Assembly: GCA_020881835.1 (NCBI GenBank)
Contig: CP052876.1
Span: 1-64,000 of the forward strand
Length of the DNA: 64,000 nt
Direction of reading: 5' to 3'
Origin: Kineosporiaceae bacterium SCSIO 59966
GTDB lineage: Bacteria; Actinomycetota; Actinomycetes; Actinomycetales; SCSIO-59966
The translations under genes and the position numbers were made by a program. Positions 1 to 64,000 of this stretch are shown here, in pieces (the first letter of the stretch is position 1; each line of letters starts with the position of its first letter). The notes below the pieces were generated by a model. The model was not told where the DNA came from. It did no database searches and saw only the letters and a list, made by a program, of their open reading frames with translations.

Positions 1-100
1 CACAGAGTTGTCCACAGGTGTGGGAAACGGGTGACATGGTTGCGTCGGGTCCTCATCTGCTCCGGGCCCGCCCAAGAGGGTGCTGATGCGGACGGACCGG
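1..100. other. oriC: Edge of the dnaA-dnaN intergenic (oriC side)
   Basis: This stretch lies just downstream of the leftward dnaA gene and contains no coding region I can support. One perfect TTGTCCACA DnaA box sits at 8-16. In Streptomyces and mycobacteria the origin lies between dnaA and dnaN, so the bulk of oriC, followed by dnaN, probably continues to the left of this window. Only the edge is visible, so the size of the origin and the number of boxes cannot be judged. Confidence 0.55.
8..16 (+). promoter_or_regulatory. DnaA box TTGTCCACA
   Basis: A 9-bp sequence identical to the high-GC actinobacterial DnaA box form TTGTCCACA. It lies on the dnaN side of dnaA, where oriC is expected. A single box cannot define the origin, but the position fits. 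Confidence 0.6.
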
Positions 101-1552
101 TCAGGCGCGGTGCTGCTGCTTGATCCGGTTGGTCAGCTCGGTGACCTGGTTGTAGATCGAGCGCCGCTCGGTCATGAGCTCGCGGACCTTGCGGTTGGCG
201 TGCATGACCGTGGTGTGGTCGCGGCCACCGAAGGCCTGGCCGATCTTGGGCAGGGACAGCTCGGTGAGCTCCCGGCACAGGTACATCGCGATCTGCCGGG
301 CGGTGACGAGGACCCGTGAGCGCGACGTCCCGCACAGGTCCTCGATGGTCAGCCCGAAGTAGTCGGCGGTCTGCGCCATGATCGTGGACACCGTGATCTC
401 GCCGGCGTCGTCGTCGGTGATGAGGTCCTTGAGCACGACCTCGGCGAGGGCGAGGTCGACCTCGGCGCGGTTGAGGTTCGCGAACGCGGTGACCCGGATC
501 AGGGCGCCCTCGAGCTCCCGGATGTTGGTGGAGATCTTGCTGGCGATGTACTCCAGCACCTCCGGTGGTGCCTGCAGCCGCTCACCGACCGCCTTCTTGC
601 GCAGGATGGCGATCCGGGTCTCCAGGTCCGGCGGCTGGACGTCGGTGATGAGGCCCCACTCGAACCGGGACCGCATCCGCTCCTCGAAGCCGGAGAGCTG
701 CTTGGGCGGCAGGTCCGAGGTGATGACGACCTGCTTGTTGGCGTTGTGCAGCGTGTTGAAGGTGTGGAAGAACTCCTCCTGGGTCTGCACCTTTCCCTGG
801 AGGAACTGGATGTCGTCGATGAGCAGGACGTCGACGTCCCGGTAGCGGCGCTGGAAGGCGCTCGCCTTGTCGTCCCGGATCGAGTTGATGAACTCGTTGG
901 TGAACTCCTCGGAGTTCACGTACCGCACCCGCACGCCGCCGTAGAGGTGCTGGGCGTAGTGGCCGATCGCGTGCAGGAGGTGCGTCTTGCCCAGCCCGGA
1001 CTCGCCGTAGACGAACAGCGGGTTGTAGGCCTTGGCCGGGGCCTCGGCGACGGCGACCGCCGCGGCGTGCGCGAACCGGTTGGAGGCACCGATGACGAAG
1101 GTGTCGAAGGTGTACTTGGGGTTGAGCCGGGCCGGCTCCACCTCCCGGCCGCGCTCACGCTCACGACGTGAGCCCACCGGCCGGGGCGGGAAGACGTCGG
1201 CGACGTCCGGACTGTCGGTGCCGAGCAGGTCGGTGTCCTCGGTGCCGTCGCCGTGGTCGCTGCTGTCGTCGGCGAGGTGGTCCAGGTCGATGGCGGGGTC
1301 GACGGTCACCGCGAGCCGCACCGGCTGACCCAGCTGGTCGGCGAGCGCCTCCAGGACCGGTTCACGCACCCGCTGCTCGAGGATCTCCTTGGTCAGCTCG
1401 TTCGGGACGGCGAGCAGCGCCGTGCCGTCGAGGACGCCGAGCGGGCGGGTCAGGCGCAGGAAGCCCAGCTGCTGGGCGCTCACCCGGTCGTCCGAGCCGA
1501 GGGCGCCGACCACCGTCCGCCAGAGCTGGTGCAGGTCCGTCGGCTCACTCAT
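101..1552 (-). CDS. dnaA: Chromosomal replication initiator DnaA
   Basis: 483-residue initiator that binds DnaA boxes at oriC and opens the origin. The order is: N-terminal interaction domain (about 1-85), a short acidic and Arg-rich linker (about 90-140), the AAA+ core starting near YTFDTFVIG, Walker A GESGLGKT at 183-190 and Walker [10 protein letters not shown], and the C-terminal DNA-binding domain with the signature [11 protein letters not shown]. The length is normal for an actinobacterium, where the linker varies. The start is ATG at 1552. The gene is transcribed away from rpmH and towards the oriC side; a DnaA box in its upstream region suggests autoregulation. Confidence 0.98.
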
Positions 1553-1637
1553 CGGCGCTGGTCCACGAGCCTGTGCTCCTCCACGACCGGTCCCCCTCTA
1601 CGACGGTGCCCTGTGCACGTCGGCGCGCGGTGCCGTC

Positions 1638-1665
1638 GACGCCGGACGGCGACCCGTCCGGCGTC
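1638..1665 (-). promoter_or_regulatory. Perfect hairpin in the dnaA leader
   Basis: Two perfectly complementary 12-base arms (1638-1649 and 1654-1665) separated by a 4-base loop, about 85 bp before the dnaA start. A weak -10-like TCTACT lies just upstream on the minus strand (1673-1668), so the hairpin would fall at or near the 5' end of the dnaA transcript. It could protect or fold the leader. No U-run follows, so it does not look like an ordinary terminator. Confidence 0.4.
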
Positions 1666-1703
1666 CTAGTAGACCGCATCGGGGACGCTCGCCGTCCACA
1701 GGG

Positions 1704-1712
1704 TTGTCCACA
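1704..1712 (+). promoter_or_regulatory. DnaA box upstream of dnaA
   Basis: Exact TTGTCCACA, followed at 1716-1720 by an inverted TGTGG. It sits about 150 bp before the dnaA start and immediately upstream of the putative dnaA promoter, as expected for DnaA autoregulation. Confidence 0.55.
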
Positions 1713-1869
1713 CGCTGTGGAGAGACCCGTCCTCGGGGCGTCGCTGGGACCGCGCCCCTGTCCGCGGCCGTGGACGGCGACGGGTGACCGACGGCGCAGG
1801 ACGGTAACAACACCGCCGCCCCGGGACAAGGGTCGCGGCGAGGTGTTGAGCTGGTCGGCGGCACTCTGT

Positions 1870-1899
1870 TTGACCCCCGTCGGGGACGGACCGTACCGT
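1870..1899 (+). promoter_or_regulatory. Candidate rpmH promoter
   Basis: TTGACC at 1870-1875 and TACCGT at 1894-1899 with an 18-bp spacer, about 130 bp before rpmH. These match housekeeping actinobacterial -35/-10 elements moderately well. Assigned by eye only. Confidence 0.4.
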
Positions 1900-2028
1900 G
1901 GGGTGCTGCCGTGTCACCGGCCCCTGTCGCATGTCCACGCGCTCTGCGTGCGTGGACGTCCGGTGGCGGCCGACGACCGCCGTCCCCGTGCGCCCCGCAC
2001 GGTCGGAGCCGTGGAGTGTGGAGAAACA

Positions 2029-2166
2029 GTGAGCAAGCGGACCTTCCAGCCGAACAACCGTCGCCGCGCCAGGAACCACGGGTTCCGGCACCGGATGCGT
2101 ACCCGCGCCGGGCGGGCCATCCTGGCTGCCCGTCGTCGCAAGGGCCGCAGCGAGCTCTCCGCCTGA
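2029..2166 (+). CDS. rpmH: 50S ribosomal protein L34
   Basis: 45-residue, highly basic L34 of the large ribosomal subunit. It begins with the family hallmark [19 protein letters not shown] and continues with the expected [19 protein letters not shown]. The GTG at 2029 gives the exact family length; longer upstream frames are not conserved. It is first in the rightward rpmH-rnpA-yidD-yidC-khpB-rsmG-parAB gene line, the classical arrangement next to dnaA, and is transcribed divergently from dnaA. Confidence 0.98.
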
Positions 2167-2182
2167 TCCGAGTCGCGACGTC

Positions 2183-2551
2183 GTGCTGCCGGCCGCTCAC
2201 CGGATGCGCCGGTCGAAGGACATCGACCGGACGGTCCGGCGTGGGGTGCGCGCCGGACGCAGCCGGCTCGTCGTGCACCTGGTCCCGGACCTGCAGCACG
2301 GGCCGGACGCTCCGGTGACCGTGGCGTTCGCGGTCTCGCGCGCTGTCGGGAACGCCGTCACCCGCAACCGGGTCCGGCGGCGGCTGCGGCACCTCATGGC
2401 CGCCCGTCTCGGGGCCCTGCCCGCAGGGGCCGGGGTCGTCGTCCGCGCCCTGCCCCCGGCGGCGAGCGCCTCGTCCGCCGAGCTCGGCGCGGAGCTGGAC
2501 TCCGCCGTCCGCGTCGTCCTCCGGCGATCGTCCCGGCACGGGACGTCGTGA
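2183..2551 (+). CDS. rnpA: Ribonuclease P protein component
   Basis: 122-residue basic protein subunit that assists the RNase P ribozyme in tRNA 5' processing. The N-terminal [14 protein letters not shown] is typical of RnpA, and the central RNR signature is present within [13 protein letters not shown]. The start is GTG 2183, only 16 bp after rpmH. Its TGA overlaps the GTG of yidD by 4 bp, so the genes are translationally linked. The length is normal. Confidence 0.96.
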
Positions 2552-2838
2552 ACGGCGCCCGGCCGGACGGCGTCCTGGGCCTGCTCCGTCGCCTGCCCGC
2601 TCTCGCCCTCATCGGCCTCGTGCGGGTCTACCAGCTGCTGGTGTCGCCGCTGCTGGGGCAGACCTGCAAGTACTACCCGTCGTGCTCGGCGTACGCGGTG
2701 GGTGCCCTGCGCGAGCACGGCGCCGTCCGTGGCACCGGTATGGCGGTGTGGCGAGTGCTGCGGTGCAACCCGTGGAGCGCCGGCGGCGTCGACCACGTCC
2801 CGCCCCGCCGGGACCGGCAGCCGACCCGCGTGCCGTAG
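2548..2838 (+). CDS. yidD: Membrane protein insertion efficiency factor YidD
   Basis: 96-residue small protein of the YidD/HlyA-like family, which helps YidC insert inner-membrane proteins. The family core is visible as the run from [10 protein letters not shown] to [11 protein letters not shown], with the conserved cysteines, followed by [14 protein letters not shown]. An amphipathic N-terminal helix (about 10-35) fits membrane-surface association. It overlaps rnpA by 4 bp and precedes yidC. Confidence 0.96.
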
Positions 2839-2904
2839 ACCTAGACCAGAGACCGGTAGCCGTGCCTGCCGGTTGCTACCCGCCCGACCGCCAGGAGCCC
2901 GACC

Positions 2905-3909
2905 GTGGGAATTCTCAAGCCGCTCGAGATCGCCGTCGCGTGGATCATGGTTCAGTTCCACGCGCTGCTGACGACCCTCGGGATGGACGAGGCGGGCGGC
3001 TGGACCTGGGCGCTGAGCATCGTCGGCCTCGTCGTCGTCATCCGCATCCTGCTCATCCCGCTGTTCGTCCGGCAGATCAAGGCGTCCCGCGGCATGCAGC
3101 TCATCCAGCCGGAGCTGCGCAAGATCCAGGCGAAGTACAAGGGGAAGACCGACCCGGCCAGCCGTCAGGCGATGACCGAGGAGACGATGGCGCTCTACAA
3201 GAGCTCCGGGACGAACCCCTTCTCCTCGTGCCTGCCGATCCTGCTGCAGGCACCGATCTTCTTCGCTCTGTTCCGGGTGCTCAACGAGTACGTCGGCAAG
3301 CGGCAGGCCATCGGTCCGCTCACCGAGGAGCTCGCCGTCCAGGCCAACGAGGCGAGCCTCATGGGTGCCCGGCTGTCGTCCACGTTCCTCAACTCGGACG
3401 ACATCAGCGTCAAGGTGCTGACAGTCATCCTGATCGTCGCGATGTCGGCGACGACGTTCATCACGCAGAAGCAGCTGATGACGAAGAACATGCCGGCCGC
3501 GGCGCTGGACAACCCCTTCGCCCAGCAGCAGAAGATCATGCTGTACGCCCTGCCGGTGATCTTCGCCGTGTCGGGCGTGAACTTCCCGATCGGCGTGCTC
3601 ATCTACTGGCTCACGACGAACCTGTGGTCGATGGGGCAGCAGCTGTTCGTCATCCGGCGGATGCCGGCGCCCGGCTCCCCGGCTGAGAAGGCGCTCCAGG
3701 AGCGCAAGGCCCGGCGCGGCCGCGGATCGTCGGCGGTGACGCCGGCCGCCGAGGCCGGGACGACGGCCGGCGGGGGGACGACGCAGGTGATCGAGCCGAC
3801 CAAGCCCCGGGGTCAGCGGCCGCAGCCCAAGCGCAAGGACCGTCGTCGGTCGGGGACCCGCCCAGCCAAGGGCTCGGGCGGTGGGTCGGGAGCCCGCCGC
3901 TCCACCTGA
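2905..3909 (+). CDS. yidC: Membrane protein insertase YidC
   Basis: 334-residue YidC/Oxa1 insertase of the Gram-positive type, lacking the large periplasmic domain of proteobacteria. Hydrophobic segments occur around 10-25, 30-60, 105-125, 165-185 and 210-240. A conserved hydrophilic cytoplasmic loop carries the basic KIQAKYKGKTDPA segment. The C-terminal ~70 residues are rich in Arg, Lys and Gly, a tail that commonly contacts ribosomes. The start is GTG 2905 behind a CAGGAG ribosome-binding site. It probably works with YidD encoded just upstream. Confidence 0.96.
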   Translation: MGILKPLEIAVAWIMVQFHALLTTLGMDEAGGWTWALSIVGLVVVIRILLIPLFVRQIKASRGMQLIQPELRKIQAKYKGKTDPASRQAMTEETMALYKSSGTNPFSSCLPILLQAPIFFALFRVLNEYVGKRQAIGPLTEELAVQANEASLMGARLSSTFLNSDDISVKVLTVILIVAMSATTFITQKQLMTKNMPAAALDNPFAQQQKIMLYALPVIFAVSGVNFPIGVLIYWLTTNLWSMGQQLFVIRRMPAPGSPAEKALQERKARRGRGSSAVTPAAEAGTTAGGGTTQVIEPTKPRGQRPQPKRKDRRRSGTRPAKGSGGGSGARRST

Positions 3910-3936
3910 CGCCGCTGACCTGCGCTACATCTCCTG

Positions 3937-3997
3937 CTAGATCCTTCTAGATGCCGCTAGACCCTTCGAGAACCCGCCGAGACGCTGCGAGACCCTG
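3937..3997 (+). repeat. Short ~10-bp periodic repeat between yidC and khpB
   Basis: Six degenerate units begin at 3937, 3947, 3957, 3967, 3978 and 3988. The first three start CTAGA and the last three CGAGA. The spacing is 10, 10, 10, 11 and 10 bp, about one helical turn. The array ends 39 bp before the khpB start codon. No terminator shape is evident and its function is unknown. Confidence 0.5.
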
Positions 3998-4036
3998 GTG
4001 GTCGGCCGACCACCGCACCGACGCAAGGAGCCTGTC

Positions 4037-4609
4037 GTGACCGACTCCCCTCACCTGACGCCCGACGTGGATGCACCACCGGCGGCGTCCGCTCCCGGCT
4101 CGCGGAGCCGCACGGGATCCGGGTCCGCTGCCTCGTCCCGCCTCGAGGAGGAGGGCGACGTCGCTGCGGACTACCTCGAGGAGCTGCTCGACATCGCCGA
4201 CCTGGACGGCGACATCGACATCGACGTGGAGAACGGACGTGCCACGGTCTCCATCGTGGCCGACCCGGTCGCCTCCCGGTCCCTGCGCGCTCTTGTCGGC
4301 CGGGACGGAGAGGTGCTCGAGGCTCTTCAGGAGCTCACGCGACTTGCCGTGCAGACGAGTACCGGTGAGCGCAGCCGGCTCATGCTCGACGTCGCGGGGT
4401 ACCGGGCCGCCCGCCGTGAGGAGCTCGAGGCCCTCGCCGAGCGCGCCGTCGCCGAGGTGCGGCGCAGCGGGGAGCCGGTGCGGCTCGAGCCGATGACGCC
4501 GTTCGAGCGCAAGGTGGTTCACGACGCGGTGGCCGCCGCCGGCCTGCGCAGCGAGTCCGAGGGCGAGGAGCCCGAGCGGCGCGTCGTCGTGCTGTCACCG
4601 CAGGAGTGA
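4037..4609 (+). CDS. khpB: KhpB/Jag-like KH-R3H RNA-binding protein
   Basis: 190-residue single-strand nucleic-acid-binding protein. After a Pro/Ser/Arg-rich N-terminus, a KH-like domain (about 45-115) carries ALVGRDGEVLEALQELT, the GxxG-type loop. An R3H domain (about 118-180) holds the ERSRLMLDVAGYRAARRE motif and MTPFERKVVHDAV. The GTG at 4037 follows a strong AAGGAG at 4025-4030; a further upstream GTG at 3998 lies within the periodic repeat region and lacks such a site. The position after yidC is the classical place for jag, equivalent to Rv3920c in M. tuberculosis. Confidence 0.93.
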   Translation: MTDSPHLTPDVDAPPAASAPGSRSRTGSGSAASSRLEEEGDVAADYLEELLDIADLDGDIDIDVENGRATVSIVADPVASRSLRALVGRDGEVLEALQELTRLAVQTSTGERSRLMLDVAGYRAARREELEALAERAVAEVRRSGEPVRLEPMTPFERKVVHDAVAAAGLRSESEGEEPERRVVVLSPQE

Positions 4610-4649
4610 CCATGCAGCGTCGGTACCGGTTCTCCGCGAGGGGCTGCCG

Positions 4650-5333
4650 GTGACGGACCCGACATCGCCAGCACGCGGTCACGTGGAGCCCGCGCCCGCC
4701 GCCGCGTCCACCGTCTTCGGTGCGCGACTGCCCGTCGCGGAGCGTTTCGTCGAGCACCTGGCGACGACGGCCGTCGAGTGGGGCCTGCTCGGCCCCCGTG
4801 AGCTGCCGCGACTGTGGAGCCGGCACGTCCTCAACTGCGCAGTGCTCGCCGAGCTCGTGCCCGAAGGTGTGGCGGTCGTCGACCTCGGCAGCGGCGCGGG
4901 GCTACCCGGCATCGCGCTCGCCGTCGCGCGACCCGACCTGCGGATCACTCTCGTCGAGCCTTTGGAACGCCGGGTGGCCTGGTTGGAGTCCGTCGTCGCC
5001 GACCTGGGCCTCGACGTCGTGGTGCGTCGGGCCCGGGCCGAGGACCTCCACGGCGAGCTCGCCGCGCCGGTCGTCACCGCCCGTGCCGTTGCTCCACTGC
5101 GACGTCTCGCGGAGTGGGGGCTGCCGCTGGTCGAGCCCGGTGGGGAGCTGCTGGCGATCAAGGGGCGGACGGCGCGGGACGAGCTGGACGCCGCCCGCCC
5201 CGCCCTCAGTCGTCTGGGAGCCGCTGGCGCCGACGTCGTCGAGTGCGGCGCCGACCTCCTGCAGACCCCGACGACCGTGGTCCGGGTTAGGGTCGCGGTC
5301 GCCAGCGGACGGACTGGGAGGAGGGCGCGGTGA
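4650..5333 (+). CDS. rsmG: 16S rRNA (guanine527-N7)-methyltransferase RsmG
   Basis: 227-residue SAM-dependent methyltransferase that modifies G527 of 16S rRNA; loss gives low-level streptomycin resistance in other bacteria. The family motifs are visible: LGPRELPRLWSRHVLNCAVL near the N-terminus, the SAM-binding VVDLGSGAGLPGIALA (about 74-89), and VTARAVAPL in the catalytic half. The start is GTG 4650. The stop overlaps the parA GTG by 4 bp, matching the gid-parA coupling of actinobacteria. Confidence 0.95.
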   Translation: MTDPTSPARGHVEPAPAAASTVFGARLPVAERFVEHLATTAVEWGLLGPRELPRLWSRHVLNCAVLAELVPEGVAVVDLGSGAGLPGIALAVARPDLRITLVEPLERRVAWLESVVADLGLDVVVRRARAEDLHGELAAPVVTARAVAPLRRLAEWGLPLVEPGGELLAIKGRTARDELDAARPALSRLGAAGADVVECGADLLQTPTTVVRVRVAVASGRTGRRAR

Positions 5334-6490
5334 GTGAGGCGGTCCGTGTCGCACGTGGCCTGGGCTGGCCCGAGCCGGACAGGTCCTCGACCGGTTCCGC
5401 ACCGCGAGCCCGGCCTACCGGGCTCGGGTGGCCAGGACCGCGTCCGTCCTCGGAGGCCAGCGTCAAGGCCAGCACCGAGGGACATGGACCCGCAGCTGTT
5501 TCACGTGAATCGAGCGGCGAGGATCCGGTTCCACGTGAAACGGAGCCGGACGAGGACACTCGGCGCGAGCTCGCCGACGTCATCCCGGAGGCGGATGACA
5601 CCACCCCCCTGGCCCGCAGTGTCGCCGAGGACGCTCGTCGGCGGATCCAGCTGTCCGGGCGTCGTCTGCCGCGACCGGAGCAGACCCGGGTCCTGACCGT
5701 CGCCAACCAGAAGGGCGGGGTCGGCAAGACGACCACCGCGGTGAACATCGCCGCCGCGCTCGCCCAGGCGGGTCTGCAGGTGCTCGTCATCGACACCGAC
5801 CCCCAGGGCAACGCCTCGACCGCCCTCGGGATCGAGCACCACGCCGAGGTGCCGGGGGTGTACGACGTACTCGTCGAGGGTGTCCCGCTCGCGGACGTCG
5901 TCCAGCCCTGTCCCGACGTCCCGGGGTTGCGCGCCGCTCCGGCCACCATCGACCTCGCCGGAGCGGAGATCGAGCTCGTCTCCATGGTCGCCAGGGAGAC
6001 CCGGCTCCGGCGTGCGCTCGAGACGTTTCTCGAGGGTGCTGAGGAGCGAGGAGAGCCGCGCGTCGACTACGTGCTCATCGACTGCCCGCCGAGCCTGGGC
6101 CTGCTCACCGTCAACGCGTTCTGCGCCGCGCAGGAGGTGCTCATCCCGATCCAGTGCGAGTACTACGCCCTGGAGGGACTGACGCAGCTGCTGAAGAACA
6201 TCGAACTCATCAGAGGTCACCTCAACCCCACGCTGCACGTGTCGACGATTCTGCTGACCATGTACGACGGACGGACCCGGCTGGCCGCCCAGGTCGCCGA
6301 GGAGGTGCGCAACCATTTTCCCGACGTGGTGCTGCGGACGACCGTCCCCCGATCGGTACGGATCAGCGAGGCGCCGAGCCACGGTCAGACGGTGATGACC
6401 TACGATCCGGGATCAAGTGGCGCGCTGTCCTACCTGGCGGCCGCCCGGGAGCTGGCCGAGCGGGCTGAGCAGCACGGGGCATCTGTGTGA
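5330..6490 (+). CDS. parA: Chromosome partitioning ATPase ParA (Soj)
   Basis: 386-residue deviant Walker A ATPase that, with ParB, segregates newly replicated origins. The ATPase core starts near residue 120 and has the signature KGGVGKTT at 128-135, [12 protein letters not shown], and the late [16 protein letters not shown]. The first ~115 residues are a low-complexity Pro/Ser/Glu-rich extension that is variable in the family. Two parS-like sites lie within the DNA encoding this extension. GTG 5330 overlaps rsmG by 4 bp; a later start cannot be excluded, but the coupled start is reasonable. Confidence 0.96.
5497..5512. promoter_or_regulatory. parS: parS-like centromere site 1
   Basis: TGTTTCACGTGAATCG matches the bacterial parS consensus TGTTTCACGTGAAACA at 14 of 16 positions, with the central TTTCACGTGAA intact. 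It lies inside the parA coding sequence, where it encodes part of AVSRESS. ParB binding is inferred from the match and the location. Confidence 0.8.
5527..5542. promoter_or_regulatory. parS: parS-like centromere site 2
   Basis: GGTTCCACGTGAAACG matches the parS consensus at 13 of 16 positions and keeps the CACGTGAAAC half. It is 30 bp centre to centre from site 1, about three helical turns, so both sites lie on the same DNA face. It also lies within parA. Confidence 0.7.
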
Positions 6491-6524
6491 CGAACGAGGA
6501 GACCATGACGAGCGAGGAGACACG

Positions 6525-7652
6525 GTGAGCGACAGGCGTCGTGGTCTGGGCCGGGGACTGGGAGCGCTCATCCCGGCCGCCCCTGCCGGTGGCCGACCGG
6601 TCGGGGACCGGCCGGTCGACGTGTTCTTCCCGGGCGCCGCGCGGGACGACGAGGCGGAGACCGAGGGGGTCTCTGGTTCTGACACAGGCGGCGGCGCCAC
6701 CCCGTCCGCTGACAGTCGTGATGGTTTCACGGGAAACGACGACGCGGACGCCGGTGGCACCGCGGCACCGGAGGGTCTGCTGCCGGTACCCGGCGCCCAG
6801 TTCGCGGAGATCCCCGTCGACTGGATCCGGCCCAACCCGCGACAGCCTCGCCAGGTGTTCGACGAGGACGCTCTCGCTGAGCTCGTGCACTCGGTCCGGG
6901 AGATCGGGGTGCTCCAGCCGATCGTCGTCCGGGAGGTTCCGGACGACGTCCCCGAGGGTGAGTCGCGCTACGAGCTGGTGATGGGCGAACGGCGGTGGCG
7001 GGCCGCCCAGCGGGCCGGGCTGGAGACCGTGCCGGCCATCGTCCGGGACACCGGCGAGAACGATCTGCTGCGGGACGCGCTGCTGGAGAACCTCCACCGG
7101 GCCGACCTGAACCCGCTGGAGGAGGCCGCCGCCTACCAGCAGCTCCTCGACGACTTCGCCTGTACCCACGACGAGCTGGCCGCCCGCATCGGCCGGTCGC
7201 GACCGCAGATCTCCAACACCCTGCGTCTGCTGCGGCTGCCGCCTCTGGTCCAGCGGCGGGTGGCGGCGGGCGTGCTGTCCGCCGGGCACGCCCGGGCGCT
7301 GCTCGGGCTGTCCGACGGCGCGGCGATGGAACGACTCGCCCAGCGGATCGTCGCCGAGGGCCTGTCGGTGCGGGCCACGGAGGAGATCGTCGCGGTCGGG
7401 GGCGACGACGAGCCACCGGCTCCCCGGCGTCGCCCTCGAGCTGGCGAGCGGCACGAGGCGCTCGACGCGCTCGCCGAGCGGCTGTCCGACCGGTTCGACA
7501 CCCGGGTCTCCGTCGCCCTCGGACGCCGGAAGGGCCGGTTGACGGTGGAGTTCGCGACCCTCGAGGACCTCAACCGGATCGTCGAGATGCTCGCCCCTGG
7601 TGACGCCGGCGTGCTGCGCGGCCGTACCTCGTCGGCGCCCGACCAGGACTGA
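6525..7652 (+). CDS. parB: Chromosome partitioning protein ParB (Spo0J)
   Basis: 375-residue centromere-binding CTPase. It opens with [16 protein letters not shown], the short N-terminal ParA-interacting box. After an acidic linker come the ParB/Srx domain (about 85-175) with [12 protein letters not shown] and [16 protein letters not shown] (the GERRWRA box that binds CTP), then the HTH domain with [19 protein letters not shown]. The C-terminal ~70 residues form the dimerisation region. GTG 6525 is preceded by GAGGAG at 6513-6518. A third parS-like sequence lies inside its linker-coding region. Confidence 0.96.
6723..6738. promoter_or_regulatory. Weaker parS-like site inside parB
   Basis: GGTTTCACGGGAAACG matches the parS consensus at 13 of 16 positions, but the central CACGTG is broken to CACGGG. 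It may be a low-affinity or decayed site. It is assigned because of its symmetry and its proximity to the two sites in parA. Confidence 0.45.
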
Positions 7653-7959
7653 GCCGGACACTCCTGCCCGGCAGTCCTGGGCTCCCGCATCGATTGCGCA
7701 CGGAGACCGAGGCGTGGCCTCGTTCCTCTTGTACCTTCTGCTCTTCAGTGATGTCGTGCGGAAGTACGCGACTGGAGGCGGTGCTCGCGTCGGGTGTGGA
7801 AAGCCAGGTTCACCGAGCCGCACCGACGAGCCGTCGAGCCGGCGGGACGACAACGGAACTGTGACTCGAACGTACGTACGACAACTGACAGCCTGCCTCG
7901 CTCTCGACGGGCTGCCGCCGCCTGCCTCGCCCCGGTCCTCGACAAGGCCGGGTCCGTCC
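7653..7959. other. parB-ddl convergent intergenic, no gene seen
   Basis: 307 bp between the convergent ends of parB and the leftward ddl gene. I see no recognisable gene, tRNA or strong terminator hairpin. A short perfect palindrome CGTACGTACG lies around 7870. The base composition is lower in GC than the flanking genes. Confidence 0.5.
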
Positions 7960-8925
7960 TCACCCCCGTCGGGCGAGGGCCCGCTCGACGAGTCGCCGGT
8001 ACACCCAGCCGTGGTCGTCACCGGCGGCGGTGAGTCCCTGCGGCAGCAGTGACAGCTCCGTCATGCCGGGCGCGACGTTGGTCTCCAGGAACCACGGCGT
8101 GCCCTCGGCGTCGACGATGAGGTCCGTCCGGGACAGGTCGCGCAGGCCGAGCGTGCGGTGCGCGGTGAGCGCTGCCTCGGCTGCCGCGCTCGCCGCCTTC
8201 TCCTCGAGCCGGGCCGGAACGAAGTACTCGGTCCCGCCGGCGGTGTACCGGGCGTCGTAGCCGTAGACCGTGCCGGCGGCAGGCACGATCTCCACCGCGG
8301 GCAGGGCGCGCGGTGCCTCCTCGTCGGCGACCACGCTGACGGCCACCTCCGTGCCGCGAACCGCGCGCTCGACGAGGGCGACCTCGCCGTAGCCGTAGCA
8401 GTCGACCATCGCCCGCGGCAGCTCCGAGGGCTCCTCGACGACGCTCACCCCCAGCGCGGAGCCGCCGCGGGCCGGCTTGACCGCCAGGGGCAGCCCGAGC
8501 CGGTCGACGAGGGCTGCGAGCACCGCCCGCGCCCCGAGCTCACGGAACACCGAGTGCGGCAGGGCCACCCCGGTCGGCACGGCGAGCCCGGCTGCGGCCA
8601 CCACGGACCGCGCCACCGGCTTGTCGAACGCCCGGCGGCACGCGGCCGGCTCGGCGCCGACGTACGGCAGGTCGAGCAGCTCCAGGACGTCGCGGACCGC
8701 GCCGTCCTCGCCGGTCGAGCCGTGCAGCAGCGGCCACACGACGTCCGGACGGTCGGACTCGAGGGAGGGCAGGAGGTCCGCGTCGACGTCGCGGGTGGTG
8801 ACCTCGCAGCCGGCGGCGCGCAGCGCCTCGGCGACACGGCGCCCCGACCGCAGCGACACGTCACGCTCGTGGGACAGGCCGCCGGCCAGCACGAGGACTC
8901 GGGGACCGGTGCCGCTGCTCGCCAT
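7960..8925 (-). CDS. ddl: D-alanine--D-alanine ligase
   Basis: 321-residue ATP-grasp ligase that makes D-Ala-D-Ala for peptidoglycan precursors in the cytoplasm. The N-terminal VLVLAGGLSHERDVSLRSG is the Ddl signature. The ATP-grasp core shows VWPLLHGSTGEDGAVRDVLELL, LAVKPARGGSALGVS and the C-terminal FLETNVAPGMT metal-binding segment. It is slightly shorter than typical (330-370). ATG 8925 follows CCGAGGAGC on the minus strand; upstream in-frame starts lie in a low-complexity region and are unlikely. Its closest neighbour is an aminotransferase transcribed the same way, 82 bp upstream. Confidence 0.93.
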   Translation of the reverse strand: MASSGTGPRVLVLAGGLSHERDVSLRSGRRVAEALRAAGCEVTTRDVDADLLPSLESDRPDVVWPLLHGSTGEDGAVRDVLELLDLPYVGAEPAACRRAFDKPVARSVVAAAGLAVPTGVALPHSVFRELGARAVLAALVDRLGLPLAVKPARGGSALGVSVVEEPSELPRAMVDCYGYGEVALVERAVRGTEVAVSVVADEEAPRALPAVEIVPAAGTVYGYDARYTAGGTEYFVPARLEEKAASAAAEAALTAHRTLGLRDLSRTDLIVDAEGTPWFLETNVAPGMTELSLLPQGLTAAGDDHGWVYRRLVERALARRG

Positions 8926-9007
8926 CGTCGGGCTCCTCGGTTCTTGTCGGACCTGGCTCGTCGTCGGGGTCGTCGTCGGGGCGTCACCTGGAGGGTCGGC
9001 CTGGCGG

Positions 9008-10303
9008 TCAGGTGACGTCCGGCCCGGGGGCGTCGCCGGCGGGACCGCGGCCGGTGGCGCCCGGGGCGGCACCGAACGTGTCGATCAGCTCGGTCTCGGC
9101 CCGGACCACCTCGGCCAGGCGCCGCACCCCCTCGGTGATCCGGTCGGGGGAGGGGTAGCAGTACGACAGCCGCAGGTGGCTGCCTCCGGAGCCGTCGGCG
9201 TAGAACGCCGTCCCGGGCACGTAGGCGACCCGCTCGGTGACCGCGCGCGGCAGCATGGCAGCGGCGTCCAGGCCGGCCGGCAGGCCGAGCCACACGTAGA
9301 ACCCGCCGCCGGGCACGGTCCACGACGCGGTCGGCAGGTGGTCCTCCAGTGCCGCCAGCATCGCGTCCCGCCGCTCGAGGTACTGCTCCCGGAACGCCTT
9401 GATCTGCCCCCGCCAGTCGTGGCGGGACAGGTAGCCGGCCACGGCCGCCTGGGCGAACGCGCTGGGGCACAGGATGGCCGCCTCGCTGGCCAGCACGAGC
9501 CGGTCCCGGACGCCGGGCGGGGCCAGGGCCCAGCCGACCCGCAGCCCGGGCGCGAAGGTCTTCGAGAACGTCCCGAGGTACACGACCCCCTCGGCGTCCG
9601 TGGCCCGCAGGGCCGGCAGCGGGTCGCCGGAGAACCCGAGCAGGCCGTAGGGGTTGTCCTCCAGGACGAGGACGCCGTGGCGGCGGGCGGTCTCCAGCAC
9701 GGCGGCCCGGCGCCCGGCCGCGAGCGTGACGCCGCCGGGGTTGTGGTGGTTGGGCACGGTGTAGAGCAGCTTGACCCGGCGGCCCTCGGCCCGCAGCCGG
9801 GTCAGCGTCTCCTCCAGCGCGACCGGGTCGAGGCCGTCGGCGTCCATCGGCACGTGGACGACGTCGGCCTGGTAGGCGGAGAACACCCCGAGCGCCCCGA
9901 CGTAGCTCGGTGCCTCCGCGACCACGACGTCCCCCGGGTCGACGAACACCCGGGTGACGAGGTCGAGCGCCTGCTGGGAGCCGGTGGTGACGACGACGTC
10001 CTCGGCGGACGCCGCGATCCCCTCCTCAGCCATCACCTCGGTGATCAGCTCCCGCAGCACCGGGTCTCCCTGGCCGGACCCGTACTGCAGCGCGGTGGCC
10101 CCGGAGGTGCGCACGAGGTCGTCGACGACGTCGGCGACGGCGTCCATCGGCAGCGCCGCGAGGTTCGGCATGCCCCCCGCGAGTGAGACCACTTCCGGAC
10201 GGTTGGCGACCGCGAACAGGGCGCGGATGGCGGACGCCGTCATCCCGCGGGTGCGGGTGGCGTACGTGTCCACCCACGGGTCGAGCCGGTTCCCCGTGGC
10301 CAT
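9008..10303 (-). CDS. PLP-dependent class I/II aminotransferase
   Basis: 431-residue fold-type I aminotransferase of the MocR/2-aminoadipate (LysN-like) group. The cofactor lysine lies in YLGTFSKTFAPGLRVGW; the PLP-binding core is shown by YGSGQGDPVLRELI, TTGSQQALDL, VPNHHNPGGVTLA and VLEDNPYG. There is no N-terminal GntR DNA-binding domain, so it is an enzyme and not a MocR regulator. ATG 10303 follows a GAGGGAGGG site; the in-frame extension upstream is not conserved. The substrate is unknown; this group transaminates branched-chain, aromatic or aminoadipate substrates. Confidence 0.85.
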   Translation of the reverse strand: MATGNRLDPWVDTYATRTRGMTASAIRALFAVANRPEVVSLAGGMPNLAALPMDAVADVVDDLVRTSGATALQYGSGQGDPVLRELITEVMAEEGIAASAEDVVVTTGSQQALDLVTRVFVDPGDVVVAEAPSYVGALGVFSAYQADVVHVPMDADGLDPVALEETLTRLRAEGRRVKLLYTVPNHHNPGGVTLAAGRRAAVLETARRHGVLVLEDNPYGLLGFSGDPLPALRATDAEGVVYLGTFSKTFAPGLRVGWALAPPGVRDRLVLASEAAILCPSAFAQAAVAGYLSRHDWRGQIKAFREQYLERRDAMLAALEDHLPTASWTVPGGGFYVWLGLPAGLDAAAMLPRAVTERVAYVPGTAFYADGSGGSHLRLSYCYPSPDRITEGVRRLAEVVRAETELIDTFGAAPGATGRGPAGDAPGPDVT

Positions 10304-10398
10304 CGGGTCCCTCCCTCGCCGTACGATGTTTCCTACCCGCCTCGCGTGCAACCCGCACCGGCGGGCCGCTGCAGCAGATCGTCGCCTGGGAGTGTCGC

Positions 10399-10509
10399 AT
10401 GGGAGTCGCCCGGACCGTCGCTGCGGGGCTGTTTGCGGGCGCCGTCGTGGCGTTCGTGGCGGAGCTGCTCCGGCCGCGCCGCCGGCGTCGTCCCGTGGCG
10501 GGCGGCTGA
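10399..10509 (+). CDS. Small membrane protein, 36 aa
   Basis: A 36-codon gene starting at ATG 10399 behind a GGGAG site (10388-10392) and ending 12 bp before the GNAT gene. The product has one hydrophobic segment (GLFAGAVVAFVAELL) followed by PRRRRRPVAGG, the shape of a single-pass membrane peptide with a cytoplasmic basic tail. I recognise no family. The good ribosome-binding site and close spacing to the next gene support it, but a product this short remains uncertain. Confidence 0.5.
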   Translation: MGVARTVAAGLFAGAVVAFVAELLRPRRRRRPVAGG

Positions 10510-10521
10510 CGGTCGGGGAGG

Positions 10522-11181
10522 ATGAGCCGCTTCCTCGCCCCGCTGACGCTGGACCGTCTGGACGACCTCCCGGCGGCCTGCCGCCGCTGCGTGCACTGGG
10601 AGCTCGACCCGGTGGCCGGCGAGCGCGCCGTCCGGGCCGGGGACGCCGCCTTCGAGAAGGAGGCCTGGCTGTCCGCGGTGCTGCTGGAGTGGGGCACCGC
10701 AGGCCGCATCGCCTACGTCGACGACGTCCCGGCCGGGTACGTCACGTACGCGCCCCCCGCGTTCGTGCCCCGCTCGACGGCGTTCCCGACCTCCCCGGTG
10801 TCCCCGGACGCGGTGCTGCTCATGACCGCGGCCGTGCTGCCCCTGTACCGGGGTGGGGGCCTGGCCCGGATGCTCGTCCAGGGTGCGGCGAAGGACCTCA
10901 CCCGGCGCGGGCTGCGGGCCATCGAGGCGTTCGGGGACGCCTCCCCGCCTGCGGTCCCGCCTGACCCGGCGGACGTCCGGACGGCTGAGGCCCCCCCGGG
11001 GGGCTGCGTCGTCCCGGCGGAGTTCCTGCTCGCGGTCGGCTTCACCACCGTGCGGCCGCACCCCCGTTACCCGCGGCTGCGGCTCGACCTGCGCACGGCG
11101 CTGTCCTGGCGGGAGGACGTCGAGGCCGCGCTGGAGCGGATTCTCGCCGGGGTGCGCCACCCCGTGCTCACCGGCTCCTGA
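10522..11181 (+). CDS. GNAT-family N-acetyltransferase
   Basis: 219-residue protein of the Gcn5-related acetyltransferase fold. The acetyl-CoA-binding strand-loop-helix appears as AAVLPLYRGGGLARMLVQGAAKDL (about 110-133), including the RGGGLA pyrophosphate loop. It sits beside the cwlM-like gene in the position of Rv3916c of M. tuberculosis, so it is part of the conserved origin block and not an acquired gene. It ends head-on with the amidase gene inside a duplicated palindrome. The acceptor substrate is unknown. Confidence 0.75.
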   Translation: MSRFLAPLTLDRLDDLPAACRRCVHWELDPVAGERAVRAGDAAFEKEAWLSAVLLEWGTAGRIAYVDDVPAGYVTYAPPAFVPRSTAFPTSPVSPDAVLLMTAAVLPLYRGGGLARMLVQGAAKDLTRRGLRAIEAFGDASPPAVPPDPADVRTAEAPPGGCVVPAEFLLAVGFTTVRPHPRYPRLRLDLRTALSWREDVEAALERILAGVRHPVLTGS

Positions 11182-11197
11182 TCAGGTCCTGATCAGG
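11176..11197. repeat. Tandem 11-bp palindrome carrying two stop codons
   Basis: TCCTGATCAGG occurs twice in immediate tandem (11176-11186 and 11187-11197). Its core CCTGATCAGG is a palindrome, so TGA reads on both strands. The first copy supplies the stop of the rightward GNAT gene (11179-11181); the second supplies the stop of the leftward amidase gene (11193-11195). Confidence 0.7.
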
Positions 11198-12371
11198 CAG
11201 GGCCGTCGGCCGCCCGGACCCGGGCCAGGACGTCGTCCACGCGCAAGGTCCCGGTCGCCGGGTCCTCGTCCTCGGGCAGGAAGAGCCGCTGGACGGCGAC
11301 GAGCAGGGCCTCCGCGCAGGTGTCCCGGAACGCGGGGTCGGCCAGCCGGCGGGCGTCGCCGGGGTCGGTGAGGTAGCCGAGCTCGACCCGCACCGCGGGC
11401 ATCCGGGTGAGCCGGAGCAGGTCCCAGGTGCGGGCGTGGGTCCGGCAGTCGACGAGGTCGGTGCGGGCGACGAGCTCGCGCTGCACGAGGTCGGCGAGCC
11501 GGGCCCCGACCGGTGACCGGGTGCCGACGCGGGGGTCGCCCCAGTACGACGTGGCCACCCCCTGCCCCGCGGTGCCCGTGGCGGCGTCACAGTGCAGGGA
11601 GACGAACAGGTCGGCGCGGACGTCGTCCGCCAGCCGCGCCCGGTCCCTGGTGCTCGGGTTCTGCCCCGCCCCCCGGGTCAGCACCGCCGTCACCCCCGAG
11701 GCGGCGAGCCGGCCCTCGAGGCGCAGCGCGAGGTCGAGGACGACGTCCGCCTCCCGCAGCCCGTTCCCGACGGCACCGGGGTCGTCCCCGCCGTGACCCG
11801 GGTCGACGACGACGACGCGGCCCACCAGGCTGCTGCCCGACCGGCGCACCCGCTCGGTGTCCCGCAGTGCGCCGACGTCACCGCCGCGCACGGTCCGCTG
11901 GAGCCGTTGCAGGGCCCGCAGCGTCGCCGGGCCGCAGGTGCCGTCCGGGGTGAGGCCGAGACCGCGCTGCAGCTCGCGCAGCGCCCGCTCGGTGGCCGGG
12001 CCCAGCACGCCGTCCACCCGGTCGTCGAGCAGGCCCAGCGAGCTCAGCCGCTCCTGCAGGGCGGTGACGTCGTCGCCGTGCACCAGGTGGCCGGGGGTGT
12101 AGCGCAGGATCCGGTCGCCGAGCCGCCACCGGGCGGCGTCCAGGGCGCGGGACGTCTCGGCGCCGACCACCCCGTCGGAGGTCAGCCCCCGCTGCTGCTG
12201 GAAGCCCCGGACGGCGCGCTCGAGGCGGGCGTCGAACAGCCCGGGGTCCTCGCCGGGAGCGGTGGCGCAGTCCAGGCCGACGGCGGCGAGCTGCTCGCGC
12301 ACGGCGGCGACCCGCGGCCCCCGGTCACCGCGGCGCAGCAGCTCGTCGAGACGTTCCACCCGGACCCCCAC
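11193..12371 (-). CDS. cwlM: CwlM-like N-acetylmuramoyl-L-alanine amidase
   Basis: 392-residue protein with two peptidoglycan-binding type 1 domains (about 10-75 and 95-150) followed by an Amidase_3 domain (about 178-365). The zinc-site residues appear intact: His in VVVDPGHGGDDPG, Glu in LREADVVLDL, His in VSLHCDA, and the catalytic Glu in VRVELGYLTD. There is no signal peptide, as in mycobacterial CwlM, which acts in the cytoplasm and stimulates MurA when phosphorylated. The synteny with trxC-trxB-sigM-murJ supports a CwlM orthologue. Whether it is an enzyme or a regulator is not decided by sequence alone. Confidence 0.85.
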   Translation of the reverse strand: MGVRVERLDELLRRGDRGPRVAAVREQLAAVGLDCATAPGEDPGLFDARLERAVRGFQQQRGLTSDGVVGAETSRALDAARWRLGDRILRYTPGHLVHGDDVTALQERLSSLGLLDDRVDGVLGPATERALRELQRGLGLTPDGTCGPATLRALQRLQRTVRGGDVGALRDTERVRRSGSSLVGRVVVVDPGHGGDDPGAVGNGLREADVVLDLALRLEGRLAASGVTAVLTRGAGQNPSTRDRARLADDVRADLFVSLHCDAATGTAGQGVATSYWGDPRVGTRSPVGARLADLVQRELVARTDLVDCRTHARTWDLLRLTRMPAVRVELGYLTDPGDARRLADPAFRDTCAEALLVAVQRLFLPEDEDPATGTLRVDDVLARVRAADGPA

Positions 12372-12473
12372 CTCTGCACCCGGACACCCACGCCGGCAGG
12401 TTCCGGCGATGCTACGCCGGAACGGTCCGGTCCGCCCGGAACACCCGGTCGCGCGGAGGGACTGCGCCGGCGC

Positions 12474-12800
12474 TCAGCCGAGGAACTCGGCGAGGTCCTT
12501 GACCAGCACCGGCTTGGGCCGGGCGCCGATGACGGTCTTGACGAGCTCCCCACCCCGGTAGACGTTGAGGGTCGGGATGGAGGTGACGCCGTAGGACGCC
12601 GCGGTCCGCGGGTTCTCGTCCGTGTTGAGCTTGACGACCTTGATCTTGTCGGCGTACTCCTCGGCGAGCTCCTCGAGGATCGGGGCGACCTGGCGGCACG
12701 GGCCGCACCACGGAGCCCAGAAGTCCACGAGGGTCGGCTTGTCGGACTGCAGGACCTCGGCCTCGAAGGTGGCGTCGGTCACGGCCTGGGTGGCGCCCAC
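12474..12800 (-). CDS. trxA: Thioredoxin
   Basis: 108-residue classical thioredoxin, a cytoplasmic disulfide reductant. The active site WCGPC is at 31-35 in FWAPWCGPCRQVAP; the cis-Pro loop is in YGVTSIPTLNVYRGG. It lies 88 bp downstream of trxB on the same strand, and 102 bp upstream of the amidase. The start is GTG 12800 with an AGGAGA-type site upstream. Confidence 0.97.
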   Translation of the reverse strand: MGATQAVTDATFEAEVLQSDKPTLVDFWAPWCGPCRQVAPILEELAEEYADKIKVVKLNTDENPRTAASYGVTSIPTLNVYRGGELVKTVIGARPKPVLVKDLAEFLG

Positions 12801-12888
12801 GGGGCGTCTCCTCTCGGTCGGGTGCGGACAGGGATGTCGTGCAGACAGTCACCGTACGGCAGGCCGGTGACAGCGGTGGTGGGCCTGC

Positions 12889-13914
12889 TCAGGGCCGCAG
12901 ACCGGCGGGCTCGGCCGGCTCGGGGCGGCCCGCCGCCTGGGCGACGTCCTGGTCCGGGTCGCCGGCTTCCCCGCGGGCGGCGAGGAACCGCTCGGCGTCC
13001 AGCGCCGCGACGCAGCCCGAGCCGGCTGCGGTGACCGCCTGCATGTACTCGTGGTCGACGACGTCACCGCAGGCGAACACGCCGGGCACCGACGTCCGGG
13101 AGGACCGGCCCTCGACCGCCACGTACCCCTTCTCGTTGAGCGCGACGACGTCCTTGAACAGCTCCACCCGCGGGTCGTGGCCGATCGCCACGAACAGCCC
13201 GCCGACCTCGAGGTCCCGCTCCTCGCCGGTGACGGTGTCCCGCAGCCGGATACCGGTGACCTTGTCCTCGCCGAGGACGTCGACCACCTCGGAGTTCCAG
13301 GCGAACCGGATCTTCGGGTCCTTCATCGCCCGCTCCTGCATGATCTTCGATGCCCGCAGCGAGTCGCGGCGGTGCACGATCGTCACCGACCGGGCGAACC
13401 GGGTGAGGAAGGTCGCCTCCTCCATCGCCGAGTCACCTCCGCCGACGACGGCGAGGTCCTGGTCGCGGAAGAAGAAGCCGTCGCACGTCGCGCACCAGCT
13501 GACGCCGTGCCCGGAGAGCCGGCGCTCGTTCTCCAGCCCGATCTCCCGGTAGGCCGACCCGGTCGCCAGGATCACGGCGTGGGCCCGGTACACCGCGCCG
13601 CTGCCGGTGGTGACCGTCTTCACCTCGCCGGTGAGGTCGAGCGCCACCGCGTCGTCCCAGACGAGCTCGGCGCCGAAGCGCTCGGCCTGGCGCTGGAAGC
13701 GCTCCATCAGCTCGGGACCCATGAGGCCCTCGGGGAAGCCGGGGTAGTTCTCCACCTCGGTGGTGTTCATCAGCGCGCCACCGGCGGTCACCGACCCGGT
13801 GAGCACGAGCGGCTGGAGGTTGGCCCGGGCCGTGTACAGCGCCGCGGTGTAGCCCGCGGGCCCGGAGCCGACGATGATGACGTCGCGGATCTGGTCGGTG
13901 GTCTGTTCGCTCAC
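12889..13914 (-). CDS. trxB: Thioredoxin reductase
   Basis: 341-residue NADPH-dependent flavoenzyme that reduces thioredoxin. FAD-binding [11 protein letters not shown] is at 16-26, the redox CATC is in [15 protein letters not shown], the NADPH-binding loop is [15 protein letters not shown], and the second FAD motif is [23 protein letters not shown]. The ~30-residue C-terminal tail is a variable extension. Transcribed with trxA. The pair sits downstream of sigM and its anti-sigma gene, as in mycobacteria, where SigM responds to redox or envelope stress. Confidence 0.97.
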
Positions 13915-14016
13915 TGCCTCGCCTGCCTGCTTCCGGTCGGGGCCCGCGGATACCGCGCGGGGTATGTCTGACGGTCCGTGGCGGTCAACTGATCGTAGGC
14001 CCCGGCTGTTCCCGCC

Positions 14017-14877
14017 TCAGCCGGTGACGGACGCGTAGTGGACGAGGCCGTCCGCGCCGGGGGCGCAGGTGCGCTCCACCACCCACACCCCGCGCCGGTC
14101 GCCCTCGTCGAGGACGATGACGGCGACCGGCTCCCCCTGCCAGGTGGCGAGGTCGACCACCTGCGGCACCGCGCCCGGGGCGCCGAGCGCCACCAGGCAC
14201 TCGGCGAGCCCCTGCGGCGTCGCCACCGGCTCCTCGACGGGCGCCGCCAGCGTCCCCGCCGGGCCGTCGGCGGACTCCTCGGCGGGCTCCTGGGCGGGCT
14301 CCTCGGCCCGCTCCTGCGGGTCGTTCAGCAGGGCCAGCACCTGCCGGGGCAGGGTGTCCGGCCCGTAGTCGGTGCCGCTGCGCAGGACCGGGGTGGCCGC
14401 GGCCCCGGCCACCTCACCTGCGGCGTCGGTGCTCTCGGCCTGGTCCGACGCACTGGTCGCCTGGTCCGACCCGGAGCCGCCGATCAGCTGGCCGGCGGTC
14501 AGCGCGCTGCCGGCGAGGACGACGAGGCCGGCGGCGACGGTCGCCCAGCGCGGGACCCTCGGCTGCGGCCGCTGCAGCGGGACGACGGTGGTGCCGGTGG
14601 TGCCCCCGGCCGGCTCCGGGCCGGCTGCCGCCGCGACCAGCGCGGCGGCGATCCGCGTGTCGAGGTCCGCCGGCGGCGGCGGGACGTCACGGCCCGCCGT
14701 GCGCAGCAGCTCGCGGACCGTCGCCATCTCCGCCACGAGAGCGGCGCAGGTCGCGCAGTCCCGGACGTGCGCGCGGACCTCGGTCGCCTCGGCGGAGGCG
14801 TCCGGCTCCGCCCCGGGCCCGAGCAGGAGGTCGAGCTCCTCGGGTGCGGGGTGGGCGCGGCCGGCGTCCGTGCTCAC
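14017..14877 (-). CDS. Zinc-finger anti-sigma factor (SigM partner)
   Basis: 286-residue membrane anti-sigma factor. The N-terminal cytoplasmic anti-sigma domain has the HxxxCxxC zinc motif in VRAHVRDCATCAAL (about 36-49). One transmembrane segment (WATVAAGLVVLAGSALTAGQLI, about 110-130 region) is followed by an extracytoplasmic Glu/Ala-rich region and a C-terminal domain ending near VHYASVTG. GTG 14877 overlaps the sigM stop by 4 bp, so sensor and sigma factor are co-translated. Corresponds in position to Rv3912. Confidence 0.88.
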   Translation of the reverse strand: MSTDAGRAHPAPEELDLLLGPGAEPDASAEATEVRAHVRDCATCAALVAEMATVRELLRTAGRDVPPPPADLDTRIAAALVAAAAGPEPAGGTTGTTVVPLQRPQPRVPRWATVAAGLVVLAGSALTAGQLIGGSGSDQATSASDQAESTDAAGEVAGAAATPVLRSGTDYGPDTLPRQVLALLNDPQERAEEPAQEPAEESADGPAGTLAAPVEEPVATPQGLAECLVALGAPGAVPQVVDLATWQGEPVAVIVLDEGDRRGVWVVERTCAPGADGLVHYASVTG

Positions 14878-15590
14878 GTCGGGTCTCCGGGGGTGCGGGG
14901 AGCGGGCTGGGTCGGTGTCGCGGGCTGGGTCGGTGTCGCGGGGGACGTCGGGTTCGAACGGGGCGTCGGGGACGTCGGGGTCGAACCGGTCGTCGGTGGT
15001 GGGACGTCCTCGGCGACGGCAGGGTTCCCCGGACGCAGCGCCTGCGCCAGCGCGGCGCGACCACGGGCGCACCGTGACTTCACCGTGCCCTCGGCGATCC
15101 CGAGGACCTGGGCGGCCTCCGCGACGGTGAGGTCGTGCAGGTCGACGAGGACCAGCGCGACCCGCTGGTGCTCGGGCAGCCGGGCGAGCGCCGCGTGGAC
15201 GTCGAGGCGCGCCTCGGTCGCGGCATGGTCGTCCCGGCGGTCCGCCACGTCGGCCGGCGGGAGCGGGTCGGTGCGCCGGGCCCGGGCCCGGCGCACCCGG
15301 TCCAGGCAGGCGTTGACGACGATCCGGTGCAGCCACGTCGTCACGGCCGCGTCACCGCGGAAGGAGCCGGCGTGCCGGAACGCCGACACCAGCGCCTCCT
15401 GCAGCGCGTCGGCGGCCTCCTCCCGGTCGCCCAGGGTGTGCACGGCCACCGCCCACAGCCGGTCGCGGTGCCGTCGGACCAGCTCGCCGAAGGCGTCCGG
15501 GTCGCCGTCGGCGTGGGCGGTGAGGAGGTCCCGGTCGCTCCTGCCGTCCCCGTGGTCCCGCAGACCCCGGTCGCCGACCTCGCCCGCCAC
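14874..15590 (-). CDS. sigM: ECF RNA polymerase sigma factor SigM
   Basis: 238-residue extracytoplasmic-function sigma factor. Region 2 is shown by DPDAFGELVRRHRDRLWAVA and DALQEALVSAFRHAGSFRG; region 4 by LARLPEHQRVALVLVDLHDL and AQVLGIAEGTVKSRCARGRAAL. The last ~50 residues form a Pro/Thr tail with several TPTQP/SPTP repeats that is not part of the sigma fold. GTG 15590 lies 3 bp after the stop of the pseudokinase gene. Placement between murJ-type and trx genes identifies it as SigM rather than another ECF factor. Confidence 0.92.
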   Translation of the reverse strand: MAGEVGDRGLRDHGDGRSDRDLLTAHADGDPDAFGELVRRHRDRLWAVAVHTLGDREEAADALQEALVSAFRHAGSFRGDAAVTTWLHRIVVNACLDRVRRARARRTDPLPPADVADRRDDHAATEARLDVHAALARLPEHQRVALVLVDLHDLTVAEAAQVLGIAEGTVKSRCARGRAALAQALRPGNPAVAEDVPPPTTGSTPTSPTPRSNPTSPATPTQPATPTQPAPRTPGDPT

Positions 15591-15592
15591 CG

Positions 15593-17281
15593 TCAGCGCA
15601 CCCCGACCGTGGCCAGCTCGACCCGGTAGTCGCCACCGACCTGCGGCAGCGTGGTGAACCACAGCACGAGGTACTGCGTCTCCACCGGCGTCTCGAGATC
15701 GATCGCCTGAGCCTCGCCGGTCGTCTCCACGGTGGCGAGCACCTCGGAGTCCTCCACCCCCGGACCGGGGGCGCTGCGGACCTCGACGACCCCGCCGCTG
15801 CCGCGGACGAGGAGGTCGACGCCGGAGACGAGACTGGGCCGGCCGAGGTCCACCGCGAGGCCCAGACCGTCCTTGAGGTTGCCGAAGGCCGCGGTGCTGT
15901 ACGTGCTGGACGTCCAGGCCGTGGCGTCGTCACCGTCGACGGCACGCGGCGCCTCGCCGTCGTTCTCCTCCCCGTCCCCGAGCGGGTCGAGGGTGCGCAC
16001 TCCCTGGACCTGCGGGGCCGGCAGCTGCGGGCTCGCGGTGGCGGTGGGCGTCCGCGTCGGCGTCGGCGTCGGCTCCACGGACGGTGCCGCGGACGACGTC
16101 GGGGTCACCGGTGCGGCGGCAGGGTCGCGCTCACCGATGGTGCGCAGCGACCCGACCGCCAGGTACAGGCCGGCGACGACGAGGGCGGCGACGACGACCA
16201 GTGCGACCGCGGTCTGCGTCCGCCGGGAGCGGCCGACCGTGACGTCGTCGTCCGGCAGCCCTGCGCCGCCGGCGGGATCCGGCGACGAGAAGGCCGCTGT
16301 CGGCCCGGTGGTCCCGGCGGCCAGCTGCACCGGGAACCGGCTCGGTGGTCGCGTCCCAGGCTCCTCGACGTCCGGCCCCTCGACGTCCGGGCCGGTGACG
16401 ACGGCGTCGTCGACGGTCGTGCTGCGGTCCCACGGGGCCAGCTCGTCGGCGAGCTCGGCCGGGGTGCGCGGACCGTCGCCGTGCGGGCCGAGCGTGACGG
16501 CGCACAGCGTGTCGAGGTCGTTCGGCACCCCGGGCACGATGTCCGCCGGCGGGACCGGGCGGCCGGCGACCAGCGGCGCGGCCGGCACGCCGTCGACGCT
16601 GCCGAACGGCCAGCGTCCGGTGAGCCCGGCGTACAGCAGCGCCACCAGGCCGACCGCGTCCGCCCGGCTGGCCGCCGCGGCGTCGTGCGGGTCGACGTCC
16701 TCGCGGCTGTCCGGCGGTCCGGCCAGGGTGGCGTCCACGGCCAACCCGGCCACCTTCACCGCCCCGTCGGTGCCCAGCACGAGGGAGGCGGGCGTCAGCC
16801 GGGTGTGGTGCAGGCCCGCCTGCGAGGCGGTCGCCAGGGCCCGGGCCGCCTCGCCGACCAGGACCCGCACCCGGGCGGCGGGGAGCGGACCGGACCGCAG
16901 CCGCTCGGCGAGAGACTCCCCGGCGACGAGCTCGGAGACGACGTAGGCGACCTGTCCCGTCCCAGGACCCGTGCCGACGGTCTCGGTGCCCACGTCGAGC
17001 ACCCGCAGCAGCCGAGGGTCGTCGACGACGGCGGCGCGCCGGGCCGCGTCCAGGGCGTCCGCGGCCGCCTGCCCGCTCACCACCCGGACGCCGACAGGCC
17101 GCTCCAGGGCGACGTCGACGGCCCGCCACAGCGAGGTGCCCGGGGCGACCTGCAGCCGTTCCTCGAGCCGGAACCGCCCCGCCAGGACCGTGCCGTGGCC
17201 CACGCCGTCCAGGACCGTCACCTCCACCTGAGTCTGCGCCGACCGGGCGCGCCGGGGCGTCCGTCGCCGCGGCGCCCTCAT
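15593..17281 (-). CDS. Stand-alone MviN/MurJ-type pseudokinase
   Basis: 562-residue membrane protein. A protein-kinase-like domain occupies about 25-285, but the key residues are gone: the VAIK lysine is replaced in RPVGVRVVSG, the HRD motif reads HTRLTPASLVL, and DFG reads VAGLAV. It is therefore a pseudokinase. An acidic linker, one transmembrane segment (TAVALVVVAALVVAGLYLAV) and a Thr/Pro spacer lead to an external discoidin-like domain (about 425-562). In M. tuberculosis the equivalent parts are fused behind MurJ in Rv3910; here they form a separate gene. ATG 17281 is the best start. Confidence 0.8.
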   Translation of the reverse strand: MRAPRRRTPRRARSAQTQVEVTVLDGVGHGTVLAGRFRLEERLQVAPGTSLWRAVDVALERPVGVRVVSGQAAADALDAARRAAVVDDPRLLRVLDVGTETVGTGPGTGQVAYVVSELVAGESLAERLRSGPLPAARVRVLVGEAARALATASQAGLHHTRLTPASLVLGTDGAVKVAGLAVDATLAGPPDSREDVDPHDAAAASRADAVGLVALLYAGLTGRWPFGSVDGVPAAPLVAGRPVPPADIVPGVPNDLDTLCAVTLGPHGDGPRTPAELADELAPWDRSTTVDDAVVTGPDVEGPDVEEPGTRPPSRFPVQLAAGTTGPTAAFSSPDPAGGAGLPDDDVTVGRSRRTQTAVALVVVAALVVAGLYLAVGSLRTIGERDPAAAPVTPTSSAAPSVEPTPTPTRTPTATASPQLPAPQVQGVRTLDPLGDGEENDGEAPRAVDGDDATAWTSSTYSTAAFGNLKDGLGLAVDLGRPSLVSGVDLLVRGSGGVVEVRSAPGPGVEDSEVLATVETTGEAQAIDLETPVETQYLVLWFTTLPQVGGDYRVELATVGVR

Positions 17282-17348
17282 GCTAGGTGCCGGCGGTGCT
17301 CGGCAGGCCCGGCGCCGGCCGTGTCGCCCGGTCGGTCGTGGTGGAGCG

Positions 17349-17759
17349 TCAGGGCAGCGGGTGGCCCTCGACGTGCGCCTCGACGTGCGCCCAGTCCGCG
17401 ATCCAGCCGATCCGGTGGACGACGAACGTCGTGGCGTCCCGGCCGACGACGAGCCGGACCGTCCCGTCCGGCAGGGCCTCGAAGGACTGCGGCGGCACCT
17501 CGTTGAGCGGGTTCGCCTCCGTCGCCGCGGACAGCGCCGCGGTGTAGGCGGACTGGACGCTGCGGGTGCGGCCGAGGTCGGTGCTCGCCTCGCGGGCGGC
17601 CAGGGCACCGTCGTCCTCGACGGCCAGGCGAGACACCCCGATCGACACCGCGTCGAACGCGACGACGCCGACGACCGCCCCGACGACGACGAGCTTGGTC
17701 AGCCAGCCCACGATGATGCCGCCGGCGTCGTCCCGGCGGCGGGCACGGACCCCCTCCAC
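17349..17759 (-). CDS. Small single-pass membrane protein, unknown
   Basis: 136-residue protein between murJ and the pseudokinase gene on the same strand. It has a basic N-terminus (VRARRRDDAG), one transmembrane helix (LTKLVVVGAVVGVVAFDAVS, about 20-42), and an external region with SVQSAYTAALSAATEANPLN and VRLVVGRDATTFVVHR. I do not recognise a family name. The codon use and position inside a tight cluster make it a real gene. A part in lipid II flippase function or sigma signalling is only a guess from context. Confidence 0.7.
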   Translation of the reverse strand: MEGVRARRRDDAGGIIVGWLTKLVVVGAVVGVVAFDAVSIGVSRLAVEDDGALAAREASTDLGRTRSVQSAYTAALSAATEANPLNEVPPQSFEALPDGTVRLVVGRDATTFVVHRIGWIADWAHVEAHVEGHPLP

Positions 17760-17802
17760 GGCCTGCGCATCGGCACCCGGCGGCCCCGACTTGAGCCCGG
17801 CC

Positions 17803-19461
17803 CTACCGGACCTCGCCGCGCCGTCCCGGTCGGGCGAACCGGCGCAGCCCGGGCACCCGGCGCAGGACGGCGTCGAGCTCGTCGACGTGGAGCACCCGCA
17901 GCGCGAGCAGGTAGGTCAGGGTGATCGCCGAGCCGGCGAGGAGCGCGGTGCCGAGCGCGCCGGTCCGGCTGGACCAGGTGAGGTCGGACAGCACGGCGGA
18001 GACGCCGACGCCGACGAGTCCGGCGACGGTCCCGGCGGCCAGCAGCCGGACGTGGGTACGGACCACCCGGGCGGTGTCCAGCCCGCCGAGCCGGCGGCGC
18101 AGCAGCACCGCGGACAGCACGGCCCCGACGACGTGCGCGACGCTCATCGCGACCGCCACCCCGACCACCATGGCCCGCGGCGGGAGCAGCGCCCAGGCCA
18201 GCACGTTGCCGACCGACCAGACGGCGACGACCACGGCCTGGACGACGAACGGCGTCCGGGCGTCCTCGAAGGCGTAGAACGCCCGGTTGAGCAGGTACGA
18301 GGCGCTGAACGCCACCAGGCCGAGGGCCATCCCGGCGGCGACCCGGGCGATCGCCTGCGCCTCGGCGTCCGTGGCCTGGGCGCTGATCAGCCGGCCCGCC
18401 GGGCCGGCCAGCACGAGCAGGCCCACCGTCGCCAGCACCGAGGCCACGCCCAGCACCCGCAGCCCGCCGGAGACGTCCCGGCGGACGGCGGCGACGTCCC
18501 CGTCCGCGGCGGCACCGCTCATCCGGGTGAACAGGGCCGTGACGAGGGAGACCGCGATCAGCGAGTGCGGCAGCATGAACAGCAGGTACGCCAGCCCCCA
18601 GGCCGCGTAGCCGGGGGTCTGCGCGGCGAGCTGCGGGGGCAGGTCCTTGGTCGCCTCCCGTGCGGCGGCGGCGATGTTCGTCACGAGCAGGTAGCCCAGC
18701 TGCCCGACCAGGACACCGGCGAACGTCCACGACGCGACCCGGCCCGCCGTCCCCAGACCCATCCCGCGCCACCCGCCCCGCGGACGGAAGCGGAAGCCGG
18801 TCCGGCGCAGCGGGACGACGAGCACCAGCGCCTGCGACACCACGCCGAGGGTGGCCGTGCCAGCCAGTACGGCGATCCGCTCGGGGGTCCAGTCCTCGAC
18901 CGGGTGCGCGGCGGCGCCGGAGCCGAAGAGCGCGACGAACACCAGCAGGCCGCCGATCGCGACGACGTTGTTGAGTGCCGGCGCCCACATGTACGGGCCG
19001 AAGGACCCACGGGCGTTGAGCACCTGGCCGAGCAGCGTGTACAGCCCGTAGAAGAACACCTGGGGCAGGCACCACAGGGCGAAGGCGACGGTGAGCGCGA
19101 GCAGGTCCCCGTCGAAGTCGTTGGCGTACAGCGTCACGACCAGCGGTGCGCCGACGGTGAGCCCGACGGCCAGGGTGAGCAGGACCGCCAGGGCGACCGA
19201 CAGCAGCCGGTCGGTGTACTCCTGGCCGCCGTCGCCGCGCCGGGCCGCCCGCACGATCTGCGGGACCAGGACGGCGTTGAGGACACCGCCGGCGATGAGC
19301 ATGTAGAGGTTGTTCGGGATGGTGTTCGCCAGGGCGAAGGCGTCCGCGGCGGGGGCGTTGACGCCGATCGCCCACGCCAGCACCGCCGCACGGACGAACC
19401 CGAGCACCCGCGAGGTCGCGGTCCCCGCCGCCATCACCGCCGTGGAGCGCAGCAGGCTCAC
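17803..19461 (-). CDS. murJ: Lipid II flippase MurJ (MviN)
   Basis: 552-residue MOP-superfamily transporter with about 14 hydrophobic segments that moves lipid II across the cytoplasmic membrane. Family motifs include TATSRVLGFVRAAVLAWAIG at the N-terminus and ANTIPNNLYMLIAGGVLNA. The C-terminus lacks the fused pseudokinase found in mycobacteria. GTG 19461 overlaps the stop of the DUF6049 gene by 4 bp; a long upstream extension of the frame is antisense to DUF6049 and is not coding. Confidence 0.94.
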   Translation of the reverse strand: MSLLRSTAVMAAGTATSRVLGFVRAAVLAWAIGVNAPAADAFALANTIPNNLYMLIAGGVLNAVLVPQIVRAARRGDGGQEYTDRLLSVALAVLLTLAVGLTVGAPLVVTLYANDFDGDLLALTVAFALWCLPQVFFYGLYTLLGQVLNARGSFGPYMWAPALNNVVAIGGLLVFVALFGSGAAAHPVEDWTPERIAVLAGTATLGVVSQALVLVVPLRRTGFRFRPRGGWRGMGLGTAGRVASWTFAGVLVGQLGYLLVTNIAAAAREATKDLPPQLAAQTPGYAAWGLAYLLFMLPHSLIAVSLVTALFTRMSGAAADGDVAAVRRDVSGGLRVLGVASVLATVGLLVLAGPAGRLISAQATDAEAQAIARVAAGMALGLVAFSASYLLNRAFYAFEDARTPFVVQAVVVAVWSVGNVLAWALLPPRAMVVGVAVAMSVAHVVGAVLSAVLLRRRLGGLDTARVVRTHVRLLAAGTVAGLVGVGVSAVLSDLTWSSRTGALGTALLAGSAITLTYLLALRVLHVDELDAVLRRVPGLRRFARPGRRGEVR

Positions 19462-21500
19462 CGGACCACCCCGGTGGACTCGCTGCGCCGTCGGCCGCGG
19501 CGGATGGTGCGGACCAGGCCGCTCACCAGGACGAGTGCCAGGACGGCGCCGACGACGAGCAGGCCCCGGGTCTCCCAGTCGGCGCGCACCCGCACCGGGA
19601 CGACCACCGGGGACCCCAGCGAGGTGCCGTCGGGCGCGGACAGGGCGATCTCCACCTCGGTGTCGCCGTTCGCCACGGCACGCACCGGGACGGCGACGCG
19701 CTGCGCCCCGCCCGCGTCGACGACGACCTCCACCGGGTCGTCGGCGACCAGCCGCGGGCTGCGCGGCTGTACCGACACGACGACCGACACGTCCTGGTCC
19801 AGCTCGTTGGCGACGGTGACCGGCAGGTCGGCGGCGGCCGACACGACGTTCACCGTGCTGCCCTCGACGACGTGGACGCCGGACACCACCTGCTCGGCCC
19901 GGGCGCCGAGCTCCGCGACGGCGTCCTGCCAGGCGGGCCTGGCCTCCCGCCAGGACACCGACGTGGCCGCCACGGCCGAGGCCTCGGCGGACTCGAGCAC
20001 GTCCTGCGGGCGGCTCAGGGCGGAGGAGACCCGGCGAACCTGTTCCAGCGCCTCCGCGACCTGGCGCAGGCCCTCGGCGGGCAGGGCGGCGGAGCGGCCG
20101 GTGGCGGACTGGCGGACCGCTGCCCGCTCCACCTCGGGCGGGGCGGCGTCGAGCAGCGCGTCGAGGGGGGCCGGACGGGTCCACGGCGTCCCGGTCAGCG
20201 TGGCGAAGGCGTCGGCGGCGGCGTCCGGGGACGGGTCCCACCCGCGGGGCAGGGTGACGAGCAGGTGCGGGACGTCGTCCCCGGCCGCCCGGGCCAGCAC
20301 CGCCGTCTCGGCGGCCAGCCGGGACCGGGCCAGCACGTCGCCGTCGCCGTCCGTCGCGTCGGTGAGCACCGTGGACAGGGAGGTGTCGGCGAGCAGGCCG
20401 TCGAGCCGGTCGGTGCCGGCCGGCACCGTGCTGCGGCCGGAGACCACCGCGTCCGGGTCGAGCGGCGGGTGGGCTCCGGCGCCGAGGACGACGGCGGTGG
20501 CCCCGGCCCGGACGGCGAGGGCGAGGGTCTGCTCGTCCGCCCCGCCCCCGGCCGGCCACGCCGCCTCGGCCCGGACCGGGCTGTCAAGCAGGTCACCGAC
20601 GGCGTCCCGGCCCTGGCGGCGCGCCAGCGCGTAGAGGTCCCCGGCCTGCCCTCCGGCGGCCGCGAGGGCGACCAGGTCCGGGTCCCACTGCGGCAGGGCC
20701 AGCACGTCACGTCCGTCGGCGGCGTCCCGGGCCGCGGCCAGCCACTGCTGGCCGGCCGGGGTGTCCGCCGCCGAGCGGAGCAGGCCGGGGTCGACCGCCC
20801 ACGCGGCGTGCGACGGCGAGGTCGCGGCGAGCAGGCGCCCGAGCCGACCGTCGTCGGCGGTGAGCGCGTCCACGGCGGACGCCGGCAGGCGGGCGCTCGC
20901 CACGTCAGGGGGGCCCGCGGTCACCGGGACGAGCACCGACAGCGGCATCCGCTCGTCCGCCGGGACCTCCTCGCGGGGGTCCCAGACGGTGAACGCGCGG
21001 GCCACCGCCGCCTGCTCGAAGCTCGGGCGGCGCAGCACCTCCAGGGTCAGGCCGCGCGGTCCCCAGGCCACCGCGGCGGTGGACAGCCCGAGGGCCTCGG
21101 CCGGTGCGCTCAGGGTGATCCCGGCGGTGCCGCCCGGCGGGAGCTCGTCGATCCGGGTCTCCGCGAGCGGCTGGTTGCCCGCTCGGATGCCCGACCGGTT
21201 CTGCGCCCACGCGTCGACGGCGTCCCGGGTGGGCAGCCGCACGGTGTAGGCCTGCAGGCGGACGAGCAGGTCGGTGGCGGCGACCCCACCGGTGTTGCGC
21301 AGGGTCGCGGTCACCGCCACCTCCCCGCCGGGGCGCAGCACGGTGGGGGTCACCTCGTGGACGTCGAGGACGATCCGGTCGCCGACCGGAGCCGGGTCCT
21401 GCGGTGGGGCGGGGACACCGTCTTGTCCCGCCGCCGGCACCGTGGCGGGCAGGACGGTGAGCAGCGCGAGCACCACGACGAGCAGCAGGCGGCCCCTCAT
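19458..21500 (-). CDS. DUF6049 family secreted/membrane-anchored protein
   Basis: 680-residue protein with a signal peptide (MRGRLLLVVVLALLTVLPATVPA cleavage region 1-25), a large external domain that begins with an Ig-like stretch (VTPTVLRPGGEVAVTATLRN), and a C-terminal transmembrane helix (LLVVGAVLALVLVSGLV) with a basic tail. It matches the conserved actinobacterial protein upstream of murJ (Rv3909 in M. tuberculosis). Its biochemical role is unknown; strict linkage to murJ suggests an envelope function. It overlaps murJ by 4 bp and follows the NUDIX gene by 10 bp. Confidence 0.85.
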   Translation of the reverse strand: MRGRLLLVVVLALLTVLPATVPAAGQDGVPAPPQDPAPVGDRIVLDVHEVTPTVLRPGGEVAVTATLRNTGGVAATDLLVRLQAYTVRLPTRDAVDAWAQNRSGIRAGNQPLAETRIDELPPGGTAGITLSAPAEALGLSTAAVAWGPRGLTLEVLRRPSFEQAAVARAFTVWDPREEVPADERMPLSVLVPVTAGPPDVASARLPASAVDALTADDGRLGRLLAATSPSHAAWAVDPGLLRSAADTPAGQQWLAAARDAADGRDVLALPQWDPDLVALAAAGGQAGDLYALARRQGRDAVGDLLDSPVRAEAAWPAGGGADEQTLALAVRAGATAVVLGAGAHPPLDPDAVVSGRSTVPAGTDRLDGLLADTSLSTVLTDATDGDGDVLARSRLAAETAVLARAAGDDVPHLLVTLPRGWDPSPDAAADAFATLTGTPWTRPAPLDALLDAAPPEVERAAVRQSATGRSAALPAEGLRQVAEALEQVRRVSSALSRPQDVLESAEASAVAATSVSWREARPAWQDAVAELGARAEQVVSGVHVVEGSTVNVVSAAADLPVTVANELDQDVSVVVSVQPRSPRLVADDPVEVVVDAGGAQRVAVPVRAVANGDTEVEIALSAPDGTSLGSPVVVPVRVRADWETRGLLVVGAVLALVLVSGLVRTIRRGRRRSESTGVVR

Positions 21501-21510
21501 CGCCTGGCCG

Positions 21511-21996
21511 TCACGCACTGTCCGCGAGCAGCGCGGTCGCAGCCCGGGCGATCCTCCGCTCGTTGGCGAAGGCCAGCCGGGACCCGAGCTCGTCGATCGG
21601 CACCCACTCGACGTCGACCGCCTCGGCGTCCGGGTCCCCCTCCACGGTGAGGCGACCCCCCGTCGCCTCCAGCAGGTAGTGGTGCACGGTCTTGTGGATC
21701 CTGCGGCCCTCGACCGCGAACCAGTAGTCGATGGTGCCGAGATCGCCGACCACTCGGCCGCGGATGCCGGTCTCCTCCTCGATCTCCCGGACGGCCGCCT
21801 GCTCAGGCGTCTCGGCGCCCTCGAGGTGACCCTTCGGTAGGCACCACTCGAGCCGCCCGGCCCGGTTGACCCGCGCGATGACGGCCACGGTCGGCGGGCT
21901 GGCGGCGAGGTCGACGACCAGCCCGCCCGCCGAGGTCTCCTCGACCGTGCGCCAACGGCCGCCACGGGGCCGGGCTCGACGGGGGGCGGCGGGCAT
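21511..21996 (-). CDS. NUDIX hydrolase (MutT4-like)
   Basis: 161-residue NUDIX pyrophosphohydrolase. The Nudix box is intact: GHLEGAETPEQAAVREIEEETG fits GX5EX7REUXEEXGU, with metal-binding glutamates in REIEEETG. It corresponds to Rv3908 (MutT4), placed between pcnA and the DUF6049 gene. The substrate is not evident; mycobacterial MutT4 has been linked to nucleotide-pool sanitation. ATG 21996 is chosen; a GTG a few codons upstream is possible. It is first gene of the leftward murJ-sigM cluster and divergent from pcnA. Confidence 0.9.
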   Translation of the reverse strand: MPAAPRRARPRGGRWRTVEETSAGGLVVDLAASPPTVAVIARVNRAGRLEWCLPKGHLEGAETPEQAAVREIEEETGIRGRVVGDLGTIDYWFAVEGRRIHKTVHHYLLEATGGRLTVEGDPDAEAVDVEWVPIDELGSRLAFANERRIARAATALLADSA

Positions 21997-22071
21997 GCGG
22001 CTCACTGTAACCAGCGGCCCTGCCGCGGCCCTGGTCCGACGTCCCGGCCCGGTCTGGCAGGCTTGGACGTC

Positions 22072-23586
22072 GTGCCCCAGCAGAGCTCGACCCCCGGCCA
22101 GACCGGTGACGTGGCCCCCGACCCGGTCCGTGCGGCGTTCGAGGCCGCCCGGGCGGACGCCGTCGCAGCCGTGCTCCGCAACGCGCCGGTGGTCGTCGAG
22201 CTGGGCGAGCTGTTCTCCCGGGCCGGGCACGAGGTGGCCCTGGTCGGCGGGCCGGTGCGGGACGCGCTGCTCGGGCGCCTCGGCGACTCGGTGTTCGACC
22301 TCGACCTGGCCACCAGCGCGCGCCCGGAGGAGACCCTCGCGCTGCTGGCGCCGTGGGCGGACGCGCACTGGGACATCGGTCGGGAGTTCGGCACCATCGG
22401 CGCCCGCAAGGGCGACCTCGTCGTCGAGGTCACCACCTACCGGTCCGAGGTGTACGACCCGTCCTCCCGCAAGCCCGTCGTCGCCTACGGGGACACCCTC
22501 GAGGGCGACCTGTCCCGGCGCGACTTCACCATCAACGCGATGGCCCTGCGGCTGCCCGAGATGGAGTTCGTCGACCCGTTCGACGGGACGACGGACCTGG
22601 CCCGGGGGCTGCTGCGGACGCCAGGGTCGCCCGAGCAGTCCTTCGACGACGACCCGCTGCGGATGATGCGCGCGGCCCGGTTCGCCGCCCAGCTCGGCGT
22701 CCGGGTGGCCCCGGACGTGCTCGCGGCGATCCAGGCGATGGCCGGCCGGATCGAGATCGTCTCGGCCGAGCGGGTGCGCACCGAGCTGGAGAAGCTCGTG
22801 CTCGCCCGGGACCCGCGAGCCGGCCTCGAGCTCATGGTCTCCACCGGCCTGGCCGACCACGTGCTGCCCGAGCTGCCGGCGCTGCGGCTGGAGATCGACG
22901 AGCACCACCGGCACAAGGACGTCTACCAGCACACCCTGACCGTGCTGGACCAGGCGATCGCCCTCGAGGACGGCCCCGAGGGGCCGGTCCCCGGGCCGGA
23001 CCTCGTGCTGCGGCTGGCCGCGATCTTCCACGACGTCGGCAAGCCGGCGACCCGACGCTTCGAGCCCGGCGGCGGCGTCTCCTTCCACCACCACGAGGTG
23101 GTCGGTGCGAAGCTCACCGCCAAGCGGATGAAGGCGCTGCGGTTCGACAAGAGCACGATCAACCAGGTGTCGACGCTGGTGGCGCTGCACCTGCGCTTCC
23201 ACGGGTACAGCGAGGGGCGGTGGACGGACTCCGCGGTCCGCCGGTACGTCGCCGACGCCGGTCCGCTGCTCGAGCGCCTGCACCGGCTGACCCGCGCGGA
23301 CTGCACCACCCGCAACCAGCGCAAGGCGGCCCGGCTGTCCCGTGCCTACGACGACCTCGAGCAGCGGATCGCCGAGCTGCGCCAGCGCGAGGAGCTGGCA
23401 GCGGCACGCCCCGACCTGGACGGCAACCAGATCATGGAGATCCTCGGGGTGCGACCGGGCCCGGTCGTCGGCCGCGCCTACAAGCACCTGCTCGAGCTGC
23501 GGCTCGACCGGGGGCCGATGAGCGAGGAGGAGGCCCGGGCCGCGCTGCTGGAGTGGTGGGCGCAGCAGCCCGAGTCCCGGTCCTGA
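22072..23586 (+). CDS. pcnA: CCA tRNA nucleotidyltransferase
   Basis: 504-residue class II nucleotidyltransferase that adds or repairs the tRNA 3' CCA. The head domain shows VGGPVRDALLGR (GGxVRD) and the catalytic DxD in VFDLDLATSA; the ERhxxExxK-like AERVRTELEKLV follows. A C-terminal HD domain has HRHKDVYQHTLTVLD and AAIFHDVGKPATR, which suggests phosphohydrolase activity as well. GTG 22072 lies about 10 bp after GGCAGG; TTG 22063 is the alternative. Divergent from the NUDIX gene, 75 bp away, as in mycobacteria. Confidence 0.94.
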   Translation: MPQQSSTPGQTGDVAPDPVRAAFEAARADAVAAVLRNAPVVVELGELFSRAGHEVALVGGPVRDALLGRLGDSVFDLDLATSARPEETLALLAPWADAHWDIGREFGTIGARKGDLVVEVTTYRSEVYDPSSRKPVVAYGDTLEGDLSRRDFTINAMALRLPEMEFVDPFDGTTDLARGLLRTPGSPEQSFDDDPLRMMRAARFAAQLGVRVAPDVLAAIQAMAGRIEIVSAERVRTELEKLVLARDPRAGLELMVSTGLADHVLPELPALRLEIDEHHRHKDVYQHTLTVLDQAIALEDGPEGPVPGPDLVLRLAAIFHDVGKPATRRFEPGGGVSFHHHEVVGAKLTAKRMKALRFDKSTINQVSTLVALHLRFHGYSEGRWTDSAVRRYVADAGPLLERLHRLTRADCTTRNQRKAARLSRAYDDLEQRIAELRQREELAAARPDLDGNQIMEILGVRPGPVVGRAYKHLLELRLDRGPMSEEEARAALLEWWAQQPESRS

Positions 23587-23688
23587 CCCGGCCGGTCCTG
23601 TCCTCCACAGCCCCCGGCCACGTCCCGTCGTCCACAGCCCGGGACCGGTGACCCGTCCCGTCCGCCGGTTCGGTCCACGCTCGCCGGC

Positions 23689-25251
23689 ATGGCGGACACG
23701 GACAGGGACGACGTGGGGAGCCGGCGGCTGCTCCGGCTGGTGTGGGCGCTGCTCGTCGCGGTCGCCAGCGTGCTGGGGCTCGGCGCCACCGGGGTCTGGG
23801 CCCAGGTGGACGAGCGGAACCGAGGTCCCGGTCTGGCCCACCCGGCGACGTGGCTGGGCAGCCACGGCACGTTCGGCGGTGACCCGTGGGCGTGGTGCGT
23901 CGACGCAGGCCGGGCCGCCCCCGAGCCGGGCTTCACCTGGACCGGCCGGCCGCTCGAGGCGCCCCGCACCAGCTACCTGCTGACCCGGTACGCGGCCCAG
24001 GAGACCGACGAGGTCCACGCCGCGCTCGCCTACCTCGTGCACACCTCCGCGGAGCTGCCGCACGACCCCCGCACGCGGGTACCGTCCGAGCCGCCGACCC
24101 TGCACGGGGTGGACCTGGGCCCCACGGTGCGCGCCCTGGCCGCGGAGGCGGCCGCAGCCGCGGGGCCCTACGACCTCCAGGTGTCCCTCGACGTCGACCC
24201 GCAGGCCCGGTCTGCGACGGCCCGGGTGCTGCTGGCCAGCGCCTCCGGCGCCCCGGTCGCCGGGTGGCCGGTCGACGTGACCGTCACGGGCCCGGCCGAA
24301 CCGGCCGGGGACGGCGGGGACGCTGGGGGCACCGAGGAGCCGCGGGTGTCCGCAACTCGCCCGCTCGAGGTGCCTCTGCGCCTCACCGGGGACGGCACGG
24401 TCACCGTGGCGGCGAAGGCCACGGTGCCGGCCGGCACGGTCACGCTGCACACCGCCGACCGGGCCGGCGTGCAGCGCGTGGTCACCCCGGTGCCACCGGT
24501 CCCGGTGACCGGGCAGGCCACCGCGGACGTGCTGCTGCCGTTCGCGCCGTCCGTGGTGACCCGCACCTCCGCGGAGCGCGTCACGGCCGGGACGCCGGTC
24601 ACCGACCACCTCGAGGTCGGCCTCGTCGAGGGGACGTGGCCCGACGGCCACGCCGTGGTCGTCACCTCGACGCTGTGGGGACCGTTCCCCGAGGCCCCGG
24701 CACCGGCACCGGAGGCACCCCCGGGCGCACCGGCAGTGGGCACGGTGGAGACCGTGGTGACCGGCCCGGGCAGGTACGAGACCCCGCCGCTCACGCCGGA
24801 GCACCCGGGCTGGTACGTCTGGACCGAGCGGGTGCCCGCTGACGAGCGGCAGCCCGGGTGGGCCGGCCGGTTCGGGCTGGCCGCCGAGACGACGCTCGTC
24901 GAGGCGCCCGCGCCACCGGAGCCGACCGTGCCCCCGGTGCCGGAGGGCGCACCGCCGCCGAGCCCGGCACCTCCCGAGGCCACGGCACCGCCGCAGGTGC
25001 CCGCACCGCCGGAGGCGTCAGCCCCACCGGAGGTGTCAGCCCCACCGGAGGCGACGGTTCCCCCGGCCGTGCCCGAGCTGCCGCGCACCGGCGGTGTCGC
25101 GGTGGTCCCGGCCATCGCCGGCGCAGCCCTCGTCGGGCTCGGGATCAGCGCCCTGGCCGCAGCAGGTGCCGGTAGGCCAGCCCCGCCCCGGCGTACCAGA
25201 GGGCGATACCGGCGTACAACCAGCGGGCGTACCCGTCGTCCGGGACGATGA
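23689..25251 (+). CDS. LPXTG-anchored surface protein
   Basis: 520-residue secreted protein. The N-terminus is a signal/anchor (RLLRLVWALLVAVASVLGLG, about 13-33). A Cys-containing N-terminal domain (PWAWCVDAGR... to AALAYLVHTS) loosely resembles adhesin thioester domains. Middle domains look like beta-rich repeats (VTVTGPAEPAG, VTRTSAERVTAGTPVTDHLEV). Near the end a Pro/Ala/Glu-rich spacer with repeated APPEAS/APPEVS/APPEAT units leads to the sorting signal LPRTGG, a hydrophobic helix and an Arg-rich tail. No sortase gene is in the window. The last 107 bp overlap the end of the convergent MFS gene. Confidence 0.75.
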   Translation: MADTDRDDVGSRRLLRLVWALLVAVASVLGLGATGVWAQVDERNRGPGLAHPATWLGSHGTFGGDPWAWCVDAGRAAPEPGFTWTGRPLEAPRTSYLLTRYAAQETDEVHAALAYLVHTSAELPHDPRTRVPSEPPTLHGVDLGPTVRALAAEAAAAAGPYDLQVSLDVDPQARSATARVLLASASGAPVAGWPVDVTVTGPAEPAGDGGDAGGTEEPRVSATRPLEVPLRLTGDGTVTVAAKATVPAGTVTLHTADRAGVQRVVTPVPPVPVTGQATADVLLPFAPSVVTRTSAERVTAGTPVTDHLEVGLVEGTWPDGHAVVVTSTLWGPFPEAPAPAPEAPPGAPAVGTVETVVTGPGRYETPPLTPEHPGWYVWTERVPADERQPGWAGRFGLAAETTLVEAPAPPEPTVPPVPEGAPPPSPAPPEATAPPQVPAPPEASAPPEVSAPPEATVPPAVPELPRTGGVAVVPAIAGAALVGLGISALAAAGAGRPAPPRRTRGRYRRTTSGRTRRPGR

Positions 25252-26431
25252 GCACCGAGAGCGCGGCGGCCCCGACGAAGGCGGCGTTGTAGATGGCGTC
25301 GTAGAGCACGAACACCCGCCCGCGGAAGGCGTCGTCCACCTCGTGCTGGACGATCGTGTCCACGCTGATCTTCAGTCCTTGCGCGGCCAGCCCCAGCACC
25401 AGGCCGACGACGACGGCCCAGGCGGTCGAGACACCGACGACGAGCGTGGCCTGGGTGGCGGCGGCCAGCAGCAGGGTCGCGCTGACCCACGCGGGGGCGC
25501 CGAGCCGCCGGACCACCACCGGCGTGACCACCGCCGCCGCCACGAACCCCACCCCGGACGCCGCGACGACCACGCCCAGCGTGGCCAGCGCGGCGTCCGG
25601 GTCGCCGGGCGGGTTCAGCCGGTTCCGGGACAGCAGGATGAGTGCGATGAACGTCACGGCGAAGGCGAGCCGGTGTGCTCCCACCGACAGCAGCGACCAG
25701 CCCGCGACCGGCCGGTCGCGGACGTGCCGGACGCCGGCGACGAGATCGGCGACGAGCCGGCGCAGCGCCTCGGCCGCGGACACTCGCTCCGGTTCGTCGG
25801 GCCCCAGGCTCCGCCGCCCCAGCCGGGTGGCCAGCAGGGCCGCCGTCAGGCACACCGCGACGACGACCCCGAGGAGCTGGGCGTCGCCGGTGTCGCCGTC
25901 CGGGAAGGCGGGGCGCACGGCGAACCCCACGGTCGCCCCGACGAAGGCGCTGGCACTGCCGATCGTCGGGCTCACCGCGTTCGCCGTCACCAGCCGGTCG
26001 GCGGCCACGACGTGCGGCAGGGCGGCGGACAGCGCCGCGAGCAGGAACCGGTTGACCGACAGGGCCAGCAGCACGAGCCCGTAGAGCACCGGACCGGTCC
26101 CGAGCTCGACCAGCGCCCACCCGGTCGCCGTGACGGTCACCGCCCGGACGACGTTCCCCCAGACGAGGACCTGCCGGCGCTGCCAGCGGTCCAGCAGCAC
26201 CCCCGCCCACGGTCCGACCAGGGTGAACGGCAGGAGCAGGACGGCGAACGCCGAGGCGACCCCGGCGGTCGTGGCCTGTCGCTCCGGGGAGAAGAAGAAC
26301 AGCGACGCCAGCGCCACCTGCATCAGCCCGTCGCTGCCCTGGCTCGTCACCCGGACGGCGAGCAGCCGGCGGAACCCCGGTCCGGCGAGGACGGCACGCA
26401 GGTCGCCGAGGGCGGTGCCGGGAGGGGTCAC
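25145..26431 (-). CDS. MFS transporter (MFS_3/enterobactin-exporter-like)
   Basis: 428-residue major facilitator with 12 predicted helices. It resembles the EntS/MFS_3 group, shown by SQGSDGLMQVALASLFFFSPERQA and VLLLPFTLVGPWAGVLLDRWQRRQVLVWGN (the conserved DRxxRR loop after helix 2). The substrate is unknown; relatives export siderophores or drugs. The GTG at 26431 is the plausible start. Its 3' end overlaps the LPXTG protein gene tail-to-tail by 107 bp. Confidence 0.8.
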   Translation of the reverse strand: MTPPGTALGDLRAVLAGPGFRRLLAVRVTSQGSDGLMQVALASLFFFSPERQATTAGVASAFAVLLLPFTLVGPWAGVLLDRWQRRQVLVWGNVVRAVTVTATGWALVELGTGPVLYGLVLLALSVNRFLLAALSAALPHVVAADRLVTANAVSPTIGSASAFVGATVGFAVRPAFPDGDTGDAQLLGVVVAVCLTAALLATRLGRRSLGPDEPERVSAAEALRRLVADLVAGVRHVRDRPVAGWSLLSVGAHRLAFAVTFIALILLSRNRLNPPGDPDAALATLGVVVAASGVGFVAAAVVTPVVVRRLGAPAWVSATLLLAAATQATLVVGVSTAWAVVVGLVLGLAAQGLKISVDTIVQHEVDDAFRGRVFVLYDAIYNAAFVGAAALSVLIVPDDGYARWLYAGIALWYAGAGLAYRHLLRPGR

Positions 26432-26464
26432 GCGGTCAACCTAGGGGCGGCCGGTGCGCGCGAC

Positions 26465-26502
26465 GGCGCCCGGGCGGGTCCGCCGGGACCCACCCGGGCG
26501 CC
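26465..26502 (-). terminator. Terminator hairpin after ino1
   Basis: Arms of 17 bases at 26465-26481 and 26486-26502 with a 4-base loop. On the minus-strand RNA the only non-Watson-Crick pair is a G-U. It lies 30 bp downstream of the leftward ino1 stop. No U-tract follows, as is usual in high-GC actinobacteria. Confidence 0.65.
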
Positions 26503-26531
26503 GGGTGCCGCGGGTCAGCTGCGGTGCCGCC

Positions 26532-27611
26532 TCAGCGGTCCACCTCGCCGCGGATGAACTGCTCGACCTTGGTGCGGGCGACGTCGTCCGCGTGCTGCTC
26601 CGGCGGGGACTTCATGAAGTACGACGACGCGGACAGCAGCGGGCCGCCGATCTCGCGGTCCAGGGCGATCTTGGCGCACCGCACCGCATCGATGATCACG
26701 CCGGCGGAGTTCGGGGAGTCCCAGACCTCGAGCTTGTACTCCAGGTTGAGCGGCACGTCGCCGAACGCCCGGCCCTCGAGCCGCACGTACGCCCACTTGC
26801 GGTCGTCCAGCCACTCGACGTAGTCCGACGGGCCGATGTGCACGTTGCGCCGGCCCATGTCGTGCTGGACGTTGCTCGTCACGGCCTGCGTCTTGCTGAT
26901 CTTCTTGGACTCCAGCCGCTCCCGCTCGAGCATGTTCTTGAAGTCCATGTTGCCGCCGACGTTGAGCTGGTAGGTCCGGTCGAGCACGACGCCGCGGTCC
27001 TCGAACAGCTTCGCCAGCACCCGGTGGGTGATGGTGGCGCCGACCTGGCTCTTGATGTCGTCGCCGACGATCGGCAGCCCGGCGTCGGTGAACTTCTTCG
27101 CCCACTCGGGGGTGCCGGCGATGAACACCGGCAGGGCGTTGACGAACGCCACACCGGCGTCGATGGCGCACTGGGCGTAGAACTTCGCCGCGTCCTCCGA
27201 GCCCACCGGCAGGTAGCAGACGAGCACGTCGGCCTCGGCGTCCCGGAGGGCCTGGACGACGTCGACGGGGTCGGCGTCGGACTCCTCGATCGTCTCCCGG
27301 TAGTAGCGACCCAGACCGTCGAGGGTGGGCCCGCGCTGGACGGTCACCCCGAGCGGCGGGACGTCCGCGATCGTGATCGTGTTGTTCTCGCTGGCCAGGA
27401 TGGCCTCGGAGAGGTCGAAGCCGACCTTCTTGGCGTCGACGTCGAAGGCGGCCACGAACTGCACGTCCCGGACGTGGTAGTCCCCCAGCTGCACGTGCAT
27501 GAGGCCCGGCACCGTGCCGGCCGGGTCGGCGTCGCGGTAGTAGTGGACGCCCTGGACGAGCGAGGCGGCGCAGTTGCCGACCCCCGCGAGGGCGACGCGG
27601 ACGGAACCCAT
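26532..27611 (-). CDS. ino1: Inositol-3-phosphate synthase
   Basis: 359-residue NAD-dependent synthase that turns glucose 6-phosphate into inositol 3-phosphate, the precursor of phosphatidylinositol and mycothiol. The NAD site is [20 protein letters not shown]; catalytic-core segments include [31 protein letters not shown] and [13 protein letters not shown]. The length matches the short bacterial form. It follows padR by 13 bp in the same direction and was probably co-transcribed with it, matching Rv0046c-Rv0047c. Confidence 0.96.
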
Positions 27612-27624
27612 TCGGTTGCTCCTT

Positions 27625-28242
27625 CTAGTTGTCGTCGTGGCCTGCCGACGGCCGGCCTCGGGTGCTGGCCGAGCCGTCGGACCGACCGAGTCGTTCGTCC
27701 TCGATGAGGGTGTCCAGCCAGCGGACCTCCCGCTCCACGGACTCCAGGCCGTGGCGCTGCAGCTCGAGGGTGTACGAGTCGAGCCGCTCCCAGGTGCGCG
27801 CCATCGACTGGCGGACGCCGTCCAGACGCTCCTGCAGCCGGCTGCGCCGCCCCTCGAGGATGCGCAGCCGGGTCTCGGCGTCGGTCCGGCCGAAGAACGC
27901 GAAACGGACGTCGAACTGCTCGTCCTCCCACGCCGTCGGGCCGACCTCGCCGAGCAGGGCCTGGAAGTGCTCCTTGCCCTCAGCGGTGAGCTGGTAGACG
28001 ATGCGGCCCCGCTTGCCTGACAACGGGTGCGGGAGCGCGGCGTCCGCGGTGGCGGTGCTGGACTCCGCGATCCAGCCGTTCGCGAGCAGCTCCTTGAGGC
28101 AGGGGTACAGGGTGCCGTAGGAGAACGCGCGGAACGAGCCGAGCATGGAGTTCAGCCGCTTGCGCAGCTCGTAGCCGTGCATCGGGGACTCGTGCAGCAG
28201 GCCGAGGACGGCGAGCGTCATGACGCTGCTGCGACGGCTCAC
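27625..28242 (-). CDS. PadR-family transcriptional regulator
   Basis: 205-residue PadR regulator with an N-terminal winged helix (about 5-90) that includes [21 protein letters not shown] and [18 protein letters not shown], and a C-terminal coiled-coil dimerisation region (about 115-195) rich in Arg, Leu and Glu. GTG 28242 fits a GAAGGGGG ribosome-binding site. It lies just upstream of ino1. An array of 13-bp repeats with a PadR-type palindrome 54 bp upstream suggests autoregulation, and perhaps control of the divergent PBP gene. Confidence 0.88.
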
Positions 28243-28295
28243 CTGGCACGCCCCCTTCTCGACTGGCCGGCCGGCGGTGTCACGGGCACGGTGGT

Positions 28296-28373
28296 GATGT
28301 ACCGGCTCGACGTCCCGGCACGATGTACCGGCCCGATGTACCGGCTCGATGTATCGGTTCGATACATCGGAAC
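28296..28373. repeat. Six tandem 13-bp repeats between padR and the PBP gene
   Basis: Units start at 28296, 28309, 28322, 28335, 28348 and 28361. The consensus is GATGTACCGGCTC: units 1 and 4 match it exactly, unit 3 differs at one base, unit 2 at three, and units 5-6 drift towards TATCGG and ACATCGG, creating an inverted repeat. The array is contiguous, with no spacers. It lies in the divergent promoter region and resembles iterons or a multi-site operator. Confidence 0.85.
28349..28367. promoter_or_regulatory. PadR-type operator palindrome
   Basis: ATGTATC-N5-GATACAT is a perfect inverted repeat with 7-bp arms formed by units 5 and 6 of the 13-bp array. PadR proteins are known to bind ATGT/ACAT-type inverted repeats, so this is the likely high-affinity site for the adjacent padR product. 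Confidence 0.65.
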
Positions 28374-28534
28374 GATAGGCGGGGGCCGGGGTGTTGGCAA
28401 ACCGGGAACCGGCCCGTCGGTTCGGCGTCACCGCCGGTACACCGCGTGGCTACCGGCGGGGGGCACCGGCCGATCTCGTCCATACTTGACCGGGCTGCCC
28501 GCAGGCAGCGTCCCGTAGACCTGGAAGAGAGACC

Positions 28535-30793
28535 GTGGCACGTCCAGACCAGCCTCGTCCCGCCGGTAACCGGTCGGCCCCCGCCGGACGCCGCGAGCGC
28601 CCGGGCAACCGCGGACGCCGCTGGGCCGCGGTGCTCGGGGGACTCGTCCTGCTCGGCGTCGTCCTGGCCGGGGGGCTGTTCGCCGTCGGCTACGCGGCCA
28701 CCGACATCCCGGACCCCAACGAGCTCGTCGACGCCCAGACGACGACGGTCTACTACAGCGACGGCGAGTCGGTGATGGGCGAGTTCGCCGCCCAGGACCG
28801 CACGATCCTGGCTCCCGAGGAGATCCCCGAGCACGTCAAGCAGGCCGTGATCGCCGCCGAGGACCGCACCTTCTACGAGAACCGCGGGATCTCCCTGACC
28901 GGTATCGCGCGGGCCTTCTGGAACAACCTGCGCGGCAACTCCACCCAGGGCGGGTCGACGATCACCCAGCAGTACGTGAAGAACTACTACCTGGAGTCCG
29001 ACCGCACCCTCACCCGCAAGATCCAAGAGGCGTTCATCGCCATCAAGATCGACCAGCAGCTCGACAAGGAGCAGATCCTCGCCGACTACCTCAACACGAT
29101 CTACTTCGGGCGCGGCGCGTACGGGATCCAGTCCGCCGCCCAGGCCTACTTCGGCAAGGACGCCGGGGAGCTGACCGTGAACGAGGCCGCCCTGCTCGCC
29201 GGGATCATCCCGGCCCCGAGCCGGTGGGACCCGGCCGAGAACCCCGAGCGGGCGCAGGAGCGTTACGAGTACGTGCTGTCCGGGATGGCCGACCTCGGGT
29301 ACGTCGACGAGACCGCGGCGTCCCAGCCGATGCCCGAGACGATCGCCTACGAGCCGACCGACCGGCTGGCCGGGCCGACCGGCTACCTGCTCACCGGCGT
29401 CCGGGACGAGGTGCTGGCCCGTACCGCGTTCACCGAGAACGACCTCGACCGCGGCGGCCTGTCCATCGTCACCACCATCGACAAGGACGCCCAGGAGGCC
29501 GCGGTGGCGGCCGTCCAGGACCCGGAGAACCTGCCGGTCGAGGGCCGCCCGGAGACGCTGCAGGCCGCGCTGGTGTCCATCGACCCGGCATCCGGGGCGG
29601 TGCGCGCGATGTACGGCGGTGAGGACTACCTCACCCGCCAGCGCAACGCCGTGACCCAGGACATCGCCCAGGCCGGGTCGACGTTCAAGCCGTTCACCCT
29701 GGTCGCCGCCCTCGAGCAGGGCATCTCCCTGCGCACCGAGCTGCCCGGATACAGCCCGATGGAGTTCCCCGACTTCTACGTCGACGAGTCCGGCGAGCCG
29801 GTACCGGTGAACAACTTCGACAACGCCCAGTACGGCGAGATCGACCTGGTCCGGGCGACCCAGAACTCCGTCAACACCGTCTACGTCGGTCTCAACGAGA
29901 TGGTGGGGCCGGACGCGACGGCCGACGTCGCCGTCCGCGCCGGCATCCCGCAGGACGCGGTCACCCCGCCCACCCCCTCGAACGTGCTGGGCAGCCCGTC
30001 GGTGACCCCGATGGCCATGGGCGAGGCCTACGCGACGTTCGCCGCCCAGGGCGTCCACCACGAGCCGTACCTCGTCGAGCGGATCGACCAGGACGGCTCG
30101 ACGGTCTACGCCGCGGACATCGAGGAGCGGAGGGTCATCGCCGAGGACGTCATGGCCGACACCACGTACGCGCTGCAGGCCGTCGTCGAGGCCGGCTCCG
30201 GCCGCGCCGCCAGCGCCCTAGGCCGCCCGGCCGCCGGCAAGACCGGCACCTCCAACGACAGCCGGTCGGCCTGGTTCGCCGGCTTCGTGCCCCAGCTCGC
30301 CACCGTCGTCGGCATCTACAACGTCGGGCCGAACGGGGAGCAGCTGGAGATCCCGCCGTTCGGTGGGCGGCGCTCCATCACCGGCGGCTCGTTCCCGGCG
30401 CAGATCTGGACGGCGTACATGAGCTCGGCGCTCGAGGGCGTCGAGGTCGTCGACTTCCCGCCCCGAGGGGACGTCGGGGAGGTCCCGCGCGAGCAGGTCA
30501 CGCCGACCCCGACGCCGACGACCACCACGACCACCCCGACCCCGACGACGACCACGACGACGACCACCCCGACGCCGACGACGACCACGACGACGACCAC
30601 GCCGACCCCGACCCCGACCACGAGCACACCGAGCCCGACGACCACGCCGCCGCCGCCGGAGGGCGACCGGCGCCGGTTGTGCGAGATCGACCCCACGCTG
30701 CCGTTCTGCCCCGACCCGGAGCCCACCGGCGGGGACGTCGGGGACGCGGGGGACGGCGTCGGGGAGCAGCCGCCGGTCGAGCCGGGCGCCTGA
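28535..30793 (+). CDS. ponA: Class A penicillin-binding protein (PonA1-like)
   Basis: 752-residue bifunctional peptidoglycan synthase. There is a short cytoplasmic tail, a transmembrane helix (about 31-53), a GT51 glycosyltransferase with AAEDRTFYENRG (catalytic Glu109) and STQGGSTITQQYVKN, then a transpeptidase with STFK at 382-385, SVN in TQNSVNTVY and KTGT at 569-572. The C-terminal external tail has a Thr/Pro repeat followed by RRLCEIDPTLPFCPDPEP, a possible disulfide loop. The gene corresponds to Rv0050 in position. GTG 28535 follows GGAAGAGAG. It may be controlled by the PadR array upstream. Confidence 0.95.
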   Translation: MARPDQPRPAGNRSAPAGRRERPGNRGRRWAAVLGGLVLLGVVLAGGLFAVGYAATDIPDPNELVDAQTTTVYYSDGESVMGEFAAQDRTILAPEEIPEHVKQAVIAAEDRTFYENRGISLTGIARAFWNNLRGNSTQGGSTITQQYVKNYYLESDRTLTRKIQEAFIAIKIDQQLDKEQILADYLNTIYFGRGAYGIQSAAQAYFGKDAGELTVNEAALLAGIIPAPSRWDPAENPERAQERYEYVLSGMADLGYVDETAASQPMPETIAYEPTDRLAGPTGYLLTGVRDEVLARTAFTENDLDRGGLSIVTTIDKDAQEAAVAAVQDPENLPVEGRPETLQAALVSIDPASGAVRAMYGGEDYLTRQRNAVTQDIAQAGSTFKPFTLVAALEQGISLRTELPGYSPMEFPDFYVDESGEPVPVNNFDNAQYGEIDLVRATQNSVNTVYVGLNEMVGPDATADVAVRAGIPQDAVTPPTPSNVLGSPSVTPMAMGEAYATFAAQGVHHEPYLVERIDQDGSTVYAADIEERRVIAEDVMADTTYALQAVVEAGSGRAASALGRPAAGKTGTSNDSRSAWFAGFVPQLATVVGIYNVGPNGEQLEIPPFGGRRSITGGSFPAQIWTAYMSSALEGVEVVDFPPRGDVGEVPREQVTPTPTPTTTTTTPTPTTTTTTTTPTPTTTTTTTTPTPTPTTSTPSPTTTPPPPEGDRRRLCEIDPTLPFCPDPEPTGGDVGDAGDGVGEQPPVEPGA

Positions 30794-30803
30794 CGGGGAC
30801 CCC

Positions 30804-32189
30804 GTGACGAGGCCGGTCGCGCCGACCCGCGAGGACCCGGTCGCCCGGGTGGCCAGCGAGGTCGCCGGAGGACCGGCCGGCCGGCACCTGGCCGCCGGGC
30901 GCGGCCGGTGGCCCGCCACCTCGGTCCTCGCCCTGCTGACCGTCCCCACCCTGGTGCTCGCCGTCCTGCTGCGGCAGCCGTGCCGGGCGCTGCGGTTCGC
31001 GTCCCCGGACCAGCTCACCCACGCCTGCTACTCCGACGTCCCCGCGGTGGTCTCGGCCGCCGGGCTGGACCGCGGCGTGCTCCCCTACCTGTCGACCCCT
31101 GACCCGTCGAGCGCGGACGGGACACGTCTGACCGAGCCGATCGGCACCGGCTGGCTGCTCGCCGCCCTGGCCGCGCTCGCCCCGGACGGGGCGGACGCCG
31201 TGGTGTGGGTGTTCGACCTCGCGGTGGTGCTCGTCGCCGTCGCCCTCGTCGTCACCGTGCTGGCCGTCGCGGCCCTCGCAGGTCGGCGGCCGTGGGACGC
31301 GGCGCTCGTCGCCGTGTCCCCGGTCGTCCCGGCTGCCGCCCTGGTCTCCCTCGACCTCGTCGCGGTCGCGCTCGCCGTGCTCGGCGTGCTCGCGCAGGCC
31401 CGCAGCCGCCCCGGGGTGGCCGGCGTCCTGCTCGGCCTGGCGGTCGTCGTCCGGCCGACCGCCCTGCTCGTGCTGCTCGCCGTGCTCGTCCTGGCCGTGC
31501 GCGCCGGGCGGCGTCGGACGGCCGGCACCCTCGCCGGGGCGGCCCTCGCCGGGTGGGGGGCGGTGAGCCTGCCGGTGCTCGCGGTCAGTCCCGCCGCCTT
31601 CACCGCGTCGTGGCAGGGGACGCTCAGCCTGGACGCCGGCTACGGGTCGCTGTGGCTGCTGCCCCAGCTCGCCGGGGCGCCGCTGCCCGCCGGCGTCGTC
31701 CGGTGGTTGGCGCTCAGCGCGGTGATCGCCGTCGTCGTCGGGGTGCTGGCCTGGGCACTCACCCTGGCGCACAGGCCCCGGCTGCCCGCGCTCGTCGTCG
31801 TCCTCGTCGCCGGCGTGCTCGTGGTGTCCCCGGCCGTGCCGGTGCAGACGTCGCTGTGGCTGCTGCCCTTCGCCGCGCTCGCCGTCCCGGTGTGGCGCGA
31901 CCACCTTCTGTGGGGGGCCGCCGAGCTCGCCTACGCCACCGGCACCTGGCTGTACCTGTACGGGCTGCAGGAGCCCGACCGCGGGTTGCCGCCGTGGGCG
32001 TACGGCACGCTGCTGGTGCTCCGGCTGGCCGCGATCGGCTGGCTGGCGGCCCGAGCCGTGGCCCTGTCCCGGTCCCCCGAGCGGGACCCCGTGCGGGCTC
32101 CGGCCGACGCCCCGGGGCTGGGCCGCGACGACCCCGCGGCCGGTCCGCTCGAGGGGGCCACGGACGCCGTCGTCGTCCGCTTCCGCTGA
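30804..32189 (+). CDS. GT87-like integral membrane glycosyltransferase
   Basis: 461-residue polytopic membrane protein with about 10-12 hydrophobic segments. It resembles the glycosyltransferase family 87 (DUF2029) group, which uses polyprenyl-phosphate sugars in actinobacterial envelope assembly, and matches Rv0051 in position. Conserved-looking external loop features include the N-terminal ACYSDVPAVV and the TEPIGTGWLLAALA segment. It begins at GTG 30804, 10 bp after the PBP stop, so it is probably co-transcribed with it. The sugar donor and acceptor are unknown. Confidence 0.75.
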   Translation: MTRPVAPTREDPVARVASEVAGGPAGRHLAAGRGRWPATSVLALLTVPTLVLAVLLRQPCRALRFASPDQLTHACYSDVPAVVSAAGLDRGVLPYLSTPDPSSADGTRLTEPIGTGWLLAALAALAPDGADAVVWVFDLAVVLVAVALVVTVLAVAALAGRRPWDAALVAVSPVVPAAALVSLDLVAVALAVLGVLAQARSRPGVAGVLLGLAVVVRPTALLVLLAVLVLAVRAGRRRTAGTLAGAALAGWGAVSLPVLAVSPAAFTASWQGTLSLDAGYGSLWLLPQLAGAPLPAGVVRWLALSAVIAVVVGVLAWALTLAHRPRLPALVVVLVAGVLVVSPAVPVQTSLWLLPFAALAVPVWRDHLLWGAAELAYATGTWLYLYGLQEPDRGLPPWAYGTLLVLRLAAIGWLAARAVALSRSPERDPVRAPADAPGLGRDDPAAGPLEGATDAVVVRFR

Positions 32190-32210
32190 CAGCAGGTACC
32201 CTGGACCGTC

Positions 32211-32232
32211 GGACGCCGCAGGTGCGGCGTCC
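32211..32232 (+). terminator. Hairpin between the GT87 gene and rpsF
   Basis: Perfect 10-base arms (32211-32220 and 32223-32232) separated by two bases, starting 21 bp after the GT87 stop. It could terminate that transcript or be part of the rpsF leader. No U-tract is present. Confidence 0.45.
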
Positions 32233-32256
32233 GTCGTCTGACGCACCAACCCTCCT

Positions 32257-32275
32257 GTCACGGAGAGACCGTGAC
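32257..32275 (+). promoter_or_regulatory. Hairpin in the rpsF leader (possible S6:S18 site)
   Basis: GTCACGG and CCGTGAC form a 7-bp stem around a 5-base loop (32264-32268), ending 30 bp before the rpsF ATG. Many bacteria have an S6:S18-binding leader hairpin upstream of rpsF, with a CCG element near the stem. The position and CCG bases fit, but the match is not detailed enough for a firm call. Confidence 0.35.
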
Positions 32276-32305
32276 CGCTGAGTCCAGAGGAGGTGGGTTC
32301 TGAGC

Positions 32306-32596
32306 ATGCGTCGTTATGAGCTGATGGTGATCCTCGACCCCGAGCTCGAGGAGCGCACCGTCGCCCCGTCTCTCGACAGGTTCCTCAACGTCGTCCGCAG
32401 TGGCGGCGGCTCCGTGGAGAACGTCGACATCTGGGGTCGTCGCCGGCTGGCGTACGACATCCAGAAGAAGTCCGAGGGCATCTACGCGGTGGTCGACCTC
32501 ACCGCCACCCCGGAGGTCGCCAAGGAGCTCGACCGGCAGCTGAACCTCAACGAGGCCGTGCTGCGGACCAAGCTGCTGCGCCCCGAGGTGCACTGA
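32306..32596 (+). CDS. rpsF: 30S ribosomal protein S6
   Basis: 96-residue S6 of the small ribosomal subunit. The sequence [18 protein letters not shown] is the family start and [20 protein letters not shown] the central conserved stretch. It binds S18, encoded two genes downstream. The ATG at 32306 follows AGGAGG at 32286-32291. First gene of the conserved rpsF-ssb-rpsR-rplI operon. Confidence 0.98.
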
Positions 32597-32658
32597 CCGC
32601 TGCTTGTCGGAGCACGCCGCTACCGTCCTGCAGACACGTCCGAGACGAGGGAGGCCCC

Positions 32659-33192
32659 ATGGCCGGCGAGACCAAGATCACGGTGATCGGCAACCTCACG
32701 AACGACCCCGAGCTGCGGTTCACGCCGTCCGGGGCCGCGGTCGCCAACTTCACCGTGGCGTCCACTCCGCGCAACTTCGACCGCCAGACCAGCGAGTGGA
32801 AGGACGGCGAGACGCTGTTCCTGCGCTGCTCGGTGTGGCGGGACGCGGCGGAGAATGTCGCCGAGTCCCTCGTCCGCGGCAGCCGCGTCATCGTCACCGG
32901 CAACCTCGTGTCGCGCTCGTTCGAGACGAAGGAGGGCGAGCGCCGCACCGTCAACGAGGTGCAGGTCGACGAGGTCGGCCCGTCGCTGCGCTACGCCACC
33001 GCCAAGGTCAACAAGACCAGCCGCGGCGGCGGGGGCTTCGGCGGCGGCCAGGCCGGTCAGGCCGGTGGCCAGCAGCAGGAGGACCCGTGGGCCACCAGCC
33101 CCGGCTCCGGCGGCCAGTCCGGCGCAGGTCAGGCCGGCCAGGCAGGCGGCGGCTGGGGCGGCGGCTCGTACTCCGAGGAACCGCCGTTCTGA
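32659..33192 (+). CDS. ssb: Single-stranded DNA-binding protein
   Basis: 177-residue SSB. An N-terminal OB fold (about 1-110) includes [19 protein letters not shown] and [18 protein letters not shown]. It is followed by a disordered Gly/Gln-rich linker and the acidic C-terminal peptide SEEPPF, the docking tip for replication and repair partners. Located between rpsF and rpsR as in other bacteria. The replicative helicase gene dnaB lies 3 kb downstream. Confidence 0.97.
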
Positions 33193-33280
33193 TCCGCTGA
33201 ACCGCTCCCTGAACCACTCATCCACCCCCCATCCCGGGTCACCACAGCAGAACCCGGGCTCCCACCGAAGGAGCACCACG

Positions 33281-33511
33281 ATGGTCAAGCCGGCTGTGCG
33301 AAAGCCGAAGAAGAAGCAGAACCCGCTCAAGGGCGTCGAGTACGTCGACTACAAGGACACCGCGCTGCTGCGGAAGTTCATCTCCGACCGGGGCAAGATC
33401 CGCGCCCGCCGGGTCACCGGGGTCACGGTCCAGCAGCAGCGTCAGATCGCCAAGGCCGTGAAGAACGCCCGCGAGATGGCCCTCCTGCCGTACTCGAGCT
33501 CGGCGCGCTGA
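33281..33511 (+). CDS. rpsR: 30S ribosomal protein S18
   Basis: 76-residue basic S18. The core [20 protein letters not shown] and [26 protein letters not shown] is typical. It has no cysteine zinc site, so it is the Zn-independent form by sequence. ATG 33281 has AAGGAG upstream (33268-33273). It partners S6. Confidence 0.98.
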
Positions 33512-33524
33512 GGAGGGACGACAG

Positions 33525-33974
33525 ATGAAGCTCATCCTCACCCAGGAGGTCACCGGTCTCGGCGAGCCCGGTGACGTCGTCGAGGTCAAGGACGGCTACG
33601 GCCGCAACTACCTCGTCCCCCGCGGCCTGGCCACCGCCTGGACCAAGGGCGGCCAGAAGCAGGTCGAGGCGATCCGCAAGGCCCGGCAGAGCCGGGAGAT
33701 CGCGACGCTCGAGGAGGCCCGCTCGGTGAAGGCCTCGCTGGAGTCCGGCCGGGTCCGCCTGCCGGTCCGGGCCGGCCAGTCCGGCCGGCTGTTCGGCGCC
33801 GTGACCCCCGCGGACGTCGCCGAGGCCGTCAAGGCGTCGACCGGTGCCGAGATCGACCGGCGCAAGGTCGAGATCGACCAGCCGATCAAGTCGCTCGGCT
33901 CCCACCAGGTGCAGGTCCGCCTGCACCCGGAGGTCCAGGCGACCATCGACGTCGAGGTCGTCGCCGCGTCCTGA
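33525..33974 (+). CDS. rplI: 50S ribosomal protein L9
   Basis: 149-residue L9. It has the N-terminal rRNA-binding domain with [30 protein letters not shown], a long connecting helix (about 40-75), and a C-terminal domain with [16 protein letters not shown]. Last gene of the operon, 13 bp after rpsR. A strong hairpin follows. Confidence 0.98.
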
Positions 33975-34008
33975 CGCCGGCGCAACACCGCCACGACAGC
34001 CGCCGTCA

Positions 34009-34042
34009 CGACGGGCCTGCCCCGGCTGGGGCAGGCCCGTCG
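34009..34042. terminator. Bidirectional terminator after rplI
   Basis: A perfect 15-bp stem (34009-34023 with 34028-34042) around a 4-base loop GGCT. It lies 35 bp after the rplI stop and 27 bp before the end of the leftward MATE gene, so it can serve both transcripts. Confidence 0.8.
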
Positions 34043-34068
34043 CCGTCCGGGGTCGTCGTCCGGGATGG

Positions 34069-35430
34069 TCAGCGGGCCGCCCCGGTGACCAGCCACGCGT
34101 CCCCTCGCGCCCGCAGACCCAGCGTGACCGCTCGCGCCAGCATGAAGCCCAGCCCGAACGCCACCCACAGCCAGACCAGGCCGGTCGTGCCGCCCGGGGC
34201 AGCAAGGAGCACGAGCCCGGCAAGCGGCAGGTAGGCGACCAGGGTGAGCACGCCGGCCACCGCCAGGTACCGGCCGTCACCGGCGCCGATGAGCACCCCG
34301 TCGAGCACGAACACCCAGCCGGCGACCGGCTGGGCGAGCGCCGCGACCACGAGTGCCGCGGTGACCGCCGAGCGGACCGCCGGGTCCGGCGTGAACAGGG
34401 CCGGCAGCACCGGGGAGGTGGCGAGCAGCAGCGCGCCGAGGACGACGCCACTGGTGACGCCCCACTGCAGCATCCGGCGGGTGGCGCCGCGGGCCTGGGC
34501 CACGTCGCCGGCGCCCAGTGCCCGGCCGGTGATCGCCTGGCCGGCGATGGCGACCGCGTCGAGAGCGAACGCGAGGAACGTCCACAGCGTCGAGACCACC
34601 TGGTGGGCGGCCAGTGCGGTGTCGCCCTGCCGGGCCGCGACGGCGGTGGTGACGAGCAGGGCCACCCGCAGGGTCAGCGTCCGCACGACGAGCGGCAGGC
34701 CGGACCGGCCGGCGGCCGCGACCCCCCGACGCCGGGGGGCCAGCGACACGTCGTGGCGGCGCGCTCCCCGCACGACGACGACCGCGAGGGCGGTGGCCAT
34801 CCCCAGCTGGGCGAGCACCGTCCCGATCGCCGACCCGGCGATCCCCAGCCCCAGCCCGTGCACGAGCACGACGTTGAGGACGACGTTCGCCCCGGCGCCG
34901 GTCGCCGCCACGACGAGCGGGGTCCGGGTGTCCTGCAGCCCCCGCAGCACCCCGGTCGCGGCGAGCACGACGAGCATCGCCGGCAGCCCGGGCAGCGACC
35001 AGCGCAGGTAGGCCTCGGCGTGCGGCGCGGCCGCGGTCGACGCCCCCAGCGCAGCCACGATCTCGGGCGCCCACAGCCAGCCGGCGACCGCTGTCGGCAC
35101 GCCGAGCCCGGCGGCCAGCCACATCCCGTCGACGCCCTGGGCCAGTGCGGCCCGCAGGTCCCCGGCGCCGAACCGGCGGGCCACGGCGCCGGTGGTCGCG
35201 TAGGCGAGGAAGACGAACATCCCCACCGCGGTGGCCAGCGCGGCCCCGGCGACGCCGAGACCGGCGAGCGGGGCGGTGCCCAGGTAGCCGATGATCGCCG
35301 AGTCGGCGAGCAGGAACAGCGGTTCGGCGACGAGCGCGCCGAACGCCGGCACGGCCAGCCGGAGGATCTCCCGGTCGTGTCCCCGCCCCTCCCCCCTCCC
35401 CCTCCCTCGGTGATCATGCAATCCCGCCAC
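34069..35430 (-). CDS. MATE-family multidrug/toxin efflux transporter
   Basis: 453-residue MATE (DinF-like) cation-coupled exporter with 12 predicted helices. The N-terminal REILRLAVPAFGALVAEPLFLLADSAIIG is the family opening, and GLQDTRTPLVVAATGAGANVVLNVVLV is the conserved mid-protein segment. The only in-frame starts before that conserved opening are GTG 35430 and TTG 35421, and both lie in a copy of the 23-bp repeat. The leading ~20 residues are therefore repeat-derived and Gly/Arg-rich. The native start may have been displaced. Confidence 0.85.
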   Translation of the reverse strand: MAGLHDHRGRGRGEGRGHDREILRLAVPAFGALVAEPLFLLADSAIIGYLGTAPLAGLGVAGAALATAVGMFVFLAYATTGAVARRFGAGDLRAALAQGVDGMWLAAGLGVPTAVAGWLWAPEIVAALGASTAAAPHAEAYLRWSLPGLPAMLVVLAATGVLRGLQDTRTPLVVAATGAGANVVLNVVLVHGLGLGIAGSAIGTVLAQLGMATALAVVVVRGARRHDVSLAPRRRGVAAAGRSGLPLVVRTLTLRVALLVTTAVAARQGDTALAAHQVVSTLWTFLAFALDAVAIAGQAITGRALGAGDVAQARGATRRMLQWGVTSGVVLGALLLATSPVLPALFTPDPAVRSAVTAALVVAALAQPVAGWVFVLDGVLIGAGDGRYLAVAGVLTLVAYLPLAGLVLLAAPGGTTGLVWLWVAFGLGFMLARAVTLGLRARGDAWLVTGAAR

Positions 35431-35758
35431 CCTGCCTCTCTCCCTCCCCTCGGTGAGCGCTCGAGACGTCCTGTTCGTGATCAGTCGACAATCCCCTCGT
35501 CGTGATCATGCAATCCCGCCACCCTCCGGCTCGCAGAATGCTGGGTTGGTGACGCGACACGCCGGCCAGGCTGTGCTGAGCCCAGCATTCTGTGGTGGCG
35601 GCGCCCCACCCGACGGCGACTGACATGGCGACCAAGACCAGCTTTCGTCTCTCGGGGTGGCGGGATTGCATGATCACCGAGGGGTGCGGCCCGGAGGGTG
35701 GCGGGATTGCATGATCACGCGGGGGGGCGTGCGGGGGGTGGCGGGATTGCATGATCAC
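35410..35758. repeat. Cluster of five identical 23-bp repeats
   Basis: Five perfect 23-bp copies of a unit that begins GGGTGGCGGGATTGC and ends ATGATCAC. Three read on the plus strand (35655-35677, 35696-35718, 35736-35758) and two on the minus strand (35410-35432 and 35502-35524). A degenerate copy lies at 35477-35496. Opposite orientations face each other around a separate 12-bp-arm inverted repeat. The set looks like a REP/BIME-type intergenic mosaic. I know of no named family for it. Confidence 0.9.
35534..35592. repeat. 12-bp inverted repeat at the centre of the repeat cluster
   Basis: CAGAATGCTGGG at 35534-35545 and its exact reverse complement CCCAGCATTCTG at 35581-35592, separated by 35 bp. 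It sits between the two minus-oriented and three plus-oriented 23-bp repeats. It is not GC-stem-like enough to be a terminator. Confidence 0.75.
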
Positions 35759-35850
35759 GGGTGGGAGTGGGTGATGGGGCAGGCGTCGGCCAGTTGAACC
35801 ACGCGTGAACAGCCCCCGTCCTCCCGGAGTCGATGTCCCGCGAGAAAAGT

Positions 35851-36003
35851 TCTGTCCACAGTCGGTGGAGGAGCGTCGACGCCGGTCAGGAGCACGCGCC
35901 GGAGTTGTCCCGTCATGGTTGTCCCCAGGGTTGTCCACGACCTGTGGACGACGCGCGTGCGGGCTTCCACACGGCGTCCACACGCTGTGCACAGGTGGGT
36001 GCA
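35851..36003. promoter_or_regulatory. DnaA-box-like cluster upstream of dnaB
   Basis: This stretch holds CTGTCCACA (35852-35860), TTGTCCACG (35931-35939) and several further TCCACA/TGTGGA words. A perfect palindrome GTCCAC-N5-GTGGAC lies at 35933-35949. These are near matches to TTGTCCACA rather than exact ones. DnaA binding at dnaB would couple helicase supply to initiation, but this is only a possibility. Confidence 0.4.
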
Positions 36004-36206
36004 CAGCGGCGTTTGGGACTGGGTCGGCACCGGGCCTAGCGTGCCACCGCGCAGCAGCGAGCAACGGCCGGCACCGGCGTTGTCGGTGGTCCGTGTCGTA
36101 CTGGTGTCTGACAGGCCAGACGGCGGACGCGGACGGCACGGACGTCGCGACGCGGCGGTGCCGAGGAGGAGGCGGACATGACGACGGGGGAGCAGGTGAC
36201 GCGGCG

Positions 36207-39200
36207 ATGACCTCGGTCGCGGACCTCGGCGAGTACGAGCCGGCCGGTCCGCCGTCGGAGGACCTCGGGCGCACCCCGCCCCAGGACGTCGCGGCGGAGC
36301 AGAGCGTGCTCGGCGGGATGATGCTCAGCAAGGACGCCATCGCCGACGTCATCGAGGTGCTGCGCGGCACCGACTTCTACCGCCCCGCCCACGAGCTCGT
36401 CTACGAGGCGATCCTCGACCTGTACGGCCGCGGGGAGCCGGCCGACGCGGTCACGGTGGCCGACGAGCTGACCAAGCGCGGCGAGCTCGCCCGGATCGGC
36501 GGCGCGGCGTACCTGCACACCCTGATCTCCTCGGTGCCGACGGCCGCGAACGCCGGCTACTACGCCCGGATCGTGCACGAGCGGGCGGTCCTGCGGCGGC
36601 TCGTCGAGGCGGGTACCCGGATCGTCCAGCTCGGCTACTCCGCCTCCGGGGACGTCGACGACATCGTCAACAGCGCCCAGGCCGAGGTGTACCAGGTCAC
36701 CGACCGGCGCAGCAGCGAGGACTACCTGCCGATCTCCGAGATCATCGAGGGCACGATCGACGAGATCGAGGCCTCGAGCCACCGCGGCGACGGCATGATC
36801 GGCGTCCCGACCGGGTTCGCCGACCTCGACCGGCTCACCAACGGCCTGCACCCGGGCCAGATGATCGTCATCGCCGCCCGACCCGCGATCGGCAAGTGCC
36901 TCGCCGCCGGGTCCTTGATCACCGACGCGTACACCGGGCGCCGGATGACGATCGCCGAGTTCGTCGCCCGCGGTCAGGTCGGTGAGCGCCTGGGCGTGCA
37001 CACCCTCGACGAGCGGTGGCGACTGCGGATCGTGTCGCCCAGCGACGTCGTCGACAACGGGCTGCGGCAGGTGCTGCGGCTGCGGCTCGCCTCCGGCCGC
37101 GAGGTGACGGCGACGCCGCACCACCCGCTGCGGACTCTCGAGGGCTGGGTGCCGTTGGCGGACCTGCGCCCCGGGGACCGGATCGCGGTCCCCCGGCGGC
37201 TGCCGTCGTGGTCGCGCCGCCGCCCCTCCCCGTACGGGGACGCCGTCGTGGCCCTGACCGGGTTCGTGCTCGGGTCCGGCCGGCTGGTCGCCGCGGACGT
37301 CGTCGGTGTCGACGTCCGGGACGACGCGGTGGCGGCGGACGTGCGCGCCTGGGCCGCCGAGTCGGGCCTCGACGTGCGGGCCAGCGGAAGGACCCTGCTG
37401 CTGGGCCCCGGCACCAGCGGACGCAACGACCTCGCGGTCGCGCTGCACGCCGTCGGTCTCGCCGGTCTGACCGGCACGGGGATGCGGGTGCCGGACGGCT
37501 TCTTCGCCTTGCCGGACCGCCAGGTGCGCCTGCTGCTGCGCCGGCTGTTCGCGGCCGCCGGAGAGCTGAGCGCCGGTGCCGGCCGGGTCGAGGTGCGCCT
37601 CGCGGCGCGCACCGAACGGCTGGCCCGGGACGTCGCCCACCTGCTGCTGCGGTTCGGCGTCCTGGCCGAGGTTCGCCGCGACGACACCGCCGGCTGGCAG
37701 GTGCTGGTCCGCGACCCGGAGCAGGTGGCCACCTTCTGCCGAGACGTCGGCGTGCTCGGCCAGGAGAACCGCTGCGCCGAGGTGCTCGCCGCCTGCGCCC
37801 AAGCGGCACGGGTGGAGACCCTGCCGGCCGAGGTCACCCGGCTGCTGGTCAAGGCCGGGGCCGCGACGGACGACGTGACCCCCCCAGCCGCCGCCGGTGA
37901 CGGGGCCAGCGGTCACTCCCGGGGCGCGGGTCTCGGGCGGGCCGACCTGGCCCAGGCAGCCGAGGACCTGGCCGCCGAGGGCCTGGCCGCCGGGGACCTG
38001 GCCGCCGGGGGCCTGGACGCCGGGGAGCTGCGGGCGCTCGCGACGTCCGACGTGTGGTGGGACGAGGTGGTCGCGGTGGAGCCGGCCGGTGTCCAGCGGG
38101 TCTACGACCTCACCGTGGAGGGCACGCACAACTTCGTCGCCGACGACGTCGTCGTCCACAACTCGACGATCGGCCTGGACATCGCCCGGTCGGCCGCGAT
38201 CCGCCACCAGCTCGCCACCGTGATCTTCTCCCTGGAGATGAGCCGCAACGAGATCACGATGCGGCTGCTGTCCGCCGAGGCGCGGATCCCGCTGCAGAAC
38301 ATGCGCAAGGGCACGATGCGCGAGGAGGACTGGACCAAGCTCGCCCGCACGATGGGCCAGGTCTCCGAGGCGCCGTTGTTCATCGACGACAGCCCGAACA
38401 TGACGCTCATGGAGATCCGGGCCAAGTGCCGCCGGCTCAAGCAGCGCCACGACCTCAAGCTCGTCATCGTCGACTACCTGCAGCTGATGACCTCGGGCAA
38501 GCGGGTCGAGTCCCGCCAGCAGGAGGTCTCGGAGTTCTCCCGCGCGCTGAAGCTGCTCGCCAAGGAGCTCGAGGTGCCGGTCATCGCCATCTCGCAGCTC
38601 AACCGCGGCCCGGAGCAGCGCACCGACAAGCGGCCCGCGATGTCGGACCTGCGCGAGTCGGGGTGTCTCACCGCCGACACGCGGATCCTGCGGGCGGACA
38701 CCGGTGCGGAGACGACGATGGGTGAGCTGTACGCCGCCGGCACCACCGACGTGCCGGTGTGGGCGCTGGACGACTCGCTGCGGTACGTGCGCCGTCACCT
38801 CACCCATGTCTTCCCGACCGGCCGCAAGCCTGTCTTCCGGCTGCGGCTCGCCTCGGGCAAGCAGGTGCGGGCGACCGCGAACCACCCGTTCCTCACCTAC
38901 GACGGGTGGACGGCGCTCGGCGACCTGCGGGTCGGCGACCGGCTGGGTGTGCCTCGGCACGTGCCGGCACCCGAGCTCGTCGCCGTCTGGGACGACGCCG
39001 AGGTGGTGCTGCTGGCGCACCTGCTGGGTGACGGCTCGTTCGTCCGGCGGCAGCCCATCCGCTACGCCAGTGTGGACGAGGCGAACCTCACGGCGGTGAC
39101 GGACGCGGCGCGGCACTTCGGCGTCACCGCGGTCCGTGACGAGCACGCGGCGGCTCGGTGCACCACGCTGCGGCTGCCCGCGCCCTACCACCTCACCCAC

Positions 39201-40130
39201 GGGCGCCGGAATCCCATCGCGGCGTGGCTCGACACCCTCGGCCTGTTCGGCCTGCGCAGCCACGAGAAGTTCGTGCCGGAGGGCGTGTTCCACCTGCCGA
39301 AGCGCCAGATCGCGCTGTTCCTGCGGCACCTCTGGGCGACTGACGGGTCGGTGACCGTCCAGAAGGACGGGGCGGGTGGGCGCATCTCCTACGCCTCGAC
39401 CAGCCGTCGCCTGGTCGAGGACCTGTCCCGCCTGCTGCTGCGCTTCGGCATCTCCGCCCGGCTGCGTACCGCGACCGCGAAGGGTGACGACCGGCGCGGG
39501 TACACCCTCGACATCTCCGGCGTCGACGACCAGCGGCGCTTCCTGCAGGAGATCGGCGTGCACGGCGAGCGGGCCAAGGCGGTGGCGCGACTGCTGCCCG
39601 TCGTCACGGCACGATCCGGCAACCCGAACGTCGACACCGTCCCGGTTCAGGTCTGGGACCGGGTGCGCGACGTCCTCGCCGAGGAGGGCATGACCCACCG
39701 CGAGCTCGCCTCCGCGATGGGCACGCAGTTCTGCGGGAACGCGATGTGGAAGCCCGCCCCGTCACGCGAGCGCCTGGCGCGTGTTGCCGACGTCCTCGGT
39801 GACGCCGAGCTCGAGGTGATGGCGGTCAACGACCTGCTGTGGGACCGCGTCGTGGCGATCGAGCCGGACGGCGAGGAGGAGGTCTTCGACGCCACCGTGC
39901 TCGGCACGCACAACTTCGTGGCCAACGGCATCGCCGTCCACAACTCGATCGAGCAGGACGCCGACATGGTGATCCTGCTGCACCGGGAGGACGCCTACGA
40001 GCGGGAGTCACCGCGGGCCGGCGAGGCGGACATCATCGTCGCCAAGCACCGCAACGGCCCCACGGACACGATCGTCGTGGCGTTCCAGGGCCACTACTCC
40101 CGCTTCGTCGACATGGCGCACGGCGTGTGA
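36207..40130 (+). CDS. dnaB: Replicative DNA helicase DnaB with two inteins
   Basis: 1307-codon precursor. The exteins form a normal 458-residue DnaB: an N-terminal DnaG-interaction domain with PPQDVAAEQSVLGGMMLSKDAI, then the RecA-like helicase with ARPAIGK|STIGLD (Walker A, interrupted), LKLVIVDYLQLM (Walker B) and SDLRESG|SIEQDAD (interrupted), ending in GHYSRFVDMAHGV. Two inteins, of 422 and 427 residues, must be removed to give active helicase. ATG 36207 has GGGGGAGC upstream. It is the same gene that carries inteins in mycobacteria and cyanobacteria. Confidence 0.96.
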   Translation: MTSVADLGEYEPAGPPSEDLGRTPPQDVAAEQSVLGGMMLSKDAIADVIEVLRGTDFYRPAHELVYEAILDLYGRGEPADAVTVADELTKRGELARIGGAAYLHTLISSVPTAANAGYYARIVHERAVLRRLVEAGTRIVQLGYSASGDVDDIVNSAQAEVYQVTDRRSSEDYLPISEIIEGTIDEIEASSHRGDGMIGVPTGFADLDRLTNGLHPGQMIVIAARPAIGKCLAAGSLITDAYTGRRMTIAEFVARGQVGERLGVHTLDERWRLRIVSPSDVVDNGLRQVLRLRLASGREVTATPHHPLRTLEGWVPLADLRPGDRIAVPRRLPSWSRRRPSPYGDAVVALTGFVLGSGRLVAADVVGVDVRDDAVAADVRAWAAESGLDVRASGRTLLLGPGTSGRNDLAVALHAVGLAGLTGTGMRVPDGFFALPDRQVRLLLRRLFAAAGELSAGAGRVEVRLAARTERLARDVAHLLLRFGVLAEVRRDDTAGWQVLVRDPEQVATFCRDVGVLGQENRCAEVLAACAQAARVETLPAEVTRLLVKAGAATDDVTPPAAAGDGASGHSRGAGLGRADLAQAAEDLAAEGLAAGDLAAGGLDAGELRALATSDVWWDEVVAVEPAGVQRVYDLTVEGTHNFVADDVVVHNSTIGLDIARSAAIRHQLATVIFSLEMSRNEITMRLLSAEARIPLQNMRKGTMREEDWTKLARTMGQVSEAPLFIDDSPNMTLMEIRAKCRRLKQRHDLKLVIVDYLQLMTSGKRVESRQQEVSEFSRALKLLAKELEVPVIAISQLNRGPEQRTDKRPAMSDLRESGCLTADTRILRADTGAETTMGELYAAGTTDVPVWALDDSLRYVRRHLTHVFPTGRKPVFRLRLASGKQVRATANHPFLTYDGWTALGDLRVGDRLGVPRHVPAPELVAVWDDAEVVLLAHLLGDGSFVRRQPIRYASVDEANLTAVTDAARHFGVTAVRDEHAAARCTTLRLPAPYHLTHGRRNPIAAWLDTLGLFGLRSHEKFVPEGVFHLPKRQIALFLRHLWATDGSVTVQKDGAGGRISYASTSRRLVEDLSRLLLRFGISARLRTATAKGDDRRGYTLDISGVDDQRRFLQEIGVHGERAKAVARLLPVVTARSGNPNVDTVPVQVWDRVRDVLAEEGMTHRELASAMGTQFCGNAMWKPAPSRERLARVADVLGDAELEVMAVNDLLWDRVVAIEPDGEEEVFDATVLGTHNFVANGIAVHNSIEQDADMVILLHREDAYERESPRAGEADIIVAKHRNGPTDTIVVAFQGHYSRFVDMAHGV
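36897..38162 (+). other. DnaB intein 1 (Walker A site), decayed endonuclease
   Basis: 422-residue intein, residues 231-652 of the precursor, inserted directly after GK of the P-loop. It starts with Cys, has block B ATPHHPL, ends VVVHN, and is followed by Ser, so splicing residues are complete. The LAGLIDADG-type endonuclease is degenerate: the first motif reads LTGFVLGSG (37254-37280), with Ser where Asp is expected, and the second LRRLFAAAG (37536-37562), with Ala for Asp. Four 15-bp tandem repeats at 37965-38024 give LAAxG-type repeats near the C-terminal splicing block. Confidence 0.92.
37965..38024 (+). repeat. 15-bp tandem repeat inside DnaB intein 1
   Basis: Four consecutive 15-bp units begin at 37965, 37980, 37995 and 38010, each close to G(A/G)CCTGGCCGCCGGG. 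They encode five-residue repeats of the type DLAAG/GLAAG. They lie between the decayed endonuclease domain and the C-terminal splicing motif, a region free to vary. Recent slippage or expansion is likely. Confidence 0.8.
38664..39944 (+). other. DnaB intein 2, intact-looking homing endonuclease
   Basis: 427-residue intein, residues 820-1246, inserted between SDLRESG and SIEQDAD, the same site used by the Synechocystis DnaB intein. It begins CLTADTRILRADTG, has block B ATANHPFLTYDGW, ends IAVHN and is followed by Ser. Both LAGLIDADG motifs keep their catalytic Asp: LLAHLLGDG (39009-39035) and FLRHLWATDG (39318-39347). It is therefore probably able both to splice and to home. Confidence 0.93.
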
Positions 40131-40247
40131 GGAGACGACCACGAGGAGCCCACGAACAGCCGACGACGACCCCGAGCCGGCAGGTCCCGTGACCTGTGAC
40201 GGCCGGCAGGTTGTCGCCGCACCCCTCCAGCGCTCAGACTTCGCCGC

Positions 40248-41733
<1,486 letters not shown>

Positions 41734-41744
<11 letters not shown>

Positions 41745-41775
41745 CCCAGCCCCAGCAGTGACCCCAGCAGTGACC
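41734..41775 (+). repeat. Tandem duplications of the mmsA stop-codon segment
   Basis: The last codons and stop of mmsA (CCCAGCAGTGACCC at 41734-41747) recur at 41751-41764 and 41763-41775, then as a diverged GAGCAGTAA. The region between mmsA and the aminotransferase is thus built from copies of the mmsA end. Confidence 0.7.
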
Positions 41776-41793
41776 TGAGCAGTAAGGACGGAC

Positions 41794-43134
41794 ATGACGC
41801 TCCCCGACCTGACCCCGCAGCAGGTCTACGACCTCGACCGCAAGCACGTCTTCCACTCCTGGTCCGCGCAGGAGCGGATCACCCCGATGGTCATCACCCG
41901 GACCGAGGGCAGCTATGTCTGGGACGGCGAGGGCCGCCGGCTGCTCGACCTGTCCTCCCAGCTGGTCAACACGAACATCGGGCACCAGCACCCGGCGGTC
42001 GTCGCCGCCATCCAGGAGCAGGCTGGGCTGCTGTGCACGATCGCCCCGCAGCACGCCAACGCCGCCCGCTCGGAGGCCGCCCGGCTCGTCGCCGAGGTGA
42101 CCCCCGGCGACCTGGACCGGGTGTTCTTCACCAACGGCGGCGCGGACGCCGTCGAGCACGCCGTCCGGATGGCCCGGCTGCACACTGGCCGGCCCAAGGT
42201 GCTGTCCCGCTACCGCAGCTACCACGGCGGCACCCACCTGGCGGTGAACCTCACCGGCGACCCGCGCCGCTGGCCGTCCGACTCCGGCACGGCCGGCGTC
42301 GTCCACTTCCACGGACCGTTCCTCTACCGGTCGGTGTTCCACGCCACCACCGAGCAGGAGGAGAGCGAGCGCGCCCTGGCCCACCTCGAGCAGGTGATCG
42401 AGATGGAGGGCCCGGCGACCATCGCCGCGGTCATCCTGGAGACCATCCCCGGTACGGCCGGGATCATGCCGCCCCCGCCGGGGTACCTGGCCGGCGTGCG
42501 TGAGCTGTGCGACCGCTACGGGATCGTCCTCATCGCCGATGAGGTGATGGCCGGCTTCGGCCGCACCGGCGCCTGGTTCGCGGTCGACCACTGGGACGTC
42601 GTCCCGGACCTGCTGACCTTCGCCAAGGGCGTGAACTCCGGGTACGTGCCGCTCGGCGGGGTGGCGATCAGCCCGGCGATCGCGGCGACGTTCGCCGACC
42701 GCCCCTACCCCGGCGGGCTGACCTACTCGGGCCACCCGCTGGCCACGGCCGCCGCCGTCGCGACGATCACGGCCATGCGCGAGGAGAAGATCGTCGAGAA
42801 CGCCGCGCGGATCGGTGAGGAGGTGCTCGGCCCGGGCCTGGCCCGGCTCGCCGACCGGCACCCCTCGGTCGGTGAGGTCCGCGGGCTCGGGGTGTTCTGG
42901 GCCGTCGAGCTCGTCGAGGACCGGCAGACCCGGACGCCGCTGGCTCCCTACGGCGGCACCAGCCAGGCGATGACCGACCTCGTCGCGGCCTGCACGGCGA
43001 ACGGCGTCCTGCCGTTCACGAACTACAACCGGCTGCACGTCGTCCCCCCGTGCACGATCACCGCCGCCGAGGCGGAGGAGGGCCTGGCGGCCCTGGACGT
43101 CGCGCTCGAGGCCGCCGACGCCCACGTCCGCTGA
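41794..43134 (+). CDS. Class III omega-aminotransferase (beta-alanine/taurine type)
   Basis: 446-residue PLP aminotransferase of subgroup II (omega-transaminase). The N-terminal HSWSAQERITPMVITRTEGSYVWDGEGRRLLDL, then FFTNGGADAVEHAVRMAR, YRSYHGGTHLAVN, LIADEVMAGFGRTG and the PLP-lysine segment LLTFAKGVNSGYVPLG are all present. Relatives transaminate beta-alanine, taurine or other omega-amino acids with pyruvate. The MmsA-type dehydrogenase just upstream supports beta-alanine or a related substrate. The direct substrate is not shown. Confidence 0.85.
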   Translation: MTLPDLTPQQVYDLDRKHVFHSWSAQERITPMVITRTEGSYVWDGEGRRLLDLSSQLVNTNIGHQHPAVVAAIQEQAGLLCTIAPQHANAARSEAARLVAEVTPGDLDRVFFTNGGADAVEHAVRMARLHTGRPKVLSRYRSYHGGTHLAVNLTGDPRRWPSDSGTAGVVHFHGPFLYRSVFHATTEQEESERALAHLEQVIEMEGPATIAAVILETIPGTAGIMPPPPGYLAGVRELCDRYGIVLIADEVMAGFGRTGAWFAVDHWDVVPDLLTFAKGVNSGYVPLGGVAISPAIAATFADRPYPGGLTYSGHPLATAAAVATITAMREEKIVENAARIGEEVLGPGLARLADRHPSVGEVRGLGVFWAVELVEDRQTRTPLAPYGGTSQAMTDLVAACTANGVLPFTNYNRLHVVPPCTITAAEAEEGLAALDVALEAADAHVR

Positions 43135-43185
43135 CCGGAGCCCGCTGACCGGAGCCCGCTGACCGGGGTCAGCTGACCGGGAGAG
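43130..43185 (+). repeat. Four 14-bp tandem repeats spanning the aminotransferase stop
   Basis: Units at 43130, 43144, 43158 and 43172, each starting GCTGACCGG. The first contains the aminotransferase TGA; the last ends exactly before the stop of the convergent amidase at 43186. The units fill the whole intergenic space. Confidence 0.8.
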
Positions 43186-44622
43186 TCAGGCGTCCGGCCA
43201 GCGGGGCACCGCGTCGTCCGGCCGCTGCTCCTCGAACCAGGCCGCCGCGTCGAGCACGTCGGCGTCGGCGAACCGGCGCCCGGCGAGCTGCACCCCCACC
43301 GGCCGCCCGTCGCCGGTGAACCCGGCGTTGACGGTGGCCGCCGGCTGGCCGCTCATGTTGTACGGCGCGGTGAAGGCGATGTGCGCCATCTCCCGGCCCG
43401 GCTCGGTGAACGGCATCGGCTGCTCCGCCGGGAACGCGGCCACCGGCGCCACCGGGGACAGCACGAGGTCGAACCCGGACGTCGCGGCGGTGGTCCGGGC
43501 CGCCAGCTCACCGATCGACTGGTAGGCCTGCAGCACCCGGACGCCGGTCAGGTCCGCGCCGCCGAGCGCCCACTGCGCCACGAACGGGTGCGCCGCAGCC
43601 CGCCGCTGCGGTGGCAGCGACCGCACGTCGTTCCACGAGCGCACCCGCCAGAACAGGTCGAGGTCGTCGAGCAGGTCCTGGGTGGCGAACGGGGGGATCT
43701 CCTCGACCCGGGCGCCGCCGTCGGCGAAGACTGCCGCCGCCCGCTCCACCACTGCTCGCACCTGCGGGTCGACCGGTGCGCCGCACCCCGCGTCCAGGTG
43801 CACAGCGACGCGCAGCCCCCGCGGCGGGCGGGGCCGCACCACCCGGTCGGCGTCCCCGGCGGGTGGCAGGCTCGTCCAGTCCCGGGCGTCGGGCCGGGCG
43901 ATCACCGACAGCAGCACGCCGAGGTCGCCGACGGTGCGGGCCATCGGCCCGGCCACCCGGCCCAGGTACGGCGCGGCGAGCGGGACGCGGCCACCGGTCG
44001 GTTTGAGGGTGGCCAGGCCGAGCCAGGTGCCCGGCAGCCGGATCGACCCGCCGATGTCCGTGCCGACGTGCACCGGTCCGTACCCGCCGGCCGCGGCTGC
44101 CCCGGCCCCCGAGCTGGACCCGCCCGTCGTCCAGGCCGGGTCCCACGGGCTGCGGGTGACGCCGTGCCTGCTCGACACGCCCGAGGAGAGCATCCCCCAG
44201 TCCGGCATCACGGTGGAGCCGAGGACGACCGCCCCTGCCTCCAGCAGCCGGGCGGTCACCGGCGCGTCGTCGTCGGGAACCACGGGGTCGACGGCGGCCG
44301 TGCCGGCGGGCATCGGGACGCCGCGGCGGGCGAGGTTCTCCTTGAGCGTCACCGGGACGCCGTCCAGCGGGCCGAGGGGCTCACCGGACCGCCAGCGGCG
44401 GGCGCTCGCCTCGGCCTGGGCCCGGGACGCGGTGGCGTCCCGCACCCAGAACGCGTTGAGCACCGGCTCCCGCCGGTCGATCACCGCCTGTACGGCGTCG
44501 TGGACGTCGACCGGGCTCAGCGTCCCGTCCCGGTAGCGGGCCACCAGCTCCCGCGCAGTGAGCGTCGCCGGGTCCCGGTCCCGGCTCGCGGCCGTGGTCT
44601 GCGGGTCCGCGTGCTGCGTCAT
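43186..44622 (-). CDS. Amidase-signature family hydrolase
   Basis: 478-residue amidase. The catalytic Lys-cisSer-Ser triad is present: Lys94 in VTLKENLARRG, the cis-serine within TTGGSSSGAG (about 169-171), and nucleophile Ser193 in GTDIGGSIRLPG. The family acts on linear or cyclic amides; it includes 6-aminohexanoate cyclic dimer hydrolase NylA and GatA-like proteins. There is no gatB/gatC neighbour, so a tRNA amidotransferase role is unlikely. It is divergent from the ABC importer operon, consistent with a catabolic function. Confidence 0.85.
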   Translation of the reverse strand: MTQHADPQTTAASRDRDPATLTARELVARYRDGTLSPVDVHDAVQAVIDRREPVLNAFWVRDATASRAQAEASARRWRSGEPLGPLDGVPVTLKENLARRGVPMPAGTAAVDPVVPDDDAPVTARLLEAGAVVLGSTVMPDWGMLSSGVSSRHGVTRSPWDPAWTTGGSSSGAGAAAAGGYGPVHVGTDIGGSIRLPGTWLGLATLKPTGGRVPLAAPYLGRVAGPMARTVGDLGVLLSVIARPDARDWTSLPPAGDADRVVRPRPPRGLRVAVHLDAGCGAPVDPQVRAVVERAAAVFADGGARVEEIPPFATQDLLDDLDLFWRVRSWNDVRSLPPQRRAAAHPFVAQWALGGADLTGVRVLQAYQSIGELAARTTAATSGFDLVLSPVAPVAAFPAEQPMPFTEPGREMAHIAFTAPYNMSGQPAATVNAGFTGDGRPVGVQLAGRRFADADVLDAAAWFEEQRPDDAVPRWPDA

Positions 44623-44829
44623 CCTTCGGCACCTCCCGGTCGGTCCGGCGCCCCGCTCGCCACGTCTGTGCGGAGCACACCGGCCCGGACGACGCACGTC
44701 AAGTGTGTCCCAGGTCTCACCACGGGCCGCGTCCGGGCTGTCAGAATGCCGCAACCACCGGACGCCCCGGCGGACGGTGACCGCGACAGCGGTGGGCCGG
44801 CGCCCACCGGCACAGGACGGAGACCTGAC

Positions 44830-46386
44830 GTGAGGCACCACAGGAGGCGGGCCGCCGTGGCGGCCGCCGCGGCCGCGACCCTGCTGCTCGGCGCGTGCTC
44901 GGCCGGGTCCGGCAGCGAGCCGGACGGCGACGCGACCACCGGCACCACCGGCACCACTGGCACGACTGGCTCCGGCGGCAGCGACGACACGCTGGCCGTC
45001 GGCCTCGTCGCCGAGCCCGCCAACCTGGACTTCACCACCACCGACGGGGCCGCCATCCCGCAGGCGCTGCTCGTCAACGTCTACGAGGGCCTCGTCAAGC
45101 TGAACCAGGACGGCGACATCGAGCCGCTGCTGGCGACGTCCTGGGAGGTCTCCGAGGACCGCCGGACCTACACCTTCCAGCTGGTCGAGGATGCCGTGTT
45201 CAGCAACGGCGAGGAGTTCACCGCCGAGGACGCCGTGTTCTCCATCGAACGGGTGCAGCAGGACTGGACGACGTCGCTGAAGGCCGGGATGGACGTCGTG
45301 GAGAGCGCCGAGGCGGTCTCCCCGACCGAGCTGCGGGTCACCCTGAGCCGGCCCAGCAACGACTGGCTGTACCGGATGACGACCCGGATCGGCGCCATGT
45401 TCGACACTGAGGGCGTCGACGACCTGGCCAACAACCCGGTAGGCACCGGCCCGTACCTGCTGGGGGAGTGGGCCCGCGGCGACTCGATCACCCTCGTCCG
45501 CAACGACGACTACTGGGGTGAGGCGCCCTACTTCGCCGAGGTCACCCTGCGGTACTTCGACGACGCCACCGCGCTGAACAACGCGCTGCTCACCGAGACC
45601 ATCGACGTCGTCGGCACCGTGCAGGCCCCCGAGTCGCTCGGCCAGTTCGAGGGCGACGACCGGTTCCAGATCATCGAGGGGATGACGAACGGCGAGGTCG
45701 TCCTGTCGATGAACAACGCCGAGGGGCCGATGACCGACAAGCGGGTCCGCCAGGCGGTGCGCCACGCCATCGACCACCAGGCGCTGCTCGACACCTGCTG
45801 GGGCGGGCGCGGCACGCTGATCGGCAGCATGGTCCCCCCGACCGACCCGTGGTACGAGGACCGCACCGGCGACTACGAGTACGACGTCGAGGAGGCGCGC
45901 CGCCTGCTCGAGGAGTCCGGCGTCGCGGGCACGCCGATCCGGCTGCGGATCCCGGCCCTGCCCTACGCGGTGTCCTGCGGCACCGTCGTCGAGAGCCAGC
46001 TGGAGGAGGCCGGCTTCACCATCGAGCTCGACCAGCTCGAGTTCCCGGCCGCCTGGCTGCAGACCGTGTTCACCGACCACGACTACGACATGTCGATCAT
46101 CGCCCACGTCGAGCCGCGCGACCTCGGCGCCGTGTTCGGCAACCCCGACTACTACACCGGCTACGGCGACCCCGAGCTCGTCGCGCTGCTCGAGGCGGCC
46201 GACAGCGGCACCGAGGAGGAGCAGGTGGAGAACATGAAGGCCGCGGCGGCCCTCATCTCCCAGGAGGCCGTCGCCGACTTCCTGTTCCTCCTGCCGAACC
46301 TCATCGTCGCCGAGCAGGGCATCACCGGCCTGCCGGAGAACGCGATCGGCGAGTCCTTCGACCTGACCGGGCTGGCGCGGTCCTGA
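44830..46386 (+). CDS. ABC transporter substrate-binding lipoprotein (family 5)
   Basis: 518-residue extracytoplasmic solute-binding protein of the DppA/OppA family. The signal peptide has lipobox LLGAC (Cys about residue 22), followed by a Thr/Gly linker with GTTGTTGTT repeats. SBP_bac_5 signature segments include LLATSWEVSEDRRTYTFQL, NNPVGTGPYLLGEW and KRVRQAVRHAID. GTG 44830 gives the correct signal peptide; the longer frame upstream is antisense to the amidase. It delivers peptides or peptide-like amides to the permeases encoded immediately downstream. Confidence 0.92.
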   Translation: MRHHRRRAAVAAAAAATLLLGACSAGSGSEPDGDATTGTTGTTGTTGSGGSDDTLAVGLVAEPANLDFTTTDGAAIPQALLVNVYEGLVKLNQDGDIEPLLATSWEVSEDRRTYTFQLVEDAVFSNGEEFTAEDAVFSIERVQQDWTTSLKAGMDVVESAEAVSPTELRVTLSRPSNDWLYRMTTRIGAMFDTEGVDDLANNPVGTGPYLLGEWARGDSITLVRNDDYWGEAPYFAEVTLRYFDDATALNNALLTETIDVVGTVQAPESLGQFEGDDRFQIIEGMTNGEVVLSMNNAEGPMTDKRVRQAVRHAIDHQALLDTCWGGRGTLIGSMVPPTDPWYEDRTGDYEYDVEEARRLLEESGVAGTPIRLRIPALPYAVSCGTVVESQLEEAGFTIELDQLEFPAAWLQTVFTDHDYDMSIIAHVEPRDLGAVFGNPDYYTGYGDPELVALLEAADSGTEEEQVENMKAAAALISQEAVADFLFLLPNLIVAEQGITGLPENAIGESFDLTGLARS

Positions 46387-46423
46387 CCGTCCCTGCGCCG
46401 CGCCAGTCGGGCCCACCGAGCCG

Positions 46424-47374
46424 ATGACCGTCCGGGTGCTGCAGCGTGTCGCCGTCCTGCTGGCGAGCCTGGCGGTCAGCTCGGTGCTGGTGTTCGCGTT
46501 CATGGCCGTGCTGCCGGGCGACCCCGCCCGGGTCGCGCTCGGTGTCAACGCCTCGGAGGAGGCCGTCGCCCAGCTGCGCGCCGAGTTCGGTCTGGACCGG
46601 CCGGCGCTCACCCGTTACCTCGACTGGGTCGGCGGGCTGGTCACCCTGGACCTGGGGACGTCGTACGTCACCGGCGCCGAGATCGGCCCGCAGATCACCG
46701 ACCGGCTGCAGGTCACGCTGTGGCTCGTCGTCACCGCCATGGTCCTGGCCGTCGTGGTCGCCGTCCCGGTGGGCGTGCTGATGGCGGTCCGGCACCGCCG
46801 GCTCTCCGGCGTCGTGCTGTCCGCGCTGTCCCAGGTCGGTGTCGCCGTCCCGGCCTTCCTCGCCGGCATCCTGCTGATCACCGTGTTCGCCGTCGGGCTC
46901 GGCTGGCTGCCGGCGAACGGCTGGACGCCGCCGAACCGCGACCCGGGGATGTTCCTGCGCCAGCTCGTCCTGCCGGTGCTGTCCCTGGCGCTCGTCCAGG
47001 GCGCCGTCCTCACCCGGTACGTCCGCAGCGCCGTCCTCGACGTGCTGCGCGAGGACTACCTGCGCACCGCCCGGGCAACCGGCCTGCGGCCGGGCCAGGC
47101 GCTGGTGCGGCACGGGCTGCGCAACGCCGCGATCCCGGTGGTCACCGTCCTCGGCCTCCAGCTGGCCACGCTGCTCATCGGCGCCGTCGTCATCGAGCGG
47201 GTCTTCGTCATCCCCGGTCTGGGCAGCCTGCTGCTGGACGCCGTCGCCAACCGCGACCTCATCGTCGTCCAGGACGTCGTCATGCTGCTCGTCGTCGCCG
47301 TGCTCGTGACCAACTTCGTCGTCGACCTGCTCTACCTGGCCATCGACCCGCGGCTGAGGACGGTGACGACGTGA
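46424..47374 (+). CDS. ABC transporter permease (DppB/OppB type)
   Basis: 316-residue inner-membrane permease with about six helices. N-terminal VLQRVAVLLASLAVSSVLVFAFMAVLPGDPA is typical of OppB-like proteins. The EAA loop for ATPase contact is visible in YLRTARATGLRPGQALVRHGLRN. It overlaps the next permease by 4 bp. First permease of the importer. Confidence 0.93.
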   Translation: MTVRVLQRVAVLLASLAVSSVLVFAFMAVLPGDPARVALGVNASEEAVAQLRAEFGLDRPALTRYLDWVGGLVTLDLGTSYVTGAEIGPQITDRLQVTLWLVVTAMVLAVVVAVPVGVLMAVRHRRLSGVVLSALSQVGVAVPAFLAGILLITVFAVGLGWLPANGWTPPNRDPGMFLRQLVLPVLSLALVQGAVLTRYVRSAVLDVLREDYLRTARATGLRPGQALVRHGLRNAAIPVVTVLGLQLATLLIGAVVIERVFVIPGLGSLLLDAVANRDLIVVQDVVMLLVVAVLVTNFVVDLLYLAIDPRLRTVTT

Positions 47375-48267
47375 GCGCACCGGAGACCGCTGGCCTGCCC
47401 GCCGAGCCCGCCGTCGGCCCCCCGGAGGAGGCCGTCCCCACCACGTCCCGCCGGCGGCTCGGCGGCAACCTCGTCGTCGGCGGCTCGCTCGTCGCGCTCG
47501 TCCTCGGCGCGGCGCTGCTGTCGTTCCTGTGGACGCCGCACGACCCCACCCTCGTCAACGCCGCCGACCGGCTGCTCGGCCCGTCGTCGTCCTACTGGCT
47601 GGGCACCGACAAGTTCGGCCGCGACGTGCTGAGCCAGATCCTCGTCGGCGCCCGCACCACCCTGTTCGTCGGCGTCGTCGCCGTCGGGGTGGCAGCCGTG
47701 GTCGGCGTCCCGCTGGGCATCCTGGCCGGGATGGCCCCGCGCTGGGCCGGCCAGCTCATCATGCGCGGCAACGACCTGCTGCTCGCCTTCCCCGCCCTGC
47801 TGCTGGCGATCATGTTCGCCGCCGTCTACGGCGGCAGCACGCTGACCGCGATGGTGGCCATCGGCATCGCCACCGTGCCGAGCTTTGCGCGGATCATCCG
47901 CAGCGGCACGCTGCAGGTCATGCGCACCGAGTACGTGCTCGCCGCCCGCGCCGCCGGCCGGCGCCCGGTGGCGATCGGCGTGCGGCACGTGCTGCCGAAC
48001 GTCGCCGGTCTGGTCATCGTGCAGGCCTCGGTGAGCTTCGCGATCGCCGTCCTCGCCGAGGCTGCGCTGTCCTTCCTCGGGCTCGGCACCCCGCCGCCGA
48101 CGCCGTCCTGGGGCCGGATGCTGCAGGAGAGCCAGGAGCTGCTGTGGACGGCGCCGCGCCTGGCGGTCGTCCCCGGGGTCGCGATCGCGCTCGCCGTCCT
48201 GGGCTTCAACCTGCTCGGCGACGGGCTGCGTGACCGCTTCGACCCCCGGTTGGAGGACCTCCGGTGA
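47371..48267 (+). CDS. ABC transporter permease (DppC/OppC type)
   Basis: 298-residue permease with about six helices. The early PHDPTLVNAADRLLGPS and LGTDKFGRDVLSQILVGAR are hallmarks of the DppC/OppC group, and the EAA loop is YVLAARAAGRRPVAIGVRHVLPN. GTG 47371 overlaps the previous gene; the stop overlaps the next ATPase by 4 bp. Confidence 0.93.
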   Translation: MSAPETAGLPAEPAVGPPEEAVPTTSRRRLGGNLVVGGSLVALVLGAALLSFLWTPHDPTLVNAADRLLGPSSSYWLGTDKFGRDVLSQILVGARTTLFVGVVAVGVAAVVGVPLGILAGMAPRWAGQLIMRGNDLLLAFPALLLAIMFAAVYGGSTLTAMVAIGIATVPSFARIIRSGTLQVMRTEYVLAARAAGRRPVAIGVRHVLPNVAGLVIVQASVSFAIAVLAEAALSFLGLGTPPPTPSWGRMLQESQELLWTAPRLAVVPGVAIALAVLGFNLLGDGLRDRFDPRLEDLR

Positions 48268-49238
48268 CTGACGTGCTGACCGTGACCGGGCTCGGCGTCA
48301 CCGCCGGCGACGTCCGGCTCGTCGACGACGTCGGGATGACGGTGCGCGCCGGCGAGCGGGTCGGTCTCATCGGCGAGTCCGGCTCCGGCAAGTCGCTCAC
48401 CGCGCTCGCCCTGATGGGCCTGCTCCCGGAGGAGCTGCACCCGCACGGGTCGGTCCGGGTCGCCGGCGTCGACCACGACCTCGTCGGCGCCGGCGAGCGA
48501 CGCCTGTCCCGGGTCCGCGGACGGCGGATCGCGATGGTGTTCCAGGAGCCGATGACCGCGCTGGACCCGACGATGCGGGTCGGCCGCCAGGTCGCCGAGG
48601 CGCTGCGCGTGCACGGTGCCGCACCGAGCCGCCGCGCCGCCCGGGAGCGCGCCGTCGACCTGCTCGACCAGGTCGGCCTGCCCGACCCGCGGGCCGCCGC
48701 GGCGGCCTACCCGCACCAGTTCTCCGGCGGCCAGCGCCAGCGGATCGTCCTCGCCCTTGCGCTGGCCAACGACCCGGCCGTGCTCGTCGCCGACGAGCCC
48801 ACCACCGCCCTCGACGTCACCGTCCAGGCGCTCGTCCTCGACCTCCTGGTCCGCGCCGCCGGTCGGCACGGCTCGGCGCTGCTGCTCATCACCCACGACC
48901 TGCCCGTCGTGGCCACTGCGTGCGAACGAGTGCTCGTCATGTACGGCGGCCGGGTCGTCGAGTCCGGGCCCGTGCACGAGGTGCTCACCCGGCCCCGGCA
49001 CCGGTACACCGAGGGCCTCGTCGGCGCCTCCGACCTCACGACGGTCGACGAGCGCGGCCGCCTCGCCACGATCCCCGGCTCCGTGCCGCCGGCGGGCCGG
49101 TTCCCGGCCGGGTGCGTGTTCCGCACCCGGTGCCCGGCCGCCACCGCCGTGTGCGCCCAGCGCCCCCCGTGGACGGCGACCGGCCCGGACACCGGGTACG
49201 CCTGCTTCCACCCCGCGGGCGAGGACCGCCGTGGCTGA
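48264..49238 (+). CDS. ABC transporter ATPase (DppD/OppD type)
   Basis: 324-residue ATP-binding subunit. Walker A is GESGSGKS, the signature FSGGQRQRIVLALAL, Walker B VLVADEPTTALD, followed by ITHDLPVV (H-loop). The C-terminal oligopeptide extension has a Cys cluster (CVFRTRCP, CAQRPP) typical of OppD. GTG 48264 overlaps the permease stop. Its own end overlaps the next ATPase by 8 bp. Confidence 0.94.
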   Translation: MTDVLTVTGLGVTAGDVRLVDDVGMTVRAGERVGLIGESGSGKSLTALALMGLLPEELHPHGSVRVAGVDHDLVGAGERRLSRVRGRRIAMVFQEPMTALDPTMRVGRQVAEALRVHGAAPSRRAARERAVDLLDQVGLPDPRAAAAAYPHQFSGGQRQRIVLALALANDPAVLVADEPTTALDVTVQALVLDLLVRAAGRHGSALLLITHDLPVVATACERVLVMYGGRVVESGPVHEVLTRPRHRYTEGLVGASDLTTVDERGRLATIPGSVPPAGRFPAGCVFRTRCPAATAVCAQRPPWTATGPDTGYACFHPAGEDRRG

Positions 49239-50133
49239 GCCCGTCCCCGCGGGGACGGCCGCGGCCGAGCCCACTCCGGCGGTCCGGGTCCGCGGCCTGA
49301 CCCGCACCTACCGGCGGCCCAGGACCTCGCTGCTGCGGGCGAGCCCCCCGGTGCACGCGCTGCGCGGCATCGACCTCGACGTCGCCGCGGGTGAGCGGTT
49401 CGGCATCGTCGGGGAGTCCGGCTGCGGTAAGTCCACCCTGCTGCGGATCCTCGCCGGCCTGGACCACCCGACGACCGGGTCGGTGCGCATCGACGGTGAG
49501 GAGATCGCCGGGGTCCCCGAGCGCCGGCTGCGCGGGCTGCGACGCACCCTGCAGCTCGTCTTCCAGGACCCGATGAGCTCCCTGGACCCGCGGATGCGGG
49601 TGCGTGACATCGTCGCCGAGCCGCTGGTCGCCCAGGGGATCGGTGACCGCCGCGCCCGGGTCGTGGAGGCGCTGCGCGAGGTCGGGCTCGGCCCCGAGGC
49701 CGTCGACCGGTACCCGCACCAGTTCTCCGGCGGGCAGCGGCAGCGGATCTCCATCGCCCGGGCGCTGGTGACCCGGCCGCGGATCCTGCTCGCCGACGAG
49801 CCGGTCAGTGCCCTGGACGTGTCGGTGCGCGCCCAGGTGCTCAACCTGCTCGCGGACCTCGTCGAGGAGCTGTCCCTCACCCTGGTCCTCGTCTCCCACG
49901 ACCTGTCCGTCGTCCGGCACGTGTGCGACCGGGTGGCGGTCATGTACGACGGCCTGGTCGTCGAGACCGGCCCCACCGAGCAGGTCTACACCGACCCCCA
50001 GCACCCCTACACGCGGCGGCTCGTCGCCGCCATCCCGACGGTCGAGCGGGCCCTGGCCGGCGCCACCCCCGCCGACCTCGTCGCCGACCCCGATCCCGAG
50101 CTCGACCCCGACCTCCAGGAGGACCGGCCATGA
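49231..50133 (+). CDS. ABC transporter ATPase (DppF/OppF type)
   Basis: 300-residue second ATP-binding subunit. Walker A GESGCGKS, signature FSGGQRQRISIARALV, Walker B ILLADEPVSALD, and H-loop VSHDLSVVRHVCDR. GTG 49231 overlaps dppD by 8 bp, and the stop overlaps the peptidase ATG by 4 bp. The importer and the peptidase are thus co-translated, a strong hint that the imported compound is the substrate of the peptidase. Confidence 0.94.
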   Translation: MAEPVPAGTAAAEPTPAVRVRGLTRTYRRPRTSLLRASPPVHALRGIDLDVAAGERFGIVGESGCGKSTLLRILAGLDHPTTGSVRIDGEEIAGVPERRLRGLRRTLQLVFQDPMSSLDPRMRVRDIVAEPLVAQGIGDRRARVVEALREVGLGPEAVDRYPHQFSGGQRQRISIARALVTRPRILLADEPVSALDVSVRAQVLNLLADLVEELSLTLVLVSHDLSVVRHVCDRVAVMYDGLVVETGPTEQVYTDPQHPYTRRLVAAIPTVERALAGATPADLVADPDPELDPDLQEDRP

Positions 50134-51218
50134 GGCCCGGACCGACGAACACCCTCACCGACGTCCGCGGCCTGCGCGTCGGGCACGCCGAGCGGCGCGG
50201 CGGCGGCTGGCTCAGCGGCACGACCGTCGTCCTCGCCCCGGACGGCGGCGCCACCGCCGGCGTCGACGTCCGCGGCGGCGGCCCCGGCACCCGGGAGACC
50301 GACCTGCTCGACCCGCGGGCGATGGTCCCCCGCGTCGACGCCGTCGTGCTGAGCGGCGGCAGCGCGTTCGGTCTCGCCGCCGCCAGCGGCGTCGCCGACG
50401 CCCTCGCCGCCGACGGCACGGGGCTGCCGGTCGGTGGGCCCGGCGAGGTGGTGCCGATCGTGCCCGCCGCGGTGATCTTCGACCTTGGCCGGGGCGGGGA
50501 CTTCACCTGCCGGCCCGGCCCCGAGCTCGGTGCCGCCGCCTACGCCGCGGCCCGTGGCGACGGCGGGGACGGCCCGGTCGCCCAGGGCTCCGTCGGGGTC
50601 GGCGCGGGCGCCCGCGCCGGCGCGCTCAAGGGCGGCGTCGGGTCGGCCAGCGTCGTGCTGGACGACGGGACGACGGTCGCGGCGCTCGTCGTCGTCAACG
50701 CCGTCGGCTCGTGCGTCGACCCGGCCACCGGCGAGCTCTACGCCACCCGGTTCGGGCTGCCCGGCGAGTTCGACGCCGTCCGGGTCCCCGACCCCGCGGA
50801 CGTCGAGCGGGCCAGGGCGGCCGCGGCCGCCGGGGCGCCGTCGCTGGCGACGACGCTTGCGGTCGTCGCCACGGACGCCACGCTGACCAAGGCGCAGTGC
50901 GCCAAGGTCGCCGGCATCGCCCACGACGGGATGGCCCGCGGCATCCGGCCGGTGCACACCATGCTCGACGGGGACACCGTGTTCGCCCTGGCCACCGGCG
51001 AGCGCGGCGAGCCGGACCTGGCCGGGCTGCAGTCCGTCCTGGGCGCCGCCGGGGACTGCCTGACCCGCGCCGTCGGGCACGCGCTGCTCGCCGCCGAGGG
51101 CGCCGACACCCGCGACGGCCGGCTGCCCTCCTACCTCGAGGCGTACCCGTCGGCGGGCCGCCCGGCTGGGACCGCAGCCGGGGCCGCCGCCGGGCCCGGC
51201 ACCGGGGGCGGACGGTGA
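50130..51218 (+). CDS. P1-family peptidase (DmpA/BapA/NylC-like)
   Basis: 362-residue N-terminal-nucleophile hydrolase of MEROPS family P1. The precursor is self-cleaved just before the nucleophile; here the candidate is Thr241/Thr242 in SLATTLAVVATDATLTKAQC, with MAHDG-like IAHDGMARGIRPVHTMLDGDTVFAL following. The family cleaves N-terminal D- or beta-amino acids (DmpA, BapA) or 6-aminohexanoate oligomers (NylC). Co-translated with a peptide importer and a downstream aldehyde dehydrogenase. ATG 50130 overlaps the ATPase stop. The residue before the nucleophile is Ala rather than the usual Asn/Gly. Confidence 0.82.
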   Translation: MRPGPTNTLTDVRGLRVGHAERRGGGWLSGTTVVLAPDGGATAGVDVRGGGPGTRETDLLDPRAMVPRVDAVVLSGGSAFGLAAASGVADALAADGTGLPVGGPGEVVPIVPAAVIFDLGRGGDFTCRPGPELGAAAYAAARGDGGDGPVAQGSVGVGAGARAGALKGGVGSASVVLDDGTTVAALVVVNAVGSCVDPATGELYATRFGLPGEFDAVRVPDPADVERARAAAAAGAPSLATTLAVVATDATLTKAQCAKVAGIAHDGMARGIRPVHTMLDGDTVFALATGERGEPDLAGLQSVLGAAGDCLTRAVGHALLAAEGADTRDGRLPSYLEAYPSAGRPAGTAAGAAAGPGTGGGR

Positions 51219-52690
51219 GCGGCGCGGCCCGGCTGCTCGACCGGCTGCCCGCGGGCCTGCCGGTCGGGGACGGGTGGGTGCAGGTCGCCGAGCGGGCCGA
51301 GGTGCGCTTCCCCTACGACGGGACGCCGGTCGCCGCCGCCCCGGTGGGGGACGTCGCCACGGCGACGGCGGCCCTCGACGCGGCGGTCGCCGTCCGCGAC
51401 CGGGTCGGCCGGCTGCCCTCCCACGTCCGGCGCCGGGCGCTGCTGGCGGCGAGCGACGTCCTGGCCGCCGCCGGCGAGGACCTCGTCGAGCTGCTCGTGC
51501 TGGAGACCGGCAAGCCGCGGGTGGACTGCCGGGTCGAGGTCGAGCGCACCCTGCTCACCCTGCGGACCGCGGCCGAGGAGGTCGCCCGGCTGCACGGCGA
51601 GACGGTCCCGCTGGACCTGCTGCCGTCGGGGGAGGGGCTGATCGGGTTCTGGGTCCGCAAGCCGGTCGGCGTCGTCGTCGGCATCGCCGGGTTCAACTAC
51701 CCGCTGCTGCTCGCCGCGCACAAGGTCGCCCCCGCGCTCGCCGCCGGCTGCCCGGTGGTGGTCAAGCCGGCCCCGCAGACCCCGCTGGCCACCCTGCTGC
51801 TCGTGCACGCCGTCCGGGAGGCGCTCGCCGCGGCTGGTGGGCCGCCGTCCGCCGTCCAGCTGGTCACCGGCGGGCCGGACGTCGGACGCACCCTGACCAC
51901 CGACCGCCGGGTGGGGGCCGTGTCCTTCACCGGCTCGGCCGCGGTCGGCCACCGGATCGCCCGGGACGCCGCACCCACGAAGGTGCTGCTCGAGCTCGGC
52001 TCCAACTCCGCGCTCGTCGTGGCCGCGGACGCCGACCTCGACGCCGCCGCCGACGCCGTCGTCCGCGGCGGGTACTACGCCTCCGGGCAGGCGTGCATCA
52101 GCGTCCAGCGGGTGCTCGTCGTCGAGGCCGTCCGGGAGGAGTTCCTGCGCCGCCTCGCCGACCGGGTGGCCGGCGTCGTCGTCGGCGACCCGCGGGACCC
52201 GGCGACCCAGGTCTCCGCGCTCATCGACCCGGCCGCGACCGCCCGGGTGCAGGCGTGGGTCCGGGACGCCGTCACCGCCGGCGCCACCCTCGTGGACGGG
52301 GGCCGGGTGGGTCCGGACGGCGTGCTGGCCCCGGCCGTCCTGCTCGACGTCCCGGACGGGGTCGCCGCCTGGGACGAGGAGGTGTTCGGCCCCGTCGTCG
52401 CCGTCCGGTCGGTGCCCGACCTCGACGCGGCACTGGCCGCCGTCAACGCCTCCCGCTACGGGCTGCACGCCAGCGTCTTCACCTCCTCGCTGGAGAGCGC
52501 GCTGCGGGCCGTGGACGAGCTCGAGGTGGGTGGCGTCGTCGTCAACGAGGTGCCCGGGTTCCGCTCCGACGTCATGCCCTACGGGGGCGTGAAGGACTCC
52601 GGGACCGGTCGGGAGGGACCGCGGTTCGCGATCGAGGAGCTCACCGTCACCCGGATGGCCGTCATCCGGCCGACCCCGAGGAGCAGCTGA
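51215..52690 (+). CDS. NAD(P)-dependent aldehyde dehydrogenase
   Basis: 491-residue ALDH-superfamily enzyme. The catalytic Cys lies in YYASGQACISVQRVLV, the general-base Glu in VLLELGSNSALVV, and the cofactor motif is VGIAGFNYPLLLAAH with GSAAVGHRIA. GTG 51215 overlaps the peptidase gene, and the TGA overlaps the SDR ATG (4 bp). Likely oxidises a semialdehyde formed by transamination of the released amino acid. It is distinct from the MmsA-type enzyme at 40.2 kb and lacks its signatures. Confidence 0.87.
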   Translation: MSGAARLLDRLPAGLPVGDGWVQVAERAEVRFPYDGTPVAAAPVGDVATATAALDAAVAVRDRVGRLPSHVRRRALLAASDVLAAAGEDLVELLVLETGKPRVDCRVEVERTLLTLRTAAEEVARLHGETVPLDLLPSGEGLIGFWVRKPVGVVVGIAGFNYPLLLAAHKVAPALAAGCPVVVKPAPQTPLATLLLVHAVREALAAAGGPPSAVQLVTGGPDVGRTLTTDRRVGAVSFTGSAAVGHRIARDAAPTKVLLELGSNSALVVAADADLDAAADAVVRGGYYASGQACISVQRVLVVEAVREEFLRRLADRVAGVVVGDPRDPATQVSALIDPAATARVQAWVRDAVTAGATLVDGGRVGPDGVLAPAVLLDVPDGVAAWDEEVFGPVVAVRSVPDLDAALAAVNASRYGLHASVFTSSLESALRAVDELEVGGVVVNEVPGFRSDVMPYGGVKDSGTGREGPRFAIEELTVTRMAVIRPTPRSS

Positions 52691-53478
52691 TGGACCTCTC
52701 ACCGGAGGTGGCCCGCTACGCCGACCTGTTCCGCCTCGACGGGCGCACCGCCGTCGTCGTCGGCGCCGGGAGCGGTATCGGCCGCGAGAGCGCGTACGCC
52801 CTCGCCGCCCACGGCGCGAGCGTCGTGTGCGCCGACCGGGACCTGGCCGCTGCCGAGGCGACGGCCGCAGCCGGAGGTGCGCTGAGCGCCTACCCCCTCG
52901 ACGTCCTGGACGCCGACGCCGTCGCCCGGGCGGCCGTCGAGCTGCCCGCGGACGTGCTCGTCGTCACCGCGGGGATGAACGTCCGCAGGCGCCTGCTCGA
53001 CTACACGGCCGAGGACTTCGACCGGGTCGTCGCGCTCAACCTGCGCGCCGCGTTCCACCTCGTCCAGGCGTTCGGTGCAGGGATGCGTGACCGCGGCCGG
53101 GGCAGCATCGTCGCCTTCTCCTCGATCCGCGCCGTCACCGTCGAACCCGGCCAGGGGGTGTACGCGGCCACCAAGGCCGGGCTCGTCCAGCTGCTGCGGA
53201 CCGCGGCCGCCGAGCTGGGGCCGCACGGGGTCCGGGTCAACGCCATCGCCCCCGGCGTCGTCGAGACGCCGCTGACCGCGCCGATCCGGGCCGTGCCGCA
53301 GTGGGCGCAGGCGTACGCGACGAAGAGCGCGCTGGGGCGCTGGTCGACGCCGTCCGAGCTGGCCGGCGCGGTCGTCTACCTCGCCTCGGACGCGTCGACC
53401 TTCGTCACCGGCAGCCAGCTGTTCGTCGACGGGGGCTGGACGGCGGTCGACGGCCGGTTCACCCCGCCGGAGGCGTGA
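52690..53478 (+). CDS. SDR-family oxidoreductase
   Basis: 262-residue classical short-chain dehydrogenase. The cofactor motif is VVGAGSGIGRESA (TGxxxGIG type); the catalytic elements are Ser in IVAFSSIRAV and YxxxK in YAATKAGLVQLL; PGVVETPLT and the C-terminal GSQLFVDGGWTAVDG complete the family pattern. Last gene of the importer-peptidase operon. Substrate unknown. Confidence 0.88.
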   Translation: MDLSPEVARYADLFRLDGRTAVVVGAGSGIGRESAYALAAHGASVVCADRDLAAAEATAAAGGALSAYPLDVLDADAVARAAVELPADVLVVTAGMNVRRRLLDYTAEDFDRVVALNLRAAFHLVQAFGAGMRDRGRGSIVAFSSIRAVTVEPGQGVYAATKAGLVQLLRTAAAELGPHGVRVNAIAPGVVETPLTAPIRAVPQWAQAYATKSALGRWSTPSELAGAVVYLASDASTFVTGSQLFVDGGWTAVDGRFTPPEA

Positions 53479-53508
53479 GGGGCGCCCCCACGGGGTAGCG
53501 GTGCCGGC

Positions 53509-53979
53509 ATGAGCGTGGACACCGGGACCGTCACGACACACCTCGACCGGCGCCGCTCCGTCACGGCGGCGCTGCTGATCGGCGTCGGGATCATGGCCGC
53601 CATCGACGAGATCGTCTACCACCAGGTGCTGGCCTGGCACCACTTCTACGACCGGTCGACTCCCGCGGTGGGCCTCATGTCCGACGGTCTGCTGCACGCC
53701 GCGGAGCTGGTGGCGATCGTCGGCGGCTTCTTCCTCGTCGCCGACCTGCGCCGCCGGCAGGCGCTGGCGGTACGGTCCGCGTGGGCCCGGTTCGTCACCG
53801 GGCTCGCCGTCTTCCAGCTGTTCGACGGCATCGTCGACCACAAGGTGCTCCGGGTGCACCAGGTCCGCTACGGCGTGGACCTGCTGCCCTACGACCTGGC
53901 GTGGAACCTCGTCGGCGTCGTCCTGCTCGTCGCCGGCATCGTCATGCTGCGCCGCAGCCGGGACGAAGGTCGTGGGTGA
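53509..53979 (+). CDS. DUF2243 membrane protein
   Basis: 156-residue protein with four predicted helices and many His in the loops and helices (DEIVYHQVLAWHHFYD, LLHAAEL, DHKVLRVHQVRYGVD). It matches the DUF2243 family in layout. Clustered histidines suggest heme or metal binding. It overlaps the CtaG-like gene by 8 bp, so the two are co-translated and may act together in copper/oxidase maturation. No biochemical role is established for the family. Confidence 0.8.
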   Translation: MSVDTGTVTTHLDRRRSVTAALLIGVGIMAAIDEIVYHQVLAWHHFYDRSTPAVGLMSDGLLHAAELVAIVGGFFLVADLRRRQALAVRSAWARFVTGLAVFQLFDGIVDHKVLRVHQVRYGVDLLPYDLAWNLVGVVLLVAGIVMLRRSRDEGRG

Positions 53980-54757
53980 CCCGCTGCCCCTCGGGCCCGC
54001 CGTCGGCCTCCTGCTGGCCGGGGGCTACCTGACCGGTGCCGCTGTCGCCCGGCGGCGGCTGCGGCGCTCGTGGCCGGCGTGGCGGACGGCGGCGTTCCTC
54101 CTCGGCGCCCTGGCCGTCGCCGTCGCACTGTCGCCTCCCGTCGCCGGGTTCGCCGCGCACGACGCGCGTGGCCACATGCTCCAGCACCTGCTGCTGGCGA
54201 TGTACGCGCCGCTCGGGCTGGTCCTCGGCGCTCCGGTCACCCTCGCCCTCGGCGCCCTGCCACCCGGTGGCCGCCGCCGGCTTGTCGCCGTCCTCGGTTC
54301 GGCGCCGCTGCGGGTCCTGGCTCACCCGGTGGTCGCGGCGGTGCTCGACATCGGCGGGCTGTTCGTGCTCTACCTGACCCCGCTGTACCACCTGGCGATG
54401 ACCGACCCCGTCGTGCACCACCTCGTCAACCTGCACCTGCTGCTCGCCGGCTCCCTGTTCACGTGGTCGGTCGCCGCGGTCGAGCCGGCCCCCGGCAGGC
54501 CGGGGACGACGACCCGGCTCGGTGTGCTCGTCGTCGCCGCAGGTGCCCACGCCTGGCTGGCGAAGCTCGTCTACGCGAGGGCCGCCGAGCCGCCGCTGGC
54601 CGGGATGCACCCGGTGGAGCAGGTCCAGGCCGCCGCCCAGTGGATGTACTACGGCGGGGACGTCGCGGAGGTCGCCCTCGCCGTCCTCGTGCTGGCCGGG
54701 TGGTACCGACGGCAGGGTCTGCGGCAGCGCCGGGTCGCTCGCGTCAAGCCCGCTTGA
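53972..54757 (+). CDS. ctaG: CtaG-like cytochrome c oxidase assembly protein
   Basis: 261-residue polytopic membrane protein of the caa3_CtaG family. Conserved features include HMLQHLLLAMYAPLGLVLGAPVTL, YHLAMTDPVVHHLVNLHLLLAG and AAQWMYYGGDVAEVALA, with several potential Cu-binding His. It is associated with cytochrome oxidase maturation in Bacillus relatives. GTG 53972 overlaps the DUF2243 gene. Its last 14 bp overlap the end of the convergent MFS gene. Confidence 0.85.
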   Translation: MGDPLPLGPAVGLLLAGGYLTGAAVARRRLRRSWPAWRTAAFLLGALAVAVALSPPVAGFAAHDARGHMLQHLLLAMYAPLGLVLGAPVTLALGALPPGGRRRLVAVLGSAPLRVLAHPVVAAVLDIGGLFVLYLTPLYHLAMTDPVVHHLVNLHLLLAGSLFTWSVAAVEPAPGRPGTTTRLGVLVVAAGAHAWLAKLVYARAAEPPLAGMHPVEQVQAAAQWMYYGGDVAEVALAVLVLAGWYRRQGLRQRRVARVKPA

Positions 54758-55955
54758 CGCGGGTGGTGACGCCGGTCTCCGGCATCCGGACGCTCAGCAC
54801 CGCGCCGACGGCGAGGACGGCGGCGGTCACCCAGAACGCGGCCCCGAACGACATCCCGTCGATGAGCCAGCCGGCGACGAGCGGGCCGGCGACGGCGCCG
54901 ACGTCGGAGGACATCTGGAACGCGGCGACGACGGTGCCGCCGCGGCCGCGGACGACGTCCCCGACGACCGCGGCCGGCGCGGCACCGAGGAAGGCCGCTC
55001 CCCCGCCGTACACCGCCATCGCGACGAGGAACACCGGCAGCGTCTGCCACAGGGCGAGGGCCGCCACCCCCGCCGTGGTCACCACCGTCCCGGCGAGCAT
55101 CGCGGGGCGGCGTCCGACGGCGTCCACAACCCGGGCGGCCGGCCACAGCAGCGCGGTCTGGGCGGCGGAGCCGACGAGGAAGCCGATGCCGACCCAGAAC
55201 GGTCCGCGGCCCAGCGCGTCCGCGACGAACAGCGGGATCACCGCCGACCGGACGCCGAACAGCGCCCAGCCCGTGCCGAGGTTCACCACGAGTGCCGCCT
55301 GGTAGGCGGGCCGGCGCAGCGCGGCGCCCAGCGTCATCCGCTGCGGCGCGCCCTCCCCCGTGCCGACGTCGTCGCGCAGCCGGGCGCCGGCGAGGGTGGC
55401 GACGGCGACGACGCCGCCGAGGGCGAGCGTCCCGGCGTAGACGAAGAACGGGGCCCGCAAGGAGATGGTCGCGACGATGCCGCCGAGGGCCGGTCCGGCG
55501 AGCCCGCCGACGAGAAAGCCGGCCTGCCACAGGCTCGTGGCCCGCCCGCGCTGCTCGGGCCGGGCCACCCGGAGCAGCAGGCTCATCGCCGAGACGGTGA
55601 ACATCGCCGACCCGACCCCGCCGAGCCCGCGCAGCACGAGCAGCTGGGTGTAGGTCTGCGCGAGGCCGGCGAACAGGCTCGACACCGCGACGATCGCGAG
55701 CCCGGTGGCCAGCACCCACCGCTCGCCGAACCTGTCGACGAGACGCCCACCGGCGAGCGCGAACACCAGGCGCATGAACGCGAACGCGGACACCACCGCC
55801 GCGGCCGCCGTCGCGCCGACGCCGAACTCCTGGGCGAACAGCGGGATCGCGGGGGCGACGATGCCGAACCCGATGGCTACCGCGAACGCGACCGCGGACA
55901 GGGCCCACACCTCGCGCGGCAGGTCGCCGGGCAGGCGTGGTCGCGGGACGGGCAC
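54744..55955 (-). CDS. MFS drug/metabolite exporter
   Basis: 403-residue major facilitator with 12 helices. The N-terminal WALSAVAFAVAIGFGIVAPAIPLFAQEFG and LVDRFGERWVLATGLAIVAVSSLFAG (DRxGxR loop) mark the DHA1 drug:H+ group. GTG 55955 is preceded by a perfect AGGAGG (minus strand, 55967-55962) with 6-base spacing; upstream starts at 55973 or 56036 would add a disordered, basic extension. It converges on the ctaG gene. Substrate unknown. Confidence 0.83.
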   Translation of the reverse strand: MPVPRPRLPGDLPREVWALSAVAFAVAIGFGIVAPAIPLFAQEFGVGATAAAAVVSAFAFMRLVFALAGGRLVDRFGERWVLATGLAIVAVSSLFAGLAQTYTQLLVLRGLGGVGSAMFTVSAMSLLLRVARPEQRGRATSLWQAGFLVGGLAGPALGGIVATISLRAPFFVYAGTLALGGVVAVATLAGARLRDDVGTGEGAPQRMTLGAALRRPAYQAALVVNLGTGWALFGVRSAVIPLFVADALGRGPFWVGIGFLVGSAAQTALLWPAARVVDAVGRRPAMLAGTVVTTAGVAALALWQTLPVFLVAMAVYGGGAAFLGAAPAAVVGDVVRGRGGTVVAAFQMSSDVGAVAGPLVAGWLIDGMSFGAAFWVTAAVLAVGAVLSVRMPETGVTTRVKRA

Positions 55956-56094
55956 GGGGGTCCTCCTGGGCACGGACGTCGAGCGGAGGCTACCCGGGCG
56001 GGACCGAGGTCCCGTCGTCGGATGGCGACTGGACACTTAGTTCAACGAATGTCGGTGTGCTATCGGCACGTTGGGCAAGCGAGCCAGTGAAACG

Positions 56095-57518
56095 GGCTCT
56101 TCGCAGTTGACGGTGTAGGTGGCGACGGCGCGTCGTTGGCCGGGTAGGGGTCGAGGTCTTCCGATGATGGGAGTTCTGACGCTGCCCATCCGAAAGACCT
56201 CGACATGCCTGACGCTACCTTCGCTGCACCGGACCTGACCACGTTCGCCCGTCTCGATGAGCTCGGTCTTGAGGTCACCGGGCAACTGCTCAAGCCCGAT
56301 CGGGCGGTGCTCACCTGCCGGGTCGTCGAGCCGGACCAGTGGTGCCGGCGGTGCGGAGCCGAGGGCGTGGCTCGGGACACCGTCACCCGGCGCCTGGCCC
56401 ACGAACCGCTGGGGTGGCGTCCCACGACCCTGCTGGTCACGGTGCGCCGATACCGGTGCACCGGGTGCGGGCACGTGTGGCGCCAGGACACCACCAAGGC
56501 TGCTGAGCCGCGCGCGAAGCTGTCGCGTCGGGCGTTGCGGTGGGCGCTGGAGGGACTGGTGATCGAGCACCTGTCCATGGCCCGGATCGCCGAGGCCCTG
56601 GCGGTGTCGTGGAACACCGCCAACACCGCGGTCCTGGCCGAAGGCAAACGCGTCCTGATCGACGACCCGCACCGTTTCGACGGCGTGCGCACCATCGGCG
56701 TGGACGAGCACGCCTGGCGGCACACCCACCGCGGCGACAAGTTCGTCACCGTCATCATCGACCTCACCCCGGTGCGCGAGGGCACCGGGCCGGCACGGTT
56801 ACTGGACATGGTCGCGGGCCGCTCGAAGCAGGCCTTCAAGGCCTGGCTCGATGCCCGGCCCCAGCACTGGCGCCGCGGCGTGGAGGTCGTCGCGATGGAC
56901 GGGTTCACCGGCTTCAAGACCGCCACCGCCGAAGAGCTGCCCGACGCCGTCGCGGTCATGGACCCATTTCATGTCGTACGGCTGGCCGGGGACGCCCTGG
57001 AGGACTGCCGACGCCGCGTCCAACAGGACACCCGCGGGCACCGTGGCCGTAAGGGCGACCCGCTCTACAACGCCAGGCGGACCCTGCTCACCGGCGCTGA
57101 CCTGCTCACCGGCAAGCAGACTCACCGCCTGCAGGAGCTGTTCGCCGTTGACGCCCACGTCGCTGTGGAGACCACCTGGGCCGTCTACCAGCGGATGATC
57201 ACCGCCTACCGCGACCCCGACAAGACCCGCGGCCGCGAGGTCATGGCCGCCATCATCGACTCCCTCGCCAGCGCGGTGCCCACCGGCCTGACCGAGTTGC
57301 GCCAACTGGGCCGGACCCTCACGCGCCGCGCCGCCGACGTCCTGGCCTACTTCGACCGCCCCGGCACATCGAACGGACCGACCGAGGCGATCAACGGTCG
57401 CCTCGAGCACCTCCGCGGCTCCGCCCTCGGCTTCCGCAACCTGACCAACTACATCGCGCGGTCCCTGCTCGAGACCGGAGGCTTCAGACCGCGACTACAC
57501 CCTCAATCGTGAAGAGCC
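56095..57518 (+). mobile_element. ISL3-family insertion sequence
   Basis: 1424-bp element with one transposase gene. Terminal inverted repeats are GGCTCTTCGCAGTTGACGGT at 56095-56114 onward and its counterpart ending AAGAGCC at 57518; 20 of 24 bases match. The 8-bp flanks (GTGAAACG left, GGGTTCCC right) do not match, so no target duplication is visible. This suggests that flanking DNA was rearranged or deleted after insertion. It adjoins the cadmium module and the truncated fhs gene. Confidence 0.85.
56205..57512 (+). CDS. ISL3-family transposase
   Basis: 435-residue transposase. An N-terminal zinc-ribbon (CRRCGAEG and CTGCGHVW) is followed by an HTH (SMARIAEALAVSWNTANTAVLAEG) and the DDE catalytic domain: Asp in RTIGVDEHAW, Asp in VVAMDGFTGF or AVMDPFHVV, and Glu in SNGPTEAINGRLEHLRG. 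Full length with no frameshift, so probably functional. The gene fills most of the IS and ends inside the right inverted repeat. Confidence 0.93.
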   Translation: MPDATFAAPDLTTFARLDELGLEVTGQLLKPDRAVLTCRVVEPDQWCRRCGAEGVARDTVTRRLAHEPLGWRPTTLLVTVRRYRCTGCGHVWRQDTTKAAEPRAKLSRRALRWALEGLVIEHLSMARIAEALAVSWNTANTAVLAEGKRVLIDDPHRFDGVRTIGVDEHAWRHTHRGDKFVTVIIDLTPVREGTGPARLLDMVAGRSKQAFKAWLDARPQHWRRGVEVVAMDGFTGFKTATAEELPDAVAVMDPFHVVRLAGDALEDCRRRVQQDTRGHRGRKGDPLYNARRTLLTGADLLTGKQTHRLQELFAVDAHVAVETTWAVYQRMITAYRDPDKTRGREVMAAIIDSLASAVPTGLTELRQLGRTLTRRAADVLAYFDRPGTSNGPTEAINGRLEHLRGSALGFRNLTNYIARSLLETGGFRPRLHPQS

Positions 57519-57581
57519 GGGTTCCCCATACGGGCATGCGATCTGGGCTGACGCCTGTGACCGAGTGTTCAGTGCGCGCTG

Positions 57582-57605
57582 TATAGTTCAGTCCATGCTG
57601 ACTAT
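57582..57605 (+). promoter_or_regulatory. Candidate cmtR promoter/operator, leaderless
   Basis: A -10-like TATAGT at 57582-57587 lies 7 bp before the ATG at 57595, so the transcript would begin at or next to the start codon. Near-symmetric arms ATAGTTCAG (57583-57591) and CTGACTAT (57598-57605) flank that start, a probable CmtR operator. Assigned by eye. Confidence 0.5.
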
Positions 57606-57954
57606 TGCTTCGCGTCTCGACGTGATGAACCGCCTGGGTCGTGCACTGGCCGACCCCACTCGATCCCGGATCATCTTGACCCTGCTCGACCATCCCGCTT
57701 ACCCGGCGGAACTGGCCCGAGATCTGGACCTGACACGCCCGAACGTGTCCAACCACCTGGCATGCCTGCGCGATTGCGGGATCGTCGTCTCCGAGCCCGA
57801 GGGTCGTCGGACACGATATGAGATCGCCGATTCACACCTGGCGCAGGCGCTGACGGCACTGGTCGATGCCACCCTGGCAGTGGACGAAGACGCCCCGTGC
57901 ATCGATCCCGCCTGCTCGCTTCCCGGATGCGACGCAGCTGGGGAGGGCGCATGA
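57595..57954 (+). CDS. cmtR: CmtR-like Cd/Pb-sensing ArsR-family repressor
   Basis: 119-residue ArsR/SmtB repressor. The winged helix includes LGRALADPTRSRIILTLLDH and LTRPNVSNHLACLRDCG. Cys57, Cys61 and Cys102 fall exactly at the cadmium/lead ligand numbers of M. tuberculosis CmtR. A Cys-rich tail adds Cys107 and Cys112 (DPACSLPGC), giving potential extra ligands. ATG 57595 is chosen; the upstream in-frame extension lies over the promoter. The stop overlaps the cadD ATG by 4 bp. Confidence 0.87.
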   Translation: MLTIASRLDVMNRLGRALADPTRSRIILTLLDHPAYPAELARDLDLTRPNVSNHLACLRDCGIVVSEPEGRRTRYEIADSHLAQALTALVDATLAVDEDAPCIDPACSLPGCDAAGEGA

Positions 57955-58553
57955 TCCTCACCTCGGTCTTGCAGGCGATGGGCCTGTTCGCAGCGACCAA
58001 CATCGACGACATCATCGTGCTCTCCCTCTTCTTCGCGCGAGGGGCAGGCCAGCGCGGCACTACCGCCCGCATTCTGGCCGGCCAGTACCTCGGATTCGCC
58101 GGCATCCTCGGTGCCGCGGTCCTGGTGACCATCGGTGCCGGAGCATTCCTGCCCTCGGCAGCCATCCCGTACTTCGGTCTCATCCCACTGGGCCTCGGCC
58201 TCTGGGCCGCATGGCAGGCCTGGCGCGGAGACGATGACGACGATGACGACGAGGCCAAGGTTGCCGGCAAGAAGGTCGGCGTGTGGACAGTCGCAGGCGT
58301 CACCTTTGCCAACGGCGGCGACAACATCGGCGTCTACACCCCTGTCTTCCTCATCGTGGAACCTCTCACAGTAGTCGCCTACTGCATCGTCTTCCTCGCG
58401 CTCGTCGCGGTCCTGGTGGCCCTGGCAAAGTTCGTCGCCACCCGCCCCCCGATCGCCGAAGTGCTCGAACGCTGGGAGCACATCCTCTTCCCCATCGTTC
58501 TCATCGGCCTCGGCATCGTGATCCTCGTCAGCGGCGGAGCCTTCGGACTCTGA
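57951..58553 (+). CDS. cadD: CadD-like cadmium resistance transporter
   Basis: 200-residue membrane protein of the CadD family (LysE superfamily), with about six helices. The opening LFAATNIDDIIVLSLFFARG and VAGVTFANGGDNIGVYTPVF carry the two Asn-Asp/Gly-Asp metal-site motifs. A cytoplasmic acidic loop has seven consecutive Asp. It exports or sequesters cadmium. Overlaps cmtR by 4 bp after a GGGAGGG site. Codon use is less GC-rich than the surrounding chromosome, consistent with transfer along with the IS. Confidence 0.87.
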   Translation: MILTSVLQAMGLFAATNIDDIIVLSLFFARGAGQRGTTARILAGQYLGFAGILGAAVLVTIGAGAFLPSAAIPYFGLIPLGLGLWAAWQAWRGDDDDDDDEAKVAGKKVGVWTVAGVTFANGGDNIGVYTPVFLIVEPLTVVAYCIVFLALVAVLVALAKFVATRPPIAEVLERWEHILFPIVLIGLGIVILVSGGAFGL

Positions 58554-58704
58554 CGTAGCGGCAGCGATCCAAACGGCCCCGACCGGGCGCACCCCTCTCG
58601 GTTCAGACCGCGACACCTACCTGCAGCCAGTCCTGCGTGATCGCGGCAACAAGACCGCCACGGAGCGCTGCAAAAACCCCGCCACCAAGCGAACGAAGCC
58701 ACAG
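58554..58704. other. Junction sequence between cadD and the fhs remnant
   Basis: About 150 bp that I cannot assign. The frame leading into fhs is open here but reads LQPVLRDRGNKTA-type sequence unlike FTHFS. It has an A-rich patch (GCAAAAACCCC). It is probably the far end of the acquired segment or a scar. Confidence 0.5.
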
Positions 58705-59967
58705 GTCGACAACCACCTGCACCACGGCAACGAGCTGGGCATCGACGAGCGCACGGTCTCCTGGCGCCGGGTCCTGGACGTCAACGACCGGGCACTGCGC
58801 AACGTCGTCATCGGCCTCGGCGACCGGGTCGACGGGGTGCCGCGGCAGAGCGGCTTCGACATCACCGCGGCCAGCGAGGTGATGGTGATCCTGTCGCTGG
58901 CGACCTCGCTGGCCGACCTGCGGCGCCGGCTCGGCCGGATCGTCGTCGCCTCCACCCGGGACGGCGCGCCGGTGACCGCCGAGATGCTCGGCGCGGCGGG
59001 GGCGATGGCAGTCATCCTGCGCGACGCCCTGCAGCCGAACCTGCTGCAGACCCTCGAGGGCACTCCGGCCCTCGTGCACACCGGGCCGTTCGGGAACATC
59101 GCCACCGGGAACTCCTCGGTGGTCGCCGACCTCGTCGGCGTCCGCACCGGGGACTACCTCGTCACCGAGGCGGGGTTCGGCGCCGACATGGGGCTGGAGC
59201 GGTTCGTCGACGTCAAGTGCCGGGTCTCCGGGCTGGTCCCGGACGCCGCCGTCCTCGTCGTCACCGTCCGCGCGCTCAAGGCCCACTCCGGGCGCTACCG
59301 GGTGGTCGCGGGCCGGCCGCTCCCGCCGGAGATGCTCGAGGAGAACCCGGACGACGTGCGCGCGGGGGCCCCCAACCTGCTGGCGCACCTGCGGATCGCC
59401 CGACGGCTGGGCATCTCCCCCGTGGTCGCGATCAACGCCTTCCCCGGCGACCACCCGAGCGAGCACGCCGTGATCCGCAGGCTCGCGCAGGACGCCGGGG
59501 CCCGGGTGGCCGTGACGACGCACGTCGCCGAGGGCGGCAAGGGCGCGCTCGCCCTGGCCGAGGCCGTCGTGGCCGCCGCCGGGGAGCCGTCCACCCTGCG
59601 CTTCCTGTACGAGCCGGAGGTGCCGCTGCCCGACAAGATCGAGCGGATCGCCCGCGAGATCTACGGGGCGGACGGCGTGGACCTCGCCCCGGCGGCCGCC
59701 GCGGACCTGCGCCGGTTCACCGAGCTGGGTTTCGGGCACCTGCCGGTGGTTGTCGCCAAGACGCACCTGTCGTTGTCGTCGGACCCGCGGCTGCTCGGTG
59801 CGCCGACCGGGTGGCGGCTGCCCGTGCGCGAGGTCCGGCTCGCCGCCGGCGCCGGGTACGTCTACGCGGTCTGCGGTGACATGCGGACCATGCCCGGTCT
59901 GCCGCGGCACCCGATCGCCGAGCGGATCGACCTCGACGACGACGGCGAGGTCGTCGGGCTGTCCTGA
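58705..59967 (+). pseudogene. fhs: Truncated formate--tetrahydrofolate ligase
   Basis: C-terminal 420 residues of FTHFS, which makes 10-formyl-THF from formate, THF and ATP. Homology begins abruptly at VDNHLHHGNELGIDERTV and continues through VGVRTGDYLVTEAGFGADMG, VVTVRALKAHSG and MRTMPGLPRHP. About 140 N-terminal residues, including the P-loop for ATP, are missing, and no proper start codon precedes the remnant; the first in-frame GTG is at 58837, deeper in the gene. The rest is undamaged, so the loss is recent. The break is at the cadmium module. Confidence 0.9.
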
Positions 59968-60003
59968 GGCCGTCCGCCGGCGGTCGCGCCGCGACCGGAC
60001 GGG

Positions 60004-60294
60004 TCAGCGGCGAGTGAGCTGCAGCCGCCACGCTTCTGGGCCGCGCTCGAGGTAGGCCACGTCCAGCGCCCCGCCGTGCCGCTCGGTGAGGTGCCGGAGC
60101 AGGGGCTGCGGGTCGTGCGGGGCGACGAGGACGAGGGCGCCGCCCGTCGGCAGGGCGTCGACCGCACCGAGGACGGCGCCGTGCCGGATCGCGTGCGGGA
60201 TGGCCCGGACGTCGAGCTCAGGCAGCGCGGTGTCGTGCTCGCCGCAGGCACACCCGCCCGAGTCGTGACCGCTGATGGAGACCGACTGCTGCAT
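60004..60294 (-). CDS. DUF2249 domain protein
   Basis: 96-residue protein of the DUF2249 type. LDVRAIPHAIRHGAVLGAVDALPTGGALVLVAPHDPQPLLRHL matches the family, with a central hydrophobic beta core. An N-terminal CACGEH segment adds two Cys and a His. Family members often accompany nitrite/NO-metabolism genes. ATG 60294 has AAGGG upstream. It is divergent from the Cys-rich regulator, sharing a 72-bp control region. Confidence 0.82.
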   Translation of the reverse strand: MQQSVSISGHDSGGCACGEHDTALPELDVRAIPHAIRHGAVLGAVDALPTGGALVLVAPHDPQPLLRHLTERHGGALDVAYLERGPEAWRLQLTRR

Positions 60295-60350
60295 GGGAGG
60301 ACCCTTCTAAGGAGGGAGCGGGACCGGGCTGGTGGCCCGGCGTCTTGTTT

Positions 60351-60366
60351 TACTACAATAGTACCC
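60351..60366 (+). promoter_or_regulatory. Leaderless promoter with palindromic operator
   Basis: TACTA-CAA-TAGTA (60351-60363) is a perfect inverted repeat that overlaps the -10 element TACAAT (60354-60359). The GTG start of the regulator lies at 60367, eight bases after the -10, so the transcript is probably leaderless. The palindrome is a likely autoregulatory site that could also control the divergent DUF2249 gene. Confidence 0.55.
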
Positions 60367-61065
60367 GTGGAAATTAAACCCGGTATGGGGCCGGCACCCG
60401 TCCGGACCGGGGCGACGGGCCGCTCGCTGTCGGGCCAGCGCGCCGTCGTCCTGGAACGCCTGCAGCACAGCGGTGAGCCGCTCACCGTCACCGGGCTCGC
60501 CGCCGAGCTGGGCCTGCACCCGAACACCGTCCGCGAGCACCTCGACGCGCTGGTCGAGCGGGGCCTCGTCGTCCGGGGGCGACAGGCGACCGGGCGACGC
60601 GGGCGGCCGGCGTGGACCTACGCGGCCGCGGCCGACCTCGTCGAGCCTGACACCAGGGTCCGCGACTACGCATGTCTGGCGACCGCACTGGCTGCGCACA
60701 TCGCGCTGAGGAGCGCGGACCCGACGGGCGACGCCCTGGCCGCCGGTCGGGACTGGGGCCGCGGGCTTGCCGCCGCCCACCCGTTCGAGCGGCCGCCGTC
60801 GGCGACCGCGGTGCGCCGCCGGGTGGTCGCCCTGCTCGACGAGCTCGGGTTCGCCCCGCAGGACGACGCCCGCTGCACGACGGCCGCCCTGCGCCGGTGC
60901 CCGCTGCTCGACGTCGCCAGCCGGTACCCCGAGGTCGTCTGCCAGGTGCACCTCGGGATCGTCCGGGGCGCCATGGAGGCCTACGGCGGTCAGCCCGAAC
61001 GCACCGCCCTCATCCCGTTCGCGGAGGTCGGCGCGTGCCGCCTGCACCTGCTGACGGCGGCCTGA
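60367..61065 (+). CDS. SufR-like HTH regulator with cysteine cluster
   Basis: 232-residue regulator. The N-terminal winged helix (about 25-85) shows RAVVLERLQHSGEPLTVTGLAAELGLHPNTVREHLDAL. The C-terminal half carries CTTAALRRC, then PEVVCQVHLGIVRGAM and ACRLHLL: four Cys (CX7CX13CX31C) suited to an Fe-S cluster, as in SufR relatives. Beside a DUF2249 gene and NnrS/NirK-type genes it is likely an NO- or redox-sensitive regulator. GTG 60367 is preferred because of the leaderless promoter; ATG 60385 is the alternative. Confidence 0.78.
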   Translation: MEIKPGMGPAPVRTGATGRSLSGQRAVVLERLQHSGEPLTVTGLAAELGLHPNTVREHLDALVERGLVVRGRQATGRRGRPAWTYAAAADLVEPDTRVRDYACLATALAAHIALRSADPTGDALAAGRDWGRGLAAAHPFERPPSATAVRRRVVALLDELGFAPQDDARCTTAALRRCPLLDVASRYPEVVCQVHLGIVRGAMEAYGGQPERTALIPFAEVGACRLHLLTAA

Positions 61066-61074
61066 AGGCCCTCC

Positions 61075-62220
61075 GTGACTGAGCTGCTGGCTGGACCCGT
61101 CACCGCTGGCGCGGCCGGCCACCCGCCGACCAGGCGGAGGCTGCCCTGGCCGCGGCTGCTGCTCCTGCTGCCCGCCGCCGCCGCCCTGCTGCTCGGCCTC
61201 GACGCCGCCGTGACGCTGCTCGGGCTGCCGGCCCCGCTCGCCGCGCCCCGGCTGGGGGAGGTGCACGGGGTGCTCCTCGTCCTCGGCTTCGCCGGCACCC
61301 TCGTCGCCCTCGAACGGGCCGTCGCCCTCGGCAGCCGCTGGGGCTACCTGGCCCCTGCGGGTCTCGGCGCCGGCGGACTCGCCCTCGTCGCCGTACCGTC
61401 CCCGGCGTTCGCCGGTGCGCTGCTCACTGCCGGGACAGCGGCCCTCGTCGCGGTCTACCTGCCGCTGTGGGGTCGTCAGCCGGCTGCGGCGGTCGTCGTC
61501 CAGGCTCTCGGTGCCGTGCTGGCGGTGGGGGCAGCGCTGTTGTGGTGGGGCGGCGTCCCGGTCCCGCACCTGCTGCCCTGGCTGGCAGGCTTCCTCGTTC
61601 TCACCGTCGCCGGGGAGCGGGTCGAGCTCGCCCGGGTCGCCGTCCTCGACCCGCGGGCGGAGCCCGTCGTGGTCGCGGCCACCGGCCTGCTCGCCGCCGG
61701 CGTCCTCGTCGGGCTGCTGTGGCCGGTCGCGGGAGCGGCCGGCACGGGTGCCGCGCTGCTCGCCACGACAGCCTGGCTGGCCCGCTACGACGTCGCCCGG
61801 CACACCGTCCGTGGCACCGGGCTGCCGCGGTTCACGGGCTGGGCCCTGCTCGCCGGGTACGGCTGGCTCGCCGTCGCCGGAGGGATCTGGCTGCTCGGCG
61901 GGCCGGTCACCGCCGGCCCCGGCTACGACGCCGTGGTGCACGCCGTCTTCCTCGGCTTCGTGATCTCGATGATCATCGCGCACGCCCCGGTCATCCTGCC
62001 CGCGGTGCTGCGCCGGCCTCTTCCCTACCGGCCAGCCATGTACGCGCCGTTGATCCTGCTGCACGTCTCGCTCGCCCTGCGCATCGCGGTCGGGGACCTG
62101 GGCGACGTCGGCTCGGCCTGGCAGCTCGGGGGCCTGCTCAACGTCGTCGCCGTCCTGCTCTTCGTCGCGGTCGCCGTGTGGTCCGCCGCCACGGCCAACC
62201 GTCCCCGGACGTCGTCGTGA
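61075..62220 (+). CDS. NnrS-like polytopic membrane protein
   Basis: 381-residue protein with about 12 hydrophobic segments. The layout is NnrS-like: an early GEVHGVLLVLGFAGTLVALERA, a late VVHAVFLGFVISMIIAHAPVILPAVL, and conserved His at membrane positions suited to heme. NnrS protects cells from nitrosative stress during denitrification. It begins with GTG 61075, 9 bp after the regulator, and its stop overlaps the next gene's GTG by 4 bp. A firm family assignment would need a profile search. Confidence 0.6.
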   Translation: MTELLAGPVTAGAAGHPPTRRRLPWPRLLLLLPAAAALLLGLDAAVTLLGLPAPLAAPRLGEVHGVLLVLGFAGTLVALERAVALGSRWGYLAPAGLGAGGLALVAVPSPAFAGALLTAGTAALVAVYLPLWGRQPAAAVVVQALGAVLAVGAALLWWGGVPVPHLLPWLAGFLVLTVAGERVELARVAVLDPRAEPVVVAATGLLAAGVLVGLLWPVAGAAGTGAALLATTAWLARYDVARHTVRGTGLPRFTGWALLAGYGWLAVAGGIWLLGGPVTAGPGYDAVVHAVFLGFVISMIIAHAPVILPAVLRRPLPYRPAMYAPLILLHVSLALRIAVGDLGDVGSAWQLGGLLNVVAVLLFVAVAVWSAATANRPRTSS

Positions 62221-64000
62221 GCCGTGCCGCCTGGCACCTGCGGACCGGTGCGGTCGTCGCGGCCTGGCTGCTCGCCCTCGTCGTCGTCGCCCTGGTCCAC
62301 CCGTTCGTCCCGGCCGCGCGGTGGCTGCTGGTGCACCTGCTCGTGCTCGGCGCGGTGAGCAACGCCATCCTGATCTGGACCTGGCACTTCGCGGCGGCCC
62401 TGCTGCGGCTGCCGACCGAGTCGCTGCGCCGAGGCCAGGGGCTGCGGCTCGTGCTGTTCAACGCGGGCGCGCTCGGTGTCGTCGTCGGCACGGTCACCGG
62501 TGCCCGGGTCCTCGTGACGGCGGGCGCGGTGGTCGTCGCCGGGGTCTCCGGCTGGCACGCCACCGCGCTGCTGCGCCGGGCGCGGGCCGCGTTGCCGTCC
62601 CGGTTCGGTGTGACCGTCCGCTACTACGTCGCCGCGGGCCTGGCCCTGCCCGTCGGGGCGGTGCTCGGGGTGCTGCTCGGCCGACCGGGGCTGTCCGATG
62701 CCGGGCACGGTCGCCTCGTCGTCGCCCACGAGGTCGTCAACCTGCTCGGCTGGGTGGGGCTGACCGTCGTCGGCACGCTCGTCACCCTGTGGCCGACGAT
62801 GCTGCGCACCCGGGTCGCGGACGGCGCAGAGCGCGCCGCCCGGCGGGCCCTGCCGGTGCTCGTCGGCGGGGTCGCCGCTGCGGCGGCTGCGGCCCTGGCC
62901 GGCTCGCTCGTCCTCGCCGCGGTCGGCGTGCTCGTCGTCCTCGCCGGCGTCGTCGCGGTTGCCGTCCCGCACGCCGAGGAGGTGCGCCGTAAGGCGCCGG
63001 TCGAGCTGCCGACCGCCTCCGTGCTCGCCGGGATGCTGTGGCTGGCCGGGTCGCTCGTCGTCCTCGCGGTCGGGCTGGCGACCGCGGGGGACTGGGCCGT
63101 CGCCGGTGAGCGGGCCGGTGCGCTGACCGCGCCGCTGCTGGCGGGGTTCGCCGCCCAGGTGCTGCTCGGCGCGCTCAGCTACCTCGTCCCGGTGGTGCTC
63201 GGCGGCGGGCCGTCCGTGCAGCGGGCGACCTCGACGCTGCTCGGACGTTCCGGCTGGGCCCGGCTCACCGCTGCCAACGCCGGTCTGCTGCTCGCCGTCC
63301 TCCCGGTGCCGAGCCTCGTGCGAGTCGTGCTCTCCGTCGTCGTCCTCGTCGCGCTCGGGTCCGCCCTGCCCCTGCTCGTGGGCGCCGTCCTGCTCGCCCG
63401 CCGGCTGCGCGGGGCGCCGCCGCAGCCTGCCGGTCCGCAACGGCACCCGACCGCCCAGCGCCGACTGGGCATGGCTGCCGCCGGCCTCGCCGTGGTCCTC
63501 GCCGGCACGGCCGGCGGCGTGGCGCTCGACCCCGCAGCCGCCGGCATCCCGCTCACCACCGCCTCCCCCGCGGCCGGTGCCGCCCCGGCCGGGGAGACCG
63601 GCCGGACGACGACGGTCACCGTCCGGGTCGAGGGGATGCGGTACGTGCCGGACGTCGTCGAGGTGCCCGCCGGGGACCGGCTCGTCGTCGTCCTCGACAA
63701 CACCGGCGACGACCGGCACGACCTCGTCCTCGCCAACGGGGCCCGCAGCGACCGCGTCGGCCCCGAGGAGCGGACCCGCCTGGACGCCGGTGTCGTCACG
63801 GCGGACCTCGACGGGTGGTGCTCCGTCGCCGGGCACCGGCAGATGGGCATGGTGCTGACCGTCCGCGCCGTCGGGGACCTCGACGTGCAGGCCGACCCGG
63901 GACCGGCCTTCGACCCCTACGACCCGCGGCTCGACCCCGCACCGGCCGGCGCGGTGCACGAGGTAACCCTCCTCGTCCGGGAGGTCGAGCGGGAGGTCGC
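62217..64000 (+). CDS. Membrane-fused multicopper oxidase / NirK-type (3' end outside the window)
   Basis: 594 complete codons without a stop; the gene continues past 64000. The first ~410 residues form a polytopic membrane region similar in pattern to NnrS-type proteins (VSNAILIWTWHFAAALL, HEVVNLLGWVGLTVVGTLVTLWPTML). A cupredoxin domain follows (about 470-550): HDLVLANGARS, WCSVAGHRQMGM supply the His-Cys-His-Met type 1 copper ligands. VHEVTLLVREVEREV at the end looks like the start of a multicopper oxidase/nitrite reductase domain. GTG 62217 overlaps the upstream gene. Confidence 0.75.
   Translation, partial: MSRAAWHLRTGAVVAAWLLALVVVALVHPFVPAARWLLVHLLVLGAVSNAILIWTWHFAAALLRLPTESLRRGQGLRLVLFNAGALGVVVGTVTGARVLVTAGAVVVAGVSGWHATALLRRARAALPSRFGVTVRYYVAAGLALPVGAVLGVLLGRPGLSDAGHGRLVVAHEVVNLLGWVGLTVVGTLVTLWPTMLRTRVADGAERAARRALPVLVGGVAAAAAAALAGSLVLAAVGVLVVLAGVVAVAVPHAEEVRRKAPVELPTASVLAGMLWLAGSLVVLAVGLATAGDWAVAGERAGALTAPLLAGFAAQVLLGALSYLVPVVLGGGPSVQRATSTLLGRSGWARLTAANAGLLLAVLPVPSLVRVVLSVVVLVALGSALPLLVGAVLLARRLRGAPPQPAGPQRHPTAQRRLGMAAAGLAVVLAGTAGGVALDPAAAGIPLTTASPAAGAAPAGETGRTTTVTVRVEGMRYVPDVVEVPAGDRLVVVLDNTGDDRHDLVLANGARSDRVGPEERTRLDAGVVTADLDGWCSVAGHRQMGMVLTVRAVGDLDVQADPGPAFDPYDPRLDPAPAGAVHEVTLLVREVEREV

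Follow-up and report, generated by a model that had tools for sequence, protein, structure and literature searches.

Members of the PadR family form winged-helix dimers and recognise inverted repeats with ATGT and ACAT at their ends (PMC3506622, PMC5428041). In the known operators, those of LmrR at lmrCD of Lactococcus and of bcPadR1, the repeat has the form ATGT-N8..10-ACAT (PMC3506622, PMC5428041), and LmrR places two dimers on one consensus site (PMC5428041). In mycobacteria a PadR-like regulator is co-transcribed with ino1 (Rv0047c-Rv0046c), a gene that feeds phosphatidylinositol lipids and mycothiol; this regulator is uncharacterised and is suspected of controlling ino1 (PMC3899939). The same study examined the binding site of IpsA, a regulator of the LacI type, which in M. 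tuberculosis lies within the Rv0047c reading frame (PMC3899939). The open literature, to which our search was confined, gave no account of an ino1-adjacent PadR operator or of tandem half-sites for a PadR protein.

Outside the PadR family, the met boxes of MetJ and the heptads of the omega repressor are operators in which variable numbers of quasi-symmetric boxes, kept in a fixed register, are bound cooperatively. MetJ and omega are ribbon-helix-helix proteins, and their boxes are 8 or 7 bp long.

A 13-bp repeat array at the padR-ino1 promoter

The window, by which we mean the whole stretch of 64,000 nucleotides that was analysed, comes from a complete 3.1-Mb actinomycete genome. The array and its neighbours are as follows.

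26532-27611, minus strand: ino1, inositol-3-phosphate synthase (TIGR03450 mycothiol_INO1, E 6e-212)
27625-28242, minus strand: padR (PF03551, E 8.7e-16), candidate array-binding regulator
28242, minus strand: GTG start of padR, with the ribosome-binding site AAGGGGG at 28251-28257
28296-28373: unit sequences in the order 1 to 6, GATGTACCGGCTC, GACGTCCCGGCAC, GATGTACCGGCCC, GATGTACCGGCTC, GATGTATCGGTTC, GATACATCGGAAC
28296-28373: half-sites read along the padR strand, starting at the promoter and moving away from it, GATGTATC, GATACATC, GGTACATC, GGTACATC, GGGACGTC, GGTACATC
28296-28308: unit 1, outermost half-site, 7/8 to GATRYATC
28309-28321: unit 2, degenerate half-site, 5/8 to GATRYATC
28322-28334: unit 3, fourth half-site; overlapping operator with unit 4, 2 mismatches
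28335-28347: unit 4, third half-site; overlapping operator with unit 5, 1 mismatch
28347-28369: core operator (units 5-6), perfect palindrome CGATGTATCG-GTT-CGATACATCG, putative PadR operator
28372-28400, minus strand: predicted padR-ino1 promoter, -35 TTGCCA, 17 bp, -10 TATCGT
28481-28486, plus strand: likely -10 of the PBP gene, CATACT, outside the array and 107 bp beyond it
28535-30793, plus strand: class A PBP gene, divergent from padR

The six contiguous 13-bp units that a first-pass annotation had read at 28296-28373 were confirmed by rereading the sequence, by Tandem Repeats Finder (period 13, 5.2 copies, score 94 at 28296-28363) and by dinucleotide shuffling. At a lag of 13, identity within the 292-bp gap between padR and the PBP gene is found at 53 of 65 positions, whereas 1000 dinucleotide shuffles of the gap, with the maximum taken across lags 6-30, reach 38 at most. 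The perfect palindrome that had been described, ATGTATC-N5-GATACAT, is exact within units 5-6, and its arms are longer than had been stated, at 10 bp each. Unit 2 is clearly degenerate. It had also been proposed that the array is phased. In the sense of a 10.5-bp helical repeat this is wrong: 13 bp make about 1.24 helical turns, and two neighbouring units therefore point to different faces of the DNA.

Within the gap the array sits closer to padR, 53 bp from the likely padR start codon and 161 bp from the PBP start. ino1 follows padR on the same strand after 13 bp and is likely the output gene of the operon; the order padR then ino1 was found in every orthologous locus with enough flanking sequence. 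Because the promoter-like pair ends three bases ahead of the palindrome, the padR transcript is predicted to start in the core operator's left arm, which would leave most of the array in the leader. The same layout, TTGNNN / TAnnnT directly ahead of the palindrome, is found in the orthologues. A coding role for the array was considered and rejected: the padR frame contains no stop as far back as 28431, yet in the orthologues the distance from operator to start codon varies from 31 to 230 bp in non-codon steps, and we therefore take the array as non-coding.

The nearest solved structure to PadR is 8jxk (E 1.5e-52), which we believe to be Rv0047c. The padR-ino1 locus resembles Rv0047c-Rv0046c in its operon, and mycobacteria-like genomes whose PadR is 50-53% identical carry a degenerate form of the core operator upstream; the locus differs in that no PadR operator is described for Rv0047c-Rv0046c (PMC3899939). 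As in the operators of LmrR and bcPadR1, whose type of regulator is known for autoregulation, an inverted repeat ending in ATGT and ACAT lies next to a gene for a PadR-domain protein (PF03551), here at the gene's own promoter and directly after the predicted -10 (28347-28369). Unlike those operators, it has an extended GATRYATCG arm, tandem half-sites in register and the spacing ATGT-N11-ACAT. The 11 bp, found both here and in the consensus of the orthologues, fall outside the 8-10 bp of the known sites and are a variant, since 8-10 bp is usual and not strictly defining. With the MetJ and omega operators the array family shares short quasi-symmetric boxes in an exact register and variable number. 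PadR, however, is a winged-helix dimer and not a ribbon-helix-helix protein, and the step is 13 bp; at most, the array would work like those operators without being a member of their class.

Conservation of the core operator and of the 13-bp register

To place the array among its relatives we compared padR orthologues taken both from related genomes and from a set of named ones (Cellulomonas, Actinomadura, Actinocorallia, Pedococcus and others). Upstream of padR, just past a -10-like hexamer, the orthologous loci carry the operator consensus GATRYATCG-NNN-CGATRYATC, which is matched at 19 or more of 21 positions in 146 of 151 loci and at 17-18 of 21 in the remainder, most loci reaching 20-21. 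Besides the source genome, 25 of 59 related genomes contain the operator, and in 24 of the 25 it adjoins a padR orthologue. Presence of padR (E <= 1e-40) and of the operator are associated in these 59 genomes (Fisher p 2.5e-8, uncorrected for relatedness). The recognition-helix region of PadR, SYG(T/S)LYP, is nearly invariant among the orthologues, as expected from one conserved operator. Comparison thus supports the palindrome as the operator of padR. In the source genome, with up to 3 mismatches allowed, the operator occurs at the array locus only, as overlapping matches with 0, 1 and 2 mismatches. A wider PadR regulon was looked for in the same scan and rejected, no further site being present at that threshold, and PadR is predicted to act there on its own operon alone.

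The half-site GATRYATC is quasi-symmetric, its degenerate pattern being identical on both strands; depending on the genome it appears as GATGTATC/GATACATC, as GATATATC or in the fully symmetric form GATGCATC. The two arms of the palindrome begin 13 bp apart. Since this offset equals the repeat unit, array and palindrome are one object, and every extra 13-bp unit supplies a new half-site in register. Other loci show the same step. Outside the palindrome, the best half-site offsets lie one 13-bp step past each arm, with means of 3.78 and 3.72 of 8 against a background of 2.31 (s.d. 0.23) averaged over diverse loci. Among 110 loci that were not selected by pattern, 52 continue directly from the core with one or more half-sites (6 of 8 or better) at step 13, compared with 0-5 at steps 9-12 and 14-19, although the upstream counts are partly promoter signal, the upstream unit coinciding with the -10 hexamer. 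Downstream extensions alone, which the hexamer does not affect, number 42 at step 13, about 30 of them in related Thermomonosporaceae, versus 0-4 at other steps.

The number of half-sites in orthologous loci ranges from 2 to 7, always at step 13; one genome (group g59) has GTTCTATC, GATGTATC, GATACATC, GACACATC, GACACATC, GATACATG in 13-bp steps. The core stands without extension in 58 of 149 distinct loci, and the extension is therefore dispensable for PadR regulation in general. On the PadR tree the core-only state requires 19 changes, at least 14 of these changes being forced by well-supported branches. From these comparisons, half-site number changed many times and the register stayed. In Thermomonosporaceae and close relatives (29 loci), the information content is 1.95 and 1.58 bits per position in half-sites 3 and 4, as against 0.58 in the spacers and 0.49 in the next unit beyond. 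Because the half-sites have been kept and the spacers lost, which neutral slippage would not bring about, the alignments indicate that the extra half-sites are under selection in the Thermomonosporaceae/Actinomadura lineage.

In an independent scan across the class, three tandem half-sites occur at 13-bp spacing in 101 of 395 genomes and at 14-bp spacing, which served as the control, in 8 of 395. Of the 13-bp loci, 30 were examined and every one adjoins padR; of the eight 14-bp loci, not one is next to it.

The 14-bp-stepped GATRYATC sites of these few genomes belong to a different system (locus L178, about 1500-1560; L183, about 1495-1535; L181 and L182 similar), and in two that were examined a small MarR-like regulator adjoins them. 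This protein (MNGVELFLLGRxLMKIGE...) is 61% identical between L178 and L183, and its gene is divergent from one for a transporter-like or hydrolase-like protein. The 14-bp loci look like a second, unrelated tandem-site operator. In Cellulomonas (L063, L047, L056, L061, L076) the 13-bp register continues upstream across the -10 (CATACT) and reaches the -35/-10 spacer, and from its sequence the -10 seems to double as part of a half-site.

Alternative readings of the array

The first-pass annotation had suggested that PadR, bound to the array, links ino1 to the divergent PBP gene. A shared operator coordinating the two would suit the divergent gap, and a PBP gene does lie upstream in many loci; we nevertheless consider it improbable. 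The longest regular arrays, those of Actinomadura, are not next to a PBP gene, which lies 1-2 kb off or was not found in the flank, and in several other orthologous loci none was found within about 1.5 kb. The core is always close to the padR promoter, and the PBP gene has a likely -10 of its own, 107 bp past the array. This CATACT element is present upstream of 41 among the 151 loci, versus 1 after shuffling, and, judged by this conservation, is likely a shared promoter element of this actinomycete PBP. Joint control of padR and the PBP gene is not supported, given the distance or absence of the PBP gene in these flanks and its separate CATACT, although PadR may still act at a distance. The proposal of a multi-site PadR operator fared better, the palindrome being kept at padR orthologues with hardly any occurrence elsewhere, and 13-bp half-sites recurring in many lineages. 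Free variation of the array among strains had been named as evidence against it; copy number does vary between orthologous loci, but register and half-site sequence are constant.

A somewhat stronger competitor, though still an unlikely one, holds that the core palindrome alone is the PadR operator and that units 1-4 of the source genome are a functionless duplication by slippage. Units 1, 3 and 4 are near identical across all 13 positions, spacer included, which also fits recent slippage, and they have drifted from the half-site consensus, each with an A-to-G change at half-site position 2; many orthologues, moreover, have the core alone. Because of this change, and because unit 2 matches at only five of eight positions, the outer units of the source genome may be weakly bound or left unbound. 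Slippage does not explain, however, why half-sites beyond the core turn up again and again, at exactly 13 bp, across many unrelated lineages whose spacers differ, or why close relatives elsewhere show strong selection on the half-sites and none on the spacers. Still less probable is that the array acts as RNA, with leader repeats or a 5' hairpin controlling translation or stability of padR-ino1. The predicted start at the edge of the palindrome would put most of the array in the leader, and the palindrome can form a hairpin, but in Cellulomonas and others the register extends upstream to the untranscribed -35/-10 spacer, and the operator-to-start distance is free to vary. Rfam gives a single match in the region, a weak one that falls far under the gathering score and lies inside the PBP gene. 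That the units are iterons of a replication or partition system, as the label "iteron-like" might imply, we regard as extremely improbable. They are short direct repeats in tandem, yet they sit at a chromosomal padR-ino1 promoter and the array follows padR in other genomes; among the neighbouring genes examined (padR, ino1, PBP, MFS transporter, GT87) there is none for replication or partition, and the label is unsupported in that sense.

A model for PadR at the array

We think it probable, on comparative grounds, that the array serves PadR as an autoregulatory operator with several sites, placed in front of padR-ino1 and growing in half-site steps. A PadR dimer would sit on the core palindrome (units 5-6), overlapping the -10 and start region, and would thereby block transcription of padR and ino1. 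Each 13-bp unit added would contribute one more half-site in register, and units 4 to 1 could serve as weaker auxiliary half-sites that load further dimers, three at most on six half-sites. The auxiliary dimers might strengthen or sharpen repression from the transcribed leader. Two steps amount to 26 bp, or about 2.5 turns, which would place successive dimers on roughly opposite faces of the DNA and avoid clashes. Cooperative binding is plausible. Direct binding of PadR, repression, cooperativity and the role of the degenerate units of the source genome are what we infer from the comparison of loci. More tentatively, and with rather less confidence than we place in the autoregulatory operator, the PadRs of this operon could form a continuous chain of dimers on modular half-sites stepped by 13 bp. 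Such an operator could gain or lose single half-sites, and actinomycetes would tune their supply of inositol and mycothiol through the half-site number. If this is true, these PadR proteins would occupy DNA in a way that is new for their family.

What the comparison newly supplies is an operator consensus for an ino1-adjacent PadR, modular and with a half-site number that evolved repeatedly. The natural series of 2 to 7 half-sites makes cooperativity measurable, and the control of inositol supply in actinomycetes becomes directly testable.

Two further observations concern proteins encoded near the array. The C-terminus of the PBP (about 30450-30700, plus strand) is a low-complexity threonine/proline tract with PTPTTTTTT repeats. 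A proline-rich protein encoded at 23689-25251 (plus strand), which has no Pfam match, ends in LPRTG and a hydrophobic tail and, by this motif, is probably sortase-anchored.
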